Source of the DNA: Chloroflexota bacterium
GTDB taxonomy: Bacteria; Chloroflexota; Dormibacteria; Dormibacterales; Dormibacteraceae
DNA length: 64,000 bases
Assembly: GCA_005882135.1 (NCBI GenBank)
Contig: VBDR01000025.1
Span: forward strand, 1-64,000
Reading direction: 5' to 3'
Shown piece after piece: positions 1 to 64,000 of the stretch. The notes beneath the pieces were generated by a model. That model searched no databases and was not told the origin of the DNA. It was given only the letters and a program-made list of their open reading frames with translations. A program made the position numbers and the translations under genes. Position 1 is the first letter of the stretch, and each line of letters opens with the position of its first letter.

Positions 1-1
1 C

Positions 2-820
2 CACGCCTCGGCGTACCGGAACCCTCGACCGTTTGCCGGTCGCAGCGTGTTGGTGGTTGGGTCGGGAAATTCCGCCGCCGATATTGCCGTCGATCTGGTG
101 CAAGGCGGTGCGTCGAAGGTCTGGAACTCAATTCGCACGCCGCCCCAGATCGTGCCGCGGACGGTTGGTGGGATTCCCATGCAGACCGTTGCGATCGTCA
201 CTCGATCACTTCCGGCCTGGGTCGGCGACGCCGTCGTCCGCTCGGTGCAAATACTGGTCCACGGCGACCTTTCCCCCTACGGCCTGCCATCACCGCGCGA
301 GGGGGTGTCGGCTCAGTTTCGCCGCGCCGACGTCGTCCCCGTGATCGATGTCGCGTTTGTGCACACTCTCAAGCGTGGCGAAGTCGAAGTGGTGGCTGCG
401 GTCAGCGCCTTCGAAGGTGAACGCGTCCTGCTCGCGGACGGCTCGAGCCTGCAGCCCGACGTGGTGGTCGCAGCCACGGGATACAGGCGCGGCCTGGAAC
501 GGTTGGTCGGCAATCTCGGCGTTCTCGGTGAACGTGGCCGGCCGATCACGAGCGGGGCTGAGAGTCCGGACGGCCTGTCAGGGCTCTACTTCGCCGGTTA
601 CACCAACCCGCTGAGCGGCAACCTCCGTGAGCTGGGGATTCATGCGCGCCAAATCGCCGATCAGATCGCAACGTCGCCGCGATCCGCGCAGCAACGAGCG
701 CGGCCAACGGCCGATCTCGACCCGCACTCCGCACCACACAACGAATCTGAATCGCGATTTCTGAACAGCACCCAGGGATCTGTCAACCGCAAGGCTTCCC
801 AATCCAAGGCGGCTCGTTAG
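2..820 (+). CDS. Flavin-containing monooxygenase, C-terminal part (5' end cut by window)
   Basis: The reading frame is open from base 2, so this is the C-terminal two-thirds or so of a longer protein. The visible part begins just before a second dinucleotide-binding loop (GSGNSAAD), which in flavin monooxygenases and Baeyer-Villiger enzymes binds NADPH. Further on is the ATGYRRGL stretch matching the family ATGY motif, then the usual C-terminal FAD-contact segment (LYFAGYTNPLSGNLRELG). The last 45 residues or so are polar and look unconserved. Family role: oxygenation of a soft nucleophile or ketone with NADPH and O2; the substrate is unknown. Its TAG stop interlocks with the TAA of the convergent next gene (bases 817-820). 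Confidence 0.88.
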   Translation, partial: HASAYRNPRPFAGRSVLVVGSGNSAADIAVDLVQGGASKVWNSIRTPPQIVPRTVGGIPMQTVAIVTRSLPAWVGDAVVRSVQILVHGDLSPYGLPSPREGVSAQFRRADVVPVIDVAFVHTLKRGEVEVVAAVSAFEGERVLLADGSSLQPDVVVAATGYRRGLERLVGNLGVLGERGRPITSGAESPDGLSGLYFAGYTNPLSGNLRELGIHARQIADQIATSPRSAQQRARPTADLDPHSAPHNESESRFLNSTQGSVNRKASQSKAAR

Positions 821-1758
821 ATTTTTACGACCAGCTTGCCCAGGTGGGCGTCCTGAACGATTAGCTGGAACGCCTCGCTGGCCTTCTCGAGGGAGAAGGT
901 CTGGATGTGGGGCGCTTTCAACTTTCCGTCCGCCGCGAGCCTGGCCAGGTGATCCAGACGTTCCCTGGTCACCTGCGTCCCGACGTTGACCCCCTTGATA
1001 CCGCGCTTGGCGAGGTCTTCGACCGCCGCTGCTCCCTTCATCGAGGTCACCGTTCCACCTTTGCGCACCGTCTCGCTCAATTCAGCCAGCCCAGCAGCGT
1101 CGCTGCCCGTGTCGATGATCGCCGCCACCCCACCGCGGTGCTTGGCCTTGAGTGCTTTGATGACGTCGCCGGAGGCGCGATCGATCACCTCGTGGGCGCC
1201 CAGGCTTTTCACGTATTCGGTCTTGGCTTTGCTCGTGACGCCGATTACGCGAGCGCCAGTGGCGGCTGCCAGCTGGACGGCGTAGCTTCCGATTCCTCCC
1301 GAGGCTCCGACGATCACGACAACATCGTTGGGCCTCGGTGCGGCCGCCTCGACTGACATCAGCGCAGAGACGCCGGCCAGGGGCAGCGCCGCCGCCTCGA
1401 CCTCACTGAGCGCGGCAGGACGCTTTGCGATTGTGCTCGTCGACGCCGTCGCGAACTCGGCCAGCGTGCCTTCTCCCAAGACCATCTTCCCAGTAACGCC
1501 GAAAACTGAATCGCCGATCGCGACCCCGTCCACGCCCGCGCCGAGCGCATCGACAGTGCCGGCGAGGTCGCCACAGGGAACGAGAGGAAACCGGTGTTCC
1601 ATTCGACCGCTGAGGTATCCCTGGAGCACGGCGTTGTCGAACGGGTTGATGGAAGCCGCGGTCACGCGCACACGCACCTCTTTTTCAGCGGGCTCGGGAT
1701 CGGGCAGATCGTGAATCGAACCAGGTTGACCGAAGGCGTCGAGAGCAAAAGCACGCAT
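817..1758 (-). CDS. NADP-dependent quinone oxidoreductase-like MDR protein
   Basis: A 313-residue zinc-free medium-chain reductase of the quinone oxidoreductase group. It starts MRAFALDAFGQPG, has the N-terminal GroES-like fold with SINPFDNAVLQG, and a cofactor loop VGASGGIGSYAVQLA around residues 150-165. Family members reduce quinones or enones with NADPH in the cytoplasm. The frame runs open further upstream, but ATG 1758 is preferred: it is preceded by AAGGAGT at good spacing, gives the family length, and the upstream extension is not conserved-looking. It is convergent with the monooxygenase gene, and the two stop codons overlap, leaving no room for a terminator. Confidence 0.9.
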   Translation of the reverse strand: MRAFALDAFGQPGSIHDLPDPEPAEKEVRVRVTAASINPFDNAVLQGYLSGRMEHRFPLVPCGDLAGTVDALGAGVDGVAIGDSVFGVTGKMVLGEGTLAEFATASTSTIAKRPAALSEVEAAALPLAGVSALMSVEAAAPRPNDVVVIVGASGGIGSYAVQLAAATGARVIGVTSKAKTEYVKSLGAHEVIDRASGDVIKALKAKHRGGVAAIIDTGSDAAGLAELSETVRKGGTVTSMKGAAAVEDLAKRGIKGVNVGTQVTRERLDHLARLAADGKLKAPHIQTFSLEKASEAFQLIVQDAHLGKLVVKI

Positions 1759-2126
1759 CGATGACTCCTTGGCTTGGTGAATCGGTGACCTCTTCATTCC
1801 ATCCAACGGAATGCGGCCGACAACTATTTCCTGCAGCACGGCGCGCGATGCTGGATGCGATTGAGTCCATTCGCGTAATGCACTTGCGAGCGAGGAGAAA
1901 GGTTCGAAGAGCGTCCACCAAGGGGAGCACGTATTGAATTTCAAGATGGCGCTCGAATGTCAGTCGCGGAGGGGGATGCTCGAGAACTTGCGGCGATCTC
2001 ATGGCAGTTCAAACCGGGCCGCTCAGACCGCCCTGAGCTCACACAGTGCGAGTCCCTGTCCCTGAGCCAGTTTTTCGCATACAAAATTCGCGTGCGAGCG
2101 GCCTTCGAGGCGACTATCGTGAGCCG

Positions 2127-2612
2127 GTGACCCAGGCCCACATCAATCACGTCAGCGTCGGTGCGAAAGACCTGCGAGATTCGGTGCAGTTCTACACCCA
2201 GATCTTCGGGGCGAAGATGATCGACACACCCAACTTCGGGTTCCCGGTGCAGTGGCTGCGTGTGGGCGACCTGCAGCTCCATCTGTTCGAAAGGCCGGGC
2301 GCCGCCCCGAGCTATCACCACTTCGCGCTTGCAGTCGACGACTTCGAGGCAGTTTTCCGAGCCACGCGCGCGCGGGGCCTTCACGATGCCGAAACGATGG
2401 GGTCGCACTTCAACGAGCTGCCCAGCGGGCAGGTCCAGCTCTACATCCGCGACCCGGGCGGAAATCTTGTTGAGGTCAACTGGCCGGATGCCCGCTCGCT
2501 CAGCGCTGAGATACGGCTGGAAATGGTGCGCCTGGAAGATCGCGAGCCCCAAAACGAGTCGAACCGCCGAGCCGTGCTCTATCTCACCGCACCTCAAGTT
2601 GAGCGCCCCTGA
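2127..2612 (+). CDS. VOC family (glyoxalase/bleomycin-resistance fold) protein
   Basis: About 161 residues. One vicinal-oxygen-chelate domain: the N-terminal strand INHVSVGAKDLRDSVQFYTQIFG, a central HHFALAVDDF and a C-terminal YIRDPGGNLVEVNW. The H, H and E positions expected for metal binding are visible. Family members are dioxygenases, isomerases or resistance proteins, so the reaction cannot be fixed. GTG 2127 is chosen because it sits directly before the conserved strand; the 27 residues upstream look like non-coding read-through. No strong ribosome site is visible. The gene is followed after 62 bases by the Ldh2-type dehydrogenase on the same strand. Confidence 0.8.
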   Translation: MTQAHINHVSVGAKDLRDSVQFYTQIFGAKMIDTPNFGFPVQWLRVGDLQLHLFERPGAAPSYHHFALAVDDFEAVFRATRARGLHDAETMGSHFNELPSGQVQLYIRDPGGNLVEVNWPDARSLSAEIRLEMVRLEDREPQNESNRRAVLYLTAPQVERP

Positions 2613-2674
2613 ACCAGCCTCTGTGTGGGGCGATCTTGCCGGAGCCGAGGATTGAAGGCGGTTAGGGCGCACGG

Positions 2675-3721
2675 ATGGCGGGCTTGGTGATGCTGACTGT
2701 GCGAGCGAGTGATGCGGACTCGCTCGTGACGCGGCTCTTTCGCAAGAGCGGTGCGCCGCCAAGCCATGCGAACGTCGTCGCGCGTCACCTGGTTGAGAGC
2801 AGCCAGCTCGGAGTGCACTCGCATGGGCTGATTCGGGTACCCCAGTACGTCCACGAGATTCGATCCGGTCACCTCGATCCTCGCGCCAAACCCCGTCGCC
2901 TTGGCAGGCATGGCGCAGTCTCATGGGTTTCAGGTAACTCTGGGTTTGGTCAAGTTGGCGCGATCTACTCTGCCCTCGCAGCCACGGCTTCAGCACGTAG
3001 GTACGGTGTTGGCCTCGTCATCGCCAAGAATCTGGGCCACACCGGCCGTCTCGGAGCATATGCGGAGCTGGTAGCTAACGAACGCTGCGTCGCAGTGCTT
3101 TTCGGCAATGGACCGCCAAGCAGTCACCTGGTGGCGCCGTTTGGGGGCATCGACGGCCGGCTGGCGACAAACCCCATTGCATTCGCGATTCCAAACGGAC
3201 CTACTCCGGTGGTCGCCGACTTCTCGACCAGTGCAATGCCTGAGGGCAAACTGCGAGTGGCCCGAAACGTGGGTGGGCGTCTGCCCCCAGGCGTTTTGCA
3301 GGATCCCTTCGGCAACGCCACGGATGATCCCGGCGTGCTTTATGGAAAGCCGCGCGGGACGCTGTTGCCTCTCGGCGGGCCCACATTTGGGCACAAGGGC
3401 TACGCACTCGCCATCCTGGTTGAAGCCATGTCCACGCTTCTCGCCGGCGATGAGACGGATGACCGGTCACGGGTGAGGGCAAACCTGGCGATCCTCGCCA
3501 TCGCGACCGGGGGCGGCTTCGAGCAAGCCGCGGAAGGAATGGCCAGGTACCTTCGTTCGGCGCGGCCGGCCGATCCGCAAAGGCCCGTGTTGGTTCCTGG
3601 CGATCCCGAGCGCCTTGCGCGAGAGCATTCGTTGGTTTCCGTGGATAGGCGCGCATGGAACGAGATTGGGAGCCTCGCCCGAGAGCTACACGTCGACGTG
3701 CCCGTTCCCGTCGACGAGTGA
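2675..3721 (+). CDS. Malate/L-lactate/ureidoglycolate dehydrogenase family (Ldh2/AllD-like)
   Basis: 348 residues, the normal family length. Visible signatures are HSHGLIRVPQY near residue 50, the loop NLGHTGRLGAY carrying the presumed catalytic histidine, DFSTSAMPEGK, and the late GPTFGHKGYALAILVE. This fold (unlike classical malate dehydrogenase) uses NAD(P) to interconvert 2-hydroxy acids and 2-oxo acids, for example in ureidoglycolate or sulfolactate metabolism. The gene is convergent with the HpcH/HpaI aldolase 9 bases downstream; together they could oxidise a hydroxy acid and then split the oxo acid, but that is inference. The ATG at 2675 has only a weak purine-rich leader; ATG at residue 6 is possible. 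Confidence 0.86.
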   Translation: MAGLVMLTVRASDADSLVTRLFRKSGAPPSHANVVARHLVESSQLGVHSHGLIRVPQYVHEIRSGHLDPRAKPRRLGRHGAVSWVSGNSGFGQVGAIYSALAATASARRYGVGLVIAKNLGHTGRLGAYAELVANERCVAVLFGNGPPSSHLVAPFGGIDGRLATNPIAFAIPNGPTPVVADFSTSAMPEGKLRVARNVGGRLPPGVLQDPFGNATDDPGVLYGKPRGTLLPLGGPTFGHKGYALAILVEAMSTLLAGDETDDRSRVRANLAILAIATGGGFEQAAEGMARYLRSARPADPQRPVLVPGDPERLAREHSLVSVDRRAWNEIGSLARELHVDVPVPVDE

Positions 3722-3730
3722 CTTGGTTCG

Positions 3731-4483
3731 TCAAACGTCGCCCGGGATCAGCTCCCTGGCGGCGGCGACGATACGCGCCGAGGCGGCCTCCAACAGCCTG
3801 GTGTCGCTTTGGAGCGCAAGCATGACGAAGCCGATTCGGTACCACTGGAGCGCGACATCGGCCGAGCCGCACATGATCCCTGCCGCGACGCCACTGGCGC
3901 GTGCCGCCTCGATGATCTCCTCGATGAGCCGGCGATGCTTCGGATCGCTGGCTTCGTAGCTCGAGTCCAGACCGGCCGACACCGCAAGGTCATTAGGCCC
4001 GACGAACACCGCGTCGATGCCAGGCACGGCCAGGATCTCGCGAGCGCGGGCGACCGCCTCCACAGTCTCGATCATCACCACGCAAATGGGCTGCCGCCAT
4101 TCGCTGTCGACCGCGCGCGCTCGGATCGGACCCATGCTTCGAATGCCGGTTGGCGGGTAGCGGCAAGCGGCCACCGCCATCTTGGCCTCGCCGACCGAGT
4201 TGACCATCGGCACGATGATGCCGCCAGCTCCCGCATCGAGCGCCTTCATGATCGAGCCAGGCTCATTCCAGGGCACCCGAACAAGTGACGGAACGCCGCC
4301 CGCGGAGATGGCCTGGAGCATGGGCAGCATGACGTCGTAGCCGATCAGGCCATGTTGGGTATCGATGCAGACCCAGTCGTGGCCAGACCGGGCCGCGACT
4401 TCGGCGGTCCACGAGCTTGGGATCGTGCACCATGCGCCAAATGTCGCTTTGCCCGCCGTCCAACGCTCGCGAAGCGAGCTCAC
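3731..4483 (-). CDS. HpcH/HpaI family aldolase
   Basis: About 250 residues from the chosen GTG. It shows the metal-dependent class II pyruvate aldolase pattern: DWVCIDTQHGLIGYD, a GIIVPMVNS strand, an IETVEAV strand with the metal-binding glutamate, and GPNDLAVSAG with the aspartate. Such enzymes cleave 4-hydroxy-2-oxo acids (HpaI) or act on related 2-keto-3-deoxy acids. The frame is open to 4675, but the extra 64 N-terminal residues are arginine- and cysteine-rich and unlike the family, so GTG 4483 (start VSSLRERW) is preferred. No clear ribosome site is seen, so the exact start is uncertain. It diverges from the acetamidase gene. Confidence 0.85.
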   Translation of the reverse strand: MSSLRERWTAGKATFGAWCTIPSSWTAEVAARSGHDWVCIDTQHGLIGYDVMLPMLQAISAGGVPSLVRVPWNEPGSIMKALDAGAGGIIVPMVNSVGEAKMAVAACRYPPTGIRSMGPIRARAVDSEWRQPICVVMIETVEAVARAREILAVPGIDAVFVGPNDLAVSAGLDSSYEASDPKHRRLIEEIIEAARASGVAAGIMCGSADVALQWYRIGFVMLALQSDTRLLEAASARIVAAARELIPGDV

Positions 4484-4684
4484 CGCACGCTCGCAAGGTC
4501 GGCATCGGCCCAGGCGGCCGCAACCTCGGGCTGAGCAGGCGGTGCGGGCAACAACACAACGTCGACTCGATGGCGGCCCAAGAACATGGCGCGTACAGTG
4601 CCTTCGTCGAAGGGGCTGAGGCACGCGACGCGGGCCTGCATTCGATTCGAAGGCTAGCACCCTCGGGGTCTGCAATAACCGTTT

Positions 4685-4706
4685 CGCCGGCGCGGGATCG
4701 CCGGCG
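4685..4706. promoter_or_regulatory. Inverted repeat in the acetamidase leader
   Basis: Two copies of CGCCGGCG flank the six bases CGGGAT, giving a perfect 8-bp stem about 40 bases upstream of the acetamidase ATG. It lies in the 264-base divergent gap between aldolase and acetamidase. It could be an operator or a leader hairpin; the sequence is GC-only and could be a chance palindrome in a high-GC genome. I see nothing else definable in the gap apart from the purine-rich ribosome site GAGAGAGAGG next to the acetamidase start. Confidence 0.3.
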
Positions 4707-4747
4707 CATCAAAGTTGCTGTTCTGAGAGAGAGAGGTAAACCAAGAA

Positions 4748-5692
4748 ATGAGTTCGAAAACGCCCGTCGAGGTCATCCCTGAGACCTTCAGCTACGTCTT
4801 CAGCCCTTATCGCGAGCCGATCGCCCGGGTGTCTCAAGGTCAACGGGTCATCATCCACTGCGAGGACGCATTCGAAAGCCGGATTTTGTCGACCCAGGAC
4901 TTACCAAGCCATTCACTCGCCAACGCAAAGTTCCTGAACCCTCAGACCGGCCCGATCTATGTCGAGGGCGCCGAACCAGGCGACGTGCTGGCGGTGAGCA
5001 TCGAGGACATCGAGCCGACACGAGACTTCGCCGTCAGCTGCCTGATTCCGTTCTTTGGAGGACTCACGTCGACCACGCTCACCCGCACGCTGCAGCCGTC
5101 GCTCGCAGAGAAGGTCTGGGTCTGGCGCCTCCTCGAGGGCGAGCTCGTTAACGACGACCTCGGCCTTTCTCTCCCGTGGCAACCTTTCATGGGGACGCTC
5201 GCGGTGGCGCCTGACCTGGAAGCGATCACTGCTCTGTCACCCGGCCCCTTCGGGGGGAACATGGACGTTCCTGACGTGTGTCCCGGAAACACGGTTTACC
5301 TTCCGGTCTGGAATGAAGGGGCGCTGTTTTACACGGGTGACACTCACGCCCGGCAGGGGCAGGGCGAGCTGTGTGGGGTGGCGCTCGAGATCACCTCGAA
5401 AGTTACGGTCGTCTTCACGGTCTTAAAGGGACGTCAGATCTCATGGCCCAGGATCGAATCTGCCGATCGGATCATGACGGTCGGAAGCGCCCGACCGATG
5501 GAGGATGCCGCTCGCATCGCCTACGCCGAGCTGGTCGGGTGGCTAGCCAGCGACTACGGATGGCACGCTGCAGACGCCTACCAACTCCTCACTCAGGCGG
5601 GCGGCCTCTACGTTGGCAACATGGTCGACACCACATACTCTCTCGTGGCCTCGGTTGAAAAGCGCTACCTCGGCCGGAAAGAGCTCACGTAA
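4748..5692 (+). CDS. Acetamidase/formamidase family protein
   Basis: 314 residues, full length for the FmdA/AmdA family, which hydrolyses formamide, acetamide or related short amides to ammonia and the acid. The diagnostic segment GDTHARQGQGELCGVALE is present around residue 198, and the family core (VEGAEPGDVLAVSIEDIEP, LSPGPFGGNMDVPDVCPGN) is easy to follow. ATG 4748 is preceded by GAGAGAGAGGTAAACCAAG, a reasonable ribosome site. It heads a same-strand run that continues through the MDR dehydrogenase, the isomerase-like gene and the Liv-type importer. That context suggests amide or amino-compound catabolism. Confidence 0.9.
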   Translation: MSSKTPVEVIPETFSYVFSPYREPIARVSQGQRVIIHCEDAFESRILSTQDLPSHSLANAKFLNPQTGPIYVEGAEPGDVLAVSIEDIEPTRDFAVSCLIPFFGGLTSTTLTRTLQPSLAEKVWVWRLLEGELVNDDLGLSLPWQPFMGTLAVAPDLEAITALSPGPFGGNMDVPDVCPGNTVYLPVWNEGALFYTGDTHARQGQGELCGVALEITSKVTVVFTVLKGRQISWPRIESADRIMTVGSARPMEDAARIAYAELVGWLASDYGWHAADAYQLLTQAGGLYVGNMVDTTYSLVASVEKRYLGRKELT

Positions 5693-5735
5693 CGCAGCCG
5701 GCTTGGAAACAAAAGTGCGGAGGAACGAGTCAAGC

Positions 5736-6776
5736 GTGCCCCAGACGTCGTCGAAGGCTGTTGTCTTCACAGGACCTCAAATGGTCGAGGTGCGTGAAGT
5801 TGCCGTACCGACTCCAGGCCGCGACGAGGTACAGATCGAAACGATGTTTTCTGGCATCAGCGCGGGCACGGAGATGAACGTCTACCGCGGTCGCGCTCCG
5901 CAGTGGGAACTGCGCCGTGACCCATCGACCAAGCTCTTTGCTCGCGCGGCTGTTCCCGAGTGGAGTTATCCGCTCCCATACGGCTACGCGAATGTGGGTC
6001 GGGTCCTTGCGGTGGGGGACGACGTCAGCTCGCCTTCGGTGGGCGATGTGGTTTTCAGCTACACGCCGCACCAGAGCGTGGTTGTGGTGGCAGCAGTTGG
6101 CACCATCCCTGTGCCCAAGGGCATCGATCCGAAGCACGGCGTGCTGAATGCCAACCTGAACACAGCTTTGAACGGGGTGCTTGATGCCCGACCGTCGCTT
6201 GGCGATGTTGTCGTGATATCGGGCCTGGGAGTCATCGGTCTGCTCGTCACCCAGCTCGCGCGACGTGCCGGTGCAGGCCTGGTCGTCGGGGTGGATCGAA
6301 TCGATTCGCGTCGAGCGCTGGCGATGCGCAGCGGCGCGCATATTGTCATTGATCCAGGGGAGCCCGTCGCCGAGCAAGTCCGGGCGCTGACGAATAACCG
6401 CGGAGCGGATGTTGTGATTGAAGTCTCCGGCGCATCGGCCGCCTTGAATGAAGCCATCCGGACGGTGGGATTCGGTGGACGCGTCGTCGCGATGAGTTGG
6501 TATGCCGGCACATTCGAGAACCTGAGCCTCGCCGGCGAATTTCATCACAACCGTCCGCGAATCATTTCGTCGCAAGTCGGGGCTGTCAACCCAGACCTCG
6601 GCCCGCTTTGGGACACATCCCGGCGTCAGCAGCTCGTAACCGAGCTGCTGACCCAACTGGACCTGGCGCCGCTCTTCACGCACGAATTCCCCATAAGCAG
6701 AGCTCGAGAGGCTTATGCGGCGGTCGACCATGGCGCGGACGGCCTGGTCCAGTGCGTTTTCACATACGACACGTGA
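5736..6776 (+). CDS. MDR-family alcohol dehydrogenase lacking the classical zinc ligands
   Basis: About 346 residues from GTG 5736 (VPQTSSKAVVF), which has GGAGGAACGAG upstream. GroES-like N-domain followed by a Rossmann domain with VVISGLGVIGLLVTQLARRAG. In zinc alcohol dehydrogenases the catalytic metal is held by a Cys near residue 40 and a GHE motif; here the matching segments read FSGISAGTEMNVYRG and GYANVGRV, so both are altered. This resembles the BchC-like/sorbitol-dehydrogenase-like branch of unknown substrate. It is 43 bases downstream of the acetamidase and overlaps the frame of the next gene. Likely a cytoplasmic NAD(P)-dependent oxidoreductase. Confidence 0.86.
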   Translation: MPQTSSKAVVFTGPQMVEVREVAVPTPGRDEVQIETMFSGISAGTEMNVYRGRAPQWELRRDPSTKLFARAAVPEWSYPLPYGYANVGRVLAVGDDVSSPSVGDVVFSYTPHQSVVVVAAVGTIPVPKGIDPKHGVLNANLNTALNGVLDARPSLGDVVVISGLGVIGLLVTQLARRAGAGLVVGVDRIDSRRALAMRSGAHIVIDPGEPVAEQVRALTNNRGADVVIEVSGASAALNEAIRTVGFGGRVVAMSWYAGTFENLSLAGEFHHNRPRIISSQVGAVNPDLGPLWDTSRRQQLVTELLTQLDLAPLFTHEFPISRAREAYAAVDHGADGLVQCVFTYDT

Positions 6777-7578
6777 GGCTGACGAAGAGGGCGGCCTGAG
6801 CCGAGTTCTGTCGCCTTGCATCGAGTGGCTCTTCGCAGACGGCGGTCGCCCGTTTTCCGAGCGAGTCCATGTTGCCGCCGCCGCGGGCTTCACTCGAATT
6901 GAGTTCTGGACCGTCAGAGACAGGGACGTCACGGAGCTCGAGCGTGCGATTCGAAAGACGCATGTCACAGTCACTGCCTTTGTCTCCGAGCCAACCGGCC
7001 AATTGGTCGATCCGTCGACTCATGCCGAGTTCCTTGCCGGAGTTGAGCGCTCATCTGCGCTCGCGTCGCGTCTCAACGCCAAGAACCTGATCGTAGTCTC
7101 TGGCGACGCCCGACGAGGGATCGACGAGAAACTCCAGCACGACGCAATAGCTAGCGCCCTCCGGCTCGCAGCTCCCATCGCGTCACAAGCCGGGATAGGC
7201 CTCTTGTTGGAGCCGCTCAATAGTCGCGTTGATCACCAAGGCCACTACCTTGACTCGACTGTCGAGGCGCTAGCCCTGATTCGTGAAGTCAATCATCCGG
7301 CAGTGAGATTGCTCTATGACATGTACCACTCGATCGTGATGGATGAGGATCCCGGCCAGGTGCTCTCCGGCGCCGGCGCCCTGGTCGGGCATGTCCACAT
7401 TGCGGACGTGCCTGGGCGCCACGAGCCCGGAACGGGGGGAGTCGATTGGACCCGCCAATTGGTGGCGCTGGGCTCGGCAGGCTATTCCGGCCCCCTGGGC
7501 CTCGAGTACATGCCAAGTCGAGAGACCGAGTCGAGCCTCACGTTCATACGTGAGGTTGTCGAGGGCGAGGAAGCGTGA
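6730..7578 (+). CDS. Hydroxypyruvate isomerase-like TIM-barrel protein
   Basis: A sugar-phosphate-isomerase/AP-endonuclease-2 barrel. Family marks are CIEWLFADGGRPFSERVHVAAAAGF at the N-terminus, LLLEPLNSRVDHQG with the metal glutamate, LLYDMYHSIVMDED, HVHIADVPGRHEPGTG and LEYMPSRE. Family members isomerise hydroxypyruvate or related ketose substrates with a divalent metal. The conserved part starts at residue 30 or so, after the upstream gene stop at 6776. The only ATGs (6715, 6730) lie inside the upstream gene and give an unconserved leader. The real start may be a non-canonical CTG at 6796. The role of the protein in the acetamidase run is unclear. Confidence 0.82.
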   Translation: MARTAWSSAFSHTTREADEEGGLSRVLSPCIEWLFADGGRPFSERVHVAAAAGFTRIEFWTVRDRDVTELERAIRKTHVTVTAFVSEPTGQLVDPSTHAEFLAGVERSSALASRLNAKNLIVVSGDARRGIDEKLQHDAIASALRLAAPIASQAGIGLLLEPLNSRVDHQGHYLDSTVEALALIREVNHPAVRLLYDMYHSIVMDEDPGQVLSGAGALVGHVHIADVPGRHEPGTGGVDWTRQLVALGSAGYSGPLGLEYMPSRETESSLTFIREVVEGEEA

Positions 7579-7722
7579 TCCCGGCCCAGCTCCACGCGTA
7601 ACCGGCCGGCTGCCGGCTGACATTTTCTGGCTGACGCATATCGACCAGGTCGCCAGTACGGAAAGGCGGCGTTAAGATGGGCCTTGCAACGAGCTAAGCG
7701 GTTGATCCGGGGGGTAACGGCT

Positions 7723-8946
7723 ATGCGCAGATGGGCCCTGCTGGCAGCGGTGGCCATAGCGGCAATCGCTTGTGGGGGAAGCACCACCGGCGGACCAACG
7801 ACCGGCTCGACGATCGTCCTCGGAGCCCCTCTTGGGCTCACCGGGTCCCTGACCAAGGAATCCATCCTCACCCAGCAGGGCTACAACCTGTGGCAGGACT
7901 GGATCAACGCCCGGGGCGGCATCGTCGTGAACAACGTCAAACACCCGGTCACCATCAAGTACTACGACGACACCAGCAACGCCAACCAGTCGGCGGTGCT
8001 GATGCAGAAGTTGATCACGGAGGACAAGGCGAACTTCTTGCTCGGGCCCTACGGCAGCGCGGCCACGGCGACTGACGCCGCCATCGCCGAGCAGAACGAG
8101 ATCCCGATGGTCGAGGCCAACGGAGCGGCGCAGTCGATCTTCAACCAGGGTTACAAGTACACCTTTGGCGTGCTGAGCCCCGCCAACAAGTACCTCCAGG
8201 GTGTGATCGACATGGCGGCCACGCTCAGCCCCAAGCCGACGACGATCGCGATGCTGAGCGCGGATGACAACTTCAGTCTCGAGGTGGCGGAGGGGGTCAA
8301 TACCTATGCGGCGACCAAGGGTCTGAATGTCGTCCTGTACAAGAAATACAAGAACGGCGCGACCAATCTCTCAGCCGAGGTTCAGGCGGCCAAGGCTGCC
8401 AACGCCGACATCGTGCTCAACTCCGGTCATCTGCAGGAGGCGATCGCCATCAACAAGGCGGCGAAGGAGCAGAAGGTCAACGCGAAGATCTTCGCCTACT
8501 CGGTGGGTCCGTCCACGCCCGACTTCATCACCGCCCTGGGCAAGGATGCCGACTACGTCTACGGCGGCTCGCAATGGACGCCGCAGGTCAAGTACACCCC
8601 GGCCTTCTACCTGAGCGTGGCTGAGTACGTGGCCGCGTACAAGGCAAAGTATCCGGGGCTGGGCGATCCCGACTACCACGTTGCGGAATCGACGGCGGCG
8701 TGCCTTGCCCTGCAGCGCGCGATCGAAAAGGCCGGGTCGCTCGATCCGAAGAAGGTGCGTGATGCGCTCGCGGCGTTGGACGTGACAGTGTTCTTCGGGC
8801 AGGTCAAGTTCGACAGCCGCGGGATCAACATCTACAAGCCGATGGTGGTGGAGCAGATCCAGAACGGCGCCCACCACACCGTTTTCCCCGACAGCGTCGC
8901 GGACGCAAAGCCCCAGTACCCGACCCCCGCATGGGACCAGCGCTGA
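7723..8946 (+). CDS. Branched-chain-amino-acid-type ABC transporter substrate-binding lipoprotein
   Basis: About 407 residues. ATG 7723 follows a GGGGGGT ribosome site and gives a classic lipoprotein signal: MRRW, a hydrophobic stretch and the lipobox AIAC with Cys17, then a Gly/Ser/Thr linker. The mature part is a periplasmic-binding-protein type I fold of the LivK/AmiC/UrtA group (IVLGAPLGLTGSL, YYDDTSNANQSAVLMQKLI, LLGPYGSAATATDAAIAEQ). It captures the ligand at the cell surface for the permeases LivH/LivM. It is the first gene of a five-gene importer set. The close acetamidase suggests an amide or urea-like ligand as an alternative to amino acids. A 144-base gap precedes it, with no convincing promoter. 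Confidence 0.93.
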   Translation: MRRWALLAAVAIAAIACGGSTTGGPTTGSTIVLGAPLGLTGSLTKESILTQQGYNLWQDWINARGGIVVNNVKHPVTIKYYDDTSNANQSAVLMQKLITEDKANFLLGPYGSAATATDAAIAEQNEIPMVEANGAAQSIFNQGYKYTFGVLSPANKYLQGVIDMAATLSPKPTTIAMLSADDNFSLEVAEGVNTYAATKGLNVVLYKKYKNGATNLSAEVQAAKAANADIVLNSGHLQEAIAINKAAKEQKVNAKIFAYSVGPSTPDFITALGKDADYVYGGSQWTPQVKYTPAFYLSVAEYVAAYKAKYPGLGDPDYHVAESTAACLALQRAIEKAGSLDPKKVRDALAALDVTVFFGQVKFDSRGINIYKPMVVEQIQNGAHHTVFPDSVADAKPQYPTPAWDQR

Positions 8947-8966
8947 TCGCTACGAGACACTAGATT

Positions 8967-9836
8967 TTGGCCGCCTTCGTCCAGCTGGTCATTCTCGGCC
9001 TGCTGGCCGGAGGCGTCTATGTTGCGGTGGGCGTGGGCTTCGGCCTCGTATGGGGCGTCCTCAACATCGTCAACCTCGCGCACGGGGCGCTCGTGATCGT
9101 CGGCGGCTACATCACTTGGCAGCTTTTCACTGCTTTCGGCCTCGATCCCTTCCTCACCCTGCCGGTGGACGCCGTAGCCCTGTTCGTGCTGGGCTACGCA
9201 CTGCAACGCGGCGTGATCAACCGGATCATTCGCGCCCCGCTGCTTTTCACCTTTCTGCTGACGTTCGGGTTGAACCTCGTCATCGTCAACATCCTGCTCC
9301 TGATCTTCGGGTCTGACTTTCGCTCGGTCACGCCCACTTATTCGGGTCAGGGTTTTGAGATCGGCGGCATCGTCGTCCCATACGTCCGGCTCACGTCTTT
9401 GGGCGCGGCGATCCTGTTGTCGGCGGGGCTCGCGTTCTTGCTGAGCAGGACGCGCATCGGCCTTGCGATCCACGCGATCGCCGCCGACCGTGACGCCGCG
9501 CAGCTCGTCGGCATCGACCTCCGTCACGCGTATGCCGTCACTTATGGTCTTGGCGCGGCATGCGCGGGCGTCGCCGGCGGACTCATCGCAATGATCCAGG
9601 CAATCACCCCGACCGCCGGAGAGCCATACACGCTGCAGGCGTTCGTGGTCGTGATCCTGGGCGGGCTGGGCCGGGTCAGCGCAACGGTGGTGGGAGGCCT
9701 GGCCTTTGGCCTGGTCGAGGCTTTCGGGCAGTCCATCCCTGGCTCGGGTTCCGTGTTCGCCAACGCGATCGCTTTCGGTCTCATGGTGCTGGTCCTGGTC
9801 ACGCGGCCGCAGGGTCTGATGGGCCGGCTGCGGTGA
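8967..9836 (+). CDS. livH: LivH-type ABC permease
   Basis: 289 residues starting at TTG 8967, 20 bases after the binding-protein stop. A hydrophobic protein with about eight membrane segments and the LivH landmarks VLNIVNLAHGALVIVGGYITW near the N-terminus, a long loop (GLAIHAIAADRDAAQLVGID) and the C-terminal GLVEAFGQSIPGSGSVFANAIAFGLMVLVLVTRPQGL. It forms one half of the transmembrane channel with LivM. The last four bases overlap the start of livM (GTGA), implying coupled translation. Confidence 0.93.
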   Translation: MAAFVQLVILGLLAGGVYVAVGVGFGLVWGVLNIVNLAHGALVIVGGYITWQLFTAFGLDPFLTLPVDAVALFVLGYALQRGVINRIIRAPLLFTFLLTFGLNLVIVNILLLIFGSDFRSVTPTYSGQGFEIGGIVVPYVRLTSLGAAILLSAGLAFLLSRTRIGLAIHAIAADRDAAQLVGIDLRHAYAVTYGLGAACAGVAGGLIAMIQAITPTAGEPYTLQAFVVVILGGLGRVSATVVGGLAFGLVEAFGQSIPGSGSVFANAIAFGLMVLVLVTRPQGLMGRLR

Positions 9837-10915
9837 TCGCGACCGCCGATTCGCAACGCCGCTGGCGCCGGCTCTTCCTGATCGTCGGCGCGATCGTTGC
9901 CGCCTATGCGCTGCTTGCTCCGCTGACCTCGCTCGACGCCGCCCAGTCAGCCAACGTCCCGCTCCTGGCAGACAAGTTCTGGTTCCGGATCGCGACCTAC
10001 GTCGTGATGTTCGTCGTGATGGCGACGGCCTGGAACATCATCGGGGGAATCACCGGGTATGCCGCATTCGGAAATGTGGCCTTTTTCGGCATCGGCGCCT
10101 ACACGACGGGCATGTTGATCGCCAAGGCGAAGTGGCCGTTTCTCGTCGCCCTGCCGCTAGCGCCTATTCTGGCGGCCCTTTTCGCAGCGCTGGTGGGACT
10201 TCCACTGCTCAGGCTGCGCGGTCATTACTTCGCCGTCGCAAGCCTTGGGGTCGGCGTGGCTGTTGGCGAGCTGGTGCAGAACATCGATTACAACGGCCAG
10301 CCGGTGTTTGGCGGAGCCAGCGGCTTGTTCCTGCCTATTTATGCGGTCGGCCACCGCGGCCTGTTCTTCTTCTACTTGATGTGTGGCGCGGCGGCGATCG
10401 CGATCGCGGTCACGTGGTGGGTGCTGCGCAGCCGGTTCGGTTACGGCCTGATCGCCATCCGCGAAAACGAAGAGGCCGCGGCGGTTCTCGGCGTCAACAC
10501 GACGGCGTACAAGGTTGGGGCGTTCGCGCTCGCCGCCGCCCTCACCGGGCTTGCAGGAGGAATCTTCTCCCAGTGGAACGTCTTCATCAACCAGGACAAC
10601 GCGTTCCCCATCGAATACAACGTTCAGATGATCCTGATGGCGTTGCTCGGGGGCACGGGTACAGTGTTCGGCCCGGCGGCGGGGGCCGTCCTGCTTCAGC
10701 TGCTGATCCAGTTTCTCGGCGGCAGCCTGCCGATCTCGATTGACCTCCCCTTCGTCTCGACCGAGGCTCGGCCGATCGTCGCCCAGGTCATCCTCGGCCT
10801 GCTCCTGGTGGTCGTCGTCATCTTCGTCCCGCGCGGGGTGATCGACTTCTTCGGGGGTCGCACCCGTCTGAGCCTGTCCTACCTCCGCCGGTCGCTTCGT
10901 GACACATCACTGTGA
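9833..10915 (+). CDS. livM: LivM-type ABC permease
   Basis: 360 residues from GTG 9833, which forms a GTGA overlap with livH. About ten membrane segments; family landmarks are WNIIGGITGYAAFGNVAFFGIGAY, LRLRGHYFAVASLGVG, the coupling-helix region FGYGLIAIRENEEAAAVLGVN, and FSQWNVFINQDNAFPIEYNVQM. It pairs with LivH to form the inner-membrane pore. A much longer open frame extends upstream over livH but encodes arginine-rich shadow sequence. The C-terminus overlaps livG by four bases (GTGA at 10912). Confidence 0.93.
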   Translation: MIATADSQRRWRRLFLIVGAIVAAYALLAPLTSLDAAQSANVPLLADKFWFRIATYVVMFVVMATAWNIIGGITGYAAFGNVAFFGIGAYTTGMLIAKAKWPFLVALPLAPILAALFAALVGLPLLRLRGHYFAVASLGVGVAVGELVQNIDYNGQPVFGGASGLFLPIYAVGHRGLFFFYLMCGAAAIAIAVTWWVLRSRFGYGLIAIRENEEAAAVLGVNTTAYKVGAFALAAALTGLAGGIFSQWNVFINQDNAFPIEYNVQMILMALLGGTGTVFGPAAGAVLLQLLIQFLGGSLPISIDLPFVSTEARPIVAQVILGLLLVVVVIFVPRGVIDFFGGRTRLSLSYLRRSLRDTSL

Positions 10916-11697
10916 GCACTACGGCGGAGCCGCAGCTCGAGCTGCGAGGCGTCACCAAACGGTTCGGAGGCGTGGGCGCGGTCGATGGCGTCACCTTTCA
11001 GGTCGAAAGGGGCGAGATCCTCGGCATCATCGGCCCGAACGGCGCCGGCAAGACGACCCTTCTGAACTGCATCAGCGGCGTGCATCGGGTCGACGGCGGA
11101 GACATCCGCTGGGAGGGAAGATCGATCACCGGCATGGCGCCGCACCGGGTTGCACGGCTCGGCATCGGCCGCACCTTCCAGATCGTCCGGCCGTTCGGGT
11201 CCATGACCGTGCGCGAGAACGCCGCCGTCGGCGCTCTGTTCGGTAGCTCTGCCGCGCGGCGCGGACCGAAGCAGGCGTTCGAGATTGCCGACCAGGTCCT
11301 GGAGCTTGTCGGACTGAAGGCCAAGGCCGGCCAACCTGTTTCCGCCCTGACCATTCCCGACCGTAAGCGGCTCGAGGTGGCTCGGGCGGTCGCGACCAGG
11401 CCCCAGCTCCTTTTGCTGGATGAGGTCATGGCCGGGCTGAACAACGTCGAGATCGACGAAGCGCTCGAGATGGTGAGGGCGGTGCACGCCACGGGCGTGA
11501 CGGTGCTCCTGATCGAGCATGTCATGCGTGTCATCGTCGGCATCTGCCGGCGCGCGATCGTCCTCGACTTCGGCCACGTGCTGGCGGAGGGTGAGCCCGA
11601 GGTCGTCCTGCGCGACGAAAGGGTGATCAAGGCCTACCTGGGTGAGCGCTACGCCAAGCGGCTGCGCACCGAACGCGGGCAGGACAGCCCTTCTTGA
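10912..11697 (+). CDS. livG: LivG-type ABC ATPase
   Basis: 261 residues from GTG 10912. Walker A GPNGAGKTT near residue 40, the LivG-specific GIGRTFQIVRPFGSMTVREN, Walker B region LLLLDEVMAGLN with the catalytic glutamate, and the late VLLIEHVMRVIVGIC switch histidine. The ABC signature (SALTIPDRKRLEVARA) is the LivG-style LTxxxRKRLE rather than LSGGQ, as usual for this subfamily. It hydrolyses ATP to drive the importer with LivF. It overlaps livM (GTGA) and livF (TTGA). Confidence 0.93.
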   Translation: MSTTAEPQLELRGVTKRFGGVGAVDGVTFQVERGEILGIIGPNGAGKTTLLNCISGVHRVDGGDIRWEGRSITGMAPHRVARLGIGRTFQIVRPFGSMTVRENAAVGALFGSSAARRGPKQAFEIADQVLELVGLKAKAGQPVSALTIPDRKRLEVARAVATRPQLLLLDEVMAGLNNVEIDEALEMVRAVHATGVTVLLIEHVMRVIVGICRRAIVLDFGHVLAEGEPEVVLRDERVIKAYLGERYAKRLRTERGQDSPS

Positions 11698-12416
11698 TCG
11701 CCGCCGGTGAGCCTTTGCTCAAAGTCCGCGGCCTCACGGCGGGCTTCGACGCCGGACCGGTGCTGTTCGGGATCGACCTCGATGTCGGTCCGGCCGAGCT
11801 GATCGCGCTCGTCGGGGCAAACGGCGCGGGGAAATCGACTTTCCTGGGTGTCGTGAGCGGCCTCGTTCGCGCCAGCTCGGGCACCATCACGCTCGCCGGC
11901 GAGGACGTCACGAATGTCCGCCCAGAGGCTCTCGTGCGCAAAGGCGTGGCTCACGTGCCGCAGGGCCGGCGTTTGTTCGGGACGATATCGGTCGAGAGGA
12001 ATCTGCTTCTTGGGGCCTACCTCCGGCGCGATCGAGAGGTCAGCGACGATGTCACACGAGTGCTCGACCACTTCCCGGCCCTCAAGAACAAGCTGCCTCG
12101 CGACGCGGGCACGCTGTCGGGCGGCGAGCAGCAGATGGTCGCCATCGCGCGGGGCATGATGGCGCGGCCGAAGCTCCTGCTGATCGACGAGCTGTCGCTC
12201 GGCCTGGCACCCAATGTCGTCGATCGCCTGATCGACGTCGTGCAGCAGATCAACCGCGAGGGAACCGCGCTCATCCTGGTGGAGCAGGACGTGCTGGTCG
12301 CGCTGGACGTAGCGCACCGCGCCTACGTGCTGGAGAACGGGGCGGTCGCCTTGAGCGGGCCGGCTGCCGAGGTGCGGGACGACCGGGGCGTCCGGCGAGC
12401 GTACCTGGGACTCTGA
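11694..12416 (+). CDS. livF: LivF-type ABC ATPase
   Basis: 240 residues from TTG 11694, a TTGA overlap with livG. Walker A GANGAGKST, the LivF-type HVPQGRRLFGTISVERNLLLG, signature LSGGEQQMVAIARGMM, Walker B LLLIDELSLGLAP, and switch region LILVEQDVLVALDVA. It completes the importer. A 73-base gap separates it from the convergent GMC oxidoreductase gene; no T-rich terminator is visible there. Confidence 0.93.
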   Translation: MIAAGEPLLKVRGLTAGFDAGPVLFGIDLDVGPAELIALVGANGAGKSTFLGVVSGLVRASSGTITLAGEDVTNVRPEALVRKGVAHVPQGRRLFGTISVERNLLLGAYLRRDREVSDDVTRVLDHFPALKNKLPRDAGTLSGGEQQMVAIARGMMARPKLLLIDELSLGLAPNVVDRLIDVVQQINREGTALILVEQDVLVALDVAHRAYVLENGAVALSGPAAEVRDDRGVRRAYLGL

Positions 12417-12489
12417 CCAACCGAACCGGCTCGATGGATCGGCTGCAGGTCACGACCGAGATCCGAGTTGCACCACCTCTCAGCCGTTT

Positions 12490-14106
12490 TCAGGCCATCG
12501 CGGGCGTGTCGAGGGACGGAGATTGGGCCGGAACATGGCTCATCGCGTGTTCGGCCAGCGCGGTGATCGTGAGCGCGGGATTGACCCCCAGGTTGACTGG
12601 GACCGCCGATCCGTCGACCACGTACAGGTTCGGGTGGCCGAAAACTCGACCGCGGTCGTCGCATACTCCGTCCTCTGGGCCGCTGCCGATGACCGCCCCG
12701 CCCAGGATGTGTGCGGTCGACGGAATATCGAACAGCACCTCGTTGATCGAGCTCGAGGGCCAGCCCCCAATCTTCTCTGCCACTCTCCGCGCCATATCGT
12801 TGGCGATGGGAATGTAGGAAGGGTTGCGGGCTTCTTTCGGCGCCCGGTTCCGCGAGTCCAGGCGAGTGTTGAAAGGCCAGTACCATCGTCGCTTCAGGAC
12901 CAGCTCCAGGTGGTTGTCGGTGACTTGCATGACCAACAACAGGATCGACTTGCGCGCCCAGCCGAGCGGCACGATCGAACGGATGAAGTCGTCCGGCCTC
13001 CTGACGCAGTTGATCAGGAAACGCAACGGGCGCGGGAGCCCGGATCCGCCATCCGTGAGCGGCTTGGACAGGAGACCGATCAGGTCGGAGCCGCGCGGGT
13101 ACCGCACCGGCTGGATGTGCGTCACCTCATCTGGGTAGATGCCTGACGTGATGGCCACGCCATCGGTGAAGTCAACGTTCCCATTGCGCGAGGTCGCGCC
13201 AACGATGGCCTCACTGTTGGTGCGAACAAGGCGACCGACTGCCGGTGAAAGATTCGGCAAGGTTCGGTTTTCTCGCGCGCGAAGCAGCAGGTCTACGGTG
13301 CCGAGGACACCGGCCGCCAGGACGACGATCGGGGCGTGCCACAGCTGTCGAGCGCGAGGCACGACGGATGTGCTGCGCAAAGTGACGAGGCGGTAGCCGC
13401 CGTCTGGCGCCTGCTCGATTGCATCTACGCGCGTTTCGGGGAAGATCTCAGCCCCCAGCTTCTCCGCGAGGTAGAGATAGTTCTTGTCCAGGGTGTTCTT
13501 GGCGTTGTGCCGGCATCCGACCATGCAGCCGCCGCAAAAGACACAACCCGACCGCGCGGGTCCCGCGCCCCCAAAGTACGGATCCCGGACCAGCTCTCCG
13601 GGGGCACCGAAAAAGACCGCCACGTCGGTGGGCTTGAAGGTCCCGCCCTTATTGATCTCCTCCGCGCACTCCCTCAAAACCCGATCCGCCTCGGTCAGCC
13701 TTGGATTCGTGGCGGCTCCAAGCATCCGCCGGGCGGTGACGTAATGAGGCGCCAGTGCTTTCTCCCAGTCCTGGCCCGCCGGCCACTCAGGGCGCTTGAA
13801 GACGGCAGGCCGCGGAGTGGGGAGGGTGTTCGCGTACACGAGGCTGCCGCCGCCGACGCCGGCCCCGGAGCCGACGAGGACGTCGGACAGCAGCGTCAAT
13901 CGCAAAATGCCGTGGCAGAAGAGCTTCGGCATCCACAGGAAACGCCATACCTTCCAGTTGGTGTCAGCAAAGTCTTCGGACCCGAAGCGCTTGCCCGCTT
14001 CGAGCACGGCGACTCGATAACCCTTCTCGGCAAGGCGCAGTGCGGCGACCGAGCCACCGAACCCAGAGCCGACGATCAGAACGTCATATTTGTCGACGGC
14101 CTGCAA
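12490..14106 (-). CDS. GMC-family oxidoreductase, cholesterol-oxidase-like, with ferredoxin-like cysteine motif
   Basis: 538 residues from TTG 14106 (an in-frame TAG lies just upstream). FAD-binding loop VLIVGSGFGGSVAALRLAEKG at the N-terminus, GVGGGSLVYAN near residue 84, and the GMC C-terminal block LYVVDGSAVPVNLGVNPALTITALAEHAM. Related proteins oxidise sterols or other alcohols with FAD. A striking insertion at residues 188-198 reads CVFCGGCMVGC, a CX2CX2CX3C pattern like that of 4Fe-4S ferredoxins, followed by the conserved AKNTL. It has no operon partner. The start codon has no clear ribosome site. Confidence 0.9.
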   Translation of the reverse strand: MQAVDKYDVLIVGSGFGGSVAALRLAEKGYRVAVLEAGKRFGSEDFADTNWKVWRFLWMPKLFCHGILRLTLLSDVLVGSGAGVGGGSLVYANTLPTPRPAVFKRPEWPAGQDWEKALAPHYVTARRMLGAATNPRLTEADRVLRECAEEINKGGTFKPTDVAVFFGAPGELVRDPYFGGAGPARSGCVFCGGCMVGCRHNAKNTLDKNYLYLAEKLGAEIFPETRVDAIEQAPDGGYRLVTLRSTSVVPRARQLWHAPIVVLAAGVLGTVDLLLRARENRTLPNLSPAVGRLVRTNSEAIVGATSRNGNVDFTDGVAITSGIYPDEVTHIQPVRYPRGSDLIGLLSKPLTDGGSGLPRPLRFLINCVRRPDDFIRSIVPLGWARKSILLLVMQVTDNHLELVLKRRWYWPFNTRLDSRNRAPKEARNPSYIPIANDMARRVAEKIGGWPSSSINEVLFDIPSTAHILGGAVIGSGPEDGVCDDRGRVFGHPNLYVVDGSAVPVNLGVNPALTITALAEHAMSHVPAQSPSLDTPAMA

Positions 14107-14530
14107 CGGTATCTAGGCCTTGGATTTATCGGGTAACCGCGGTGGCTTGGCGTGAGTCGCCCCAATCGTGCGGGTAGGGCGCGCGACGATCCAGCGGGCT
14201 GCGACGGTATTCGATCCGGCGGAGTGCTGTCCTGCGCTCCCGAGCGGCGGCAGAATTGGCACGAGCAAGGATCCTGGGCCCCATGTGGAGCTCCGCTCGG
14301 CGCTCACTTCCGCGCCGATCACGTTCGGATCGCCTTGATGTCGACCTCTTGTTGTCCGTTCCGGCCTCCTCGGCTTCCCCTCCCCTTTTGTCAATGTGAC
14401 CCTACTTTCTGTTCGAGTCAAGTGCCGTGCGCCAGGCCGGACGCCGGCTGAATGCCAAACTTGGCGTGGATGTGCCCCAGCAGGCTCGAAAGCGAGATGT
14501 CTAACTCTGTTTCGCCGAGAGAGATCGGCG
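14107..14530. other. 424-base divergent intergenic region
   Basis: This lies between the GMC oxidoreductase and the cupin gene. I see no conserved protein in any frame; the frames open here are arginine- and serine-rich shadows. There is a TTGTCA hexamer around 14390 (TTGACA on the other strand), but no -10 at a proper distance on either strand. It probably contains divergent promoters that I cannot place. Confidence 0.4.
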
Positions 14531-14905
14531 GTGCCTGACGCGCTGGCGCCAGACGGCTCGGAAATCCATTTCCGAGTGGTTGATGCTGCGCGGGCCAGCC
14601 TGGTCGAAGTCATTTTGGCGCCCGGACGCACAAGTCGCCCGGTGCGTCACCGGACGGTGGAGGAGATCTGGTATTTCCTCGCCGGTTCAGGCGAGGTATG
14701 GCTGCGATCGCCCGACGGCGCGAACACGAAAATTCATCGAGTGAGTGAGCGATCGACGGTGACGATTCCGACCAGCTGGGACTTTCAGTTTCGCTCAGAT
14801 GGTCCGGACTCGCTTCGATTCCTGTGCTTCACCACGCCGGCGTGGCCCGGCGCCGGCGAGGCGATCTCGGTGGCTGAAGGCGGCCTCGGCAAGGCGAACG
14901 TTTGA
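14531..14905 (+). CDS. Small cupin-domain protein
   Basis: 124 residues from GTG 14531 (VPDALAPDGSEIHF). One cupin barrel: motif 1 region RPVRHRTVEEIWYFLAGSGEVWL with a His and two Glu that could bind metal, a VTIPTSWDFQF turn, and a final LRFLCFTTPAWPG strand. Single-domain cupins of this kind are isomerases, dioxygenases or sensors, so function is open. The frame extends upstream to 14396, but that part is cysteine/arginine-rich and not cupin-like. No neighbour points to a pathway. Confidence 0.75.
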   Translation: MPDALAPDGSEIHFRVVDAARASLVEVILAPGRTSRPVRHRTVEEIWYFLAGSGEVWLRSPDGANTKIHRVSERSTVTIPTSWDFQFRSDGPDSLRFLCFTTPAWPGAGEAISVAEGGLGKANV

Positions 14906-14977
14906 GCCGGCGGAGCTCGTTTCACGTTCCTAACCGCCGTGAGCAGCAGGATTGACGGACCCGGCGCGATAAGCAGT

Positions 14978-15280
14978 ATGAGGACCGTGCGCCTGTACCA
15001 CCCCACGAAGCATGCGGCTGAGATTCTGCGCGACGGCTTTGGGGAGACCAGCGGGACATATCTGACTGAGACTGACCATAGTGGCGTGTGGTTATTTGAT
15101 CGACCGCTTGACTACGTGGGTCAAGACGAGCCGGACGTGATGCTCGAACTCGAGATGCCCGAGTCCGTTGTCGCTCCGTTCGAGTGGTTTGCCGACCGAC
15201 CCTACCGCATGTTCTTGATGCCGGCGGCGCTCGTCAATCTGTACGGGCCGCCGAGCGTCAGTGAGCGGCCTCCCATTTAG
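14978..15280 (+). CDS. Small hypothetical protein, possibly ADP-ribosyltransferase-like
   Basis: About 100 residues from ATG 14978 (an in-frame GTG exists at 14939). I do not recognise a named family. The pattern LYHPTKHAAEILRDGF, then GTYLTETDHSGVWLFDRPLD, then VMLELEMPESVVAPFEW recalls the core of small ART-fold proteins (H-T near the start, an Ile-Leu-x-x-Gly-Phe helix end, a GV-W-hydrophobic strand). This is shape-matching only. It stands alone in a gene-poor stretch. GATAAG lies four bases before the ATG in place of a Shine-Dalgarno sequence. Confidence 0.55.
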   Translation: MRTVRLYHPTKHAAEILRDGFGETSGTYLTETDHSGVWLFDRPLDYVGQDEPDVMLELEMPESVVAPFEWFADRPYRMFLMPAALVNLYGPPSVSERPPI

Positions 15281-15282
15281 TC

Positions 15283-15399
15283 CTACTCGTCTGCGGTCCA
15301 CTCCGTCGACGAATTGGTGGGCTCGGCGCGACTTACAGCACGCCACGCAATGCGGAGCGCGCCCAAAGCCACCGCGGCCACGATCACTAGTGTTCGCAT
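15283..15399 (-). CDS. Possible 38-residue single-span membrane protein
   Basis: Read on the minus strand, ATG 15399 opens a 38-residue frame. It begins MRTLVIVAAVALGALRIAW, one predicted membrane helix, and ends in a polar tail rich in Ser, Thr and Glu. Composition and codon choice are compatible with a real small membrane protein, and no other gene claims this strand here. There is no strong Shine-Dalgarno sequence, so it may be chance. Confidence 0.3.
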   Translation of the reverse strand: MRTLVIVAAVALGALRIAWRAVSRAEPTNSSTEWTADE

Positions 15400-15565
15400 G
15401 CCGCCATCGTCTCGGACCCAAGGGGGTCAGGGCATCGTGTGGAGCAACCGTAAGATCCCGCGGCACTTCGTGCTCCACTCACGCCAGTGTCGGCGCCAAC
15501 CAAGGCCCGGCGGTCAGTCTGCCCTTCGGCCGACAAATCAAATGGCAGAATGAGGGACTAGGGAC

Positions 15566-15808
15566 ATGGGCCATCTCGAGGAGAGAGATCTCCGGAGCCT
15601 GGAACGGAGGAGCATGTACTCGATCTTCGCTCCGCTGGAAGGCGACGACGGCCTGTCGCTGGAGCTCGCTCTCGACGATAAGTCAAATCCAACCCGGTCG
15701 GGCGAGCTCGCGGTTTGGGGATTCCTGCGCCGTCGGGTTCGCCGCCGTCCGTCCGCTGACGAGCAATGGGTGCCGGCGATGTTCATGTTCGTCCGGCGGT
15801 TCTCCTAA
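15566..15808 (+). CDS. Possible small hypothetical protein
   Basis: An 80-residue frame in an otherwise empty stretch of about 650 bases (15281-15935). It could begin at ATG 15566 or, more plausibly, at the internal ATG 15614, which is preceded closely by GGAGG. The part after that (MYSIFAPLEGDDGLSLELALDD) looks protein-like; the C-terminal half is arginine-rich. It matches no family I know. It may be a degraded gene or spurious. The rest of this stretch shows nothing else definable. Confidence 0.3.
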   Translation: MGHLEERDLRSLERRSMYSIFAPLEGDDGLSLELALDDKSNPTRSGELAVWGFLRRRVRRRPSADEQWVPAMFMFVRRFS

Positions 15809-15935
15809 GCGAAGAGCAAATCGGGGCCGCCGTCTGGTGTCAGCCTGCTCGTAGGTCCCGATCACAACGCCGGTGGTTGCGCTCTTGCTGTCCGCGAGCC
15901 GCAAGAGACCGGTGGACCGCCGTCAGGCGAACTGA

Positions 15936-17216
15936 TCAAGCAACGGGATCGAGCAGGGCGCCGGCGGCCAGCAGACAGTCTCGCAGCGAGCTCGCGCCCA
16001 GCGACCGCGGCGTGATTCCCGCCGCGAACGACATGGCCGCCGCGGTCCCGGCCGCCTGGCCCATCGCCATGCAGGTCGCCATCGAGCGCGCGGACGCGTG
16101 CGCATCATGAGTGGCCGAAAAGCAACGGCCGGCCACAAGCATTCCTTCGACATCGGCCGGCAGCAGGCACCGATAGGGAATCCCGTAAACGCCGCTCTCG
16201 GGCACATATGACCACCTGGTGTCGGCATGTGGGCTGTGGTCCTCGATCGGGGCCCCGCACAACGCGATCTCGTCATCGAAGCGCCGGGCCCCGAGCACAT
16301 CATCACGCGTCAGCCTGTAGTCGCCGATGACGCGCCTGCTCTCCCGCACGCCGATCGCGGGACTGGTGGCGACCAGAACGGAGTGTTCGAAGCCAGGCAC
16401 GCGGTCGCGCAGAAAACGGTGATACTCATGGACCTGGCGCCGCCCTTCGATCTCGGCTCGAGTCAGCTGCTGCGGATCGGTGGCGTCCACATTTGGAATG
16501 CGCGTCATGTGCACGGTGATGACGCCCGGATGCGGGGTGCGATGCCACGAACCTTCGAGGCGTGGTAGCCGGTACTCGCCACTCTCGGCGGCGCGCCGCA
16601 TCATCGCCCAGAGCTCCGTCTTGGGCAGCGCCGCGGCCTTGTCGATGTCCACGTTTGCCACGCGGAAGATCGTCGAGAGGGACTGCAGGTTGGGTGTGGA
16701 TCTCGCGTCCTCATATGCAACGCCGGCCATCGCGCACAGATCCGCGTCGCCCGATGCATCGACGATCACGCCCGCATCGATGAAAGACTCGCCACCCTTG
16801 TTCCAGGTGCGGATGGCCACGACGCGCTTGTCGCGTACCTCCACGCCTGTGGCCCACGTATGCAAAAGAACCTCGACCTGTGCCTCCTCAGCCATGCGTT
16901 CCCACAGCGTCTTCAGGACCTCCGGGTCGTACGTGACACCGGTTCCTGCGCCGTAAGTGTTGGGTCGCTCGAACGCAACGCCGGCTGATTTGAGCCGTTC
17001 GGCGACCTCCCAACCGATGCCGCCGACGACCCGGCGAGGCTTTTCACCGGGCGTATAGAAGGCGTAGAAGGTGTCCAGGACCGCGGTCGAAGTTCCGCCC
17101 AAGAAAGGCAGGCGGTCGAGCAGCAGAGTTCGGGCCCCGACCCGCGCCGCGCTGATCGCAGCCGAGCTCCCGGCCGACCCGCTGCCAACGACCACGACGT
17201 CAAACCGCTGGCGCAT
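15936..17216 (-). CDS. FAD-dependent oxidoreductase (FAD_oxidored/fumarate-reductase-like fold)
   Basis: About 426 residues from ATG 17216 (MRQRFDVVVVG). N-terminal FAD loop VVVVGSGSAGSSAAISAARVG, a LGGTSTAVLDTFYAFY segment typical of the FAD_oxidored family, a central VIVDASGDADLCAMAG, and the C-terminal FAD contact LPADVEGMLVAGRCFSATHDAHASARSM. Such proteins often sit in sugar or polyol catabolic clusters. The start lies inside the end of the phosphotriesterase-family gene (17 bases overlap), so the two are co-transcribed and perhaps translationally coupled. The 22 residues upstream of this ATG are not family-like. Confidence 0.87.
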   Translation of the reverse strand: MRQRFDVVVVGSGSAGSSAAISAARVGARTLLLDRLPFLGGTSTAVLDTFYAFYTPGEKPRRVVGGIGWEVAERLKSAGVAFERPNTYGAGTGVTYDPEVLKTLWERMAEEAQVEVLLHTWATGVEVRDKRVVAIRTWNKGGESFIDAGVIVDASGDADLCAMAGVAYEDARSTPNLQSLSTIFRVANVDIDKAAALPKTELWAMMRRAAESGEYRLPRLEGSWHRTPHPGVITVHMTRIPNVDATDPQQLTRAEIEGRRQVHEYHRFLRDRVPGFEHSVLVATSPAIGVRESRRVIGDYRLTRDDVLGARRFDDEIALCGAPIEDHSPHADTRWSYVPESGVYGIPYRCLLPADVEGMLVAGRCFSATHDAHASARSMATCMAMGQAAGTAAAMSFAAGITPRSLGASSLRDCLLAAGALLDPVA

Positions 17217-18189
17217 CTGGCAGCCAGGTAAAGGCATCTGCGGGGTTGTCGACCAGGATCGTCTCTTCGGCTGGAAATCCAAGTCTGCTGCGAAGCCGGG
17301 GCGCGAAGGTCTCGAGGAGGTAATTCAGTCCAGGTCCGCCGCCGTAGGCGCGAAAGTAGTCGCGCTGACCGAGGTCGAGTCCAAGCATCAGCGCCTGATG
17401 ATGCCCGCTCTCGACCATCGCATCGATGAGGTCCAGAAGCTGGCTGTCGGGGCGGTACTTGATGCGCCCCGGCGTGTCGTACTCGAGCCATACGCCACGG
17501 TCGGCCAGCTCGCGGTGAAGCTCGACGTCCGGATTGCGGTCGAGATGGGCCAGGATGATGCGATTGGCGCGAACTCCCTCGCGCATCAGCAGGTCGACGA
17601 TCTCGTGTCCGCAGGTGCCGATCTCCGTGTGCACAAGGATCGGGGCTCCCGTCTCCTGGCTGCCGGCGGCCGCGGCGACCAGGCGTCGCTCCTCCAGACG
17701 GCTGATGTGCTGGTAGGACGCGCCCGCCTTGATGACCCCTGCCAGGGCAGCGTCGAGGGGCGCTTCAACCATCCAGTCGGCCGGGTGCATGCCTTGCCGG
17801 AGATCGATCAGGATGCGCTCTGCCAGCTGCTCAACCGTTGATCCGCGCACCCAGTGGTCTGCTGGGTAGTGGGCGTCGCGGTGGTACCCGGTGGCGGCGA
17901 TGATATGCACGCCGGTCGCCTGGGCCACCGCTCGCAAGCCGGCCGGATTGCGTCCGAGACCGATGGGAGTCACCTCGACGATCGCGCGCAGCCCGCCGCT
18001 CGCCGCGTGGGTCACCTCCTCGACCGCGCGATCGATGTCATCGAAGTCCTGGCCCGGAAGCGCAGGGCTGCGAAGGAACAGGTGGTCGTGCGCGTCGGTT
18101 ATTCCGAGCTCGTCCGGCCGGATCGGACCCAGAACTGTCACGATCTCACCCACACGCGACCCGTTCACCAGCGGCACTATAAGCGCCAT
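17200..18189 (-). CDS. Phosphotriesterase-family metal-dependent hydrolase (probable lactonase)
   Basis: About 329 residues from ATG 18189. All binuclear-metal ligands of the family can be placed: H34 and H36 in TDAHDHLF, the bridging K154 in GVIKAG, H187 in ILVHTE, H215 in LAHLD, and D272 in LGLDLGQRDYF. In sugar clusters, members of this family are known to open lactones, including phosphorylated furanose lactones in mycoplasmas, rather than phosphotriesters. Here it would hydrolyse a lactone made by a neighbouring dehydrogenase (inference). Its start codon overlaps the ROK kinase start codon on the other strand, so GTG starts at residues 5, 8, 13 or 17 are also possible. Confidence 0.88.
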   Translation of the reverse strand: MALIVPLVNGSRVGEIVTVLGPIRPDELGITDAHDHLFLRSPALPGQDFDDIDRAVEEVTHAASGGLRAIVEVTPIGLGRNPAGLRAVAQATGVHIIAATGYHRDAHYPADHWVRGSTVEQLAERILIDLRQGMHPADWMVEAPLDAALAGVIKAGASYQHISRLEERRLVAAAAGSQETGAPILVHTEIGTCGHEIVDLLMREGVRANRIILAHLDRNPDVELHRELADRGVWLEYDTPGRIKYRPDSQLLDLIDAMVESGHHQALMLGLDLGQRDYFRAYGGGPGLNYLLETFAPRLRSRLGFPAEETILVDNPADAFTWLPDAPAV

Positions 18190-19105
18190 GTCTCGACACC
18201 TCGGTCTCGACCTGGGCGGGACGAACTTGAAGTGGGCCGTCGTGGAACGCGACACCCAGCCGCGTCTTCTCCAAACGGGTCGAGTAGCGACGGACACCGG
18301 CGGCGGCGAGCAGGCCGTCGTGCGGCAGCTGATCGAAGTGGCCCGCGCGGTACTTCGCGACACTCACCACATCGACTCGATCGGAGTTGGCATGCCCGGG
18401 GTCCTCGACCCGGGCTCGGGCATCACCCGCTTCATTCCCAACATTCCAGGCAACTGGGCCGGCGTGCCGGTGATCGCCGAGATGAGCAAAGCCGTCCAAT
18501 CGCCGGCGCGCCTGATCAACGACGCGCGCGCTTTCGCGCTTGCCGAGCACCGCCTGGGAGCGGGGCGCGGCGCCACGTCACTGCTTGGCATCACCCTCGG
18601 CACCGGCGTTGGAGGCGGATTGATCCTGGGCGGACAGCTTTACCTGGGTCGCGACGGGACGGCCGGCGAGTTCGGGCACCAGACGATCCTCCCGGACGGT
18701 CCGCGGTGCAACTGCGGCAACAACGGCTGCCTGGAGTCACTGGCCCGAGCCGATGCGATCGCCGCCGCTTGCGGCCAGCCAGGCGCTGAGGAATCGGTGG
18801 CGGCTGCTCGAGCCGGAGACCCTCGCGCGCAGCAAGGGCTGATCGAAGTCGGACGGTACCTTGGGATCGGCGCCAGCAACGTGGTCGTCCTGGTCGGCGT
18901 AGACCGAATCGTCGTCGGCGGCGGGATTGCGGCCGCCGGCGACATCCTGCTAGACCCGCTTCGGCAGGAGCTCGCGCGTCGCGTCCATGTCGCGGATGTC
19001 GATCGGGTCCAGGTCGTCGGCGCCGAGCTCGGCATCTGGGCCGGCGCAATCGGGGCGGCCCTGTTCGCGGCGGATCCGATCGACCCCCACTTGCATTTTG
19101 TCTAG
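18188..19105 (+). CDS. ROK-family sugar kinase
   Basis: 305 residues. N-terminal phosphate loop LGLDLGGTNLKWAVVE, catalytic Asp in LINDARAFALAE (D112), the histidine in EFGHQTI (H164), and the ROK zinc site CNCGNNGCLE at residues 174-183. There is no N-terminal DNA-binding domain, so it is a kinase and not a NagC-type repressor. It likely phosphorylates the sugar brought in by the ribose-type importer downstream. ATG 18188 follows immediately after TATAAG and four bases, with no Shine-Dalgarno sequence. The gene heads a long plus-strand operon with gntR, deoC, Gfo/Idh, SIS and ABC genes. Confidence 0.9.
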   Translation: MSRHLGLDLGGTNLKWAVVERDTQPRLLQTGRVATDTGGGEQAVVRQLIEVARAVLRDTHHIDSIGVGMPGVLDPGSGITRFIPNIPGNWAGVPVIAEMSKAVQSPARLINDARAFALAEHRLGAGRGATSLLGITLGTGVGGGLILGGQLYLGRDGTAGEFGHQTILPDGPRCNCGNNGCLESLARADAIAAACGQPGAEESVAAARAGDPRAQQGLIEVGRYLGIGASNVVVLVGVDRIVVGGGIAAAGDILLDPLRQELARRVHVADVDRVQVVGAELGIWAGAIGAALFAADPIDPHLHFV

Positions 19106-19116
19106 ATAGCTATACA
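19099..19116. promoter_or_regulatory. Palindromic operator candidate before the GntR gene
   Basis: The 18 bases TGTCTAGATAGCTATACA match their own reverse complement at 14 of 18 positions, with half-sites TGTNTAGNTA and TANCTANACA. The site overlaps the stop codon of the ROK kinase and ends 11 bases before the GntR start. HutC/GntR-type regulators bind palindromes of this kind and commonly control their own gene. TATACA within the site could also serve as a -10 box, so binding would block initiation. Confidence 0.5.
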
Positions 19117-19127
19117 TTTACCGGTCG

Positions 19128-19877
19128 ATGGTCATGGCGGATCTTTCGGGCGCGGAGACTTTCACCCCGCGCTATCGCGAGATCGAGCAGGCGATGCGGC
19201 AGCGTCTCGCAAAACTGATGCCCGGCGCCGAGTTACCGTCTGACGCCGAGCTATGCGAGGAGTTCGGGGTCAGCCGGATGACCGCCCGCCACGCGATGAA
19301 TCGCCTCGCCGGCGACGGACTGGTGTTCCGCGTGCGCGGCAGGGGCACGTTCGTGGGCGACCCGCCGACCCACCGCCGCGCCAACAGCCTGCTCAGCTTC
19401 TCCAACGAGATGCGCCGGCAGGGCAGGGTGCCGACGTCGCAGGTCCTCGGTCGAGGGCTGCGCGCCCCCACCCGAGAGGAGGCGGCGCGCCTCCGGCTCA
19501 AGAAGGGCGAGAAGGTGCTGTGGCTGAAACGGATCCGGCTCGCGGACGGCGAGCCGGTCGCGCTGGAGTCGACGCGTCTCCATCCGGCAACCGCCGTCGC
19601 GGTGCTCCGGGGCGCCCTCGAGAGGGAATCGCTCCACGCGGTGTTGGTGCGCGCCGGATTTCCGCCGACCAGTGGTCGGGCCACCATCAGCGCCGAGCCC
19701 GCGGATGCAGACGATGCGCGCTGGTTGAAGATGCGCAAGGGCGGGGCCATGCTCGTCGAACAGCGTGTGATCGTCGATCATCGAGGCCGGCCTCTCGAGT
19801 TCACAGAGTCGCGCTACCCGGCTGACCGTTACGCCCTGGACGTCGATTTTGTGGTCGAAGGCCAGGCTGCACAGTGA
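19128..19877 (+). CDS. GntR-family regulator, HutC/UTRA type
   Basis: 249 residues. Winged-helix domain at residues 15-75 (ELPSDAELCEEFGVSRMTARHAMNRLAGDGLVFRVRGRG fits the GntR helix-turn-helix and wing), joined to a UTRA ligand-binding domain (residues 90-245; LWLKRIRLADGEPVALESTRL, VEQRVIVDHRGRPLEFTESRYPADRY). UTRA regulators usually sense a sugar phosphate or similar metabolite and release DNA. Placed between the kinase and the aldolase, it is the likely repressor of this island. A palindrome sits just upstream. ATG 19128 and ATG 19134 are both possible starts. Confidence 0.9.
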   Translation: MVMADLSGAETFTPRYREIEQAMRQRLAKLMPGAELPSDAELCEEFGVSRMTARHAMNRLAGDGLVFRVRGRGTFVGDPPTHRRANSLLSFSNEMRRQGRVPTSQVLGRGLRAPTREEAARLRLKKGEKVLWLKRIRLADGEPVALESTRLHPATAVAVLRGALERESLHAVLVRAGFPPTSGRATISAEPADADDARWLKMRKGGAMLVEQRVIVDHRGRPLEFTESRYPADRYALDVDFVVEGQAAQ

Positions 19878-19887
19878 GGGGGAGTTG

Positions 19888-20649
19888 ATGGGCTCGTTTT
19901 TCGACCAGCTCAGCTACGCGGACGTCGCCAAGACGATCGACCATTCTCTTCTCAAGCCGGAGCTCGACGATTCATCGGTCGAGGCAGGCTGCGAGCTCGC
20001 CGCCCGCTATGACGTCGCGTCGGTCTGCGTTCGGCCGCGCGATGTCGAGCGCGCGCATCGCCTCCTGGCGAACACCAAGGTTGCGGTCGGCACGGTGGTC
20101 GGATTCCCGCACGGCAGCTCGCGTACCGAAACCAAGGTGTTCGAGTCGCGGCTCGCGCTGCAGAACGGCGCACGGGAGCTGGACATGGTCATCGACATCG
20201 GCGCGCTCATCTCGGGCAACGAGCTTTATGTGCGCGAGCAGATCGCCGCCGTCGTGGGGGCCGCCCACGCTGAAGGCGCCCTGGTCAAAGTCATCCTCGA
20301 GAACGCCTACCTGACCGACGAACAGAAGGCGCGCGGCTGCCAGCTAGTCGAGGCGGCGGGCGCGGACTTCGTCAAGACGTCGACCGGCTTCGCGCCGACC
20401 GGCGCTACCGTCGAAGACCTGAGGCTGATGCGCCGCTCCGTTTCGCCGCACATCGGCGTCAAGGCGGCGCATGGGATCAGGACGCTCGACGCATTGCTCG
20501 AGGTGCTCGAGATCGGCGTCACCCGGGTTGGGGCGACCCAGACCGCGGCCATGCTCGATGAGTTCAAGGCGCGAAAGGCCAGCCCTGCTCCGGCGGCAAG
20601 CCCCTCGGCTGCCTTCGACGCCACCTCCCCACTAAGTGGGGAGGAGTGA
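19888..20649 (+). CDS. deoC: Deoxyribose-phosphate aldolase family protein (DeoC/LacD)
   Basis: 253 residues from ATG 19888, behind GGGGGAG. DERA motifs: KTIDHSLLKPE (15-25), VGFPHG (71-76), ELDMVIDIG (97-105), Schiff-base K163 in VKTSTGF and the helper K192 in GVKAAHGIRT. Classical DERA has a Gly-Gly pair in that last loop, which holds the substrate phosphate; here His replaces the first Gly. The enzyme probably performs an aldol cleavage in this sugar pathway, not necessarily of deoxyribose 5-phosphate. Residues 231-253 form an Ala/Pro/Ser tail encoded partly by a DNA palindrome. The TGA overlaps the ATG of the next gene by one base. Confidence 0.87.
   Translation: MGSFFDQLSYADVAKTIDHSLLKPELDDSSVEAGCELAARYDVASVCVRPRDVERAHRLLANTKVAVGTVVGFPHGSSRTETKVFESRLALQNGARELDMVIDIGALISGNELYVREQIAAVVGAAHAEGALVKVILENAYLTDEQKARGCQLVEAAGADFVKTSTGFAPTGATVEDLRLMRRSVSPHIGVKAAHGIRTLDALLEVLEIGVTRVGATQTAAMLDEFKARKASPAPAASPSAAFDATSPLSGEE
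20624..20644. repeat. Perfect palindrome inside the deoC 3' end
   Basis: Arms CCTCCCCACT and AGTGGGGAGG flank a single A, a 10-bp inverted repeat within the last codons of deoC. The right arm supplies the GGGGAGGAG ribosome site of the next gene, so folding would hide that site. It resembles the short GC-rich palindromes that spread through some genomes as REP-like elements. No second copy was seen in this window. Confidence 0.55.
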
Positions 20650-21713
20650 TGAATCATCGGATCGTGCGCATCGGGATGCTCGGCTCGGGCTTTGTCGCCG
20701 ATTTCTACATGGATGGCTTGCGTGACGTCCCGGGTACCGAAGTGGTGGCCAACTACTCGCGGTCGGAGGAACGGGCCAACGAATTCGGGCGGCGTCACGG
20801 GGTGGCGCGGCAGTACACGACCATGGAGGACCTCTGCGCGGACCGCGAGGTCGAGATGGTGGTGATCGGCCTTCCCAACCACCTCCACCTCCCGGCTGTC
20901 CGCGCCGCCGCTGCCGAGCGCAAAGCGATCGTCTGCACCAAACCGCTGGCTCGCAACGGCCACGAGGCTGCCGACATGGTGAACCTGGCTCGCGATGCCG
21001 GTGTAATGCACGCATATGCGGAGACCGAGGTTTTCTCCCCCGATGTGATGCGCGCACGACAGATGATCGAGAGCGGTGCGATCGGCGACGTGCTCACCGT
21101 GCGCGCTCGCGAGGCCCATTCCGGCCCGCACGCCCAACACTTCTGGGACGCGGAGACCGCCGGCGGTGGCGCACTGCTGGACATGGGGTGCCACACGGTC
21201 GAGGCCGCGCGCTACTTCTTCGGCAAGGAGCACCGGATCAAAGACGTTTTCGCGTGGGGAGCCACGATGGTGCACAACGACCGGACCACAGGCGAGGACA
21301 ACGCAGTTCTACTGCTCCGCCTGGAAGACGGCCGGACATCCCTAACCGAAGCTTCGTGGACGGCGAAGGGCGGCATGGAGCTGCGCAACGAGATCTACGG
21401 CACGATGGGGCGGATCGTGACCGACACCAGCTCGACGCGCCTACGGGCCTTCATCCAGCAGCCTGCGGGCTACCTCATGGAAAAAGCGGATGCTGAGGTC
21501 GGCTGGGTGTTTCCCATCCCGGATGAGGCGCGCGTGTACGGCTACCACGAAGAGATGCGCCACTTCGTCGACTGCTTCGTGAAAGGAGAGCAGCCCCGTG
21601 AGGACTTCATCGACGGCTACATCGTCAACTCCGTGCTGGATGCCGCTTACAAGTCGATGAAGAGCGGCCACTGGGAAGCGGTGCACATCGACACCAAGGT
21701 CGCCGACGGATGA
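20649..21713 (+). CDS. Gfo/Idh/MocA-family oxidoreductase
   Basis: 354 residues from ATG 20649, with GGGGAGGAG directly upstream. N-terminal Rossmann fold RIGMLGSGFVADFYMDGL, the family lysine motif in VCTKPLARNGHEA (the EKP-like position), and the C-terminal domain with GGGALLDMGCHTVEAARYFFG carrying the usual catalytic-site D and H. Family members oxidise or reduce sugars and inositols, often giving lactones or keto-sugars. In this island it would feed the lactonase-like hydrolase (inference). It ends in an ATGA overlap with the SIS gene. Confidence 0.9.
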   Translation: MNHRIVRIGMLGSGFVADFYMDGLRDVPGTEVVANYSRSEERANEFGRRHGVARQYTTMEDLCADREVEMVVIGLPNHLHLPAVRAAAAERKAIVCTKPLARNGHEAADMVNLARDAGVMHAYAETEVFSPDVMRARQMIESGAIGDVLTVRAREAHSGPHAQHFWDAETAGGGALLDMGCHTVEAARYFFGKEHRIKDVFAWGATMVHNDRTTGEDNAVLLLRLEDGRTSLTEASWTAKGGMELRNEIYGTMGRIVTDTSSTRLRAFIQQPAGYLMEKADAEVGWVFPIPDEARVYGYHEEMRHFVDCFVKGEQPREDFIDGYIVNSVLDAAYKSMKSGHWEAVHIDTKVADG

Positions 21714-22486
21714 AAGCGGGTTCGGACTGGATCGACGCGGGGATAGCAGTCCTGGAAAGGATCCGCGACACTCAATCGCGCGCCATCGAGCGGGCGAGCC
21801 AGGTCTGCGCGGACGCGATCGGCGCCGGAGGTTTTGTCCACCTGTTCGGAACGGGACACTCTCGCATCCCGGTCGAGGAGATGTTTCCGCGCTATGGCTC
21901 GTATCCCGGGTTCCATCCCATCGTCGAGCTGTCGATGACCTTTCACACGCAGGTCGTCGGGGCCAACGGCCAGGGTCAGGCGATGTTCATCGAGCGCATG
22001 CCAGGTCTGGCCGAGGTCATACTGTCCAACTTCCATTTCGAGCCGAAGGACGCGGTGATGGTTTTCTCGGCCAGCGGCCTTGGCGCCGTAGTCGTGGAGT
22101 TCGCGCGCGGCGCCCGGAAAAGGGGACTCCCCGTGGTCGCCGTCACCTCGATCGCACAGTCGAAGGCAGGCGAAGTCGAGAAGGGGGCCGGCGCCCGCCT
22201 GATGGACGAGGCCGACATCGTCATCGACCTCTGCACGCCCGTGGGAGACGCGCTTTGCCGGCTCGACGGCTTGCCGGAGACCCCGATCGGACCGGGGTCG
22301 ACGCTCGCCGCCGTTGCTGTTGCCGATGCGATCAAAGTACGGACCGCGGAGCTGCTGCTCGCCAACGGCAAGCTGCCTCCGGTGATCACCAGCGTCGCCG
22401 AGGTGGGACGCCTGCGTTCGAATGAGCTGTTCGAGGCGGCTTACCGGGACCACGCGCGCCGGGCGGCGCGCAGCCTCGCTACTTGA
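21710..22486 (+). CDS. SIS-domain phosphosugar-binding protein (UPF0309/COG4821-like)
   Basis: 258 residues. One SIS fold: GGFVHLFGTGHSRIPVEEMFPRYG near residue 45, VMVFSASGLGAVVVEFARGARKRG, and VVAVTSIAQSKAG. The family binds or isomerises phosphosugars; this subgroup has no assigned reaction that I know of, and is found beside phosphotriesterase-family proteins in other genomes. Start ATG 21710 overlaps the Gfo/Idh stop (ATGA). The stop codon lies inside a TTGACA hexamer at 22483-22488, a possible -35 element for the importer genes, but no good -10 follows at 17 bases. Confidence 0.86.
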   Translation: MKAGSDWIDAGIAVLERIRDTQSRAIERASQVCADAIGAGGFVHLFGTGHSRIPVEEMFPRYGSYPGFHPIVELSMTFHTQVVGANGQGQAMFIERMPGLAEVILSNFHFEPKDAVMVFSASGLGAVVVEFARGARKRGLPVVAVTSIAQSKAGEVEKGAGARLMDEADIVIDLCTPVGDALCRLDGLPETPIGPGSTLAAVAVADAIKVRTAELLLANGKLPPVITSVAEVGRLRSNELFEAAYRDHARRAARSLAT

Positions 22487-22574
22487 CAGGAGGTGGAGAC
22501 TGGTGCATTTCGGGAGGCAATCGAAGGCGGTAGGGGTCCAACGGGACCGCATGGAAAACAGGAGGTGATCGTCT

Positions 22575-23648
22575 GTGATGCATCGTGAACAGCCGCTGGC
22601 GGCAGGTCGTTGGGTGGCGGCCTTGCTGGTCGCCGGGTTCGCCCTGGTCGCATGTGGCGGCAGCCCGTCGAATGGTGGCAGCACCGCCACCAAATACACA
22701 GTCGGCGTATCCAACACGCTGACCGGCAACGGTTGGCGCGAAGAGATGATCTGCTCGATCAAGGCTCAGGCCAAAGCATCGGGCGTTGTCTCCAAGGTGA
22801 TCATCGCCAACCGCACCACGGATGCGGCGGGCCAGATCGCCGACATCCGCAACCTGATCTCCTCAGGCGCCAACGTGATCGTGATCAACCCCTCCGACCG
22901 CGACGCGTTGAACTCGGTCATCAAGCAGGCGACCGACAAGGGAATCGTCGTTGTTGCGGTCGACCAGGCCGTGTCCGAGCCGAGCGCGTACGTGGTGACG
23001 AATGACCAGGTCGCATACGGGAACCTCGGCGCCGACTGGCTCGCCAAGAAGCTCGGCGGGAAGGGCAACATCATCGAGATGCGCGGCATCAACGGCGTTC
23101 CGGCCGACACGGACCGGCACCAGGGCCTGACGGCCGCGCTGGCCAAGTACCCCAACATCAAAGTGGTCAAGCAGACCTTCACCAACTGGTCGCTCGACCC
23201 CGCCGCCCAGCAGATGAAGGACATCTTCAGCTCGGGCATCAAGTTCGACGGGATCTGGACGTCAGGCATCGACTCGACCGTGGTCGACCAGTTCCAGTCC
23301 TCGAACAAACCCTTCGTGCCCATCGTGGGCGCTGACAACAACAAGTTCGTGCAGGAGCTCGCTACCTTGAAGGACAAGGGCCTGACCGGCGCCGCGGTGA
23401 CCAACCCGCCGCCGATCGGTGGCGCGGGCCTCGCGGTGGGTCTTGCAACGCTGCAGAAGTCGCACAGCTACGACCACGTGATCCACCTCACGCCGCAGGT
23501 GTGGGACAACACGACCGCTGACGGCGCCGCCAAGCTGGCGCAAACCTACGATTCGACCCTCGACCCGTACTACAGCGTCGCGTTCGACGTCAAGCCGTAC
23601 ACGACCTACACCAAGCAGGACCTGATCGCCTGCCAGGGTCCCGGCTAA
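22575..23648 (+). CDS. Sugar ABC transporter substrate-binding lipoprotein (ribose type)
   Basis: About 357 residues. The AGGAGGTGATC ribosome site is a nearly full anti-16S match; GTG 22575 is 9 bases and ATG 22578 12 bases downstream. Lipoprotein signal with lipobox LVAC (Cys27) and a Gly/Ser linker. The mature part is a type I periplasmic-binding fold of the RbsB class (VGVSNTLTGNGWREEMICSI, NLISSGANVIVINPSDRDAL, FDGIWTSGIDSTVVDQF). The strong ribosome site and the stable hairpin after the gene fit the usual over-production of binding protein relative to the membrane parts. It delivers the unknown sugar to the two permeases downstream. Confidence 0.92.
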   Translation: MMHREQPLAAGRWVAALLVAGFALVACGGSPSNGGSTATKYTVGVSNTLTGNGWREEMICSIKAQAKASGVVSKVIIANRTTDAAGQIADIRNLISSGANVIVINPSDRDALNSVIKQATDKGIVVVAVDQAVSEPSAYVVTNDQVAYGNLGADWLAKKLGGKGNIIEMRGINGVPADTDRHQGLTAALAKYPNIKVVKQTFTNWSLDPAAQQMKDIFSSGIKFDGIWTSGIDSTVVDQFQSSNKPFVPIVGADNNKFVQELATLKDKGLTGAAVTNPPPIGGAGLAVGLATLQKSHSYDHVIHLTPQVWDNTTADGAAKLAQTYDSTLDPYYSVAFDVKPYTTYTKQDLIACQGPG

Positions 23649-23661
23649 TCTGCATCGCAAC

Positions 23662-23688
23662 GGGGCGAGGGCTCTCTGCCCTCGCCCC
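23662..23688 (+). terminator. Strong hairpin between binding-protein and ATPase genes
   Basis: GGGGCGAGGGC and GCCCTCGCCCC form a perfect 11-bp stem around TCTCT. No U-run follows, so it is more likely a partial terminator or an RNA-stabilising hairpin than a full stop. It sits 13 bases after the binding-protein stop and 8 before the ATPase start, the usual place for setting unequal expression in importer operons. Confidence 0.6.
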
Positions 23689-23696
23689 ACACTCCG

Positions 23697-25217
23697 ATGG
23701 CAGCGGATCCTAAAGACACTCCAGTAACCGACTCGGCCGGCCTGCTCGAAGCGAGCGGGCTGGTCAAGCATTTCGGACCCGTCGTCGCCCTCCGTTCGGC
23801 CGACCTGCGCGTGCGCGGCGGTGAGATTCACGCGCTGATGGGGGCCAACGGAGCGGGCAAGAGCACGCTCGTCAAGATCCTGACCGGCGCGTTGACGGCT
23901 GATGCCGGAACCATCACCCTTGGCGGCCGGACAAGGTCGTTTCATACGACGTCTGAGGCGCGCAAGGCCGGACTCGTCTGCGTCTACCAGGATCCATCGC
24001 TGCTGCCCGACCTCACCGTGCTGCAGAACCTCAAGCTCACGGCGACCCCCCTGTCGACCTTCAAGAGGTACCTCGTCGAGCTTGGCCTCGAGGGGTTCGA
24101 CCTCCAGACAATGCCGCGGGAGTTGGCTCGGCCGACCCTCAGCCTGCTGGACCTCGCCCGCGCGCTGGCCATCGAGCCGCAGCTCTTGCTGCTCGATGAG
24201 ATCACAGCGTCGCTTCCTGCCGACCTGACGGTTCGCGTCTTCAACGTCGCGCGACAGCTCCGCGCGGAGGGACGCTCGGTCATATTCATCTCGCACCGCC
24301 TGGCGGAGGTGTCGGCGCTGTGCGACCGCGCCACCGTGTTGCGGGACGGCAAAACGGTGGGCGTGGTCGAGCCGGCCCAGGGCGGCGAGGAGCGCATCGT
24401 CAAGTTGATGCTCGGTCCGGTGGCCGATCTGGTGGCGGCCGAGGCCGCGTCGCCGACAGCGCCGGCAACCGGAGCTGTCGCCGTCGAGGTGCGCAACCTC
24501 AAGGCGGGCACCCTGAACGACGTCACATTCACGCTGCGCTTCGGCGAGGTGCTCGGTGTCGCCGCGCTCGAAGGTCAGGGCCAGCAAGAGCTGTTCGACT
24601 GCCTGGCCGGGGTGCGCAGGCCGGAGGCCGGCCAGATCGTGGTCGGCGGCAAGGCGCGCACTTTTCGTCACCCGGCCGACGCGATACGCGCCGGAATGGT
24701 GCTCATCCCGGCCGACCGGCTGCAGGCTCTCCTCCGTCAAAGATCCGTGCGGGAGAACATCGCGCTGCCCCTCGTCAGCCGCTTCTCGAGATGGGGTCCG
24801 ATCAATCCCCGGCGCGAGAAGCGCCAGGTCGAGAAGGCGGTCAAGCGGTTGCAGATCGACACGCGCGTGCAGTCCGAGGTTCGCCGGCTGTCCGGGGGCA
24901 ACCAGCAGAAGGTCGGCATCGCCCGCTGGCTCGTCGGTGGATTCCAGACACTGCTCTGCTTCGATCCCACGCGCGGCATCGACATCGGAACCAAGCGCCA
25001 GATCTACGGGCTGGTCAAGGAGCTGGCGGCCAATGGCTCGGCGGTCCTGCTGTTCACGTCCGAGCTGCCGGAGATCCAGCTCGCCTGCAACCGCGTCATG
25101 GTGCTTTTCGGCGGCAACCTCGTCGACGAGATGCCCGCCGCCGAAGCCGACGAGCAGGCCTTGCTTCGTGCGGCCCATGGGTTGCCTGCCGAAGCCGACG
25201 TCGAACGAGAGGCGTAG
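23697..25217 (+). CDS. Sugar ABC transporter ATPase with two nucleotide-binding domains (RbsA type)
   Basis: 506 residues, two ABC domains in tandem. Domain 1 has Walker A GANGAGKST (49-57) and Walker B LLLLDEITASL, but the LSxGQ signature region reads RPTLSLLDLARAL, so it is degenerate. Domain 2 has no proper Walker A (GVAALEGQGQQELFDCLAG), as is normal for RbsA homologues, but a good signature LSGGNQQKVGIARW and FDPTRGIDIGTK. Function: energises import with the two permeases. ATG 23697 lies just beyond the hairpin. The stop overlaps the permease start (TAGTG). Confidence 0.92.
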   Translation: MAADPKDTPVTDSAGLLEASGLVKHFGPVVALRSADLRVRGGEIHALMGANGAGKSTLVKILTGALTADAGTITLGGRTRSFHTTSEARKAGLVCVYQDPSLLPDLTVLQNLKLTATPLSTFKRYLVELGLEGFDLQTMPRELARPTLSLLDLARALAIEPQLLLLDEITASLPADLTVRVFNVARQLRAEGRSVIFISHRLAEVSALCDRATVLRDGKTVGVVEPAQGGEERIVKLMLGPVADLVAAEAASPTAPATGAVAVEVRNLKAGTLNDVTFTLRFGEVLGVAALEGQGQQELFDCLAGVRRPEAGQIVVGGKARTFRHPADAIRAGMVLIPADRLQALLRQRSVRENIALPLVSRFSRWGPINPRREKRQVEKAVKRLQIDTRVQSEVRRLSGGNQQKVGIARWLVGGFQTLLCFDPTRGIDIGTKRQIYGLVKELAANGSAVLLFTSELPEIQLACNRVMVLFGGNLVDEMPAAEADEQALLRAAHGLPAEADVEREA

Positions 25218-26212
25218 TGGCGACCACCGCCGTGGCCGAGGCGCCGCGGATGGCCGGCATGCGTTTCGGCCGGGCCGCGAGACGCTATGGCTGGACGGTC
25301 GCGGTGTACGCGCTTTTAGCGGTTCTGATGGTGACCACGATCATCATCAAGCCCGACTACGGGGCGTTCGAGTGGAACACACTCACCCTGGCGGCGCTGC
25401 CGCTCGCATTTGCGGCGGCGGCGCAGACCATGGTCGTCCTCAGCGGCGGCATCGATCTCTCGGTCGGCCCTCTGATGGCGCTGGCAAACGTGCTCGCACT
25501 GCGTGCGATGCTCGGCCACGACCTCAACTACTCGCTGGGTGTTGCACTGATCGTCCTGCTCGAGGTCACGCTGGCCGGGGCGCTGAACGGCGCCATCATC
25601 GTCCTGACTCGCGTCCCGGACATCGTCGTGACGTTGGCCACGTCCTTCATCTGGGCAGGGCTGGCTTTGCTGGTGCTGGCCAAACCCACACCGGGGATCC
25701 CGCTCGATGTCCAGAACCTGGCCCAGGGCTCGGCGCTGTCGCCGTGGGTGCCCAACGCCCTGCTTCTGCTCCTGGTGGTTCCGCTGGTCTGGATCCCGTT
25801 GCGCCGCAGCCGCGCGGGGCTGGCCATCTACGCCGTGGGCAGCGACCGTAACGCTGCCTTCCGTTCGGGCGTCAACCTCGGATTGAGCCGCGTGCTCGCC
25901 TATTCCGTGGGTGGATTCTTCGCCGCCTGCGGCGGCCTGGCGTTATCCATGACCACCGGCGTCGGCTCGCCGCTGGCGGGAACCTATTACACCCTGAGCG
26001 CGGTCTCCGCCATCGTGCTCGGCGGGGTCAGCCTGGCCGGCGGACGCGGCGGCATCCTCGGCGTGGTCGCAGCCGCTTACATCCTGTCGCTCATCCCCGC
26101 GGTGTTCATATACCTGGGCATCGACCCCAATTACGGCCAGATGATCCAGGGCGTCCTGATCGTGATCGTGGTCATGATCGGCGGCCTTGGCGCCGTGCTG
26201 AGGCGGGTATGA
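25217..26212 (+). CDS. Sugar ABC transporter permease (RbsC type), first copy
   Basis: About 331 residues from GTG 25217. Around nine hydrophobic segments; RbsC landmarks are VVLSGGIDLSVGPLMALANVLA, the cytoplasmic coupling segment LAIYAVGSDRNAAFRSGVNL and IVLGGVSLAGGRGGILGV. It forms one half of a heterodimeric pore with the next gene product; classical ribose importers use a homodimer. The frame stays open upstream over the ATPase, but that part is an arginine-rich shadow. It ends in an ATGA overlap with the second permease. Confidence 0.92.
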   Translation: MATTAVAEAPRMAGMRFGRAARRYGWTVAVYALLAVLMVTTIIIKPDYGAFEWNTLTLAALPLAFAAAAQTMVVLSGGIDLSVGPLMALANVLALRAMLGHDLNYSLGVALIVLLEVTLAGALNGAIIVLTRVPDIVVTLATSFIWAGLALLVLAKPTPGIPLDVQNLAQGSALSPWVPNALLLLLVVPLVWIPLRRSRAGLAIYAVGSDRNAAFRSGVNLGLSRVLAYSVGGFFAACGGLALSMTTGVGSPLAGTYYTLSAVSAIVLGGVSLAGGRGGILGVVAAAYILSLIPAVFIYLGIDPNYGQMIQGVLIVIVVMIGGLGAVLRRV

Positions 26213-27168
26213 GCACCAGGGCCGTGACGACGGTTCGCCTCGTGCAGCAGCATTCGATCCTGGTCCTGATCGCTCTGCTGGTTGCCCTCGCGGGCCTGAT
26301 CGAGATCATTCGCCCCGGCGCGGTCAATGCGAACTGGGTATCGAACATCCTGGAATTCGCCGCTCCTCTTGGCATCCTCGCCGCGGGCCAGACGCTGGTC
26401 GTCATCACAGGTGGGATCGACCTCTCCGTCGCGAACGTAGCCACCGCCGCCGCTTACATCATGGCCAGCCAGGCGCCATATGGAGTCACGCGGGGCATCG
26501 TTTTGGGCCTCCTCGTCGGAGTCGCGGTCGGGCTCGTCAACGGGGTGGGCGTGGCGGTCTTCAGAGTGCAGCCGCTGATCATGACGCTGGCGATGGGGCT
26601 GGTCGTGACGGGAAGCCTCAACGTGTACAGCCAGGCCGCCATCCGCAGCGTGCCAGGCGTGCCGGCGGTGATTCACGCGATGGGCTCGGCCACGGTTCTC
26701 GGCTACGTGCCTGTCAGCCTCTTCTTGTGGGCGCCGCTGGCGGCTCTGCTCATCGTTGGCCTGCGGAGCACCGGGTTCGGGCGACTGCTGTACGCGGTCG
26801 GTGACAACCTGGAGGCGACGCGCCTGGCCGGCGTTCGCGGGTGGCAGGTCTTGCTTGCGAACTACGCCGCCTGCGGATTCCTCAGCGCGGTGGCAGGTCT
26901 CGTGCTGGCGGGCACCGTCAACGCTGCGGACCTGAGCCTCGCCAACATCTTGCTGCTGCCGTCGGTCGCGGCGGTCGTGATCGGAGGGACGTCGATCTTC
27001 GGGGGAAGCGGTACCTATTCGGGAACCGTGGTGGGGGCGTTGATCCTCACCGTCCTCAACAGCGTGTTGACGCTGCTCGATGTGCCCGACGCGGTCAAGC
27101 AGATCCTCTACGGGGCGATCATCGTGCTCCTTGCCGCCGCCTACACCCGCGTTCTGAGCCCCGAGTAG
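26209..27168 (+). CDS. Sugar ABC transporter permease (RbsC type), second copy
   Basis: 319 residues from ATG 26209. Same fold as the preceding gene: VVITGGIDLSVANVATAAAYIM, LLYAVGDNLEATRLAGV as coupling segment, and VVIGGTSIFGGSGTYSGTVVGALILTVLNSVL. The two permeases are clearly diverged from each other, so this is an old heterodimer, not a recent duplication. It is the last transport gene; the shikimate-dehydrogenase-like gene starts within 30 bases. Confidence 0.92.
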   Translation: MSTRAVTTVRLVQQHSILVLIALLVALAGLIEIIRPGAVNANWVSNILEFAAPLGILAAGQTLVVITGGIDLSVANVATAAAYIMASQAPYGVTRGIVLGLLVGVAVGLVNGVGVAVFRVQPLIMTLAMGLVVTGSLNVYSQAAIRSVPGVPAVIHAMGSATVLGYVPVSLFLWAPLAALLIVGLRSTGFGRLLYAVGDNLEATRLAGVRGWQVLLANYAACGFLSAVAGLVLAGTVNAADLSLANILLLPSVAAVVIGGTSIFGGSGTYSGTVVGALILTVLNSVLTLLDVPDAVKQILYGAIIVLLAAAYTRVLSPE

Positions 27169-27197
27169 AGACCCTGGACCAATTTACTTTCATCGGG

Positions 27198-28085
27198 GTG
27201 AGCACGCAGCAGTCTGCCGCAATGCGGCTGTTTCCCGCGTGGGCGACAGAGCTTGGCCTGCGTGATGTGCGCCTGGTCGGATGCGACCTGCCGATCCACG
27301 CCGAGCGCGAGCGATATCGAGAGATCGTGGAGCAGATCAGGATCGGCAAGCGCGAGCGGGGCGCTCTGGTCACGACGCACAAGATCAGCCTGTTCGAAGC
27401 ATGTCGCGACCTGTTCGATGGGGTGGACGAATACGCAGCGCTCTGCGGAGAGACGTCGTGTCTAGCCAAGCGCAACGGGCGGCTGTACGCGTGGGCGACG
27501 GATCCGATCTCATCGGGCAGGGCCCTGGCCGAGTTTTATCCCACGGCGGGCGACAGCGAGGTGCTTTGCCTGGGCGGAGGCGGATCCGCGGTGGCCATCA
27601 CGGTGCACCTGCTCAAGCACAGCACCCGGTCACGGATCACGGTCGTCAACCGAACCGCCGGCAGGCTCGAGGCAATGCGTGCCATCCACTCCCAGCTCGC
27701 CCCGGCGGCGGAGGTCCGGTACGTCGAGAACAGTGATCCGCGCACCAACGACCGGTTGATAGGCGATCTGCCGCCCCGATCTCTGGTCATCAACGCGACC
27801 GGGATGGGCAAGGACCGGCCAGGATCACCGATCACCGACGCCGCGGTCTTTCCGGAAGGGGCTTACGCATGGGAGTTGAATTACCGAGGGAAGCTGGAAT
27901 TTCTCCACCAGGCGCTTCGCCAAGCCGGAGGCGGGGGCATGCATGTGGAGGATGGATGGCGGTACTTCATCCATGGATGGGCTGTCGTCATGGAGCATGT
28001 TTTCGAAATCGCCATCGACGGCCCGAAGTTGGATCGCCTGGCGGCGGTCTCGGAATCGGAGCGTCCCAGACGCATCCTCAGCTAG
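27198..28085 (+). CDS. Shikimate/quinate dehydrogenase-family protein
   Basis: About 295 residues from GTG 27198. AroE-type features: the catalytic lysine in ALVTTHKIS, the aspartate in WATDPISSG, glycine-rich NAD(P) loop VLCLGGGGSAVAIT and cofactor-selecting VVNRTAGR. Homologous proteins usually begin DQFTFIGV, and those residues are encoded just upstream of the GTG behind a CTG (27174) with GAGTAGAG before it, so a CTG start is likely. Position at the end of the sugar-import operon suggests oxidation of a cyclic polyol or sugar acid and not aromatic amino acid synthesis. The 109-base gap after it holds a short CCTGCG/CGCAGG repeat but no T-run. Confidence 0.83.
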   Translation: MSTQQSAAMRLFPAWATELGLRDVRLVGCDLPIHAERERYREIVEQIRIGKRERGALVTTHKISLFEACRDLFDGVDEYAALCGETSCLAKRNGRLYAWATDPISSGRALAEFYPTAGDSEVLCLGGGGSAVAITVHLLKHSTRSRITVVNRTAGRLEAMRAIHSQLAPAAEVRYVENSDPRTNDRLIGDLPPRSLVINATGMGKDRPGSPITDAAVFPEGAYAWELNYRGKLEFLHQALRQAGGGGMHVEDGWRYFIHGWAVVMEHVFEIAIDGPKLDRLAAVSESERPRRILS

Positions 28086-28194
28086 CTCTGGATCTGTACG
28101 CACACACCAGTGTTGCCGAAGCGGTGCCTGCGAGGATGTAGAAATCCCGCAGGTTGCTCGCGACTGTCTGGTAGGGCACGTGCGCTCCTGGCGA

Positions 28195-29562
28195 TCAGGA
28201 CATCGCGGGGACTCTGGGCAGCTCCTCGATGGCGGCATCGATCCGCGACTGCGAAAGCTCGATGTCCTCCAGCTTGCCGGCGAAGTACGCGTCATACGCC
28301 GACATGTCGAAGTGGCCATGCCCCGACAGGCCAAAGAGGATGGTCCGCTTCTCACCAGCCTCTCGAGCGGCGGCCGCTTCCTGAGCCACGGCCCGCAATG
28401 CATGCGCCGACTCGGGAGCAGGTAGGAAGCCCTCGCAGCGGGCGAACCGCACGGCCTCGGCGAAGCATTCGTTCTGTTTGTAGGCCCGCGCCTCGACGAC
28501 CTTATGGTCGACCAGCATGCAGAGTGACGGTGCATCTCCGTGGTAGCGAAGGCCGCCCGAATGAATCCGATCCGGAACGAAGCTGTGGCCGAGCGTGAAC
28601 ATCTTCACGACCGGGCCCATGCCAACCGCGTCGCCGAAGTCAAATGCGTAGACGCCGCGGGTGAGCGTTGGACAAGCGGCCGGCTCCGCCGCAATGAAAC
28701 GCGTGTGTGGGTGGCGGCCTTTCAGCCTGTCGCCGATGAAGGGGTAGGTCAAACCGGCGAAGTTGGAGCCTCCCCCGACGCATGCGATCACCACATCCGG
28801 GTACTCGCCCGCCATCTCCATCTGCTTTTTGGCCTCCTGCCCCATCACCGTCTGGTGAAGCAGGACGTGGTTGACCACCGACCCAAGCGAGTACTTGGCG
28901 TCGTCGTGCGTGGCGGCGTCCTCGACCGCTTCCGAGATCGCGATGCCAAGGCTGCCGGGCGAGTCCGGGTCGTCCTTCAAGATCCCGCGCCCAGCGTTGG
29001 TGAGGTTGGTCGGGGAGGCGTACACGGTCGCTCCCCAGGTCTCCATCATCGCCCGGCGGTAGGGCTTCTGCTCGAACGACACCTTGACCATGTAGACCGT
29101 GATCTCGAGGCCGAACAGGGCGCCTGCAAACGCGAGCGCCGAGCCCCACTGGCCGGCTCCGGTTTCCGTGGTCAGCCGCTTCACACCCTCCTGGGCGTTG
29201 TAGTAGGCCTGCGCCACAGCGGTGTTCGGCTTGTGCGAACCCGCGGGCGAGACGCCTTCGTATTTGAAGTAGATGTGCGCCGGCGTGTCGAGCGCCTTTT
29301 CGAGGCGATCGGCCCGGTAGACCGGGCTCGGGCGCCAGATGCGGTAGATCTCGCGCACCTGGTCCGGGATCTCGATCCAGGGCTCCGCCGAGACCTCCTG
29401 GGCGATGATCGCCTGCGGGAAGATCGGCGCCAGGTCGGCGGGACCCATCGGCTGCAGCGTCTGCGGATTCAGGTACGGCGCCGGCGGCGCCGGCATATCG
29501 GGCAGGATGTTGTACCAGCGCTCGGGGATATCGCTCTCGTCGAGAACAATCTTCTTGGTCAC
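28195..29562 (-). CDS. TrpB2: tryptophan synthase beta-like PLP enzyme
   Basis: 455 residues from GTG 29562 with AGGAGG at a suitable distance. PLP lysine K111 in GSHKPNTA, phosphate loop [10 protein letters not shown], and the N-terminal extension ([20 protein letters not shown]) that separates TrpB2 from TrpB1. TrpB2 is known to make tryptophan from serine and indole or, in some lineages, to use phosphoserine. It works without TrpA. It lies 53 bases after the fused monooxygenase gene on the same strand, so it is probably the last gene of the aryl-CoA operon. That makes a link with indole, anthranilate or tryptophan metabolism likely. Confidence 0.92.
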
Positions 29563-29615
29563 GGCTCCCAGCCTCCTGAATCAGTGCCGAACGTTCCCGG
29601 GCTGAAAGCGTAGCT

Positions 29616-31973
29616 CTAGCGGGTTGCCTGTGGCCGCCATCGCAGGTGGCGGCCGCGCACGGCTCCGCCGCGGATCAACTCCAGTCGGGGACGCGGGCCA
29701 TCGGTGCGCCCCGACGGCGGCTTGCGGCTCCCGCGCTGATACTGGACCGGCCAGGCCATGTCGAACTCCTGGTCGGCCGCCGCATGCAGCGTCCAGGCCG
29801 GATCGTACAGGTGTGCCCGCCCGAGCGCGCAGAGGTCGGCCCGGCCGGCAAGGATGATGCTGTTCACGTCGTCGTAGCCGCTGATGGCGCCAACCGCAAT
29901 CGTGGCGACGCCGGCCACGTTGCGGATCCGGTCCGCGAATGGGGTCTGGTAGCTGCGACCGAAGCTCGGCTGCTCCTCAGCGAGAGTTTGACCCGTCGAT
30001 ACGTCGATCGCGTCCACACCATGGGCGGCGAATGCGCGCGCGACTGCGACCGAATCTTCGGCGTTCAGCCCGCCCTCGTACCAGTCCACCGCCGACACGC
30101 GCACCGTCATCGGCCTGGCCGCGGGCCACTCCGAACGGAGCGCATCGAACACCTCGAGGGGGTAGCGGAGCCGGTTCTCCAGGCTGCCTCCATACTCGTC
30201 GCGACGCATGTTGGTGAGCGGCGAGATGAAGCTCGCCAGGAGGTAGCCGTGCGCGCAATGCAGCTCGAGAAGGTCAAAGCCGGCGTTCACCGCCATCCGC
30301 GTCGCGGCGACGAACTGGTCGCGGACGAGGTTCATGTCGGCGCGCGTCATCTGGCGAGGGACCTGGCTCACCGGCAGGTAGGGAAGAGGCGAGGGGGCGA
30401 TCAGGTCCCAGTTGCCAGAGTCCAGCGGCTCGTCCATCCCTTCCCACATGAGCTTGGTCGAACCCTTGCGGCCGGAATGGCCGAGCTGGATCCCGATCTT
30501 CGCCGGTGTTTGCCCGTGCACGAACTCGACCAGCCGCTTGAAAGCAGCCTCATGCTCGCGCCTGTACATTCCGGCGCACCCCGGTGTGATGCGCCCTTCA
30601 CGTGAGACACAAACCATCTCCGTCATCACCAGCGCCGCACCTCCCAGCGCCTTGCTGCCCAGGTGCACCAGGTGGAAGTCGCCGATCAAGCCGTCTTCGG
30701 CGGCGTACATGTCCATCGGCGACACGATCACCCGATTGGCCAGCTCGAGCTCGCGCAGCCGGATCGGAACGAACATCGGCGGCGCCGGCCGGCCTCCTCC
30801 GTTGAACCAGCGGTCGACCTCGGCCACGAACTCGGGATCGCGCACCTTGAGATTCCAGTACGTCACGCGCCGGCTGCGGGTGAGCAGGTTGAAGGCAAAC
30901 TGGAGCGGCTCCTGGCGCGTGTACTGCGAGATGTTCTCGAACCATTCGAGGCTTGCCTGCGCGGCCCTCTGCGCGCTCTCGACCACGGGCCGTCGCTCGG
31001 CTTCGTAGGCGACCAGCGCTGCATCGACGGTCGGGTTTTCGTGCAGGCACGCTGCCAGTGCAAGCGCATCCTCCATCGCGAGCTTCGTCCCTGACCCGAT
31101 CGAGAAATGGGCGGTATGGGCGGCGTCCCCGACCAGGAGCAGGTTGCCGTCCCGCCAGCATCGCGTGCGCAGGGTGGCAAACCGGATCCAGCGGCTGTTG
31201 TTGGCGAGCAGAGGCACTCCCCGCAGCGCGTCCGCGAACACCTCTGCGCAGAAGGCGATGCCCTGCTCGTCGCTTTCGCCCGGTCTCCACGAGCGTTCGC
31301 TCGCGTCGATCTGGCCGCTGCGCGTCCAGCTGCCCTCCTCGAGCTCCACGATGAACGTGCTCATCGAGTCGCTGTACGGATATGCGTGGGCCTGCACGAC
31401 TCCGATATCCGTCTCGGCGATGAAGAACTTGAAAGCTTCGAAGACCAGGGGCGTACCCAGCCACATGTAGCGCGCGCGCCGCACATCGAGCTCAGGCCGG
31501 AAGACCGCAGCCCGCGCAGCTCGAGTCAGGCTGTTGACGCCGTCCGCGCCGACCACCAGGTCATGTGAGCCGCGCAGCTGCGCGAGCCTCGGCGCCGGCT
31601 CGCGGTAGTGGATGGTGACCCCGAACTGCTCACACCTCTCACGAAGGATCGCCAGCAGCCGCTGCCGGCTGATGGCGGCGAATCCGTGCCCGCCCGAGGT
31701 GAGGACCTGCCCACGGAAGTGCACGTCGATGTCGTCCCACGTCGCGAAATCTTGGGACAGCCGCTCGTAGAAAGCGGCGTCTGCGTGTTCGATGCCGCCC
31801 AGCGTTTCGTCGGAAAAGACGACCCCGAACCCAAAGGTGTCGTCGGCGGCATTTCGCTCCCAGACCTCGATCTCGTGCTTCGGGTTCAGGAGCTTGACCA
31901 GCGTCGCCAGGTACAGCCCGGCCGGCCCGCCACCGATGATCGCGATGCTGAGGGCCGGCTTCGAGGCCCTCAG
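29616..31973 (-). CDS. Fused flavin monooxygenase / old-yellow-enzyme (2-aminobenzoyl-CoA or salicylyl-CoA hydroxylase type)
   Basis: About 785 residues. N-terminal half is a PHBH-like FAD monooxygenase: [51 protein letters not shown]-terminal half from about residue 390 is an NADH:flavin oxidoreductase barrel ([46 protein letters not shown]). This fusion is known as salicylyl-CoA 5-hydroxylase or 2-aminobenzoyl-CoA monooxygenase/reductase. With the ligand-activating gene upstream it would dearomatise an aryl-CoA. There is no ATG, GTG or TTG near the conserved start. A CTG at 31973 gives a CTGA overlap with the ligase stop and is used here. Confidence 0.9.
31948..31973 (-). promoter_or_regulatory. 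Hairpin at the ligase stop / monooxygenase start
   Basis: CTGAGGGCC and GGCCCTCAG form a perfect 9-bp stem with an eight-base loop, spanning the ligase stop codon and the first codons of the fused monooxygenase. AAAGGAG lies immediately before it on the transcript, and an ATC codon that would begin the conserved flavin-binding strand comes right after it. Folding would bring the ribosome site next to that codon. It may set coupled or reduced translation of the monooxygenase. Confidence 0.45.
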
Positions 31974-33583
31974 CTCCTTTCTCGCAGCCGGAACCGCTGC
32001 AGCTTGCCGGTTGCCGTCCGCGGCAGCGCGTCCGCGAACTCGATCGCCCGCGGGTATTTGTAGGGGGCGATCTGACTCTTGACGAAATCCTGCAGCGTCC
32101 GGGCCGGCTCCGGGCCGAGCTCGGCGCCAGGCTGGAGCACGACCACCGCCTTCACCACCATGCCCCGCTCCTCGTCGGGTGCGCCGACGACCGCCGCCTC
32201 GGCGACGGCGGGATGCCGAAGCAGCGCTTCTTCGACCTCTGGGCCGGCGATGTTGTAGCCCGCGGACACGATCATGTCGTCCGCCCGCGCCTGGTAGTGG
32301 AAGTAGCCGTCGCCGTCGCGGATGTAGACGTCGCCGGTGACGTTCCATCCGTCCTGGACGTAGGTCGTCTGGCGGTCACCGCGCAGGTAACGGCAGCCGG
32401 TCGGCCCCTTCACCGCCAGCCGGCCCAGCTCGCCATCGGCGACCGGTCTGCCGTCCGGGTCCTGGACCTCGGCAAGGTAGCCCGGCACAGCGCGGCCGGT
32501 GCTGCCGGGGCGGATTTCCTGAGCGGCGGCGGAGATGAAGATGTGCAGCATCTCGGTCGAGCCGATGCCGTCGATGATGTCAATCCCGCATGCGTCGTGA
32601 ACAGCCTCCCAGGTCGCCTTCGGCAGCGTCTCACCCGCCGACACGCACGCGCGCAGCGAGCTGACGCGCGCTTCACTGAGGTTCGGCACCATCGCGCGAT
32701 AGGCGGTGGGAGCCGTGGCGAGCACGGTGATGCCGTGGCGTTCGACCGCTTCGAGCAGGCGCGGCGGTGAAGGCTGTTCGAGCAGGTAGACCGCAGCCCC
32801 GCACCTGAGCGGGAAGACGACACTCTGCCCCAGCCCGAACGTGAAGGCCAGCGGAGGGCTCGCGGCGAACAGGTCGTCGGGGCTCGGCTGCAGCACGTGG
32901 CGGGAGAACGTGTCCGCGATGGCGAGAACATCACGATGAAAGTGCATCGTCGCCTTCGGCTTGCCGGTCGTGCCGGAGGTGAAGGCGAGCATGCACACGT
33001 CCTCGGCGGCGGTCGCGACGTTTTTGAACTTGGGCTCTTTGGTTGCCGCAACCTTCGTGAGGTCGTCCGGGTCGTCGCCCCCGTAGGTAAAGATCTGGAA
33101 GCCGTCGGGGGCGGCGGCGTCCAGGTCCTTGATGAAGCGGTGGTCGCAGATCGCCATGGTCACGGCGGCGATATCCACCATCGTCTCCAGCTCACTCGAC
33201 CGGAGCAACGGCATCGTCGTCACCGCGACTCCGCCCGCCTTGATGACGCCGAACCAGCTCGCCACAAGCCATGGATTGTTGGGGCCACGGAGCAGCACCC
33301 GGTTGCCTGGGAGAAGGCCCATCTCGTGCACGAGCGCGTGGGCGACCTGGTTGGACCTGGCCAGGAGGTCCGCGTAAGACCATTCCTCCGTGTCGGTCAC
33401 GATGCACCGCCTGGCGCCTGCCCCGGCCAGGACGTGGCGGTCGAGAAGGTCGGCAGCGCAGTTCAGCGACGGCGGGTACTGGAGCTCGGGAAGGGTGAAC
33501 CGAAACTCCGGCCACGTCGCTCGGGGAGGGAGGTTTTCCCGGGTGAAGGTGTCTACATGCGCCGATCGTGAGACCTGCGTCAA
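31970..33583 (-). CDS. Aryl-CoA ligase (2-aminobenzoate/benzoate-CoA ligase family)
   Basis: 537 residues from TTG 33583. Adenylate-forming enzyme: P-loop [20 protein letters not shown], the substrate-side [11 protein letters not shown], the hinge region [36 protein letters not shown] and the late catalytic lysine in [10 protein letters not shown]. It activates an aromatic acid to its CoA thioester with ATP; the partner monooxygenase suggests 2-aminobenzoate (anthranilate) or salicylate. It is the first gene of the minus-strand operon and diverges from the Rid gene across only 23 bases, so the promoters must be compact or overlap. Confidence 0.92.
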
Positions 33584-33606
33584 ATGCCCTTCGACATACT
33601 ACCTTC

Positions 33607-34017
33607 ATGCAGCCGACCGGCCGGCCTCAGAACGTCAATCCCGAAGAGCTCGCGCCGGCCCGTGGTTTCTCCCACGCGACCGTCGCCGGCGACACGGTCT
33701 GGATCGGCGGCCAGATCGGGTCGGACAAGACCGGCAATGTCCCCGAGCCAGGCGACGTCGTGGCCCAATTCGCCCGCGCGATTCGCAACGTCGCGATCGC
33801 GTTGCGGGCAGCGGGCTGCGTGCCGGAGGACACGGTCAAGCTCACGTACTACGTCACCGACCTGAAGCTGTACCAGAAGAACCTGAGCGCCATCGCGACT
33901 CCTTACCGCGAGGTGTTCGGCCGTCACTATCCGGCGTCGACGCTGATCGAGGTCAGCTCCCTTTTCGACCCGGATGCGCTGATCGAGATCGACGCGGTCG
34001 CGGTGCGCCGGACATGA
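33607..34017 (+). CDS. Rid (YjgF/UK114) family protein without the catalytic arginine
   Basis: 136 residues from ATG 33607. Trimeric Rid fold: WIGGQIGSDKTG, AIRNVAIALRAAGC, KLTYYVTDLKLY and the last strand IEIDAVAVRR. In enamine/imine deaminases of the RidA type, PARS in the last third contains the essential Arg105; here that stretch is YPASTLIEV, with Ser111 in its place. Rid subfamilies 4 to 7 are known to lack this arginine and have other, poorly known roles. Its stop overlaps the hydratase start (ATGA). Together they form a two-gene plus-strand unit facing the ligase operon. Confidence 0.88.
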   Translation: MQPTGRPQNVNPEELAPARGFSHATVAGDTVWIGGQIGSDKTGNVPEPGDVVAQFARAIRNVAIALRAAGCVPEDTVKLTYYVTDLKLYQKNLSAIATPYREVFGRHYPASTLIEVSSLFDPDALIEIDAVAVRRT

Positions 34018-34811
34018 AACGGTGGGAGCACTTCGACTACGACGAGCATGAGGGCGTCGCGACCCTCACGTTCTCGAGGCCAGAGCGGCTCAACGCCCTG
34101 ACCTTCGACGTGTACGCGGACATCCGCGACCTGACCGATTCGCTCCGGCGCCGCCAGGACATCCGCGTGCTGGTGATCCGCGGCCAGGGTCGCGGATTCT
34201 GCTCTGGCGGGGACGTCGATGAGATCATCGCCGAGCTGATCAAGAGGGGCACCCGCGACGTGTACGAGTTCGCACGCATGACTGGGGCGTGCGTGCGCAA
34301 CCTGCGCGAGATTCCGCAACCGGTGATCGCTGCGGTCAACGGCGTCGCCGCCGGCGCCGGCGCGGTGCTCGCTGCCGCGGCCGATATCCGCGTCCTGGCC
34401 TCCTCAGCGAGCTTCCGTTTTCTCTTCACCAGCGTTGGGCTTTCCGGTGGCGACATGGGCATCTGCTGGATGCTCCCGCGCATCGTTGGCCTCGGCCGTG
34501 CGATGGAGACCCTTCTGCTCGGGGGCAAGATCACAAGTCAGGAGGCCCTCTCGTGGGGCCTCGCGTCAAGAGTCGTCGCCGACGATGAGCTCGACGCTGC
34601 GGTGGCCGATTACGTCAAGCGATTGACGGAGCTTGCCCCGTGGGGCCTGGCGATGACCAAGGAGATGGTCAACCGGGCGGCGTCCACCGACTACTCCAGC
34701 GCGATTGAGATGGAGGCGTTCACGCAGTCGCTGCTGATGACGGCCGAGGACTTCCGCGAGTTCCACGCCGGCTTCACGGCCAAGCGCAAGCCCGACTATC
34801 GCGGCCGCTGA
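34014..34811 (+). CDS. Enoyl-CoA hydratase/isomerase (crotonase) family protein
   Basis: 265 residues from ATG 34014 in an ATGA overlap with the Rid gene. Oxyanion-hole segments GFCSGGDVDEI near residue 62 and VNGVAAGAGAVLAAAADIRV near residue 105, and the active-site region LSGGDMGICWMLPRIVGLGRAMETLLLG. Members hydrate or ring-open CoA thioesters; in the aryl-CoA module it would act on the non-aromatic CoA intermediate after the monooxygenase. A longer upstream open frame overlaps the Rid gene and is a shadow. A C-terminal RKPDYRGR tail ends the protein. Confidence 0.92.
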   Translation: MKRWEHFDYDEHEGVATLTFSRPERLNALTFDVYADIRDLTDSLRRRQDIRVLVIRGQGRGFCSGGDVDEIIAELIKRGTRDVYEFARMTGACVRNLREIPQPVIAAVNGVAAGAGAVLAAAADIRVLASSASFRFLFTSVGLSGGDMGICWMLPRIVGLGRAMETLLLGGKITSQEALSWGLASRVVADDELDAAVADYVKRLTELAPWGLAMTKEMVNRAASTDYSSAIEMEAFTQSLLMTAEDFREFHAGFTAKRKPDYRGR

Positions 34812-34871
34812 ATCGACCCTTTGACAGGTCCCTGATCGCGCGGCGGCGTCGCCGGCCAGGACAACAGGCGA

Positions 34872-34899
34872 TTTACAGATGCCAGGCCACACCTATAGA
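34872..34899 (+). promoter_or_regulatory. Candidate promoter of the stress-protein/OtsA operon
   Basis: TTTACA at 34872-34877 and TATAGA at 34894-34899 with a 16-base spacer look like a sigma-70-type -35/-10 pair. Initiation would fall near 34906, leaving about 50 bases of leader before the AGGAGG-preceded ATG at 34960. This is one of the few well-spaced AT-rich boxes in the window. Confidence 0.5.
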
Positions 34900-34959
34900 G
34901 TTGCCTTGCGGCACGGGTCGCTGTGGCGGCGCGGGTCGATGGCGCGGGGCAGGAGGGCC

Positions 34960-35874
34960 ATGATCGTGGTTCCCAGAAGTCGCATTTTCTACTCCCATCT
35001 GGGCACGCGTCCGCGCGTTCTCGCGCCGGTCCTGATGGGCCAGATGGCGCGGCCCGCCATCAGCGTGGGGGACGCGCTCGCGACATCCCCGGGAGGATCA
35101 GGTCACCTGCTTGCGCTCGTCGAGATCCGTGCCGGCCGTGACAACGAAGTCTTCGCGCAGGAGCAGCGCCGGCGAGACATGCTCCGCTGGGTGGCGGGGT
35201 TGGAGTACAGCGGTGATGTTCGCCGCCGTCTGAGCGTCACGCTGCGTATGACCGCCAACGTGGCGAGCAGCATTCGCGATGCGGTGGCCGAAACCGAGGC
35301 CACGAGCCTCGTGCTCGAATGGCCCACGGTTTCGAGTGCACGCCGCCACGGATTGAGCGACCTGACCCGTCAGCTGCTGCCTGATCGCGGGACCGATATC
35401 GTCTTCGTCCGCTCGAAGGATCCGAACCGTGCGATCGCACCACGGTCGATCATGGCGTCGATTCGCGGAGGTCCGAGTGCTCGGGTGGTCGCATCGACTG
35501 CAGCAGCGCTTGCAGATGCCTACGGCAGCTCACTGACCCTGGTGCACATCCAGACGGATTTGCAGCACCCAGACCGATCACGAAGGGAGTGGGAGTCTTT
35601 CGAGCAAATTGTCGAGGAGATGCACCGTCCGTCGACGGTGGTCCGGGTGCATCGTCACGAAAATCCAGCTGCCGGGATCCTGGAGGAAGCCGCGGGTCAT
35701 GACCTCATCATCATCGGCTCGCGGCTCAGCACGTCGAATCCCAACGTCGTGATGGGTCGCGAGCTCCTGCGCATGGTGCGCCAGCTGGATTGTCCGGTGG
35801 TGATGGTGAGGCCAAAGCCGTTGCCGCCGTCCGAATCTGCGCACCCGATTGCGGCGAATGGTCACCGCGCGTGA
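34960..35874 (+). CDS. Universal stress protein, two-domain
   Basis: 304 residues from ATG 34960, chosen because GGCAGGAGGGCC sits right before it and a promoter-like pair lies upstream. The C-terminal domain is a clear UspA fold: ARVVASTAAALADAYGSSLTLVHIQ, then LEEAAGHDLIIIGSRLSTSNPNVVMGRELLRMVRQLDCPVVMVRPK. The glycine pattern resembles the nucleotide-binding GX2GX9GS motif but is incomplete. The N-terminal half looks like a diverged second Usp domain. Likely a general stress protein. It overlaps the OtsA-like gene by four bases (GTGA), so both are probably made together under stress. Confidence 0.8.
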   Translation: MIVVPRSRIFYSHLGTRPRVLAPVLMGQMARPAISVGDALATSPGGSGHLLALVEIRAGRDNEVFAQEQRRRDMLRWVAGLEYSGDVRRRLSVTLRMTANVASSIRDAVAETEATSLVLEWPTVSSARRHGLSDLTRQLLPDRGTDIVFVRSKDPNRAIAPRSIMASIRGGPSARVVASTAAALADAYGSSLTLVHIQTDLQHPDRSRREWESFEQIVEEMHRPSTVVRVHRHENPAAGILEEAAGHDLIIIGSRLSTSNPNVVMGRELLRMVRQLDCPVVMVRPKPLPPSESAHPIAANGHRA

Positions 35875-37451
35875 GCTCACCGGAGCCAACGCCTGCGCTG
35901 CAGGCGATCGGCCGCGACGCGGCGAGGCTCTTGGGTCAGTTCTCGCCGATCATTCTCAGCAATCGGGCCCCGGTGGAACCCCGGTCCGGTGGCCAGCTGG
36001 TGTCTGGGGCTGGGGGTCTGGTCAAAGCGCTGACATCGCTGGCGAACGCCACCAAAGCCTCCTGGGTGTCCGCTGCGCGAACCGAGATCGAGCGGGAGCT
36101 CGCGGCTTCGGGCAGATCGCTCGGCTCGGACGCCAACGCCGACCAGGCGTTCCCGATCTTCTTCGCGCCCACCGACCCAGCTGCGTACGACCTCCATTAC
36201 GCGGTCATCAGCAACCCGCTGCTCTGGTTCGCGCACCACTACCTGTGGAACATCGCGATCGAGCCGGTTGTCGACCAGAGCATCTACAAGGCCTGGTTCG
36301 ACGGTTATCGCGTCATCAATGCCGCGATCGCTGAGCGTGCTCTGTCGATCAGTCGCCAGCTGCCTCGCCGTCCGCTGTTCCTCACCCAGGACTATCAGCT
36401 GTATCTCGCTCCCGAGCACATCCGATCAGCCCTGCCCGATGCTGCGATGCAGCACTTCATCCATGTTCCATGGCCCGAACCGAGATACATGAAGGTGCTC
36501 CCCGCAGCGATGCGGGAGGGGATTTTCAAGGGCCTCCTGGCCAATGACATCATCGGTCTCCAGACCAGCCTCGACGTGCACAACTTCCTGCGATGTTGCG
36601 TCGAGCTGATGGGACTGCGCGTCGTCGAGGCTGAGGGAGCCGTCCTCAGCGGAGGTCGGGTGGTTTGGGTTCGGGCGTACCCGGTCTCCATCGACGTGGA
36701 CGCGATGCGGCAGCTCGGCGAATCGCCGGCGGTCCGCGAGCTCGAAGCCGAGGTGGCGGTCTGGCGTCCGGAAAAGCTGATCGTTCGAGTGGACCGGACC
36801 GATCCCTCCAAGAACCTGATCCGAGGCTTCCTGGCGTATGAGCGGTTGCTGGAAGACCATCCCGAATACCAGGGCCGGGTCACCCTGTGGGCCTTCCTAC
36901 AGCCGTCGCGACAGGACGTCGACGCCTACCGGCAGTACCTGGAGCTGGTGCGGTCGACCGTTGCCCGGATCAATACCCGGTTCGGTAACGAAGCCTGGGA
37001 ACCCACCCGGCTTGACCTTGGAGAGGACATCCATCGCGCGCTGGCTGCCTATCGGTCCTATGACGTATTGCTGGTAAATCCGATTCTCGATGGCATGAAC
37101 CTGGTGGCCAAAGAGGGACCTGTCGTCAATCAGCGTTCGGGAGTGTTGGTGCTTTCCGAGTCGGCCGGCGCTCACGAGGAATTGGGCACGCACGGGGTCA
37201 GCATCAATCCGTTTGATGTCGAGGTGACCGCGCGAGCCATCCATCGAGCGCTGCAGATGAGCCCTGCGGAGCGGGTCGAGCGATCTGACGCGATCAACCA
37301 GATAGTCGCCACCAACGATGTCGCTCGCTGGATCCGGCATCAGCTCGAAGACATCCGTTCCATCACGCCGGCGTTCCGCGGGCCTTTCGAACCCGAAGGA
37401 CAGTCAGCCGGACGAGGTCCCGGCGCGCAGAGAACGGGCCGCCGTCGCTGA
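35871..37451 (+). CDS. Trehalose-6-phosphate synthase-like glycosyltransferase (GT20)
   Basis: 526 residues from GTG 35871. GT20 marks: SNRAPVEP with R32, GAGGLVKAL, FIHVPWPEPRYM, VDRTDPSKNLIRGFLAYERLLE with the phosphate-binding Arg and Lys, and LDGMNLVAKE with the donor-binding Asp and Glu. OtsA normally has HDYHL; here it is QDYQL, keeping only the Asp. It transfers glucose from a nucleotide sugar to a phosphorylated acceptor, classically glucose 6-phosphate giving trehalose 6-phosphate; the acceptor could differ. No OtsB phosphatase lies beside it. Linked to a stress protein, a compatible-solute role is likely. Confidence 0.87.
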   Translation: MSSPEPTPALQAIGRDAARLLGQFSPIILSNRAPVEPRSGGQLVSGAGGLVKALTSLANATKASWVSAARTEIERELAASGRSLGSDANADQAFPIFFAPTDPAAYDLHYAVISNPLLWFAHHYLWNIAIEPVVDQSIYKAWFDGYRVINAAIAERALSISRQLPRRPLFLTQDYQLYLAPEHIRSALPDAAMQHFIHVPWPEPRYMKVLPAAMREGIFKGLLANDIIGLQTSLDVHNFLRCCVELMGLRVVEAEGAVLSGGRVVWVRAYPVSIDVDAMRQLGESPAVRELEAEVAVWRPEKLIVRVDRTDPSKNLIRGFLAYERLLEDHPEYQGRVTLWAFLQPSRQDVDAYRQYLELVRSTVARINTRFGNEAWEPTRLDLGEDIHRALAAYRSYDVLLVNPILDGMNLVAKEGPVVNQRSGVLVLSESAGAHEELGTHGVSINPFDVEVTARAIHRALQMSPAERVERSDAINQIVATNDVARWIRHQLEDIRSITPAFRGPFEPEGQSAGRGPGAQRTGRRR

Positions 37452-37464
37452 GTTCGGATAGAGG

Positions 37465-37815
37465 ATGATCGATGGCGAGATGGACATCGATCCGGCGGTG
37501 CCGCCGAGCGGTCCGGGCTGCGCGGAATGCGTCGCCTCCGGAGGCTGGTGGTTTCACTTGCGTCGCTGCGCGCGCTGCGGCCACGTCGGTTGCTGTGATT
37601 CGTCGCCGTCCCAGCACGCAAGTCGCCATGCGGCCGATACCGGCCACGCGATCGTCCAGAGTTACGAGCCCGGCGAGGACTGGTTCTGGGACTACACGAC
37701 CGAGGACTTCCTGGATGGGCCGGAGCTGGCTCCGCCCCGCCATCACCCGCTTGAGCAGCCAGTGCCCGGGCCCAGCGACCGCGTCCCCCGAGGGTGGGAG
37801 CAACAGCTCCACTGA
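37465..37815 (+). CDS. UBP-type zinc-finger protein
   Basis: 116 residues, ATG 37465, 13 bases after the OtsA-like gene. The pattern GCAECVASGGWWFHLRRCARCGHVGCCDSS followed by QHASRHAADTGHAIVQSY fits the ZnF-UBP domain, with Cys and His pairs for several zinc ions. In eukaryotes this finger recognises the ubiquitin C-terminus; bacterial stand-alone versions have no known ligand. A conserved-looking EDWFWDYTTEDF follows. It is probably in the same transcript as the stress protein and OtsA-like genes. Confidence 0.85.
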   Translation: MIDGEMDIDPAVPPSGPGCAECVASGGWWFHLRRCARCGHVGCCDSSPSQHASRHAADTGHAIVQSYEPGEDWFWDYTTEDFLDGPELAPPRHHPLEQPVPGPSDRVPRGWEQQLH

Positions 37816-37853
37816 CGGCCGCGCGTCCTCTTCTATATGTGCGGTCGGTGCGG

Positions 37854-38057
37854 TTACATGTTCGGGCAGTTGTGGGTCGTCGATCCGCTGGATGGGCTCG
37901 GATTCGGTGACGGTGTCGCCGCGAACGCCGGCGCCGCGAGCACGAAAGCCGCGATAGCGACCACCGCCAGGATCAACGGCAGGGCCAAGCGTCGAAGCCA
38001 GGACGTTTTCGGTGTTGGCGGCATCGGTGGCGTGATCTGCTCACTTTGCTCAGGCAC
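37854..38057 (-). CDS. Small single-span membrane or secreted protein with HNCPNM tail
   Basis: 67 residues from GTG 38057, supported by CTGAGGAGGTG upstream. A polar N-terminus with prolines, basic residues, one hydrophobic helix (LALPLILAVVAIAAFVLAA), an APAFA stretch that could be a signal-peptidase site, then a Pro/Ser-rich tail ending in HNCPNM. His, Cys and Met near an extracellular end suggest metal (copper-type) or thiol chemistry, but no family is recognised. It is convergent with the zinc-finger gene. Confidence 0.65.
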   Translation of the reverse strand: MPEQSEQITPPMPPTPKTSWLRRLALPLILAVVAIAAFVLAAPAFAATPSPNPSPSSGSTTHNCPNM

Positions 38058-38240
38058 CTTGATCGGACACCTCCTCAGGTGATTCGCGCTCGGGCACGCG
38101 CACCTTTCACTGTTGCACGCCAGGCTGAGAGCAGGCTTCGAGTTGGCCTGGGGTCTTGCTTGGGTCTTGGGGCCGTGATTCTCATCTGATTCACAGCTTC
38201 CTCAGGCGAGGGTCTGAGGATTGAGCTCGACACTCCGGGG

Positions 38241-39308
38241 GTGGCCTGGTTTCGTGTCGGGCTGGTTCGAGGGTTTCGAGGTTGGGTTGCCATTGCCATC
38301 TCCACCTGCGGGGTGGCCGCGCTTCTGGCCGCATGCACGATCCCCGTCCGGTTCGCGACGCCGGAAGAGGTGCGGCAAGCCACAGCTCCCAGCCCCGCAC
38401 CGGTAAGCACAGGCGGCTCGACGACCATCGTCGGGGGCGGCCTGGACCACGTTCAGGCGGACCTACGCCGGCTCATTGCCCAGGCCGGCCCATCGGTCGT
38501 GCGGGTCGAGACTGCCTCCGCGACCGGGTCGGGTTTGCTCCTCGACGCGGCCGGCACCATCGTCACGCCCGCCAGCCTGGTTGCTGGTGCGCAGCCGGTC
38601 ACGATCACCACCGCCGCCGGCCAGCGATACGCCGGTACGGTCAGCGGGTCCGATCCGGCCAGCGATGTCGCCGTCATCCGCGTGAGCGGCGCGACCGGGC
38701 TCGCGGCAGCGACGTTTGCTGATTCAGGAACCGTCCAGGTCGGTGACGTGGTGGTGGCGGTCGGCAACCAGCTGCCGCCTTCCGGCACCGCGAGCCAGGG
38801 GATCGTGAGCGGAACCACGGGGACGATGTCCGCGGGCGCGGTGACGCTGACCGGGCTCATCACGACCACCGCGCCGATGGCCGCCGGGACTTCGGGCAGC
38901 GCGCTGCTGAACACCACCGGGCAGGTGGTGGGCATGACGACGCTCGGCCCGGATGGGTCGCCGGCTCTCGGCGTCGCGATCCCGAGCAATCAGGTCAAGA
39001 CGGTCGCCCAGAAGCTGCTCGCGGGAGGCTCCGGGACGCAGGCAGGAAACGCCTATCTCGGGGTGTCGGTCACTGACGCCTCGGGCGGCGGCGCGCTCAT
39101 CCAGTCGGTCGCCGCCGGCGGCCCCGCCGCGCGGGCGGGCATTCAGCCCGGGTGGGTCATCGTCGCCATCGGAGGCCAGACGGTGCCGAACGCGGCTGCT
39201 GTCGGCCAGATCGTCGCCGGCCGCGCACCTGGCCAGCAGGTGACGGTCGCGGTTCGCCTCCCGAACGGCTCCTCCCGCTCGATCCCCGTCGTGCTCGGAA
39301 CCGCCTAA
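38241..39308 (+). CDS. HtrA/DegP-like lipoprotein with PDZ domain, catalytic His missing
   Basis: 355 residues from GTG 38241. Lipoprotein signal with lipobox LAAC (Cys32) and a Ser/Pro/Thr linker. Residues 70-260 follow the HtrA trypsin-like fold: GSGLLLDAAGTIVTPASLVAGA aligns with the usual motif containing TNxHV, so Ser112 replaces the catalytic His. The Asp in DPASDVAVIRV (D142) and the Ser in GTSGSALLN (S218) remain. A PDZ domain follows (271-350, AYLGVSVTDASGGG, AARAGIQPGWVIVAIGGQ). Without the His it is probably a scaffold or chaperone outside the membrane. It precedes the MoxR-DUF58-VWA genes by about 30 bases. Confidence 0.87.
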   Translation: MAWFRVGLVRGFRGWVAIAISTCGVAALLAACTIPVRFATPEEVRQATAPSPAPVSTGGSTTIVGGGLDHVQADLRRLIAQAGPSVVRVETASATGSGLLLDAAGTIVTPASLVAGAQPVTITTAAGQRYAGTVSGSDPASDVAVIRVSGATGLAAATFADSGTVQVGDVVVAVGNQLPPSGTASQGIVSGTTGTMSAGAVTLTGLITTTAPMAAGTSGSALLNTTGQVVGMTTLGPDGSPALGVAIPSNQVKTVAQKLLAGGSGTQAGNAYLGVSVTDASGGGALIQSVAAGGPAARAGIQPGWVIVAIGGQTVPNAAAVGQIVAGRAPGQQVTVAVRLPNGSSRSIPVVLGTA

Positions 39309-39339
39309 CCCTAGCTAGCTCAATAGACAAGGAGTGAAG

Positions 39340-40380
39340 ATGCCACAGCCACAAGCAGCCTGGAGCGCGACGCCGGCGACGACGGCCGAAATCTATGCGG
39401 CCCGCGTGCCGAAGGCGGTGGAGGAGCTGCTCTTCGAGGTCCGCAAGGTGATCGTGGGCCAGGACCGCCTCCTCGAACGGGTGCTGGTGGCCCTGCTTGC
39501 TGGCGGCCACATTCTCGTCGAGGGAGTTCCCGGTCTCGCCAAGACAGCGACCGTGCGCGCCTTCGCGGCGGCGATCGGAGGCAAGTTCGGGCGGATCCAG
39601 TTCACACCCGACCTCGTTCCCTCAGACCTGGTCGGAACCAGGGTGTTCAACCCGCGCAAGGCTGACTTTTCGACCGAGCTGGGCCCGATCTTCTGCAACC
39701 TTCTTCTCGCGGACGAGGTCAACCGGGCCCCCGCCAAGGTTCAGTCGGCGCTGCTCGAGGTGATGCAGGAGAGACAGGTCACCATCGCCAAGGAGACGTT
39801 CCGGGTCGATGAGCCGTTCCTGGTCCTTGCCACCCAGAACCCGATCGAGGCCGATGGCACCTACCCGCTGCCGGAAGCGCAGATCGACCGTTTCATGCTC
39901 AAGGTCGTGGTCGGCTATCCGACCGCGGGCGAGGAGATTGGAATCGTCGAGAGGATGATCGGCGAACCGATCCAGGTCAGCCAGGTGCTGTCTCCGCAGA
40001 ACCTGGTCGAGCTGCAACACCAGGTGCGCAGGGTGTACGTCGATCCCGCCGTGATCGCCTACGCAACCAGACTTGTGGCGGCGACGCGAAGCCTGAAGGC
40101 GGCCGGGATCGATGCCTTCGAATCGGCGGTGGCGTACGGCGGCAGCCCCCGGGCGACGATCCATCTGGTCATCGCCGGCCGGGCACTGGCCTTCATCCGC
40201 GGCCGCAGCTACGTGCTCGGTCAGGACCTGGCGGCGGTGGCGCCAGAGGTGTTGCGGCACCGGATCGTGCTCAGCTACGAGGGCATCGCCGACAGCGTCG
40301 CCCCGGACGACATCGTGCGTCGCGTCATCGAAACCACCGAGATGCCGCGGCTCGACCTCGGGGATGGCCGTGTCGTCTGA
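39340..40380 (+). CDS. MoxR-family AAA+ ATPase
   Basis: About 346 residues from ATG 39340, with ACAAGGAGTGAAG in front. AAA+ features: Walker A GVPGLAKTA, Walker B LLLADEVNRAPAKVQSALLEVMQE, sensor 1 LATQNPIEADGTYPLPEAQIDRFMLK. MoxR ATPases act as chaperones for assembling or inserting metal centres or envelope complexes and typically work with VWA-domain partners. Here the DUF58 and VWA genes follow with overlapping ends, giving the standard MoxR-Bat type module. Confidence 0.93.
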   Translation: MPQPQAAWSATPATTAEIYAARVPKAVEELLFEVRKVIVGQDRLLERVLVALLAGGHILVEGVPGLAKTATVRAFAAAIGGKFGRIQFTPDLVPSDLVGTRVFNPRKADFSTELGPIFCNLLLADEVNRAPAKVQSALLEVMQERQVTIAKETFRVDEPFLVLATQNPIEADGTYPLPEAQIDRFMLKVVVGYPTAGEEIGIVERMIGEPIQVSQVLSPQNLVELQHQVRRVYVDPAVIAYATRLVAATRSLKAAGIDAFESAVAYGGSPRATIHLVIAGRALAFIRGRSYVLGQDLAAVAPEVLRHRIVLSYEGIADSVAPDDIVRRVIETTEMPRLDLGDGRVV

Positions 40381-41311
40381 CGAGAGACGCCGCCGCCGAG
40401 GGCGCCTTCCCAACCTCGAGGTGCTCGGCAGGCTTCGATGGCCGGTCCTCGGCCGGCTCGGTTTTCACACCTGGGGTGACGAACGCTCGCGCTCACGGGG
40501 TCCTGGCGTCGAATTCGCGGATGTCAGGGAATACCAGTTCGGCGAGGACGCCCGGCTGATCGACTGGAACCTGACCGCCCGCTCGGATCGCATCTTCGTC
40601 CGCGAGTCGCATCCCGATCGCGGACTGGACGCCTGGCTGATCGTCGATTCCAGCGCCTCGCTCGACTGGGGCACGGCCCTGACGCTGAAGCGCGAGGCAG
40701 CGCTCGAGATGGCGGCCGCCGCCTCCTCTTTGATCGCCCGCCGCGGAAGTCGGGTGGGCGCGATTGTCTTCGATGCGCAGGTCCGGCGGACGCTTCCGCC
40801 GATCGCCGGCCGGACCGGCCGCCTCCACCTCGTGGGGCATCTCCAGTCCGAGCTCGCATCCCCGCCTCCCCGAGCTGCCACCGCGCTCGCGGGCGCGCTC
40901 CGTCACGCGCTCAAGCTCGTCCAGCGGCGATCCCTGCTGATCGTGATCACCGATTTCCTTGCCGCGGGCGGCTGGCAGCGGCCGATGGCGATGCTCGGCC
41001 ACCGCCACGAGGTAGTTGCAGTCAGGATGGTCGATCCGACCGAGCTCGCCATCCCTGACATCGGCGTGGTGACGTTCGAAGACCCAGAGAGCGGTGAGCA
41101 GCTGCAGGTAGACACGTCCGACGTACGCCTCCGAGCCCGGTTCCGGCTCGCCGCCGCGGAACAGAGCCGGCGGATCTCGAGCGACCTGCGGCGAGCTCAC
41201 GTGACGGAGCTGATCATCACCACCGAGCAGCCGTTCCTGCCTCAGCTGATCGAGTACCTGCGCCGTCGCACCGTCGAGCTGCAACGTGGTCGAGGGGCCC
41301 CCGTGCCGTGA
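40364..41311 (+). CDS. DUF58 domain protein
   Basis: About 315 residues from ATG 40364, inside the end of the MoxR gene (GTG 40370 is also possible). The DUF58 signature VREYQFGEDARLIDWNLTARSDRIFVRESHPDRG lies near residue 55, followed by a diverged von Willebrand A-like fold (LDAWLIVDSSASLDWG, SLLIVITDFLAAGGW). No N-terminal membrane segments are seen, unlike longer DUF58 proteins. Known partners are MoxR ATPases; its exact role is not established. The stop overlaps the VWA gene start (GTGA). Confidence 0.9.
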   Translation: MAVSSDERRRRRGRLPNLEVLGRLRWPVLGRLGFHTWGDERSRSRGPGVEFADVREYQFGEDARLIDWNLTARSDRIFVRESHPDRGLDAWLIVDSSASLDWGTALTLKREAALEMAAAASSLIARRGSRVGAIVFDAQVRRTLPPIAGRTGRLHLVGHLQSELASPPPRAATALAGALRHALKLVQRRSLLIVITDFLAAGGWQRPMAMLGHRHEVVAVRMVDPTELAIPDIGVVTFEDPESGEQLQVDTSDVRLRARFRLAAAEQSRRISSDLRRAHVTELIITTEQPFLPQLIEYLRRRTVELQRGRGAPVP

Positions 41312-42255
41312 TCATCTATCAGCCTGCGTTTCTGCTCGGGCTGCTGGCGATACCGCTCCTCATCGCGGGATACGTGCTCGTGCAGCGCCGGCGCCGCGCC
41401 TACACGCTTCGGTTCACCAACCTGGAGCTGCTCCGGTCCGTCGTCCCGCGCTCGCCCGGCATTCGCCGCCACCTCCCGCCCGCCCTCTTCCTGCTGGGTT
41501 CGGCGGCGCTCCTCAGCGGGATGGCGGTGCCTGTCCTGAACCTTGAAATCGCCCGGAACAGCGCTGACGTGGTCCTGGTCATCGACGTCTCGGGTTCGAT
41601 GCAGGCGACCGATGTGACGCCTACCCGACTCGAAGCCGCCAAAAGCGCTGCCACGACTCTCGTCGATCAGCTGCCCGCCGGCTATCGCATCGCCCTGATC
41701 AGCTTCAGCAGCGGGGCCACCGTCAGGCAGGGCCTGACCACCGATCATGGCGCCGTGAAATCGGCCCTCTCCGCCCTTGTGCCTGGGGGAGGCACCGCCC
41801 TCGGCACCGCGCTTTCGCTGGCGCTGGACCAGCTTGGTGCGGGCCGCGGAAACGCATCCGGCGCGCGGGCGCGCCCGGCGATGATCGTGGTGCTCACCGA
41901 TGGAGCGTCAAACGAAGGCGTGAATCCGCTCAGCGTCGTGCAGCAAATCGCGGCCTCGAAAGTGCCGGTGCAAACAATCGGCATCGGGCTGCGCGACAGC
42001 TCGGCGGTCGTTGGCGGCGAGCGGGTTGGCGGCGTGGACGAAGCCACCCTCAAGGCGATCTCTGCCGCGACCGGGGGGAAGTATTACTACGCTCAGGCCG
42101 CCGGCGAGCTTCAAAACATCTACAGCGCCCTCGGGACCCAGTTCGGCTGGCAATTTCAGCAAGTCAACCTGATGGTGCCGCTCCTGATCGGTGGGATCAG
42201 CCTCGTGGTGCTGGGCGCCGCGGTCAGCCTGGTCTGGTTCCGGGTACTGCCCTGA
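41308..42255 (+). CDS. VWA-domain membrane protein (BatA-like)
   Basis: 315 residues from GTG 41308. Two N-terminal membrane segments (QPAFLLGLLAIPLLIAGYVLV and LFLLGSAALLSGMAVPV), a von Willebrand A domain with an intact MIDAS (DVSGSM near residue 93, a Thr, then LTDGASNEG), and one C-terminal membrane segment. BatA-type proteins face outside or sit at the membrane and are remodelled by MoxR. It ends the operon; only 15 bases separate it from a convergent small gene, with no T-rich terminator. Confidence 0.92.
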   Translation: MIIYQPAFLLGLLAIPLLIAGYVLVQRRRRAYTLRFTNLELLRSVVPRSPGIRRHLPPALFLLGSAALLSGMAVPVLNLEIARNSADVVLVIDVSGSMQATDVTPTRLEAAKSAATTLVDQLPAGYRIALISFSSGATVRQGLTTDHGAVKSALSALVPGGGTALGTALSLALDQLGAGRGNASGARARPAMIVVLTDGASNEGVNPLSVVQQIAASKVPVQTIGIGLRDSSAVVGGERVGGVDEATLKAISAATGGKYYYAQAAGELQNIYSALGTQFGWQFQQVNLMVPLLIGGISLVVLGAAVSLVWFRVLP

Positions 42256-42270
42256 AAGAACCGGACGCGA

Positions 42271-42561
42271 TTAGCGCGCGCCCACGAGCACGCCGGCCGC
42301 CATCCCGCCCAGGATGCCCACGAAGCCGGCCGCCAGGCCCGCGGCCAGGAGCAGGCGCCAGAAGACGAGGGGCGTGGGGCGCCGCGCAACCGACGGCGGC
42401 GGAGCAATCGGCGGCAGACTCGAGGCTGAGGTTCGGACCGGCTCAGGGCTGTAGGGCAGCCACCTCGCGCCGGGCGGAAGCTGCGCGGGCCAGACGTTCA
42501 CGTCGTCGGTCTGCACTGCCCGCCAGCATGCCCGATGCCGCTTGGCAGCGCCTGTGATCAT
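42271..42561 (-). CDS. Small proline-rich membrane protein
   Basis: 96 residues from ATG 42561. The N-terminal 65 residues are polar and proline-rich; one C-terminal hydrophobic helix follows (VFWRLLLAAGLAAGFVGILGG, with further glycine-rich residues). No family is recognised. It could be a tail-anchored protein facing the cytoplasm. The reading direction and lack of a competing frame support it moderately. No obvious ribosome site. Confidence 0.5.
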   Translation of the reverse strand: MITGAAKRHRACWRAVQTDDVNVWPAQLPPGARWLPYSPEPVRTSASSLPPIAPPPSVARRPTPLVFWRLLLAAGLAAGFVGILGGMAAGVLVGAR

Positions 42562-42606
42562 GCTGCGGGATTGCTGAGAGCCGGCATCCCCAGTCCGGGA
42601 ACGGGC

Positions 42607-42834
42607 TTAGGCGCGGTCCGGGCGGGGGAACTGTCCGGACACGGCTCGCCGCTTGAGCAGCCAGTCGATGCAGTCAACGCACACAAGATCGTCGGCCGCC
42701 TCGCCGGCGCCGAGCGCGGCTCGCGGGATGCCGCAGAGCGAGGCCTCCGCATCCTCGCGCACCAGGTGAAGGGCCGAGCCGCTCCTCGCCCTGGTCGCGC
42801 GATCGCTGAAGACGCGATAGTCACTCTTACCCAT
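42607..42834 (-). CDS. Small protein with CG-x-CxxC pattern
   Basis: 75 residues from ATG 42834. The run ALHLVREDAEASLCGIPRAA, then DDLVCVDCIDWLLKRR, has a Cys-Gly and a CVDC pair, like the short treble-clef or zinc-ribbon proteins common in high-GC bacteria (a His-Leu followed by SLCG and then CxxC). It could bind one zinc. No named function. It lies between two other orphan genes, and the ribosome site is weak. Confidence 0.5.
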   Translation of the reverse strand: MGKSDYRVFSDRATRARSGSALHLVREDAEASLCGIPRAALGAGEAADDLVCVDCIDWLLKRRAVSGQFPRPDRA

Positions 42835-42976
42835 CGGGATTGGCAGGTTAGCTCCGATCCGGGACCTCGACAGCGAGGAAGCTCACATTCTGAGCCCGGT
42901 TTCGACGGAACTCTGGCCGAGTCGGTGCGGAAGGATGTAGGCTCCTTAGGTTGTGAGGGCGCCATTGGAGAGGGGA

Positions 42977-43891
42977 ATGCCGGCCGCCGGCGGATCCGAC
43001 CCGAATCAACCCGAGCCACAGGAACGGGATGGCGCCGCAACCGGGTTCCAATCGTGGTCGGCGGAAGGCAGCCGCGCCTCTGTCATCGATCCGCGCCGGC
43101 GGCTCGGTGGCCACGGCCAGGCCCGGCGACTATTGGTCGTGGATCATGGCGCTGCAGCGATGGCCCAGGGTGTCTGGCGCGGGCTGCTGTCGGCGCTTCA
43201 GCGGCACACCGTCCAAAGCGCCCTGGTGGAGATGACTGCGGAGGAAAGAGACGTCCTCACGCTCGCGTATCAGGAAGGTCGCACCAACAGCGAGATTGCG
43301 TCGGTGATGGGCGTGTCGGAACGCACGGTCAGGCGGCGTTTGTCCGTGGCGCTGGCCCGGCTGGAAGAGTTTTCGGGCCGTGCGGGAGCTTGGATCTCGG
43401 CGATGGCGATCGTGGGTGTCCTCTATATGCTCGAACGCGGCGCGCGGGTCGGCCGCGGCGCCACTGCTTGGCGACCTTCGGACTGGTCCGCCACGTTGGC
43501 GGGCGCGGTCGCGATCGGAGCCGTAACGGCGGTGGGCGTCGGTCTCGCGGTCGCCGACCATGCCGCCACAACACCGCAGCATTCCCGACCCCCGGTCATC
43601 AGCGGCATCAATGTGTTGCCAAGCAGGGTCGTCGAGCTGACCGCGGTCACACCGGACGCCCCGAGCAACGACCCGACCAAGACCGGAGCGGAAGCGGGTC
43701 CACCAGCGGTCAAAACCACCGGCGGGTCTGACGAGTCGAACGAGGCGTCAGATCAAGAGTCGCGGGGTAGTCTGGGCTGTCACGGCAACCCCACCAGCGC
43801 GCCGCCGCCTGTTCCGGTCGGCCCACGCGGGGATCACCCTTCCGGGGCCCCGGTCACACATCCGGGACCCGGGGGCTGCAAGAGCGACTAG
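42977..43891 (+). CDS. Sigma-70 region-4-like HTH fused to transmembrane segments and an extracytoplasmic tail
   Basis: About 304 residues from ATG 42977, preceded by GGAGAGGGGA. Residues 84-131 form a region-4/LuxR-like helix-turn-helix (MTAEERDVLTLAYQEGRTNSEIASVMGVSERTVRRRLSVALARLEE in sense). No region 2 is present. Two hydrophobic helices follow (about 138-152 and 171-195), then about 110 residues rich in Pro, Gly, Ser and Thr with two cysteines near the end. This places a DNA-binding or RNA-polymerase-binding domain in the cytoplasm and a tail outside. It could be a one-piece membrane-tethered regulator. No anti-sigma partner is adjacent. Confidence 0.75.
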   Translation: MPAAGGSDPNQPEPQERDGAATGFQSWSAEGSRASVIDPRRRLGGHGQARRLLVVDHGAAAMAQGVWRGLLSALQRHTVQSALVEMTAEERDVLTLAYQEGRTNSEIASVMGVSERTVRRRLSVALARLEEFSGRAGAWISAMAIVGVLYMLERGARVGRGATAWRPSDWSATLAGAVAIGAVTAVGVGLAVADHAATTPQHSRPPVISGINVLPSRVVELTAVTPDAPSNDPTKTGAEAGPPAVKTTGGSDESNEASDQESRGSLGCHGNPTSAPPPVPVGPRGDHPSGAPVTHPGPGGCKSD

Positions 43892-43908
43892 GTTCGAACC
43901 GGCTTAGG

Positions 43909-44457
43909 TCAGCCTGCCTTCGCCTGGTTCGCTTCCTGGGCCTCGACGATCTCCCCTTCGATGTTGATCTGCACCTCGTTGCTGACGATGAACTTGCCGT
44001 CCAGCATCATGTCGAAGCGCATACCGAAATCCTTGCGCTTGATCTCGGTCTCGGCCGCGTATCCGATCCGGTGGCCCATGCTCGGGTCGTTGAACTCCCC
44101 GTACTTGACCACCTGAAGCGTCACCGGTTTCGTGGTGTCCTTGATCGTCAGTTCCCCGGTCACCCGATAGCGGTCGCCACCCGCGTGCTCGATCTTGGTG
44201 CTCTTGAAGGTCATGGTCGGGTACTTGTCGACCTCCAGGAAATTGGATGACCGCAGGTCTTTGTCGCGCTGCTCGTTATGAGTGCGAATGCTCGCTGTGT
44301 TGATCGTGGCCTCGAACTTCGATCGCTCCGGCAGCTCGGGGTGTATCTCACCGAAGGCGGTGACCTCGTTGAAATGGCCACGCACCGTCATCATGCCGAG
44401 ATGCTTTGCGGAAAACTCCACCTGAGTATGAAACGGGTCGAACTTCCAGGTTCCCAT
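43909..44457 (-). CDS. YceI-family protein
   Basis: 182 residues from ATG 44457 with AAAGGAG eight bases upstream. YceI lipocalin-like barrel: WKFDPFHTQVEFSAKHLGMMTVRGHF at the N-terminus, TINTASIRTHNEQRDKDLRSSNFLEVDKYPTMTFKS, VTGELTIKDTTKPVTL and GFGMRFDMMLDG-like end. The family binds isoprenoid-type lipids. No signal peptide is present, so it is cytoplasmic, unlike E. coli YceI. It diverges from the MarR gene across 54 bases that carry a palindrome, so it may be a MarR target. Confidence 0.92.
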   Translation of the reverse strand: MGTWKFDPFHTQVEFSAKHLGMMTVRGHFNEVTAFGEIHPELPERSKFEATINTASIRTHNEQRDKDLRSSNFLEVDKYPTMTFKSTKIEHAGGDRYRVTGELTIKDTTKPVTLQVVKYGEFNDPSMGHRIGYAAETEIKRKDFGMRFDMMLDGKFIVSNEVQINIEGEIVEAQEANQAKAG

Positions 44458-44502
44458 ACCAATTGCTCCTTTCCGTAGCCAGTACTTGCTGACACGTATA
44501 AC

Positions 44503-44522
44503 ATTGTTGCGGTGACAACTAT
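44503..44522. promoter_or_regulatory. MarR-type palindrome overlapping the marR start
   Basis: The half-sites ATTGTTG and CAACTAT (ATxGTTG / CAACxAT) are separated by six bases that include the GTG start of the MarR gene. TTATAC or TAACAT next to it could be -10 boxes for the two divergent genes. MarR proteins bind such palindromes and repress their own and the divergent gene. The match is imperfect. Confidence 0.45.
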
Positions 44523-44988
44523 TTCAACGCCTCGTCCCATTCAGAATCAGACGCGGGAGGCGCTTCTTGCCTACCTCGACGCCTTGACGCTGGCGGAGCC
44601 GATCCAGGCGAGACTCTGGCAGCTGGCGCACCTCACGCTCACCCAGGTCTCGCTCCTGCGCGAGCTCAGGAGCGGATCGCAGACGGCCGGGGTGCTGGGC
44701 CAGGCGGTCGGCCTCTCGCCGACCTCGCTCACGAGGCTTGTCGACCGCCTCGAAGGTCGAGGCCTGGTCATCAGGCGTCGAGAGTCCGAGGACAGGAGGT
44801 GTGTCGAGATCCGTCTCAGCGCGGCTGGAGAGAGACTGCTCGGCGAGGTCAAAATCTTCCGCGGCAGCCACCTGCACCGGGCTGTCGACTCGATGACTCC
44901 CGATGAGCGCCGCCGGCTCACCGTCGGGCTGAAGCGTCTGGTGGAATTGGCACGAAGCATCGTGGCGCAGGACGAACAGGGCGGGTGA
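44512..44988 (+). CDS. MarR-family transcriptional regulator
   Basis: 158 residues from GTG 44512. Winged helix of the MarR type: LGQAVGLSPTSLTRLVDRLEGRGLVIRRRESEDRRCVEIRLSAAGERLLGEV in pattern, with flanking helices for dimerisation (DALTLAEPIQARLWQLAHLTL and the C-terminal RRRLTVGLKRLVELARSI). It most likely represses the MFS exporter that follows with a GTGA overlap, and is relieved by the exported compound or a phenolic signal. No Shine-Dalgarno sequence precedes the GTG. Confidence 0.92.
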   Translation: MTTISTPRPIQNQTREALLAYLDALTLAEPIQARLWQLAHLTLTQVSLLRELRSGSQTAGVLGQAVGLSPTSLTRLVDRLEGRGLVIRRRESEDRRCVEIRLSAAGERLLGEVKIFRGSHLHRAVDSMTPDERRRLTVGLKRLVELARSIVAQDEQGG

Positions 44989-46718
44989 GGCCCGCCACCG
45001 TCGAGCCGGCTGAAGCCGGCCTACCGCCGGCGCGGTTCGCCTACAAGTGGATAGCGCTCTCGAATACGACGATCGGCATGCTCATGGCGACCGTCAACGC
45101 GACCAGCATCTTGATCGCGATGCCGGTGATCTTTCGCGGCATCAACATCAATCCCCTCGATCCCGCGAACTTCAGCTATCTGCTTTGGCTTCTGATGGGA
45201 TACATGGTGGTGTCCGCGGTGCTCGTCGTCACTGCCGGCCGCCTGGGAGACATGTTTGGTCGCACGCGCGTCTACAACATCGGCTTTGCCGTTTTCACCA
45301 TCGCCGCGGTCGGACTATCGCTGGTCTGGAGCCAGGGCGCCGCGGGCGCGATCGAGCTGATCATCCTGCGCATGGTCCAGGCCATCGGCGGGGCGATGGT
45401 GATGGCGAGCGGAGCGGCGATCATCACCGATGCGTTTCCCTCGGACCAGCGCGGCCTCGCACTCGGGATCAACATGATCGCGGGGATGGCGGGGTCGTTC
45501 CTCGGCATCCTGGTCGGCGGAGTCCTGGCCACCATCAACTGGCGCTGGATCTTCCTGATCAACGTCCCGATCGGCTTGATCGGCTCGGTGTGGGGCTTCT
45601 GGCAGCTGCGCGAGATCGGCGTAAGGCACCGGGCCCGGATCGACTGGATCGGGAACGTGACGTTTGCCGCCGGGCTCGCCATGGTTCTGATCGGAGTCAC
45701 GTCAGGGCTCCAGCCCTACGGCGGGTCGGCGATGGGGTGGGGCAACCCGTCAGTGATCGGCCTGGTCGCCGGCGGTCTGTTGATCCTCGCTTTTTTTGCG
45801 TGCTGGGAGACAAGGACGAAGGAGCCGCTGTTCCATCTCGAGCTGTTTCGGATCCGCGCCTTCACGTTGGGCAACATCGCCGGCCTCCTCGGCGCCGTGT
45901 CCCGCGGCGGACTCCAGTTCATGCTCATCATCTGGCTGCAGGGGATCTGGCTGCCGCTCCACGGTTATGACTACACCCAGACCCCGCTCTGGGCCGGCAT
46001 CTACATGCTGCCCATGACGGTCGGTTTCCTGGTCGCGGGCCCGATCTCAGGAATGCTCTCCGACCGCTACGGCGCACGGCCGTTCGCGACCGGAGGGATG
46101 CTCCTGTCCGCGCTCACGTTCGGGCTCCTGATGCTGCTGCCGGCCGACTTCTGGTTTCCGGTTTTTGCGCTGTTGATCTTCCTGAACGGCGTGGCCATGG
46201 GCCTGTTCGCATCGCCCAACACGGCCGCGATCATGAACAGCGTCCCCGCTCGCTACCGTGGCGTCGCGTCGGGCATCCGCGTCACCTTCATGAACGTCGG
46301 CATGCCCCTTTCGATCGGGCTCTTCTTCACCCTGATGATCGTCGGCCTCAACACGACCGTTCCCCCGGCCCTGTACAGCGGCCTCACCGGCAGCGGCGTG
46401 CCGGTGGCGGTGGCGCATCGCCTCGCCGGGCTGCCTCCGATCAGCTACCTCTTCGCGTCGTTCCTCGGCTACAACCCGCTGCAGACGCTGCTCGGCCCGG
46501 TGCTTGGACAGCTGGCGCCAGCGGATGCGGCCCGGCTGACGGGAAACACCTTCTTCCCGTCGTTGATCTCCGGCCCGTTCCAGCACGGACTGGTGCTCGT
46601 GTTGAGCTTCTCGATCGTGGCGAGCCTCGTCGCCGCCCTGGCCTCAGCGCTTCGAGGCGGCCGCTACGTCCACGAGGAGACAGCCACGATGCCGCTCCAG
46701 GAGGCGGCCGATTCGTAG
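44985..46718 (+). CDS. MFS drug:H+ exporter, 14-segment DHA2 type
   Basis: 577 residues from GTG 44985, overlapping marR by four bases. About 14 membrane segments; motif A VTAGRLGDMFGRTRVYNIGFAVF, motif C-like GASFLG-type segment MAGSFLGILVGGVLATINWRWIFLINVPIGLIG, and the QRGLALGIN loop. EmrB/QacA-like proteins expel drugs or other hydrophobic compounds with proton exchange. A long loop around residues 470-510 is unusual but within the family range. The MarR-exporter pairing is a standard resistance cassette. Confidence 0.93.
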   Translation: MRPATVEPAEAGLPPARFAYKWIALSNTTIGMLMATVNATSILIAMPVIFRGININPLDPANFSYLLWLLMGYMVVSAVLVVTAGRLGDMFGRTRVYNIGFAVFTIAAVGLSLVWSQGAAGAIELIILRMVQAIGGAMVMASGAAIITDAFPSDQRGLALGINMIAGMAGSFLGILVGGVLATINWRWIFLINVPIGLIGSVWGFWQLREIGVRHRARIDWIGNVTFAAGLAMVLIGVTSGLQPYGGSAMGWGNPSVIGLVAGGLLILAFFACWETRTKEPLFHLELFRIRAFTLGNIAGLLGAVSRGGLQFMLIIWLQGIWLPLHGYDYTQTPLWAGIYMLPMTVGFLVAGPISGMLSDRYGARPFATGGMLLSALTFGLLMLLPADFWFPVFALLIFLNGVAMGLFASPNTAAIMNSVPARYRGVASGIRVTFMNVGMPLSIGLFFTLMIVGLNTTVPPALYSGLTGSGVPVAVAHRLAGLPPISYLFASFLGYNPLQTLLGPVLGQLAPADAARLTGNTFFPSLISGPFQHGLVLVLSFSIVASLVAALASALRGGRYVHEETATMPLQEAADS

Positions 46719-46768
46719 GCGAAAGACAGCAGAACACATCAAAGATCGAGCGCCAATACACTCGAGAC

Positions 46769-47506
46769 GTGCGACTTGAGCCGGGCCCGATCGGCGACCT
46801 GAGTGATGTCCGCGCCCTCACGTTCGATATCTTCGGCACCACGGTGGATTGGCGATCCGGAGTGTCCGCGGAGGCGAAACGCCTCGCCGCGCTGACCGGT
46901 GTGCACGCTGACTGGGAGCGGGTGGCCGATGCCTGGCGCGCAACGTACGTGCCTTCAATGGACAGGGTGAGGCGTGGCGAGCTGCCGTGGACCAACTTCG
47001 ATCGGCTTCACCGCATGTCGCTGGACCAGGTTCTGCGTGACTCTGATGCCGAAGGTCTCGATGTCGCCGCGCGCGACGAGCTGAACCTTGCATGGGAACG
47101 TCTGCCGCCGTGGCCGGACGCCGGGCCGGGGCTTGCACGGCTCGCCCGGCGATTCACGGTGGCGACGCTGTCGAACGGCAATCGATCCCAGCAGTCGGCG
47201 CTGATCCGCTACGCCGATTTGCCCTTTCAGCGGTTGTTGTCTGCGGAGGATTTCGGCCACTACAAGCCTGACCCGGAGGTTTACCTGGGCGCGGCTTCTG
47301 CGCTGGGGCTCAAAGCAGGCGAGGTGATGATGGTGGCGGCGCACAAGTCAGACCTACGTGCCGCCCAGGCGGTTGGCATGCGGGCCGCATTCGTCGAGCG
47401 CCCGCTCGAAAAAGGGCCCGCCGGCGGGGCCGATCTGCTGCCGGATCCGGACGCCGATGTCCAGGCCACCGACTTTCTGGACCTGGCGGATAGGCTGGGC
47501 TGCTGA
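46769..47506 (+). CDS. Haloacid dehalogenase type II (HAD superfamily)
   Basis: 245 residues from GTG 46769. HAD motifs: nucleophile Asp in LTFDIFGTTVDWR, motif II in TLSNGNRSQQSAL, Lys in FGHYKPDPEVYLGAA and motif IV in VMMVAAHKSDLRAA. The FGTVVDWR-like start and MVAAHxxDLxAA end are typical of L-2-haloacid dehalogenases, which replace a halide by hydroxide. Related HADs have other substrates, so the reaction is likely but not certain. No operon partner apart from the exporter 50 bases upstream. Confidence 0.87.
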   Translation: MRLEPGPIGDLSDVRALTFDIFGTTVDWRSGVSAEAKRLAALTGVHADWERVADAWRATYVPSMDRVRRGELPWTNFDRLHRMSLDQVLRDSDAEGLDVAARDELNLAWERLPPWPDAGPGLARLARRFTVATLSNGNRSQQSALIRYADLPFQRLLSAEDFGHYKPDPEVYLGAASALGLKAGEVMMVAAHKSDLRAAQAVGMRAAFVERPLEKGPAGGADLLPDPDADVQATDFLDLADRLGC

Positions 47507-47541
47507 GGGCAGGTTCGGGGAATTCCGGAGCTGGTGGGCTG

Positions 47542-48066
47542 CTACTGGGCCAGTGGCTCGACCCGGTACGTCCCGCGATCCTCGATCACTCTGACACCTT
47601 TCCCCTTGGCGACCGGCTGCACAATCTCACCGGTCAAGCCCAGGACGGCCGCTTCGGTGGTCGGCGAGTGGCCGACGACCAGCGCCTTACCGCCCTCCGG
47701 GAGCAACTCAAAAACGGCCTTCAGGGCTGCTCCAAGTTGGGCTGATTCGCGCTCGACGAGCTCGGGATCAACTTTGCGAAAGGCATTGAGGTCCTTGCCG
47801 TTTGCCGTGCGGGCGGCTTCGAACCAGCGTTCCTCCACGCTCGAACGGAACCCGGAGTTGACCTCGACACCGGCTGCGACCGGGTGCCCAAAGCCGGCGA
47901 GCAGACAGGCCAGGGTTTGGGTGGCGCGCTGGGCGCCGGATGAGATGAGCAGGTCGTAGTTTCCCGTCAGACTTCTCCCTATCTCCACCGCGGCGCGAAT
48001 TCCATCAGCGGTGAGCCTGTCACCGTCGGCGTCGGTGTGCCGCCTCAGTTCGACCGTCTTTGCCAT
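47542..48066 (-). CDS. SixA-like histidine phosphatase
   Basis: 174 residues from ATG 48066. Phosphohistidine motif LRRHTDADGDRLTADG (RHG-like with Thr in place of Gly), the ISSGAQRATQTL segment with the second arginine, and the late GHSPTTEAAV with the second histidine. SixA-type enzymes remove phosphate from phosphohistidine on signalling or PTS proteins; others act on small phosphates. It is followed, on the same strand, by nothing closely spaced, and it is convergent with the dehalogenase gene. Confidence 0.87.
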   Translation of the reverse strand: MAKTVELRRHTDADGDRLTADGIRAAVEIGRSLTGNYDLLISSGAQRATQTLACLLAGFGHPVAAGVEVNSGFRSSVEERWFEAARTANGKDLNAFRKVDPELVERESAQLGAALKAVFELLPEGGKALVVGHSPTTEAAVLGLTGEIVQPVAKGKGVRVIEDRGTYRVEPLAQ

Positions 48067-48109
48067 CCGAGAGTCATTCTGATTTCAAACCCGTGGGTAA
48101 CCGGCCGAG

Positions 48110-48652
48110 TTACTTGACCGACTCGATCTTGCCCTTGCCGTCCAGGTAAAAGGTGAACAGCTGGCTGCGCGGCTTCTGGGTTTGTCCGGTGATCTCCGCC
48201 CAGGCCGACGCAAGATCATGGCTCTCATTCCAGGCGGCGCTAAAGTTGCCGCTTCTCAGGTCAGCCGAAGTCTTCGGCCAGCCCAGCGCGGAGATCGCGG
48301 CCCGGACTTTGTCGTGCGGCAACATCGGCCGGTCATATTCGTAGATGTAGCCACCGTCCTCCGTCTTGTGCAGGTAGCGGTATTCGCCGTTCTGGCCGAC
48401 TCTGGTCGCAAAGGCGCCGTCGGAGTCGATGCCGACAGATACAAGACCGGTCTGCAGGCTCCTGTCAAAGCAGTTGTAGGTTCCCGCGACCGGCTGCTCA
48501 GTGGAGACCGCCTTCATCACCGTCTCGGCGCAGGCCGGCCGATCCCACATGCCGGGCACCACCGGACCGGCGCCGACGAGAGCGGCGCCGAACAGGGCGC
48601 CGCCAAAGACAGCAACGACAGGTCGCCGGGCGTGTGGCAGCCGAATGTGCAT
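48110..48652 (-). CDS. Secreted protein of unknown function
   Basis: 180 residues from ATG 48652. N-terminal signal: basic MHIRLPHARRP, a hydrophobic VVAVFGGALFGAALVGAGPVV. The mature protein has two cysteines (CAETVMKAVS and YNCFDRS), likely a disulphide, and a C-terminal beta-like LFTFYLDGKGKIESVK. No family is recognised. The spacing of aromatic residues suggests a small extracellular beta-rich domain. It runs in the same direction as the histidine phosphatase gene 43 bases downstream, so the two may be co-transcribed. Confidence 0.72.
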   Translation of the reverse strand: MHIRLPHARRPVVAVFGGALFGAALVGAGPVVPGMWDRPACAETVMKAVSTEQPVAGTYNCFDRSLQTGLVSVGIDSDGAFATRVGQNGEYRYLHKTEDGGYIYEYDRPMLPHDKVRAAISALGWPKTSADLRSGNFSAAWNESHDLASAWAEITGQTQKPRSQLFTFYLDGKGKIESVK

Positions 48653-48815
48653 GCACTCCCTCCAGAGCTTTCGTCCGGTATCGGGCCATGGCTGTGCCCA
48701 TGGCGAGGATCCGGTCAGTTAAGAAACGGCTGAGGGGGCGATTTCGGCGTTATCAGAGCGAGCCGGACAATGCCGCCCACGGGAACGCTGGCCCATGAAG
48801 GTTCAAACGGCGCGA

Positions 48816-48889
48816 GCCCGAGCCAGGCCCTTGCCCACGACCTGAAGCTCCATGAGGGTGTCCCTCCAGGCGGCTATGGAAGCTCGGGC
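48816..48889. other. Nested inverted repeats in an intergenic region (possible structured RNA)
   Basis: In the 247-base gap between the secreted-protein gene and the hydroxyacid dehydrogenase, GCCCGAGC (48816-48823) pairs with GCTCGGGC (48882-48889). Inside lie AGCTCCAT/ATGGAAGCT, with one bulge and partly exclusive with the outer pair, and GAGGG-TGT-CCCTC. The nested symmetry could be a structured leader, an attenuator or an unannotated small RNA; strand is unknown. Nothing else was found in the gap. Confidence 0.25.
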
Positions 48890-48899
48890 CAGGCCTCAA

Positions 48900-49847
48900 T
48901 CAATAGCCATGGCTGACGACGTTGAGCAGCGGTTCACCATCCAGATAGCGCTGCAGCTGGGCTTCGACCAGGTTCCAGGCGCGCTCGTAGACCCGGGTCA
49001 CCCACCCGCCGATATGCGGAGTGATCAAGACGCCCTTCATGCTCCAAAGCCTGTGACCGTCCGGCAGCGGCTCGGGATCGGTCACGTCCAGCGCGGCCCT
49101 GATCCGACCCGAACCGATGGCGTCCGCGAGGGCGTCGGTCTCTGCGATCGCACCTCGCGACGGGTTGACGAGAAGGGCTCCTGACCGCATCTGCGAAAGC
49201 AAGCGCGCATCCACGAATCCCCGCGTCTCATCGGTCAACGGCAAGAGGATCACGACGATGTCGGCCTGCGGCAGCATGGCTGGAAGATCGGCGACGCTCT
49301 GGACCCCTTCGCGGGCGTGGCGCCCGACACGCAAGAACCGCGCCCCGAATGGAGCCAGCCGCGCCTCCACCGCGCGACCGATCGAGCCGTAGCCGACGAT
49401 CAGCACGGTGGCGCCCTCGAGATCGCCCATTGTGTCGGCTCTACCGGGCTGCCGCCAGTGGGCGCGCTGCTGATCGAGCACGTGCTGGGGCAGATTTCGA
49501 ATTGATGCGAGAATCGCCATCACCACCCACTCGGCAACCGGGACATCGTGGATGCCGGCGCCGTCGCAAAGAATCACGCTCTCAGGCAGCCGGCCCACGA
49601 GGTCGTCCACGCCGGCAGAGATCGCCTGCACCACGCGGACATCGTCCATGCGCTCGAGGAGCTCCGGGAAACGACCACGGGCGAAGCCGGCGACCACGAA
49701 CTCTCCTGGCCCGAGTCGATTCGGCCCGGATTCCGGGGAGGGCAGGGTGGCGACTTCAACGCCCGCAGGCAGCGCGCGGGTGTGGCCGCCGGACATGCCG
49801 GCCGGAATCCACAGATGCGTCTTCTCACCCGCACGGGGACGGTTCAA
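48900..49847 (-). CDS. D-2-hydroxyacid dehydrogenase
   Basis: About 315 residues from TTG 49847; an in-frame GTG at 49913 would add 22 residues but almost touches the divergent glucosidase gene. NAD loop VLIVGYGSIGRAVEARLAPFGAR, catalytic Arg in VNPSRGAIAET, Glu in DVTDPEPLPDGHRLW, and His in ITPHIGGWV. The early AGIHDVPVAEWVVMAILA helix is typical. Family members reduce 2-oxo acids such as hydroxypyruvate or glyoxylate to D-hydroxy acids. It has no operon partner on its strand. Confidence 0.88.
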   Translation of the reverse strand: MNRPRAGEKTHLWIPAGMSGGHTRALPAGVEVATLPSPESGPNRLGPGEFVVAGFARGRFPELLERMDDVRVVQAISAGVDDLVGRLPESVILCDGAGIHDVPVAEWVVMAILASIRNLPQHVLDQQRAHWRQPGRADTMGDLEGATVLIVGYGSIGRAVEARLAPFGARFLRVGRHAREGVQSVADLPAMLPQADIVVILLPLTDETRGFVDARLLSQMRSGALLVNPSRGAIAETDALADAIGSGRIRAALDVTDPEPLPDGHRLWSMKGVLITPHIGGWVTRVYERAWNLVEAQLQRYLDGEPLLNVVSHGY

Positions 49848-49923
49848 TCTCCGCTGCAGCTGTTCGATGTTCTCAAGATAGCCCGCGCGTAACGGCGGAC
49901 CGTTTGGGCGCACAGTTCTCGGA

Positions 49924-52524
49924 ATGGCTCGAGCCGAGAAGGGGCGTCTGGAGGACGTGCCAACGGGGCGGGCGCCGTGGCGCAGGTGGGGTCCATATCT
50001 CAGCGAGCGGGCCTGGGGGACCGTGCGCGAGGACTACAGCGCGGCCGGCCAGGCCTGGGAATTCTTTCCGCACGACCACGCTCGCTCGCGCGTTTACCGC
50101 TGGAACGAGGACGGTCTCGCGGGTCTCTGTGACGACCGGCAGACCCTTTGCTTTGCGCTTGCTTTCTGGAATGGCCGCGACCCAATCCTCAAAGAACGGA
50201 TCTTCGGGCTGACCGGCAACGAGGGCAACCATGGCGAGGATGCCAAGGAATACTGGTTTTACCTCGACTCGACTCCCACTCACTCGTGGATGCGCTGGCG
50301 GTACCTCTATCCGCAAGACGCATTTCCCTACCTCGAGCTGGTCGAGGAGAACCGCCGCCGTGGCCGCGACGAGCCGGAGTTCGAGCTTCTCGATACCGGC
50401 GTCTTCGACCACGATCGGTACTGGGAGATCACTGCCGACTACGCGAAGGCCGGCGTGGACGAGATCTTGGTTCGGATCACCGTCCGCAACGCCGGCCCCG
50501 ATCGCGCGCAGATCGACGTTCTGCCAACACTTTGGTTCCGGAACACCTGGGCCTGGGGCGGCGACGAGCGCGTGCCGTCGATTCGAGAAGACGACGGCGC
50601 GCTGGTGGCAGAGCACTGGGAGCTAGGACGGACGTTTCTGGCCACGGACGGAGCGCCTGAGAGGCTCTTCTGCGACAACGAAACCAACACCGAGCGCCTG
50701 TGGGGTGTTCCCGGTCGCAGCCGGTTCCCCAAGGACGGCATCAACGATCACATCGTCTCGGGCGCCGCGTCCGTGAATCCGCGGCGGACGGGGACCAAGG
50801 CAGCGTTCCGCTATCACGTTGCCGTCGACCCTGGGGCGAGCGCGACGATCAAGCTCAGGCTGAGCCCTTCCGGTTCGCCCGTCGATCGCGACTTTGACGC
50901 CCAGCTCGACCAGCGCCAGGCGGAGGCGGACGAGTTCTACGCCGAGCTCACGCCTGCGGGGACGCCGCCGGACGAGGCTCTGGTTCTGAGGCAGGCGTTG
51001 GCCGGGATGCTCTGGTCGAAACAGTTCTACAACTACAGCGTCCAGCGCTGGCTTGAAGGCGACCCCGCCGGCCCGGCGCCTCCGCCGCAACGCCGTTTCG
51101 GCCGCAACTCCGACTGGCAGCACCTCGACAACCGCGACGTCATCTCGATGCCCGACAAGTGGGAGTACCCGTGGTACGCGGCCTGGGACCTCGCATTTCA
51201 CTGCGTAGCGCTCGCGCGGCTCGACCCCGAATTCGCCAAGTTCCAGCTCCTCCTTCTATGTCGTGAGTGGTACATGCATCCCAATGGGCAGCTGCCGGCG
51301 TATGAGTGGGCGTTCGGCGACGTCAACCCGCCCGTGCACGCCTGGGCCGCCTTGCGCGTCTTCGAGATCGACGGCTCGCGCGACTTTGACTTCCTTGGGC
51401 GCGTCTTCCACAAGCTGCTCCTCAACTTCACGTGGTGGGTGAATCGGAAGGACAGTGAGGGCAACAACGTCTTTCAGGGCGGATTTCTCGGCCTCGACAA
51501 CATCGGCCTCTTCGATCGCTCGTCGCTCCCCGTATCCGGCCACCTCGAGCAGTCAGACGGCACGGCCTGGATGGCGATGTACTGCCAGAACATGCTCGAG
51601 CTTTCACTCGCGCTCGCCCAGCACGACCGGACCTACGAGGACCTGGCCATCAAGTTCTTCGAACACTTCGCGCTCATCGCGTCCGCCCTCAACAGCCAGG
51701 GCCTGTGGAACGAGGAAGACGGCTTCTACTACGACGTGCTGCACGTGGCGGATGGTTCGGCGCGGCCGCTGAAGGTGCTGTCGATGGTCGGCCTCGTGCC
51801 GCTCTTTGCGGTTACCACGCTGGGTCCGCAAACGATGGCGAGCCTGCCCGAGTTCACGCGCCGGGCGGAATGGTTCACGAAGCAGCGGCCGGAGGCGATG
51901 GGCGTGATCCAGCACATGAGCGCCGAGGGTCACGCCGGCTGGCGTTTGCTCGCCATCGTCTCTCCCGACCGGCTGCGGCGAATCCTGGCGCGCGTGCTCG
52001 ATCCGGAAAGGTTCTTGTCGCCATTCGGCGTCCGCGCGCTGTCGAGGTGGCACCGCGACCATCCATTGGAGGTCGAGGTGGGCGGACGCGTGGCGCGGCT
52101 GATGTACGAGCCGGCCGAGTCGAGCACGGGACTTTTCGGGGGAAACTCAAACTGGCGAGGTCCGATCTGGATGCCGGTCAACTACCTGCTCGTCGAGGCG
52201 CTCAGGGTTTATCACCGCTACCTGGGCGCGGAGTTCAAAGTCGAATGCCCGACCGGATCCGGCAAGATGCTGAATCTCGACGAGGTCGCCGACGAGATCG
52301 CCGGCCGGTTGCTGTCGATCTTTGCCGACCGCGATGGGCGGCGGGCCGTTTTCGGCTCGTCCGAGAAATTTCAGCGCGACCCGACATGGCATGGGCTCAT
52401 CCCGTTCCACGAGTACTTCAATGGGGAGACCGGCGCAGGCATCGGCGCATCCCACCAAACCGGCTGGACTGGACTCGTCGGCGATCTGGTGATCCGGCTC
52501 AACGAACGCAGCCGCCGGCCTTAG
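49924..52524 (+). CDS. Large GH63-like glucosidase (MGH1-type domain)
   Basis: 866 residues. The (alpha/alpha)6-barrel glucosidase family also called mannosylglycerate-hydrolase-like or GH63-like: WYAAWDLAFHCVALARLDPEFAKFQLLLLCREWYMHPNGQLPAYEWAFGDVNPPVHAWAA in pattern near residue 420, a later GFLGLDNIGLFDRS, and the C-terminal NSNWRGPIWMPVNYLLVEALR with HEYFNGETGAG. The acids expected in GH63 (an Asp in YAAWDLA, a Glu in the HEYFNGETG block) are present. It has no signal peptide, so it acts on cytoplasmic glucosides. ATG 49924 lies 76 bases from the divergent dehydrogenase start chosen here. Confidence 0.9.
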   Translation: MARAEKGRLEDVPTGRAPWRRWGPYLSERAWGTVREDYSAAGQAWEFFPHDHARSRVYRWNEDGLAGLCDDRQTLCFALAFWNGRDPILKERIFGLTGNEGNHGEDAKEYWFYLDSTPTHSWMRWRYLYPQDAFPYLELVEENRRRGRDEPEFELLDTGVFDHDRYWEITADYAKAGVDEILVRITVRNAGPDRAQIDVLPTLWFRNTWAWGGDERVPSIREDDGALVAEHWELGRTFLATDGAPERLFCDNETNTERLWGVPGRSRFPKDGINDHIVSGAASVNPRRTGTKAAFRYHVAVDPGASATIKLRLSPSGSPVDRDFDAQLDQRQAEADEFYAELTPAGTPPDEALVLRQALAGMLWSKQFYNYSVQRWLEGDPAGPAPPPQRRFGRNSDWQHLDNRDVISMPDKWEYPWYAAWDLAFHCVALARLDPEFAKFQLLLLCREWYMHPNGQLPAYEWAFGDVNPPVHAWAALRVFEIDGSRDFDFLGRVFHKLLLNFTWWVNRKDSEGNNVFQGGFLGLDNIGLFDRSSLPVSGHLEQSDGTAWMAMYCQNMLELSLALAQHDRTYEDLAIKFFEHFALIASALNSQGLWNEEDGFYYDVLHVADGSARPLKVLSMVGLVPLFAVTTLGPQTMASLPEFTRRAEWFTKQRPEAMGVIQHMSAEGHAGWRLLAIVSPDRLRRILARVLDPERFLSPFGVRALSRWHRDHPLEVEVGGRVARLMYEPAESSTGLFGGNSNWRGPIWMPVNYLLVEALRVYHRYLGAEFKVECPTGSGKMLNLDEVADEIAGRLLSIFADRDGRRAVFGSSEKFQRDPTWHGLIPFHEYFNGETGAGIGASHQTGWTGLVGDLVIRLNERSRRP

Positions 52525-52546
52525 CAGCCGCCCTTCGCTTGCCACA

Positions 52547-54220
52547 ATGCCTGGCTGGGGGGCAAACTCGATCACCGTGGCCGACGAGCTGACCAGGGGT
52601 CGGGATGCTTACGACAGGCTGGCCTGGGCTGACGCCTTCGCCCATCTAGCGGCCGCCGACCGCGCCCGCCCGCTCGCGGCGGAGGACCTGGACCGGCTCG
52701 CCATCGCCGCCTTCCTGTCTGACCAGGAGCAGGCGAGCATGGACATCTGGCAGCGTGCTCACAACGCATTCCTGAGCCTGGGAGACGAGCCGCGGGCCGT
52801 GCGGACCGCGATCCACATGGCCATGGGACTGGTCAATGCGGGCGAGTTTGCACGGGCCGGGGGATGGCTTGCGCGTGCGCGCCGGCTGCTCGACGATGGA
52901 CAGCGCGACTGCGTCGAGCTTGGGTATTTGCTTGTGCCGGCGGCGCTGCAGAGTCTGATGAGCGGCGATCTCGAGAATGCGAACGCCGCCTTCCGCCACG
53001 TGATGGAGATCGCCGACCGCTTCCGCGATCGGGACCTGCAGACACTTGGGCGTCTTGGTTATGGACAGTCGCTGATCGCGCTCGGAGATGCAGCCGGCGG
53101 AGTGGCGCTGCTCGACGAGATCATGGTTGCGGTCACCTCGGGCGAGGTCTCCCCGATGATCGCCGGGACCGTCTACTGCGCCGTGATCGAAGCCTGTCAT
53201 GGAATCTTCGATCTGCGGCGCGCACAGGAGTGGACGGCGGCCCTGAATCGCTGGTGCGAAGCTCAACCGGGCCTTGTCGCCTTCCGCGGCAACTGCCTTG
53301 TTTATCGAGCCGAGATCATGCAGCTGCACGGTGCCTGGGCGGACGCGTTGGCCGAAGCGCACAAGGCCCGAGAGTGGCTTTCCCGACCGCCGGCGCGACT
53401 GGCGGCGGGCGCCGCCTACTATCAACTTGGCGAGCTCCATCGCCTTCGCGGCGAGTTTGCGAAAGCGGAGGCGGCGTACCGCGAGGCCAGCGCAGCCGGA
53501 AGATCTCCCCAGCCCGGCCTGGCCTTGATGCGATTGGCGAACGGCCAGCTCGAGGCCGCTGCGGTCGCGATTCGCCGGGAGCACGAAGAGGCGAGGGAGC
53601 GCGCAGCCAGGGCCACGATCTTGCCGGCCTATGTCGAGATCATGATCGCCGCACAGGACATCGAAGCGGCCCACACCGGGCTGTCGGAGCTATCCGAGAT
53701 TGCCTCTGCTCTCCGCGCTCCATTCCTTCGAGCGGTCGAAGCCCATGCCCGGGGAGCGGTGCTTCTGGCTCAAGGGGACCATCATCGTGCGCTGGAGTCC
53801 TTACGCCGTGCGTCGAGCGCATGGCGCGAGCTCGATGCGCCTTACGAGGCTGCCCGGGTGAGGGTGATGATCGGACTGGCATCCCGGCACCTGGGCGACA
53901 AAGAAAATGCGGAGATGGAGTTCAAGGCTGCGCGGCAAGCGTTCGAGCGGCTTGGGGCCGCGCCAGACCTGGCCAGCCTCGACCGGCTATTGCACCCGGC
54001 TGCACCGAAGGAAATTGGCGGTCTGTCCGCGCGAGAGGTGCAGGTCCTGCGCCTGGTTGCGAGTGGCAAGAGCAATCGCGCGATCGCGACCGAGCTCGTC
54101 ATCAGCGAGAAGACGGTGGCGCGCCACGTAAGCAACATCTTCACCAAGCTCGGTTTGTCAACCCGAGCTGCCGCCACCGCGTTCGCGTACGAGCACGGAT
54201 TGAAGTCGGCCGCTACATAG
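52547..54220 (+). CDS. TPR-containing LuxR-family regulator
   Basis: 557 residues. Residues 1-480 are alpha-helical repeats with TPR-like periodicity (for example ADALAEAHKAREWLSR, YYQLGELHRLRGEFAKAEAAYREA). The last 65 residues are a LuxR helix-turn-helix: LSAREVQVLRLVASGKSNRAIATELVISEKTVARHVSNIFTKLGLSTRAAATAFAYEHGL in pattern. There is no N-terminal ATPase domain as in LAL regulators. Such TPR-LuxR proteins are often next to flavin oxidoreductase genes, as here. It begins 22 bases after the glucosidase stop, so it may share its transcript. Confidence 0.92.
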   Translation: MPGWGANSITVADELTRGRDAYDRLAWADAFAHLAAADRARPLAAEDLDRLAIAAFLSDQEQASMDIWQRAHNAFLSLGDEPRAVRTAIHMAMGLVNAGEFARAGGWLARARRLLDDGQRDCVELGYLLVPAALQSLMSGDLENANAAFRHVMEIADRFRDRDLQTLGRLGYGQSLIALGDAAGGVALLDEIMVAVTSGEVSPMIAGTVYCAVIEACHGIFDLRRAQEWTAALNRWCEAQPGLVAFRGNCLVYRAEIMQLHGAWADALAEAHKAREWLSRPPARLAAGAAYYQLGELHRLRGEFAKAEAAYREASAAGRSPQPGLALMRLANGQLEAAAVAIRREHEEARERAARATILPAYVEIMIAAQDIEAAHTGLSELSEIASALRAPFLRAVEAHARGAVLLAQGDHHRALESLRRASSAWRELDAPYEAARVRVMIGLASRHLGDKENAEMEFKAARQAFERLGAAPDLASLDRLLHPAAPKEIGGLSAREVQVLRLVASGKSNRAIATELVISEKTVARHVSNIFTKLGLSTRAAATAFAYEHGLKSAAT

Positions 54221-54329
54221 AAATGCCCATCCCGACCTGGGCCACGATTTGGGTACTTCCTTCGATGCGCAATGCCCCAGGGCGCGCCTAACGTGCTCGC
54301 TGGACCTTGATGGGTTCAGGAGGAACAAG

Positions 54330-55454
54330 ATGAACGGAAGCGCTGAGCGATTCGAAACGGTGGTCGTCGGCGGCGGCCAGTCGGGTTTGGCGGTCGGGTA
54401 CCACCTGGCCAGGCTCGGCCGGCCCTTTGTGATCCTGGACGCGCACGATCGCGTGGGCGATGCCTGGCGGGAGCGGTGGGACTCGCTGCGGGTGTTCACG
54501 CCGGCCAAGTTCAACGGGCTGCCAGGCATGCGCTTCCCAGCGCCCGGCCTCTCGTTCCCGACCAAGGACGAGGTCGGCGATTACATGGCCGCCTATGCGG
54601 AGCGGTTTGCGCTCCCAGTGCGAAGCAGGATCAAGGTCGACTCGGTCTCCCGACACGGTGCCGGCTATCTGGTCAAGTCCGGCGATGCCGCCTTCGCGGC
54701 CGACAACGTGGTGATCGCGACGGGAGCCTGCCACACCCCGAAGGTTCCATCCTTCGCCTCGGAGCTCGATCCCCAAATCACCCAGCTGCATTCCAGCTCA
54801 TACAAAGGCCCGGCCCAGCTGAGCGAAGGGGCGGTCCTGGTCGTTGGCCTGGGCAACTCCGGCGCCGAGATCTCGCACGAGGTCGCCCACACGCATCGCA
54901 CCTTGGTGTCCGGCCGTGGCACGGGCGAGATACCCGCCCCGCACGGGACTGGAGCGGCCATCTTCGTCTTGCCGCTGGTGAAGTTCATGGGCACCCACGT
55001 CCTGACCATGGACACGCCCATCGGGCGCAAGGTGGAACCGCAATTCATCAAGCACGGCACGCCGCTGATCAGGACCAAGCTCAAGGACCTGTCCGCGGCC
55101 GGGATCGAACGCGTGGCGCGGGTGGTCGGGGTCCGGGACGGTCGGCCGGAGCTGGCGGACGAGCGCGTCCTCGACGTCACCAACGTGATCTGGTGCACCG
55201 GGTTCAGCCCCGCGCTGGGCTGGATCGATGTGCCCGTTTTCGGAGACGGCGGACGCCCCCGGCAGTACCGCGGCGTGGTCGATGCGGCGCCGGGTCTGTA
55301 CTTCGTCGGCCTGGAGTTCCTCTACGCCGCGGTCTCGGCGGTCCTGCCCGGTGTCGGTCGCGATGCGGGCTACATCGCGAAGCACATCGCGAGAAGGGCG
55401 AACGAGGCACAGCCGGCGACGGTGACCGCAGAGATGGCTTCGATGTCGCGCTGA
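54330..55454 (+). CDS. Flavin-containing monooxygenase/oxidoreductase
   Basis: 374 residues from ATG 54330, behind AGGAGGAACAAG. FAD loop VVVGGGQSGLAVGYHLARLG, DRVGDAWRERWDSLRVFTPAKFNGLPG (the family substrate/FAD region), NADPH loop VLVVGLGNSGAEISHEVA, and the ATG-like motif DVTNVIWCTGFSPALGWIDVPVF. Enzymes of this group (YUCCA/CzcO-like) oxygenate amines or acids. The gene follows the TPR-LuxR regulator by 109 bases and is its probable target. It resembles the truncated gene at the start of the window in fold but is clearly another branch. Confidence 0.92.
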   Translation: MNGSAERFETVVVGGGQSGLAVGYHLARLGRPFVILDAHDRVGDAWRERWDSLRVFTPAKFNGLPGMRFPAPGLSFPTKDEVGDYMAAYAERFALPVRSRIKVDSVSRHGAGYLVKSGDAAFAADNVVIATGACHTPKVPSFASELDPQITQLHSSSYKGPAQLSEGAVLVVGLGNSGAEISHEVAHTHRTLVSGRGTGEIPAPHGTGAAIFVLPLVKFMGTHVLTMDTPIGRKVEPQFIKHGTPLIRTKLKDLSAAGIERVARVVGVRDGRPELADERVLDVTNVIWCTGFSPALGWIDVPVFGDGGRPRQYRGVVDAAPGLYFVGLEFLYAAVSAVLPGVGRDAGYIAKHIARRANEAQPATVTAEMASMSR

Positions 55455-55490
55455 CCCCGCCTGTCCCATTTTCGGCAGGCAAAACGCCCA

Positions 55491-56702
55491 TTGCCTCACG
55501 CAGCGGGCGCCCCTAACGTGGCCTGCACGGAACAGCCAGGCGTCCCGTGGCGACGGCGCATCTCGCGCCTGGCCGACCCCGGGTTTGAAGAAACCATCAG
55601 CACGGATTCGACCGCCAGCTCCGCGCGAGCTGCCGATCAGTCTGTGAAGCGCGGCGACGCGCCGATCTACCTCGTCTGGGAGGAGGTGGACGCCATTCCC
55701 GACGAAGGCTACGACCGTTTTAGCGGAGAGCTCGTCAAGGCGCTGGGAGCGATCCATCCGGTCATCAGCCACGCCACCCCCAAGAAAATCCCTGGCCGTG
55801 CCGGTGTTCGCTTCATCGTCCGTCAGCTGTCGATGCTCGCGGCGGTGCGGAAGCTCGCCTCGCATGGCCGGCGCCCCAGGGCCATCGTCTACGCGTCACG
55901 CCACGAGCTGACTGTTCCCGGCTTGCTCAGGGCGCGGCTCCTGCGTTGGTTTGGGCGCGCGCCACTGGTGATCATGGTCCTGGTTCCCAACCACGCTTCG
56001 CGTCCGGCGTTGCGTCTGCTTCGCTGGCTCGCTCCCGAGGGGATTCTGCTCGGGACCGAGCGGGAGATCGCGACCGTCCGCCGACACGGCGTTGACGCCG
56101 AGCTGATCTGGAGCGGTGTCGACACGAGCCGGTTCCGTCCCGGCGACGAGGCCGAGAAACGATCTCTGCGCCGGCATTACGGGCTGCCCACAGAGGACAG
56201 GATCGTGCTGCACGTCGGCCACCTGAGGGGAAGTCGTGGGCTCGAGGCGCTCCTTCCCCTGGGATCGACGGCCGGGATCACGGTTTTGCTGGTGGTCAGC
56301 CATCGCCGGTGGCCGGATTCGGAGCAGGTCAAAGCAGAGCTCGAGCGGCACGGCGTGGTCGTGATGGAGGGCTATCAAGCGCGTGTCGAAGAGATCTACC
56401 GGCTCGCGGACTGCTACGTGTTTCCCGGTGGCGACGACCGGGCCGTGTCGCTGCCGCTGTCGATCCTGGAGGCGGCGGCCAGCGGCCTTCCGGTGGTGAG
56501 CGTCAGATACGAGGCGGTGCCGGAGCGCTTGGCCGCCGTCGACGGCATCGAGTTTGTGGAGGACTCATCAGTCATACCCGCCCGGGTCCTGGCGGTGATG
56601 GGTTCGCGCCGTACCGCTCGCGAGCTGCCCGCCGAGCTGGGCTGGGACGGCGTGGCCCGGACCGTGCTGGCTGCCGTCGAGAGCGCCATCCAGCGGCGCT
56701 GA
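55491..56702 (+). CDS. GT4-family glycosyltransferase
   Basis: Up to 403 residues from TTG 55491. GTG 55644 (VKRGDAPIYLVWEEV) gives a more family-like start. GT-B fold: N-terminal IYLVWEEVDAIPDEGYDRFS, the middle linker IWSGVDTSRFRPG, then LHVGHLRGSRGLEALLPL and the C-terminal donor-binding DCYVFPGGDDRAVSLPLSILEAAASGLPVVSV, with the glutamate of the EX7E motif. It transfers a sugar from a nucleotide donor to a lipid or glycan. It opens the surface-glycan cluster and is convergent with comB. Confidence 0.87.
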   Translation: MPHAAGAPNVACTEQPGVPWRRRISRLADPGFEETISTDSTASSARAADQSVKRGDAPIYLVWEEVDAIPDEGYDRFSGELVKALGAIHPVISHATPKKIPGRAGVRFIVRQLSMLAAVRKLASHGRRPRAIVYASRHELTVPGLLRARLLRWFGRAPLVIMVLVPNHASRPALRLLRWLAPEGILLGTEREIATVRRHGVDAELIWSGVDTSRFRPGDEAEKRSLRRHYGLPTEDRIVLHVGHLRGSRGLEALLPLGSTAGITVLLVVSHRRWPDSEQVKAELERHGVVVMEGYQARVEEIYRLADCYVFPGGDDRAVSLPLSILEAAASGLPVVSVRYEAVPERLAAVDGIEFVEDSSVIPARVLAVMGSRRTARELPAELGWDGVARTVLAAVESAIQRR

Positions 56703-56711
56703 CGTCCTCGG

Positions 56712-57452
56712 TCAGCTCTCGAGGGCCGCGGCCACGGCGCCGAAGCCGGCCGAGCTCAGCAGCGAAACCTGCTGACCGTTGTACACGGCGACCTCGGGAA
56801 TGTCGTCGACATGCTCGAGCACGAAATCGATATCCGCTTCGCGGCCCGTGGTGCGCAAGTAGTCGGCGCTCGGGCTGCGGCCCATGATTCGGTGGTCTGC
56901 TCCTCGCCAGCCCTCGACCTCGTCGAGAGTTTGCTCGCTCTCAGGCTCATATCCGGCTGCCAGAAGCTTGTCTCCGATCCACGCGCACACGAGCTGATCT
57001 TCGGGGCGCGGCTTGCCGCGCGTGCCGGCGCCGATCAGTGCGACCCGAGGGTGATGGAGGAGCTGGGCGGCTGTTGCCGATAGGTTCCTGAGGCTCGCCA
57101 CATAGATGGCCGACGCGCCACGGCAGTTGGTGAGCAGCAGCGTGCCCGCGGAGGTCAGCAGCACTATCGGATGCGCCCCCTCCAGGCCTGCCAGCGTCCA
57201 CGGCGAGTTGTCGTAGTCGAAGTTCGGTGGCTTGATCCCGTTCTGCTCCCCCGCCAGCCGGGCATCGCGCAGGCCGCCCGCCACCGTGACAGCCTCGCCA
57301 ATCGTGGCCACCGGGTAGACGGCGTGGCCTCGGAAGAGCGCAGTCACGATGCAAGTCGTGGCCCGGAAAACATCGACGACGGCGAGTGCGTGCGTATCCC
57401 GGTATAGGGCCGCGCTCTCGGGCAGGCTATCGATTACGAAGCTGTGTGCCAT
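56712..57452 (-). CDS. comB: 2-phosphosulfolactate phosphatase (ComB)
   Basis: About 246 residues from ATG 57452, within the end of comA (26-base overlap). ComB features: VVDVFRATTCIVTALFRGHAVYPVAT, GEQNGIKPPNFDYDNSPWTLAG and LLTSAGTLLLTNCRGASAIYVASLRN, matching the DVLRATT / GE..G..P.GFD.GNSP / T.NGT layout of the family. It removes phosphate from phosphosulfolactate to give (R)-sulfolactate, a magnesium-dependent reaction first known from coenzyme M synthesis. The longer open frame to 57557 overlaps comA and is not used. Confidence 0.88.
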   Translation of the reverse strand: MAHSFVIDSLPESAALYRDTHALAVVDVFRATTCIVTALFRGHAVYPVATIGEAVTVAGGLRDARLAGEQNGIKPPNFDYDNSPWTLAGLEGAHPIVLLTSAGTLLLTNCRGASAIYVASLRNLSATAAQLLHHPRVALIGAGTRGKPRPEDQLVCAWIGDKLLAAGYEPESEQTLDEVEGWRGADHRIMGRSPSADYLRTTGREADIDFVLEHVDDIPEVAVYNGQQVSLLSSAGFGAVAAALES

Positions 57453-58281
57453 CTCGGTCCGCCCCGGCAGCGCCAGGAGCAAGGAATCGCGCGTAAGCGT
57501 CCGAATGCAAGCCGCGCCTGTAAATCTCAACGCGGAGCAGCTCCTCGAGGCGGACATTGCTGAGGTTGACCGTGTTGCCGAAGTGGCTCAGGAAGTCGAA
57601 CTGAGAGCGCTTGTTGGGCGCCTCGAAGATCGTCCGTTCCATGCCGAATGCGTCCGCGAAGGCTTCCGCGGCATCGAAGTTCAGCCGACCGGAATCGTCG
57701 AACAGCCCGACCGTCTGCGCGCTCTCGCGCGCCTCGACAACGATCTGACGGGCGCCGGCGTCCAGCCATTCGAATCCGTCGGCGATGAGCTGCTGGATCA
57801 CCGCGGGGGTGAAGGTCCCTCCGTGCTTGTCGCCCAGCTCCATCTGGAGGGTCAATCCGTAGGAGGCAGCCAGGTCCACGTACTCCCTCGGCGTCCGTCG
57901 CAGCCTCGTAAATCCCTCGCCCGCCTCGACGCGGTCGATGTTCAGCGAGGCTGCCAGCTCGAGGAACGACTCCAGCTTTCCTTTGTCCTCGGCGATCTCG
58001 AAGGGTCCGCCCCCTGTCACCAGCGGGACACCCAGGCGGCGGGCGGCGTCGATCTTGGAGCGGGTGGCGGCCTCGTCGGCGATCAGCCAGCAGGTCATCG
58101 AAATCTTCAACCTGCTGATCAGGTGATGGCTCTGCTCGAGATGGCTGATGACCGTGGCCACGTCATAGCCCGGGTCGAAGGGGCTGGTCCGTGGTGGCAT
58201 GTCGGGAACGCCGAGAGAACGCACGAACTCATGCGTGCTCGACGGCTGCGTCGACCGGGGGGTGGGGCGTGTGTGAATCAA
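57427..58281 (-). CDS. comA: Phosphosulfolactate synthase (ComA)
   Basis: 284 residues from TTG 58281. TIM barrel of the ComA family: LKISMTCWLIADEAATRSKIDAARRLGVPLVTGGGPFEIA, NIDRVEAGEGFTRL, GLTLQMELGDKHGGTFTP, ARQIVVEARESAQTVGLFDDSG and FEAPNKRSQFDFLSHFGNTVNLSNVRLEELLRVEIYRRGL. It adds sulfite to phosphoenolpyruvate to form phosphosulfolactate. Paired with comB by overlap. No other coenzyme M gene is near, so sulfolactate itself may be the product, as in Bacillus spores. The start is uncertain, because the first 25 residues are not conserved-looking. Confidence 0.88.
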   Translation of the reverse strand: MIHTRPTPRSTQPSSTHEFVRSLGVPDMPPRTSPFDPGYDVATVISHLEQSHHLISRLKISMTCWLIADEAATRSKIDAARRLGVPLVTGGGPFEIAEDKGKLESFLELAASLNIDRVEAGEGFTRLRRTPREYVDLAASYGLTLQMELGDKHGGTFTPAVIQQLIADGFEWLDAGARQIVVEARESAQTVGLFDDSGRLNFDAAEAFADAFGMERTIFEAPNKRSQFDFLSHFGNTVNLSNVRLEELLRVEIYRRGLHSDAYARFLAPGAAGADRDGTQLRNR

Positions 58282-58382
58282 GTCGCTGGCCGCCTATTGC
58301 CGCGAGGCTAGCCAGGCTGGAGGGGCACGGCAATGGGACACAAGTCCTTTCCTTGGCCCCCAGGCCCATAGACCTCTGAGCC

Positions 58383-59696
58383 GTGGTCGCCTACGTTTGC
58401 CGCGTGCCGTCCGGACAGGCTGCTCGCCTGTGGCAAGACATTCTTCGCGAGCGAAGCCGTGGGCTGCCGCCTGTCCTGTTTCTTGCCCCTCCCCGCTGGT
58501 ATGGAGCGCACTGTGCGATGCGCAGCCTCGGCCGCCTGGGCGTGCGCGTATACGGAACCAAGCATCGGGGCGGGTCGCCGTCGAACCTCTCTCGGTTCTG
58601 CGCCGGGACCGTGCCGGCCGGCGACAATGGCAGGCCGACCGGCGACCCCACCAAGATCGTGGAGGGGCTGCTGGACGCCGGCAAGCGGCTTGGCCGTGGC
58701 ACAGTCCTGATCAGCGGCACGGACGAGTGGGCCATCTTCGTCGCCGAACACGCCGCCGAGCTGGCCGCTGCGTTCGTCTTTCCGGGTCCGCCTTCCGACC
58801 TGGTGGCAAGGCTGGCGTCAAAGCAGGGCCTTTTCGAGATCGCCAGCCGGCAAGGCTTTCCAACCCCCCGGTTGGTCGTGCCTCGAAGCCTCGACGACGC
58901 CGCAGACGTGGCGGTCTCGCTCGTCTACCCGGTCATGATCAAGCCAGTCCTCAGCCGGCCGGACATCTCCGCGAAGGCCGTAGTGCGAACAGCTGCCGAG
59001 CTGTTGGCCTACGCCCGCGTCCACGCGGAGAGTCCCGACGATCCGAATCTGATCTTCCAGGAGTACGTGCCCGGGGCCGACTCTGACGTATGGATCTTCA
59101 CGGGCTACTTCGACGCGCAATCGCGTTGCGTGGCCGGCTTCACCGGGCAAAAGCTCCGCCAGTGCCCGGCCCACATGGGCCATGCATCGCTGGGCATCGC
59201 ACAGAAAAACGAGGAGCTCGCCACGCAAGCGGCGGCCTTCATGACGGAGATCGGATACCAGGGCATCGTCGACAGCGGGTATCGATATGACGCGCGTGAC
59301 GGCAGCTACAAGATCCTTGATGTCAACCCCCGCGTGGGCGGTAACTTCCGTCAATTCGTATCGAGGAGCGGGATCGACGTCGTGCGCGCGCTCTATCTCG
59401 ATCTGTGCGGGATCCAGGTGCCGGCGGGGGAGCAGATCCACGGCCGGAGGTGGATCAAGGAGGACTCCGACCTGATCGCGATGGTCCAGTACCGCCGCCT
59501 GGGTGAGCTAGACCTGTGGACCTGGCTCAAGAGCCTGAGAAATATCGACGAAGGCTCGACCTTCTCGCTCGACGATCCCATGCCGTTCGTAAGGGCGATG
59601 GCGCTCCTATTCAGCGACACCTTGGCCGGGCGATGGCGACGTCGAAAGCGTGCACGTGCCCTCGCAGCCGGGGCGCCGGCGGGCTCGGCGGCGTGA
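58383..59696 (+). CDS. ATP-grasp ligase in a surface-glycan cluster
   Basis: 437 residues from GTG 58383. ATP-grasp fold: pre-domain ISGTDEWAIFVAEHAAEL, phosphate-binding strand VYPVMIKPVLSRPDISAKAV, EYVPGADSDVWIFTGYFD, and metal-binding DVNPRVGGNFRQFVSRSG. Relatives include D-aspartate ligases and amino-acid-linking enzymes that attach an acid to an amine. Substrates are unknown; modification of a glycan precursor is suggested by the neighbouring flippase and transferases. It diverges from comA across 100 bases and ends in a GTGA overlap with the flippase gene. Confidence 0.85.
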   Translation: MVAYVCRVPSGQAARLWQDILRERSRGLPPVLFLAPPRWYGAHCAMRSLGRLGVRVYGTKHRGGSPSNLSRFCAGTVPAGDNGRPTGDPTKIVEGLLDAGKRLGRGTVLISGTDEWAIFVAEHAAELAAAFVFPGPPSDLVARLASKQGLFEIASRQGFPTPRLVVPRSLDDAADVAVSLVYPVMIKPVLSRPDISAKAVVRTAAELLAYARVHAESPDDPNLIFQEYVPGADSDVWIFTGYFDAQSRCVAGFTGQKLRQCPAHMGHASLGIAQKNEELATQAAAFMTEIGYQGIVDSGYRYDARDGSYKILDVNPRVGGNFRQFVSRSGIDVVRALYLDLCGIQVPAGEQIHGRRWIKEDSDLIAMVQYRRLGELDLWTWLKSLRNIDEGSTFSLDDPMPFVRAMALLFSDTLAGRWRRRKRARALAAGAPAGSAA

Positions 59697-60994
59697 TGGC
59701 GTCAGTGCGGCAGCTCGTGGCAGGAAGGCAGCTGCTCGCGCCTGCGCGCCTGGGGGCGGGTTGGTCGCAGCTGTTCGGGCGATCGGTGCTCCTGGTCGGC
59801 AGCACGGGGTTGGCCCGGATCCTCGGCTTCGGTTTTACCATCGTCGCCGCGCGTGCACTGGGACCGGCCGGCTTCGGCCTTGTCACCTTCACCCTGACCC
59901 TTGCCAACATGGCTTCGGTCGCGCTTTTCAATTCCCCGGCCGGCCTGGCTCCCGCCCTGGTGCGAGCGAGCGGCAGCGAGCGCCGCTTGGTGCTCAGCAG
60001 CTACCTCACGGTCATCGGTGTCCTCCTGCTCGCAAGCCTGGTCGCGGCCATCCCGCTCGGCCTGATCACGGGGCTGCGCGGCGCCGTGCTGGCCGGCCTC
60101 CTGGCCAACCTCATCGGGATCACGGCCCTGACCGTTTACCGGGAGGTCTTGCGAGGCGTCGACAGATACGGGGCCGTCGCCGCTTACAACGTTGCCTGCA
60201 ACCTCGTCCAGCTCGTCGCGGTCGCCGGCCTTTGGTTTTTCGGCTTCACCGAGCCCGTTCTGTACATCACCGCGTTCGGTCTCTCGAGCCTTGCTGCGAT
60301 CGCGGTGGTCGCACCCTGGGCACATGTCTCATTGCGACCCTCGCTCCGAGATGTGAACCGCGAGCGTGTCAGCGCGGCTGCTCGCTTTGTGGCGCCGATG
60401 CTGCTGCAGACCGTCTTTTTCATGTTGTGGCTCAACGCCGACGTGATCGTCCTCAAGGCGCTGGCCGGCCTGGCGCCCGTCGGTGAGTACGGCGTGGCCA
60501 AAAGCCTCGCCAACGCGGCCCTGCTGATACCTTCGGCCATCGCGACCGCGCTGCTTCCCCAGGCCGCAAGGATCGGCAACAAGGACGCCCGCGGGTATTT
60601 CGTGAGCCTCCTGGTCCCGGTCTGCGCTGCCTCGCTGCTGCCGCTGGCCGGCCTTGGAGTGCTTGGACCGTGGGTCCTGAGCCATGTGTTCGGGCCCGCA
60701 TTCGCGGCCGCGTCGGGCGCGCTTGTGGTCCTGGCGCTGGGGATGACCTTGTACGGCGTCGCCATCACTCTCGATGCCAGCTGGACAGCGATGAGCCGAC
60801 CCAGCCTCGTGATGCTCGGGACCGCCGCCTCAGCGTTCGTCACACTCGTGCTGGTGGTCCCGCTTGTTCTCGCGTTCGGAATGATCGGGGCTGCCGAGGC
60901 TGTAGCCGCAGGGGCGGCGATCAAGCTTGCGATCCTCGTCGTGGTGAGTCTCAGGGGCAGGCCTGCCGGCCATCCCCAGAAAGAGCTCGCATGA
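59693..60994 (+). CDS. Polysaccharide flippase (MOP/Wzx-like)
   Basis: 433 residues from GTG 59693 (ATG 59696 also possible), GTGA overlap with the ATP-grasp gene. Twelve or more membrane segments; the N-terminal LVGSTGLARILGFGFTIVAARALGPAGFGLVTFTLTLANM is the typical Wzx/oligosaccharide flippase start, and LQTVFFMLWLNADVIVLKALAGLAPVGEYGVAKSLANAALLIPSAIATALLPQAA in pattern is the second repeat. It moves a lipid-linked sugar across the membrane. ATGA overlap with the methyltransferase gene. Confidence 0.9.
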   Translation: MMASVRQLVAGRQLLAPARLGAGWSQLFGRSVLLVGSTGLARILGFGFTIVAARALGPAGFGLVTFTLTLANMASVALFNSPAGLAPALVRASGSERRLVLSSYLTVIGVLLLASLVAAIPLGLITGLRGAVLAGLLANLIGITALTVYREVLRGVDRYGAVAAYNVACNLVQLVAVAGLWFFGFTEPVLYITAFGLSSLAAIAVVAPWAHVSLRPSLRDVNRERVSAAARFVAPMLLQTVFFMLWLNADVIVLKALAGLAPVGEYGVAKSLANAALLIPSAIATALLPQAARIGNKDARGYFVSLLVPVCAASLLPLAGLGVLGPWVLSHVFGPAFAAASGALVVLALGMTLYGVAITLDASWTAMSRPSLVMLGTAASAFVTLVLVVPLVLAFGMIGAAEAVAAGAAIKLAILVVVSLRGRPAGHPQKELA

Positions 60995-61854
60995 GCGACC
61001 GGCTGACGCTGGAGACGCGTCGCCCTGAGGCGTCGTCGCCGCCGCAAGAGAAGGTGACGAGATTTTTCGATGGGGCGGCGGGGTTCTGGACGCAGGTGTA
61101 CTCCGCGCCGGGTGTCTTTGCCGACACGCATCGACGGCGGCTGGAGCTCGCCCTGGCCTGGATCGATTCGCTGGCCCTCCAGCCTGGTGCGCACATCCTG
61201 GTTGTCGGTGCCGGCGCGGGATTCGAGGTGATCGCGCTCGCCAACCGGGGCTACTTGCTGACTGCGATCGAGCCCGCAAACGCGATGGTCGAGATCGCGC
61301 GCGGACGCGCCGATGCTGCCGGCTGCACTGGTGTGCGGTGGGTGAACGGGGATGCGCATGCCCTGGGTTTCGCGCGCGAAAGCTTCGATGTCGTGATGGC
61401 GCTTGGCGTCATTCCCTGGCTGCACACGCCAGGAGTCGCGATGGCCGAGATGGGTCGCGTGCTACGTCCGGGCGGCTGGTGGCTGGGATCGGCCGACAAC
61501 GCCGTGCGGCTCGACCGGCTCGTCGATCCGGCCCGAAACCCGGTCGTGGCGCCACTGTCGCGGAGGATCCGCAAAGCCGTGATGAGACCGAGTGCGTCGG
61601 CCAGGCCCAAGGCCAGAATGCACACAGGGCGAGCGGTGCATCGCCTGCTGGATGATGCTGGCATCGACCCGGTCGCCGAGGTGACATTCGGCTTTGGGCC
61701 ATTCACCCTGATCGGCCGTTCTATGCTTCCCGAGGCGGTGGGGAGGACCATCAATGCCAAGCTCACAGAGCTGGCGCTCCGCGGGGTTCCCCTCGCGCGT
61801 GCGACAGGTTCCCAGCGGCTGGCCCTCGGCCAAAAACGATTGGTGACGCCCTGA
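60991..61854 (+). CDS. Class I SAM-dependent methyltransferase
   Basis: 287 residues from ATG 60991. Motif I ILVVGAGAGFEVIALANRGY, the acidic LTAIEPANAMVEIARGRA, VNGDAHALGFARESFDVVMALGVIPWLHTPGVAMAEMGRVLRPGGWWLGSADN following the UbiE/Methyltransf_11 layout. It transfers a methyl group, here probably to a sugar or lipid in the glycan cluster. It overlaps the flippase by four bases and lies 10 bases before the GT2 gene. Confidence 0.88.
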   Translation: MSDRLTLETRRPEASSPPQEKVTRFFDGAAGFWTQVYSAPGVFADTHRRRLELALAWIDSLALQPGAHILVVGAGAGFEVIALANRGYLLTAIEPANAMVEIARGRADAAGCTGVRWVNGDAHALGFARESFDVVMALGVIPWLHTPGVAMAEMGRVLRPGGWWLGSADNAVRLDRLVDPARNPVVAPLSRRIRKAVMRPSASARPKARMHTGRAVHRLLDDAGIDPVAEVTFGFGPFTLIGRSMLPEAVGRTINAKLTELALRGVPLARATGSQRLALGQKRLVTP

Positions 61855-61864
61855 TGGCGAAGTC

Positions 61865-62845
61865 ATGAGTCAGCGGCCGAAGGTGTCGGTCTGCATTCCG
61901 ACATACAACCGGCGGCAGATCCTGCTGCAGACACTGGAGAGCTTCAAGCGCCAGGAGGAACCCGTCCAGAACTTTGAGGTCGTCGTCGGCGACGACGGCT
62001 CGGTTGATGGGACGGTGGAGATGGTAAGCGCGCTGCAGACGCCTTACCGCCTACGCGTCTTCACGCATGCAAACGCCGGCCCCGCCGCCGCGACCAACCT
62101 CGCGGCGAGCCACGCGGAGAACGAGATCCTGGTCCTGCTCGACGACGACCAGATCGCAGCCCCACGCTTGATCGGCGCGCACATTCGCGCCCACCAGCAG
62201 TATGGCGACGTCCTGGTTCAGGGGCTCTTCCCGCTGACCGAAGAATCTCGGAAGCGCGGTGCCTCGCTCCTTTATGAGCGACACCTGATGAGCGACATCG
62301 CACCGCTCGACGCGGAGCATCCTTTCTCACCGAGGATCTGGAGCGCGAACGTATCCGTCCGGCGGAGCACCTGGAAGCGTGTCGGGGGCCTGGACGAGAG
62401 CTTCCGCGAGTACGGCGGCGAGGACACGGACTTCGGCATGCGGGTGGCGGCGGCAGGGTGCCCGGTCGTTTTTGTCCCGGACGCGCTTTCGTACCACGTC
62501 CATCTCATCAGCTATCGCTCCGCGCAGCGCCAGCCGTACCACGCCGGCCGGGCGATGGTGCGCCTGGCCGAGAAGTTCGACATGCCGGTGGAGGCGTTTT
62601 CGGGTGGGGGCACCCAGTCCGCGGTTGACCGCATCTTGAGTCTGGGCTGGCGGACCAGCCCGCCGGCGATGACGGCGCTTGGCGAGGTGCTGACGTTTGG
62701 GCTTCGCGCCTCCGACCTGACGAAATGGAGGCCGGCCCAGCTGCTGGCGGCGCGAGCGGTCCACAGGCTCAACAAGGTCGGCGGTATCACCAGCGAGAAG
62801 AGGGAGCTGACGCGGCGCCGCGCGGCAGGCGGGGCCGGGAGCTAG
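61865..62845 (+). CDS. GT2-family glycosyltransferase
   Basis: 326 residues from ATG 61865. GT-A fold: VSVCIPTYNRRQILLQTLESFKRQ, donor motif VVGDDGSVDGTVEM, the metal-binding DDDQIAAPRL, and acceptor/base region ESFREYGGEDTDFGMRVAAAG (ED motif). The C-terminal 90 residues have no membrane segment, so it acts from the cytoplasm on a lipid-linked acceptor. It is the last plus-strand gene of the glycan cluster, and its TAG interlocks with the TAG of the convergent M23 peptidase gene. Confidence 0.91.
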   Translation: MSQRPKVSVCIPTYNRRQILLQTLESFKRQEEPVQNFEVVVGDDGSVDGTVEMVSALQTPYRLRVFTHANAGPAAATNLAASHAENEILVLLDDDQIAAPRLIGAHIRAHQQYGDVLVQGLFPLTEESRKRGASLLYERHLMSDIAPLDAEHPFSPRIWSANVSVRRSTWKRVGGLDESFREYGGEDTDFGMRVAAAGCPVVFVPDALSYHVHLISYRSAQRQPYHAGRAMVRLAEKFDMPVEAFSGGGTQSAVDRILSLGWRTSPPAMTALGEVLTFGLRASDLTKWRPAQLLAARAVHRLNKVGGITSEKRELTRRRAAGGAGS

Positions 62846-64000
62846 GCCCGGTAGGCTGACGGCGCGCCGGGCGGGAGATAAGGCGCGGGGTTCACAGGCT
62901 TCTGGTTGATCCGGAGCTCGAAGTGCAGGTGCGCGCCCGTCGAGTTTCCGGTCGATCCTTCGAGTCCCACCGGCTGGCCCTGGGACACCGACTGGCCGAC
63001 CTTGACCAGGGACGCGGAGAGGTGGCCGTAGAGAGTATCCAGCCCGCCCGAGTGCGCGACCACGACATAGTTGCCATAACCGCTGCTCGTGGCGCCGACC
63101 AGCGCCACGATGCCGTCGTCGGCTGCGTAAACGGGCGAGCCAAAGGGGGCCACCAGGTCGATGCCGGTGTGGAAGTGCGGGTAGCTGCCGTACGGCGGCT
63201 CGAACCAGTACGTGCTGGGGCCGAAAGGCTGGGAGATCTGCGCCTGCGGCTCCGGCCAGATGAAGCGGTACTGGGTCGAGTGGCCCGCGCTGTTGGGGAT
63301 CTGGCCGACGTTGTTGGACTGGGCCCAGAGCTGAACCTGCGTCCAGACCGATTGCATGGCAGCCGCGATGATCGCGTCCTGCTGCTGCTGGAGCATGTCC
63401 GTCACGGCTTGCGCCAGCTGAACCGACTGCGTGTTCAGGCGCCTGAGCTCATATTGCGTTTGAGCGATCTTCACCTGCAGCTTGGCCATCGAGTCCTCCT
63501 GCTGGGCTTGCAGGGCTCGCAGCTGGGACAGCTCGGAGGTGAGCTCATCTCGCTGCTTGAGCTGCTCGTCGCGGGCCGCCTGTTCTTTCTCGCGCTCTTT
63601 CTGGAGCGCGTCGAGATCACGCGCCAGGGCGCTCTTGATCTCGGCCGCGCGCGCGCCGGCGGCGTTGAGGTCGCTGACTCGCGTTAGCAGGTCGCTCAAG
63701 CTCTGCGACTCGGCGAGAACGAGGAGCGCCGACCCAGGTGAGACATAGATCGCCCGCGCCAGCTGCTGAAGCTGTGCCCGTTCTGCCTCGATCCGCTTGG
63801 CCAGGACCGCCTCGCGCCTCTGAGCATCAGCGATCTGGATGTCGAGCGCCGCGATCTTCGCCTGGACGTCGGCGATCTTGCCCTGGAGGGATTGCTGCTG
63901 CGCCGCGTTGTCCTGGAGCGACTGCCGGAGCTGCTGCTGGGCAGCCATCGCATCGGCGAGGTTGCTGCCGAGCTGGGCGCGGATCTGATCGATCACCGCC
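62842..64000 (-). CDS. M23-family peptidoglycan hydrolase with coiled coil (5' end cut by window)
   Basis: At least 384 residues; the frame is open to the window edge and the signal peptide is missing, so the gene starts beyond it. The N-terminal 220 residues are a long Gln/Ala/Leu coiled coil (for example QQQSLQGKIADVQAKIAALD), like EnvC or the CwlO group. The C-terminal M23 LytM domain has HFHTGIDLVAPFGSPVYAADDG with the zinc His and Asp, and the final zinc motif GAHLHFELRI. It cleaves peptide cross-bridges in the wall, or serves as an activator if controlled by FtsEX-type partners. Confidence 0.9.
   Translation of the reverse strand, partial: AVIDQIRAQLGSNLADAMAAQQQLRQSLQDNAAQQQSLQGKIADVQAKIAALDIQIADAQRREAVLAKRIEAERAQLQQLARAIYVSPGSALLVLAESQSLSDLLTRVSDLNAAGARAAEIKSALARDLDALQKEREKEQAARDEQLKQRDELTSELSQLRALQAQQEDSMAKLQVKIAQTQYELRRLNTQSVQLAQAVTDMLQQQQDAIIAAAMQSVWTQVQLWAQSNNVGQIPNSAGHSTQYRFIWPEPQAQISQPFGPSTYWFEPPYGSYPHFHTGIDLVAPFGSPVYAADDGIVALVGATSSGYGNYVVVAHSGGLDTLYGHLSASLVKVGQSVSQGQPVGLEGSTGNSTGAHLHFELRINQKPVNPAPYLPPGAPSAYRA

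What the first reader, a model, noticed from the sequence alone, without database searches (positions are those of the whole stretch)
15936..28085. Sugar-catabolic island of unknown substrate, divergently organised
Seen: a FAD oxidoreductase and a phosphotriesterase-family hydrolase on one strand, and ROK kinase, GntR/UTRA, DeoC-like aldolase, Gfo/Idh dehydrogenase, UPF0309-like SIS protein, ribose-type ABC importer and AroE-like dehydrogenase on the other, mostly overlapping. Known: phosphotriesterase-family proteins in sugar clusters can be lactonases. Inference: import, oxidation to a lactone, lactone opening, phosphorylation and aldol cleavage of a cyclic polyol or unusual sugar. I do not know a described pathway with this exact set.
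Basis: partly seen in the sequence, partly recalled or inferred. Interest (0 to 1): 0.7.

Follow-up and report, generated by a model that had tools for sequence, protein, structure and literature searches.

The report
Uncharacterised sugar-phosphate catabolic gene cluster
A bacterium carries a twelve-gene cluster, shared in part by unrelated bacterial groups, that probably imports a sugar (perhaps an N-acetylated one) and breaks it down by an undescribed route of phosphorylation, loss of water, oxidation and aldol cleavage.

Summary
Related clusters recur in Chloroflexota and Actinobacteriota and, smaller, on Bacteroidota and Deinococcota plasmids. The recurring core is a kinase, the SIS protein, the FAD enzyme, a PTE-type hydrolase and a dehydrogenase, often with KDPG aldolase (Eda). 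A cyclic polyol is not favoured. The SIS protein's nearest relative of known activity in the PDB search is NagS, a GlcNAc-6-phosphate dehydratase; all four residues essential there are kept. NagA stands inside the cluster in the window's own genus (L062, L063) and lies near SIS genes more often than chance (12 pairs against 0.29 expected; 4 are cluster-type). I propose import, 6-phosphorylation, SIS dehydration, oxidation, lactone opening, then aldolase cleavage to glyceraldehyde-3-P. Against the amino-sugar version: three distant NagS homologues failed on GlcNAc-6-P, two helper residues are not kept, and the genome has NagA and a NagB-II-like gene elsewhere. The substrate is unproven. My paper searches listed no pathway with this set.

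The parts
15936..17282 (-). FAD-dependent oxidoreductase (PF12831); likely start ATG 17216; proposed oxidation of a sugar-phosphate lactol
   Evidence: Pfam 386.7 bits; 49-85% identical copies in 35 of 80 related loci; AlphaFold pLDDT 85.6, only distant fold matches, top-ranked TM 0.48/0.53
17200..18168 (-). PTE-family hydrolase, proposed phospho-sugar lactonase; GTG start at the position of the start codon in relatives
   Evidence: Pfam 157.7 bits, nearest NCBIfam phospho-furanose lactonase below cut-off; best PDB sequence match 3msr/3ovg; start from alignment
18176..18183 (.). shared TATA core between the divergent PTE and ROK genes, possibly back-to-back -10 elements
   Evidence: GGCACTATAA identical in 7 of 7 aligned loci, window included, while the flanks vary; L062 and L063 were not in that alignment; sequence
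18188..19105 (+). ROK-family sugar kinase
   Evidence: Pfam 195.1 bits; ROK motif GEFGH...CNCGNNGCLE present (motif recalled)
19128..19877 (+). GntR/UTRA (HutC-type) transcription regulator
   Evidence: Pfam UTRA 122.1 and GntR 67.9 bits
19888..20649 (+). DeoC-like class I aldolase
   Evidence: TIGR00126 225.9 bits, cut-off 117.3; FVKTSTGF and ELDM motifs present; GVKAAHGIR or GIKAAHGIR also in L059-L063 where PDB relatives have KASGG
20646..21713 (+). Gfo/Idh/MocA dehydrogenase (family F8)
   Evidence: Pfam; below inositol dehydrogenase cut-off
21710..22486 (+). SIS (UPF0309) protein, proposed sugar-6-phosphate dehydratase
   Evidence: NF002805 247.2 bits, cut-off 135; PDB relatives 9eol (SCO4393, NagS) and 3cvj; H53, R64, E94, D179 of NagS conserved in 17 of 17 aligned SIS proteins
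22575..23648 (+). sugar-binding lipoprotein of a ribose-type importer
   Evidence: Peripla_BP_4 184.4 bits
23697..25217 (+). ABC importer double ATPase
   Evidence: ABC_tran, two stretches
25217..26212 (+). ABC importer permease 1
   Evidence: open frame, start seen, similar proteins (27-92% identity) in 44 of 80 related loci
26209..27168 (+). ABC importer permease 2
   Evidence: BPD_transp_2 98.2 bits
27174..28085 (+). AroE-like dehydrogenase (start uncertain, CTG 27174 or GTG 27198), proposed stand-in for the SDR of other clusters
   Evidence: shikimate dehydrogenase/5-ketofructose reductase relatives by sequence and fold; present in 9 of 80 loci

Best explanation
A catabolic cluster for one imported sugar, most likely an N-acetylhexosamine or a related aldose. 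Proposed route: (1) import by the ribose-type ABC transporter; (2) 6-phosphorylation by the ROK kinase; (3) the SIS protein, a NagS-like dehydratase, removes water across C2-C3, giving a 3-deoxy-2-ulose-6-phosphate or its enamide furanose; (4) where the sugar is N-acetylated, NagA (inside the cluster in L062/L063, elsewhere in the window's genome) removes the acetyl group; (5) the FAD enzyme with an AroE-like, SDR or Gfo dehydrogenase oxidises C1 to a lactone and the PTE enzyme opens it; (6) a class I aldolase (Eda in many clusters, perhaps the DeoC-like enzyme in the window) cleaves the shared skeleton R-CO-CH2-CHOH-CHOH-CH2OP, yielding glyceraldehyde-3-P plus pyruvate or an analogue. R is H in deoxyribose-5-P (DeoC), COOH in KDPG (Eda) and CHO in the proposed SIS product. 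Shown here: gene content, conservation and co-location. Inferred: every reaction, their order and the substrate.
For: SIS is 33% identical to NagS and keeps all four residues essential there (PMC12680351 section 13). NagA lies within 10 kb of SIS in 12 pairs, 11 of 41 SIS genomes, 0.29 pairs expected; 4 against 0.12 for cluster-type SIS. NagA sits between PTE and ROK in L062 and L063, over its cut-off in L063, downstream of ROK in 9 further loci and at the end of L085. Eda is in 17 of 80 loci, 12 of these with FAD; within 5 kb of FAD at 5 of the 12 FAD places compared; on one strand in a row with FAD, PTE, SDR, DeoC and ROK in L120 and L123. Deinococcus aetherius has FGGY kinase-SDR-FAD-PTE-Eda-SIS in a row. 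All 25 loci with PTE by tblastn also have FAD. The NagS paper shows NagA deacetylating the NagS product and calls the resulting compound 3 similar to ribose-5P, a skeleton that would fit DeoC/Eda chemistry.
Against: In the NagS paper three homologues of 26-36% identity had no or negligible activity on GlcNAc-6-P, and this SIS is in that range; Ser91 is not matched (a gap, Met in the alignment) and Asn228 is Ala, whose alanine mutants in NagS lost 40- and 208-fold kcat/Km. The window's genome has NagA and a NagB-II-like gene elsewhere, and 7 of 12 family members without the cluster also have NagA, so ordinary GlcNAc may already be served. NagA was found in only 12 of 80 loci and Eda in only 17 (37 of the 80 loci are under 15 kb), and neither is in the window cluster. 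Eight of the 12 NagA pairs involve SIS proteins of under 40% identity. Two aldolases, several Gfo/Idh enzymes and an AP2Ec isomerase in relatives are not all explained. An enolase-superfamily gene, a possible ordinary sugar-acid dehydratase, lies on the other strand near the Arthrobacter pascens cluster. The FAD enzyme's role is a guess: no close fold match.
Confidence: 0.38

Rival explanations
1. One reading: an unusual free sugar or cyclic polyol is oxidised to a lactone by the FAD and Gfo/Idh enzymes, opened by PTE, phosphorylated by ROK, isomerised by SIS and cleaved by the DeoC-like aldolase.
For: Same enzymes in a different order; weak likeness of the Gfo/Idh protein to inositol, levoglucosan and xylose dehydrogenases; extra Gfo and AP2Ec genes in relatives.
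Against: Does not explain NagA in some clusters or the NagS-like active site. The Gfo protein is far below the inositol dehydrogenase cut-off.
Confidence: 0.2
2. A sugar-6-phosphate route where SIS is a plain aldose-ketose isomerase or epimerase for a non-acetylated rare hexose; the FAD/PTE/Eda genes act on an oxidised side branch of the same sugar.
For: NCBIfam names the family a sugar isomerase domain protein; in Agrobacterium vitis a 38% identical SIS sits with a nucleoside phosphorylase and a carbohydrate kinase, so the family may have several substrates; NagA was not found in 68 of 80 loci, many of them short.
Against: The SIS relatives of known chemistry that the searches gave are NagS and, weakly, MurQ, both elimination enzymes, besides a weak match to phosphoheptose isomerase; the NagS essential residues are kept.
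Confidence: 0.25
3. A 2-deoxyribose or deoxynucleoside salvage operon: import, ROK phosphorylation, DeoC cleavage to acetaldehyde and glyceraldehyde-3-P.
For: The DeoC protein passes the deoxyribose-phosphate aldolase cut-off.
Against: None of the twelve genes matched a deoxyribokinase or nucleoside phosphorylase family; DeoC is missing from clusters that keep FAD, PTE, ROK, Gfo and SIS (L064-L067); SIS, FAD, PTE and Eda would have no role.
Confidence: 0.07
4. A muramic-acid route: SIS acts like MurQ and cleaves the lactyl ether of an N-acetylmuramic acid 6-phosphate-like substrate.
For: The NagS paper places NagS next to MurQ, and the MurQ family model matches this SIS weakly, 19.2 bits.
Against: No MurNAc-specific kinase or transporter was recognised among the twelve genes (not searched for elsewhere); Eda, PTE and FAD are not needed for that route.
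Confidence: 0.05

Closest known systems
NagS-NagA route of Streptomyces (GlcNAc-6-P to 6P-chromogen I to an imine; PMC12680351: abstract, passages and sections 10, 13, 14 seen)
   Same: A related SIS protein with the same four essential residues; NagA in the same gene neighbourhood in some relatives; a product skeleton that the aldolases here could use.
   Different: The paper presents it as a toxicity route limited to Streptomycetaceae; here a kinase, oxidoreductases, lactonase-like enzyme and aldolase surround the SIS gene; only 33% identity, Ser91 and Asn228 not kept.
Entner-Doudoroff and De Ley-Doudoroff pathways (recalled)
   Same: Oxidation, lactone hydrolysis, a kinase, a dehydration step and, in many related clusters, a KDPG-type aldolase.
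   Different: No 6-phosphogluconate dehydratase or enolase-type sugar-acid dehydratase among the twelve window genes, though an enolase-superfamily gene lies near the Arthrobacter pascens cluster; an SIS protein would take the dehydratase role before oxidation; Eda is not in the window cluster.
Canonical GlcNAc catabolism, NagA-NagB or NagB-II (recalled; genes located)
   Same: ROK kinase, GntR/UTRA regulator and, in relatives, NagA.
   Different: No deaminase in the window cluster; the genome has a separate NagA and NagB-II-like pair about 74 kb away.
Phospho-furanose lactonases of the PTE family (NF045706); PDB 3msr/3ovg
   Same: Nearest curated family and best PDB sequence match of the window's PTE protein.
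   Different: Score 166.6 against a cut-off of 630 bits, so not a member by that test.

Membership tests
NagS (GlcNAc-6-P dehydratase) | residues H53, R64, E94, D179, essential in NagS | tested here: met
   17 of 17 aligned SIS proteins incl. the window's; essentiality
NagS (GlcNAc-6-P dehydratase) | Ser91 and Asn228, important for catalysis | tested here: not met
   Ser91 unmatched (gap, Met) and Ala for Asn228 in the window protein
NagS (GlcNAc-6-P dehydratase) | 58.7% or more identity, as among Streptomycetaceae NagS | tested here: not met
   33%; threshold from passages
NagS (GlcNAc-6-P dehydratase) | dehydration of GlcNAc-6-P | not testable with these tools
   needs an enzyme assay; homologues at 26-36% identity failed
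sugar isomerase domain-containing (UPF0309, NF002805) | curated score cut-off | tested here: met
   247.2 against 135 bits
Deoxyribose-phosphate aldolase (TIGR00126) | curated score cut-off | tested here: met
   225.9 against 117.3 bits
Deoxyribose-phosphate aldolase (TIGR00126) | acts on 2-deoxyribose-5-phosphate | not testable with these tools
   motifs kept except AHG for SGG (motif roles recalled)
Phospho-furanose lactonase (NF045706) | curated score cut-off | tested here: not met
   166.6 against 630 bits
Entner-Doudoroff-type pathway | KDPG aldolase in the cluster | tested here: not met
   none among the window genes; two Eda-like genes on other contigs, one over the cut-off; in 17 of 80 related loci
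Canonical GlcNAc pathway | NagA and NagB or NagB-II in the cluster | tested here: not met
   in the window's genome a NagA and a NagB-II-like gene (below its cut-off) lie at C75:102367 and C75:104318; a weak NagB match, 45 bits, on C13
Inositol catabolism (IolG) | inositol 2-dehydrogenase cut-off | tested here: not met
   143.1 against 355 bits

The most novel reading that the evidence does not exclude
A previously undescribed dehydrative pathway for amino-sugar (N-acetylhexosamine) breakdown, whose core genes occur in four phyla: kinase, SIS-type 2,3-dehydratase, NagA, C1 oxidation, PTE lactonase and KDPG or DeoC-type aldolase. It would turn the NagS side reaction known as a toxicity route in Streptomyces into a complete catabolic pathway that ends in pyruvate and glyceraldehyde-3-phosphate.
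Probability: 0.27. Interest if true: 0.75.

Novelty: new variant of a known kind. Interest (0 to 1): 0.58.

Why it matters
The core set recurs in Chloroflexota and Actinobacteriota, with smaller versions on plasmids of Bacteroidota and Deinococcota, yet none of my paper searches listed a description of it. If the proposal holds, it would explain what a widespread group of UPF0309 SIS proteins, PF12831 FAD enzymes and PTE-family 'aryldialkylphosphatases' do together, and would add a new entry route for amino sugars or rare sugars into central metabolism. The steps are testable with purified enzymes from named carriers such as Arthrobacter pascens or Deinococcus aetherius.

Tried and rejected
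Tried: fold search of the FAD enzyme, only distant GGR/PHBH-like flavoproteins, no functional clue. Paper searches for parts of the set, for UPF0309 and for phospho-sugar lactonases listed no pathway with this set; I saw only listings and abstract starts, and lists were cut (12 of 325, 12 of 36, 10 of 38). Searches gave only the NagS paper. A scan with a DasR-like operator (pattern recalled) gave 29 loose matches in the window against 14.8 expected, a number reached by 0 of 100 shuffles; the only one near the divergent promoter, at 18202 with 3 mismatches, lies inside ROK, so no operator is claimed and the excess is unexplained.

Considered and rejected: that DeoC and Eda simply replace each other; both are in 8 of 80 loci (L072, L082, L100, L115, L116, L120, L123, L135). 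That the cluster is the genome's only GlcNAc route: NagA and a NagB-II-like gene lie elsewhere. That the conserved GGCACTATAA element is the GntR operator: it stays in L064-L067, where no GntR gene was found within the cluster (L064 has a GntR-type match about 8 kb further on).

Limits: SIS is the anchor, so its count is 80 of 80 by construction, and 80 is the best part of 169 relatives found. The HMM tallies use profiles built from the same loci, ORFs of 110 aa or more and one best profile per ORF; 20 of 80 loci are under 10 kb and 37 under 15 kb, so counts are lower bounds (PTE 22 there, 25 by tblastn; DeoC 45 and 49), while ROK and GntR counts may include distant family members. Several loci are the same contigs as loci. 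Eda, NagB-II, DeoC and NagB were searched in 32 chosen genomes only.
Full report
What is there. The window (contig C75 of a 2.7 Mb, 91-contig genome) holds twelve genes at 15936-28085. On the minus strand: FAD oxidoreductase and PTE-family hydrolase. On the plus strand: ROK kinase, GntR/UTRA regulator, DeoC-like aldolase, Gfo/Idh dehydrogenase, SIS (UPF0309) protein, binding lipoprotein, ABC ATPase, two permeases, AroE-like dehydrogenase. All twelve frames are free of internal stops. Neighbours are a GMC-type oxidoreductase upstream, and a PALP enzyme and an Oxidored_FMN protein downstream; I did not trace them in relatives.

Conservation. A scan of the species genome collection with a profile of the SIS protein found 169 relatives, of which the best 80 were kept: mostly Chloroflexi and Actinobacteria MAGs, plus Amycolatopsis, Planotetraspora, Fodinicola, Microcella and Arthrobacter strains; single MAGs are labelled Bacteroidetes (L125) and Acidobacteria (L136). 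The nearest (L059-L067, 80-91% SIS identity) are 'Chloroflexi bacterium' MAGs; L070 (80%) is named Dormibacteraeota. Counts by HMM over the 80 loci: ROK 60, binding protein 53, DeoC 45, GntR 38, SDR 38, FAD 35, AP2Ec isomerase 32, PTE 22, Eda 17, NagA 12, AroE 9, NagB-II 6; Gfo families 38, 28 and 26. By tblastn 25 loci have PTE and all 25 also have FAD. These are lower bounds, since 37 of the 80 loci are under 15 kb.

Inherited as a unit. Among 301 genomes of the phylum, 41 have a SIS relative (E 1e-15) and 36 a FAD relative (E 1e-40). In the window's family both genes are in the same 5 of 17 listed genomes and found in none of the other 12; within the genus 4 of 8. G103, of the same class, has the SIS and importer genes on a 4.3 kb contig but no FAD match. 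Of 12 FAD places with 54% identity or more, 9 lie within 16 kb of SIS; the other three are G261 (FAD and SIS on different contigs, SIS at a contig end), G292 (FAD near Eda on another contig) and G062 (partial). A stripped-down form without importer, GntR and DeoC (FAD, PTE, ROK, Gfo, SIS, AroE) is seen in L064-L067.

A wider core. Plasmid records show much of the same core in other phyla, by their annotation: Haliscomenobacter (SDR, SIS, FAD, 'aryldialkylphosphatase', Gfo; no kinase annotated beside them), Spirosoma (GntR, SDR, ROK, SIS, isomerase/epimerase, FAD, 'aryldialkylphosphatase', two Gfo), Persicobacter twice (the second with a creatininase-family hydrolase where PTE would be, and Eda), Deinococcus aetherius (FGGY kinase, SDR, FAD, PTE, Eda, SIS). 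In Arthrobacter pascens the row is ROK-SIS-SDR-FAD-PTE-Eda. In the window's family the AroE-like protein, which ends the operon and directly follows SIS in L064-L067, may do the SDR's job (inference): AroE is in 9 of 80 loci, and only L065 and L067 also have an SDR match, some 3 kb beyond FAD.

What the SIS protein suggests. Its PDB relatives are SCO4393 (9eol), a putative phosphoheptose isomerase (3cvj) and, weakly, phosphoheptose isomerase 2i22. SCO4393 is NagS, a GlcNAc-6-P dehydratase (PMC12680351; abstract, passages and sections 10, 13, 14 seen). The four NagS residues whose alanine mutants were inactive (H53, R64, E94, D179) are present in 17 of 17 aligned SIS proteins including the window's; Ser91 is unmatched and Asn228 is Ala in the window protein; the phosphate-binding Ser121 is Gly in 4 of 17. 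So the SIS protein probably does the same kind of elimination chemistry on a somewhat different substrate. The paper reports that homologues of 25.7-35.7% identity from Clostridium, Paenibacillus and Acidothermus had negligible or no activity on GlcNAc-6-P. The window's protein (33%) is in that range, so GlcNAc-6-P itself may well not be the substrate.

The NagA link. NagA (TIGR00221) occurs in 139 of 301 genomes, so its presence alone says little. Its position does: 12 SIS-NagA pairs within 10 kb in 11 of 41 SIS genomes, against 0.29 expected under random placement. For the cluster-type SIS alone it is 4 against 0.12; the other 8 pairs involve SIS proteins of under 40% identity. In L062 and L063, near relatives of the window (L063 is the contig of G268, same genus), NagA stands between PTE and ROK (275 bits against a cut-off of 226 in L063). 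In nine other Chloroflexi-type loci it lies downstream of ROK, with GntR detected between them in five (L072, L075, L079, L107, L112) and in L093 as well, so six. In Martelella a 36% identical SIS sits with nagA, ROK and GntR. Against this, the window's own NagA lies outside the cluster beside a NagB-II-like gene (C75:102367 and 104318), and 7 of 12 family members without the cluster have NagA too.

Proposed mechanism. Import; 6-phosphorylation (ROK); SIS elimination of water across C2-C3; deacetylation by NagA if the sugar is N-acetylated; oxidation at C1 by the FAD enzyme and/or the NAD(P) dehydrogenase; opening of the 1,4-lactone by PTE; aldol cleavage. The chemical thread is that DeoC and Eda act on the same skeleton, R-CO-CH2-CHOH-CHOH-CH2OP, with R = H or COOH (textbook knowledge); a SIS dehydratase would make the R = CHO member, and C1 oxidation the COOH member. 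This would explain why DeoC, Eda, SIS, a lactonase and oxidoreductases travel together, including the row FAD-PTE-Eda-SDR-DeoC-ROK in L120 and L123. None of these reactions has been shown for these proteins. The extra Gfo/AP2Ec pair of many relatives and the exact job of the FAD enzyme remain unexplained, and an enolase-superfamily gene near the Arthrobacter pascens cluster could be a conventional dehydratase. In Agrobacterium vitis a 38% identical SIS sits with a nucleoside phosphorylase, a carbohydrate kinase and an aldehyde dehydrogenase, so the SIS family may well serve more than one substrate.

Literature. Searches (open-access papers only; listings, several cut) showed no description of this set; only the NagS paper bears on it. 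This is not proof that none exists.

Verdict. A real, widespread and, as far as these searches show, undescribed catabolic module; a new combination of known enzyme families rather than a new kind of system. The amino-sugar reading is the boldest one consistent with the evidence, at about one chance in four.

Noticed in passing
window 18168-18190: The PTE and ROK start codons are only about 20 bp apart, and GGCACTATAA between them is identical in 7 of 7 aligned family loci (L062 and L063 not aligned). Back-to-back TATAAG/TATAGT within a few nt of both start codons may be a bidirectional promoter making leaderless or nearly leaderless mRNAs.
   Followed up: partly
L049, L051-L055, L125, L130, L132: A MetE-like methionine-synthase-family gene (F30) stands beside or near the SIS gene in a second group of loci.
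   Followed up: no
L142 8922-9689: Agrobacterium vitis plasmid: a 38% identical SIS gene in a row with a BMP-type importer, a nucleoside phosphorylase, a carbohydrate kinase and an aldehyde dehydrogenase, hinting at a pentose-phosphate substrate for that branch.
   Followed up: no
L065 3130-5663; F39 also in L066, L067, L113, L115: A DUF993 protein (PF06187, 592 bits) next to a CoA-transferase family III gene lies beside the stripped-down cluster in L065.
   Followed up: no
L144 14404-15093: In the second Persicobacter cluster a creatininase-family protein stands where PTE is found elsewhere, a possible non-homologous replacement of the hydrolase step.
   Followed up: partly
window, whole: A 12-base DasR-like palindrome (recalled) has 29 matches with up to 3 mismatches against 14.8 expected; 0 of 100 shuffles reached 29. 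Cause unknown.
   Followed up: no
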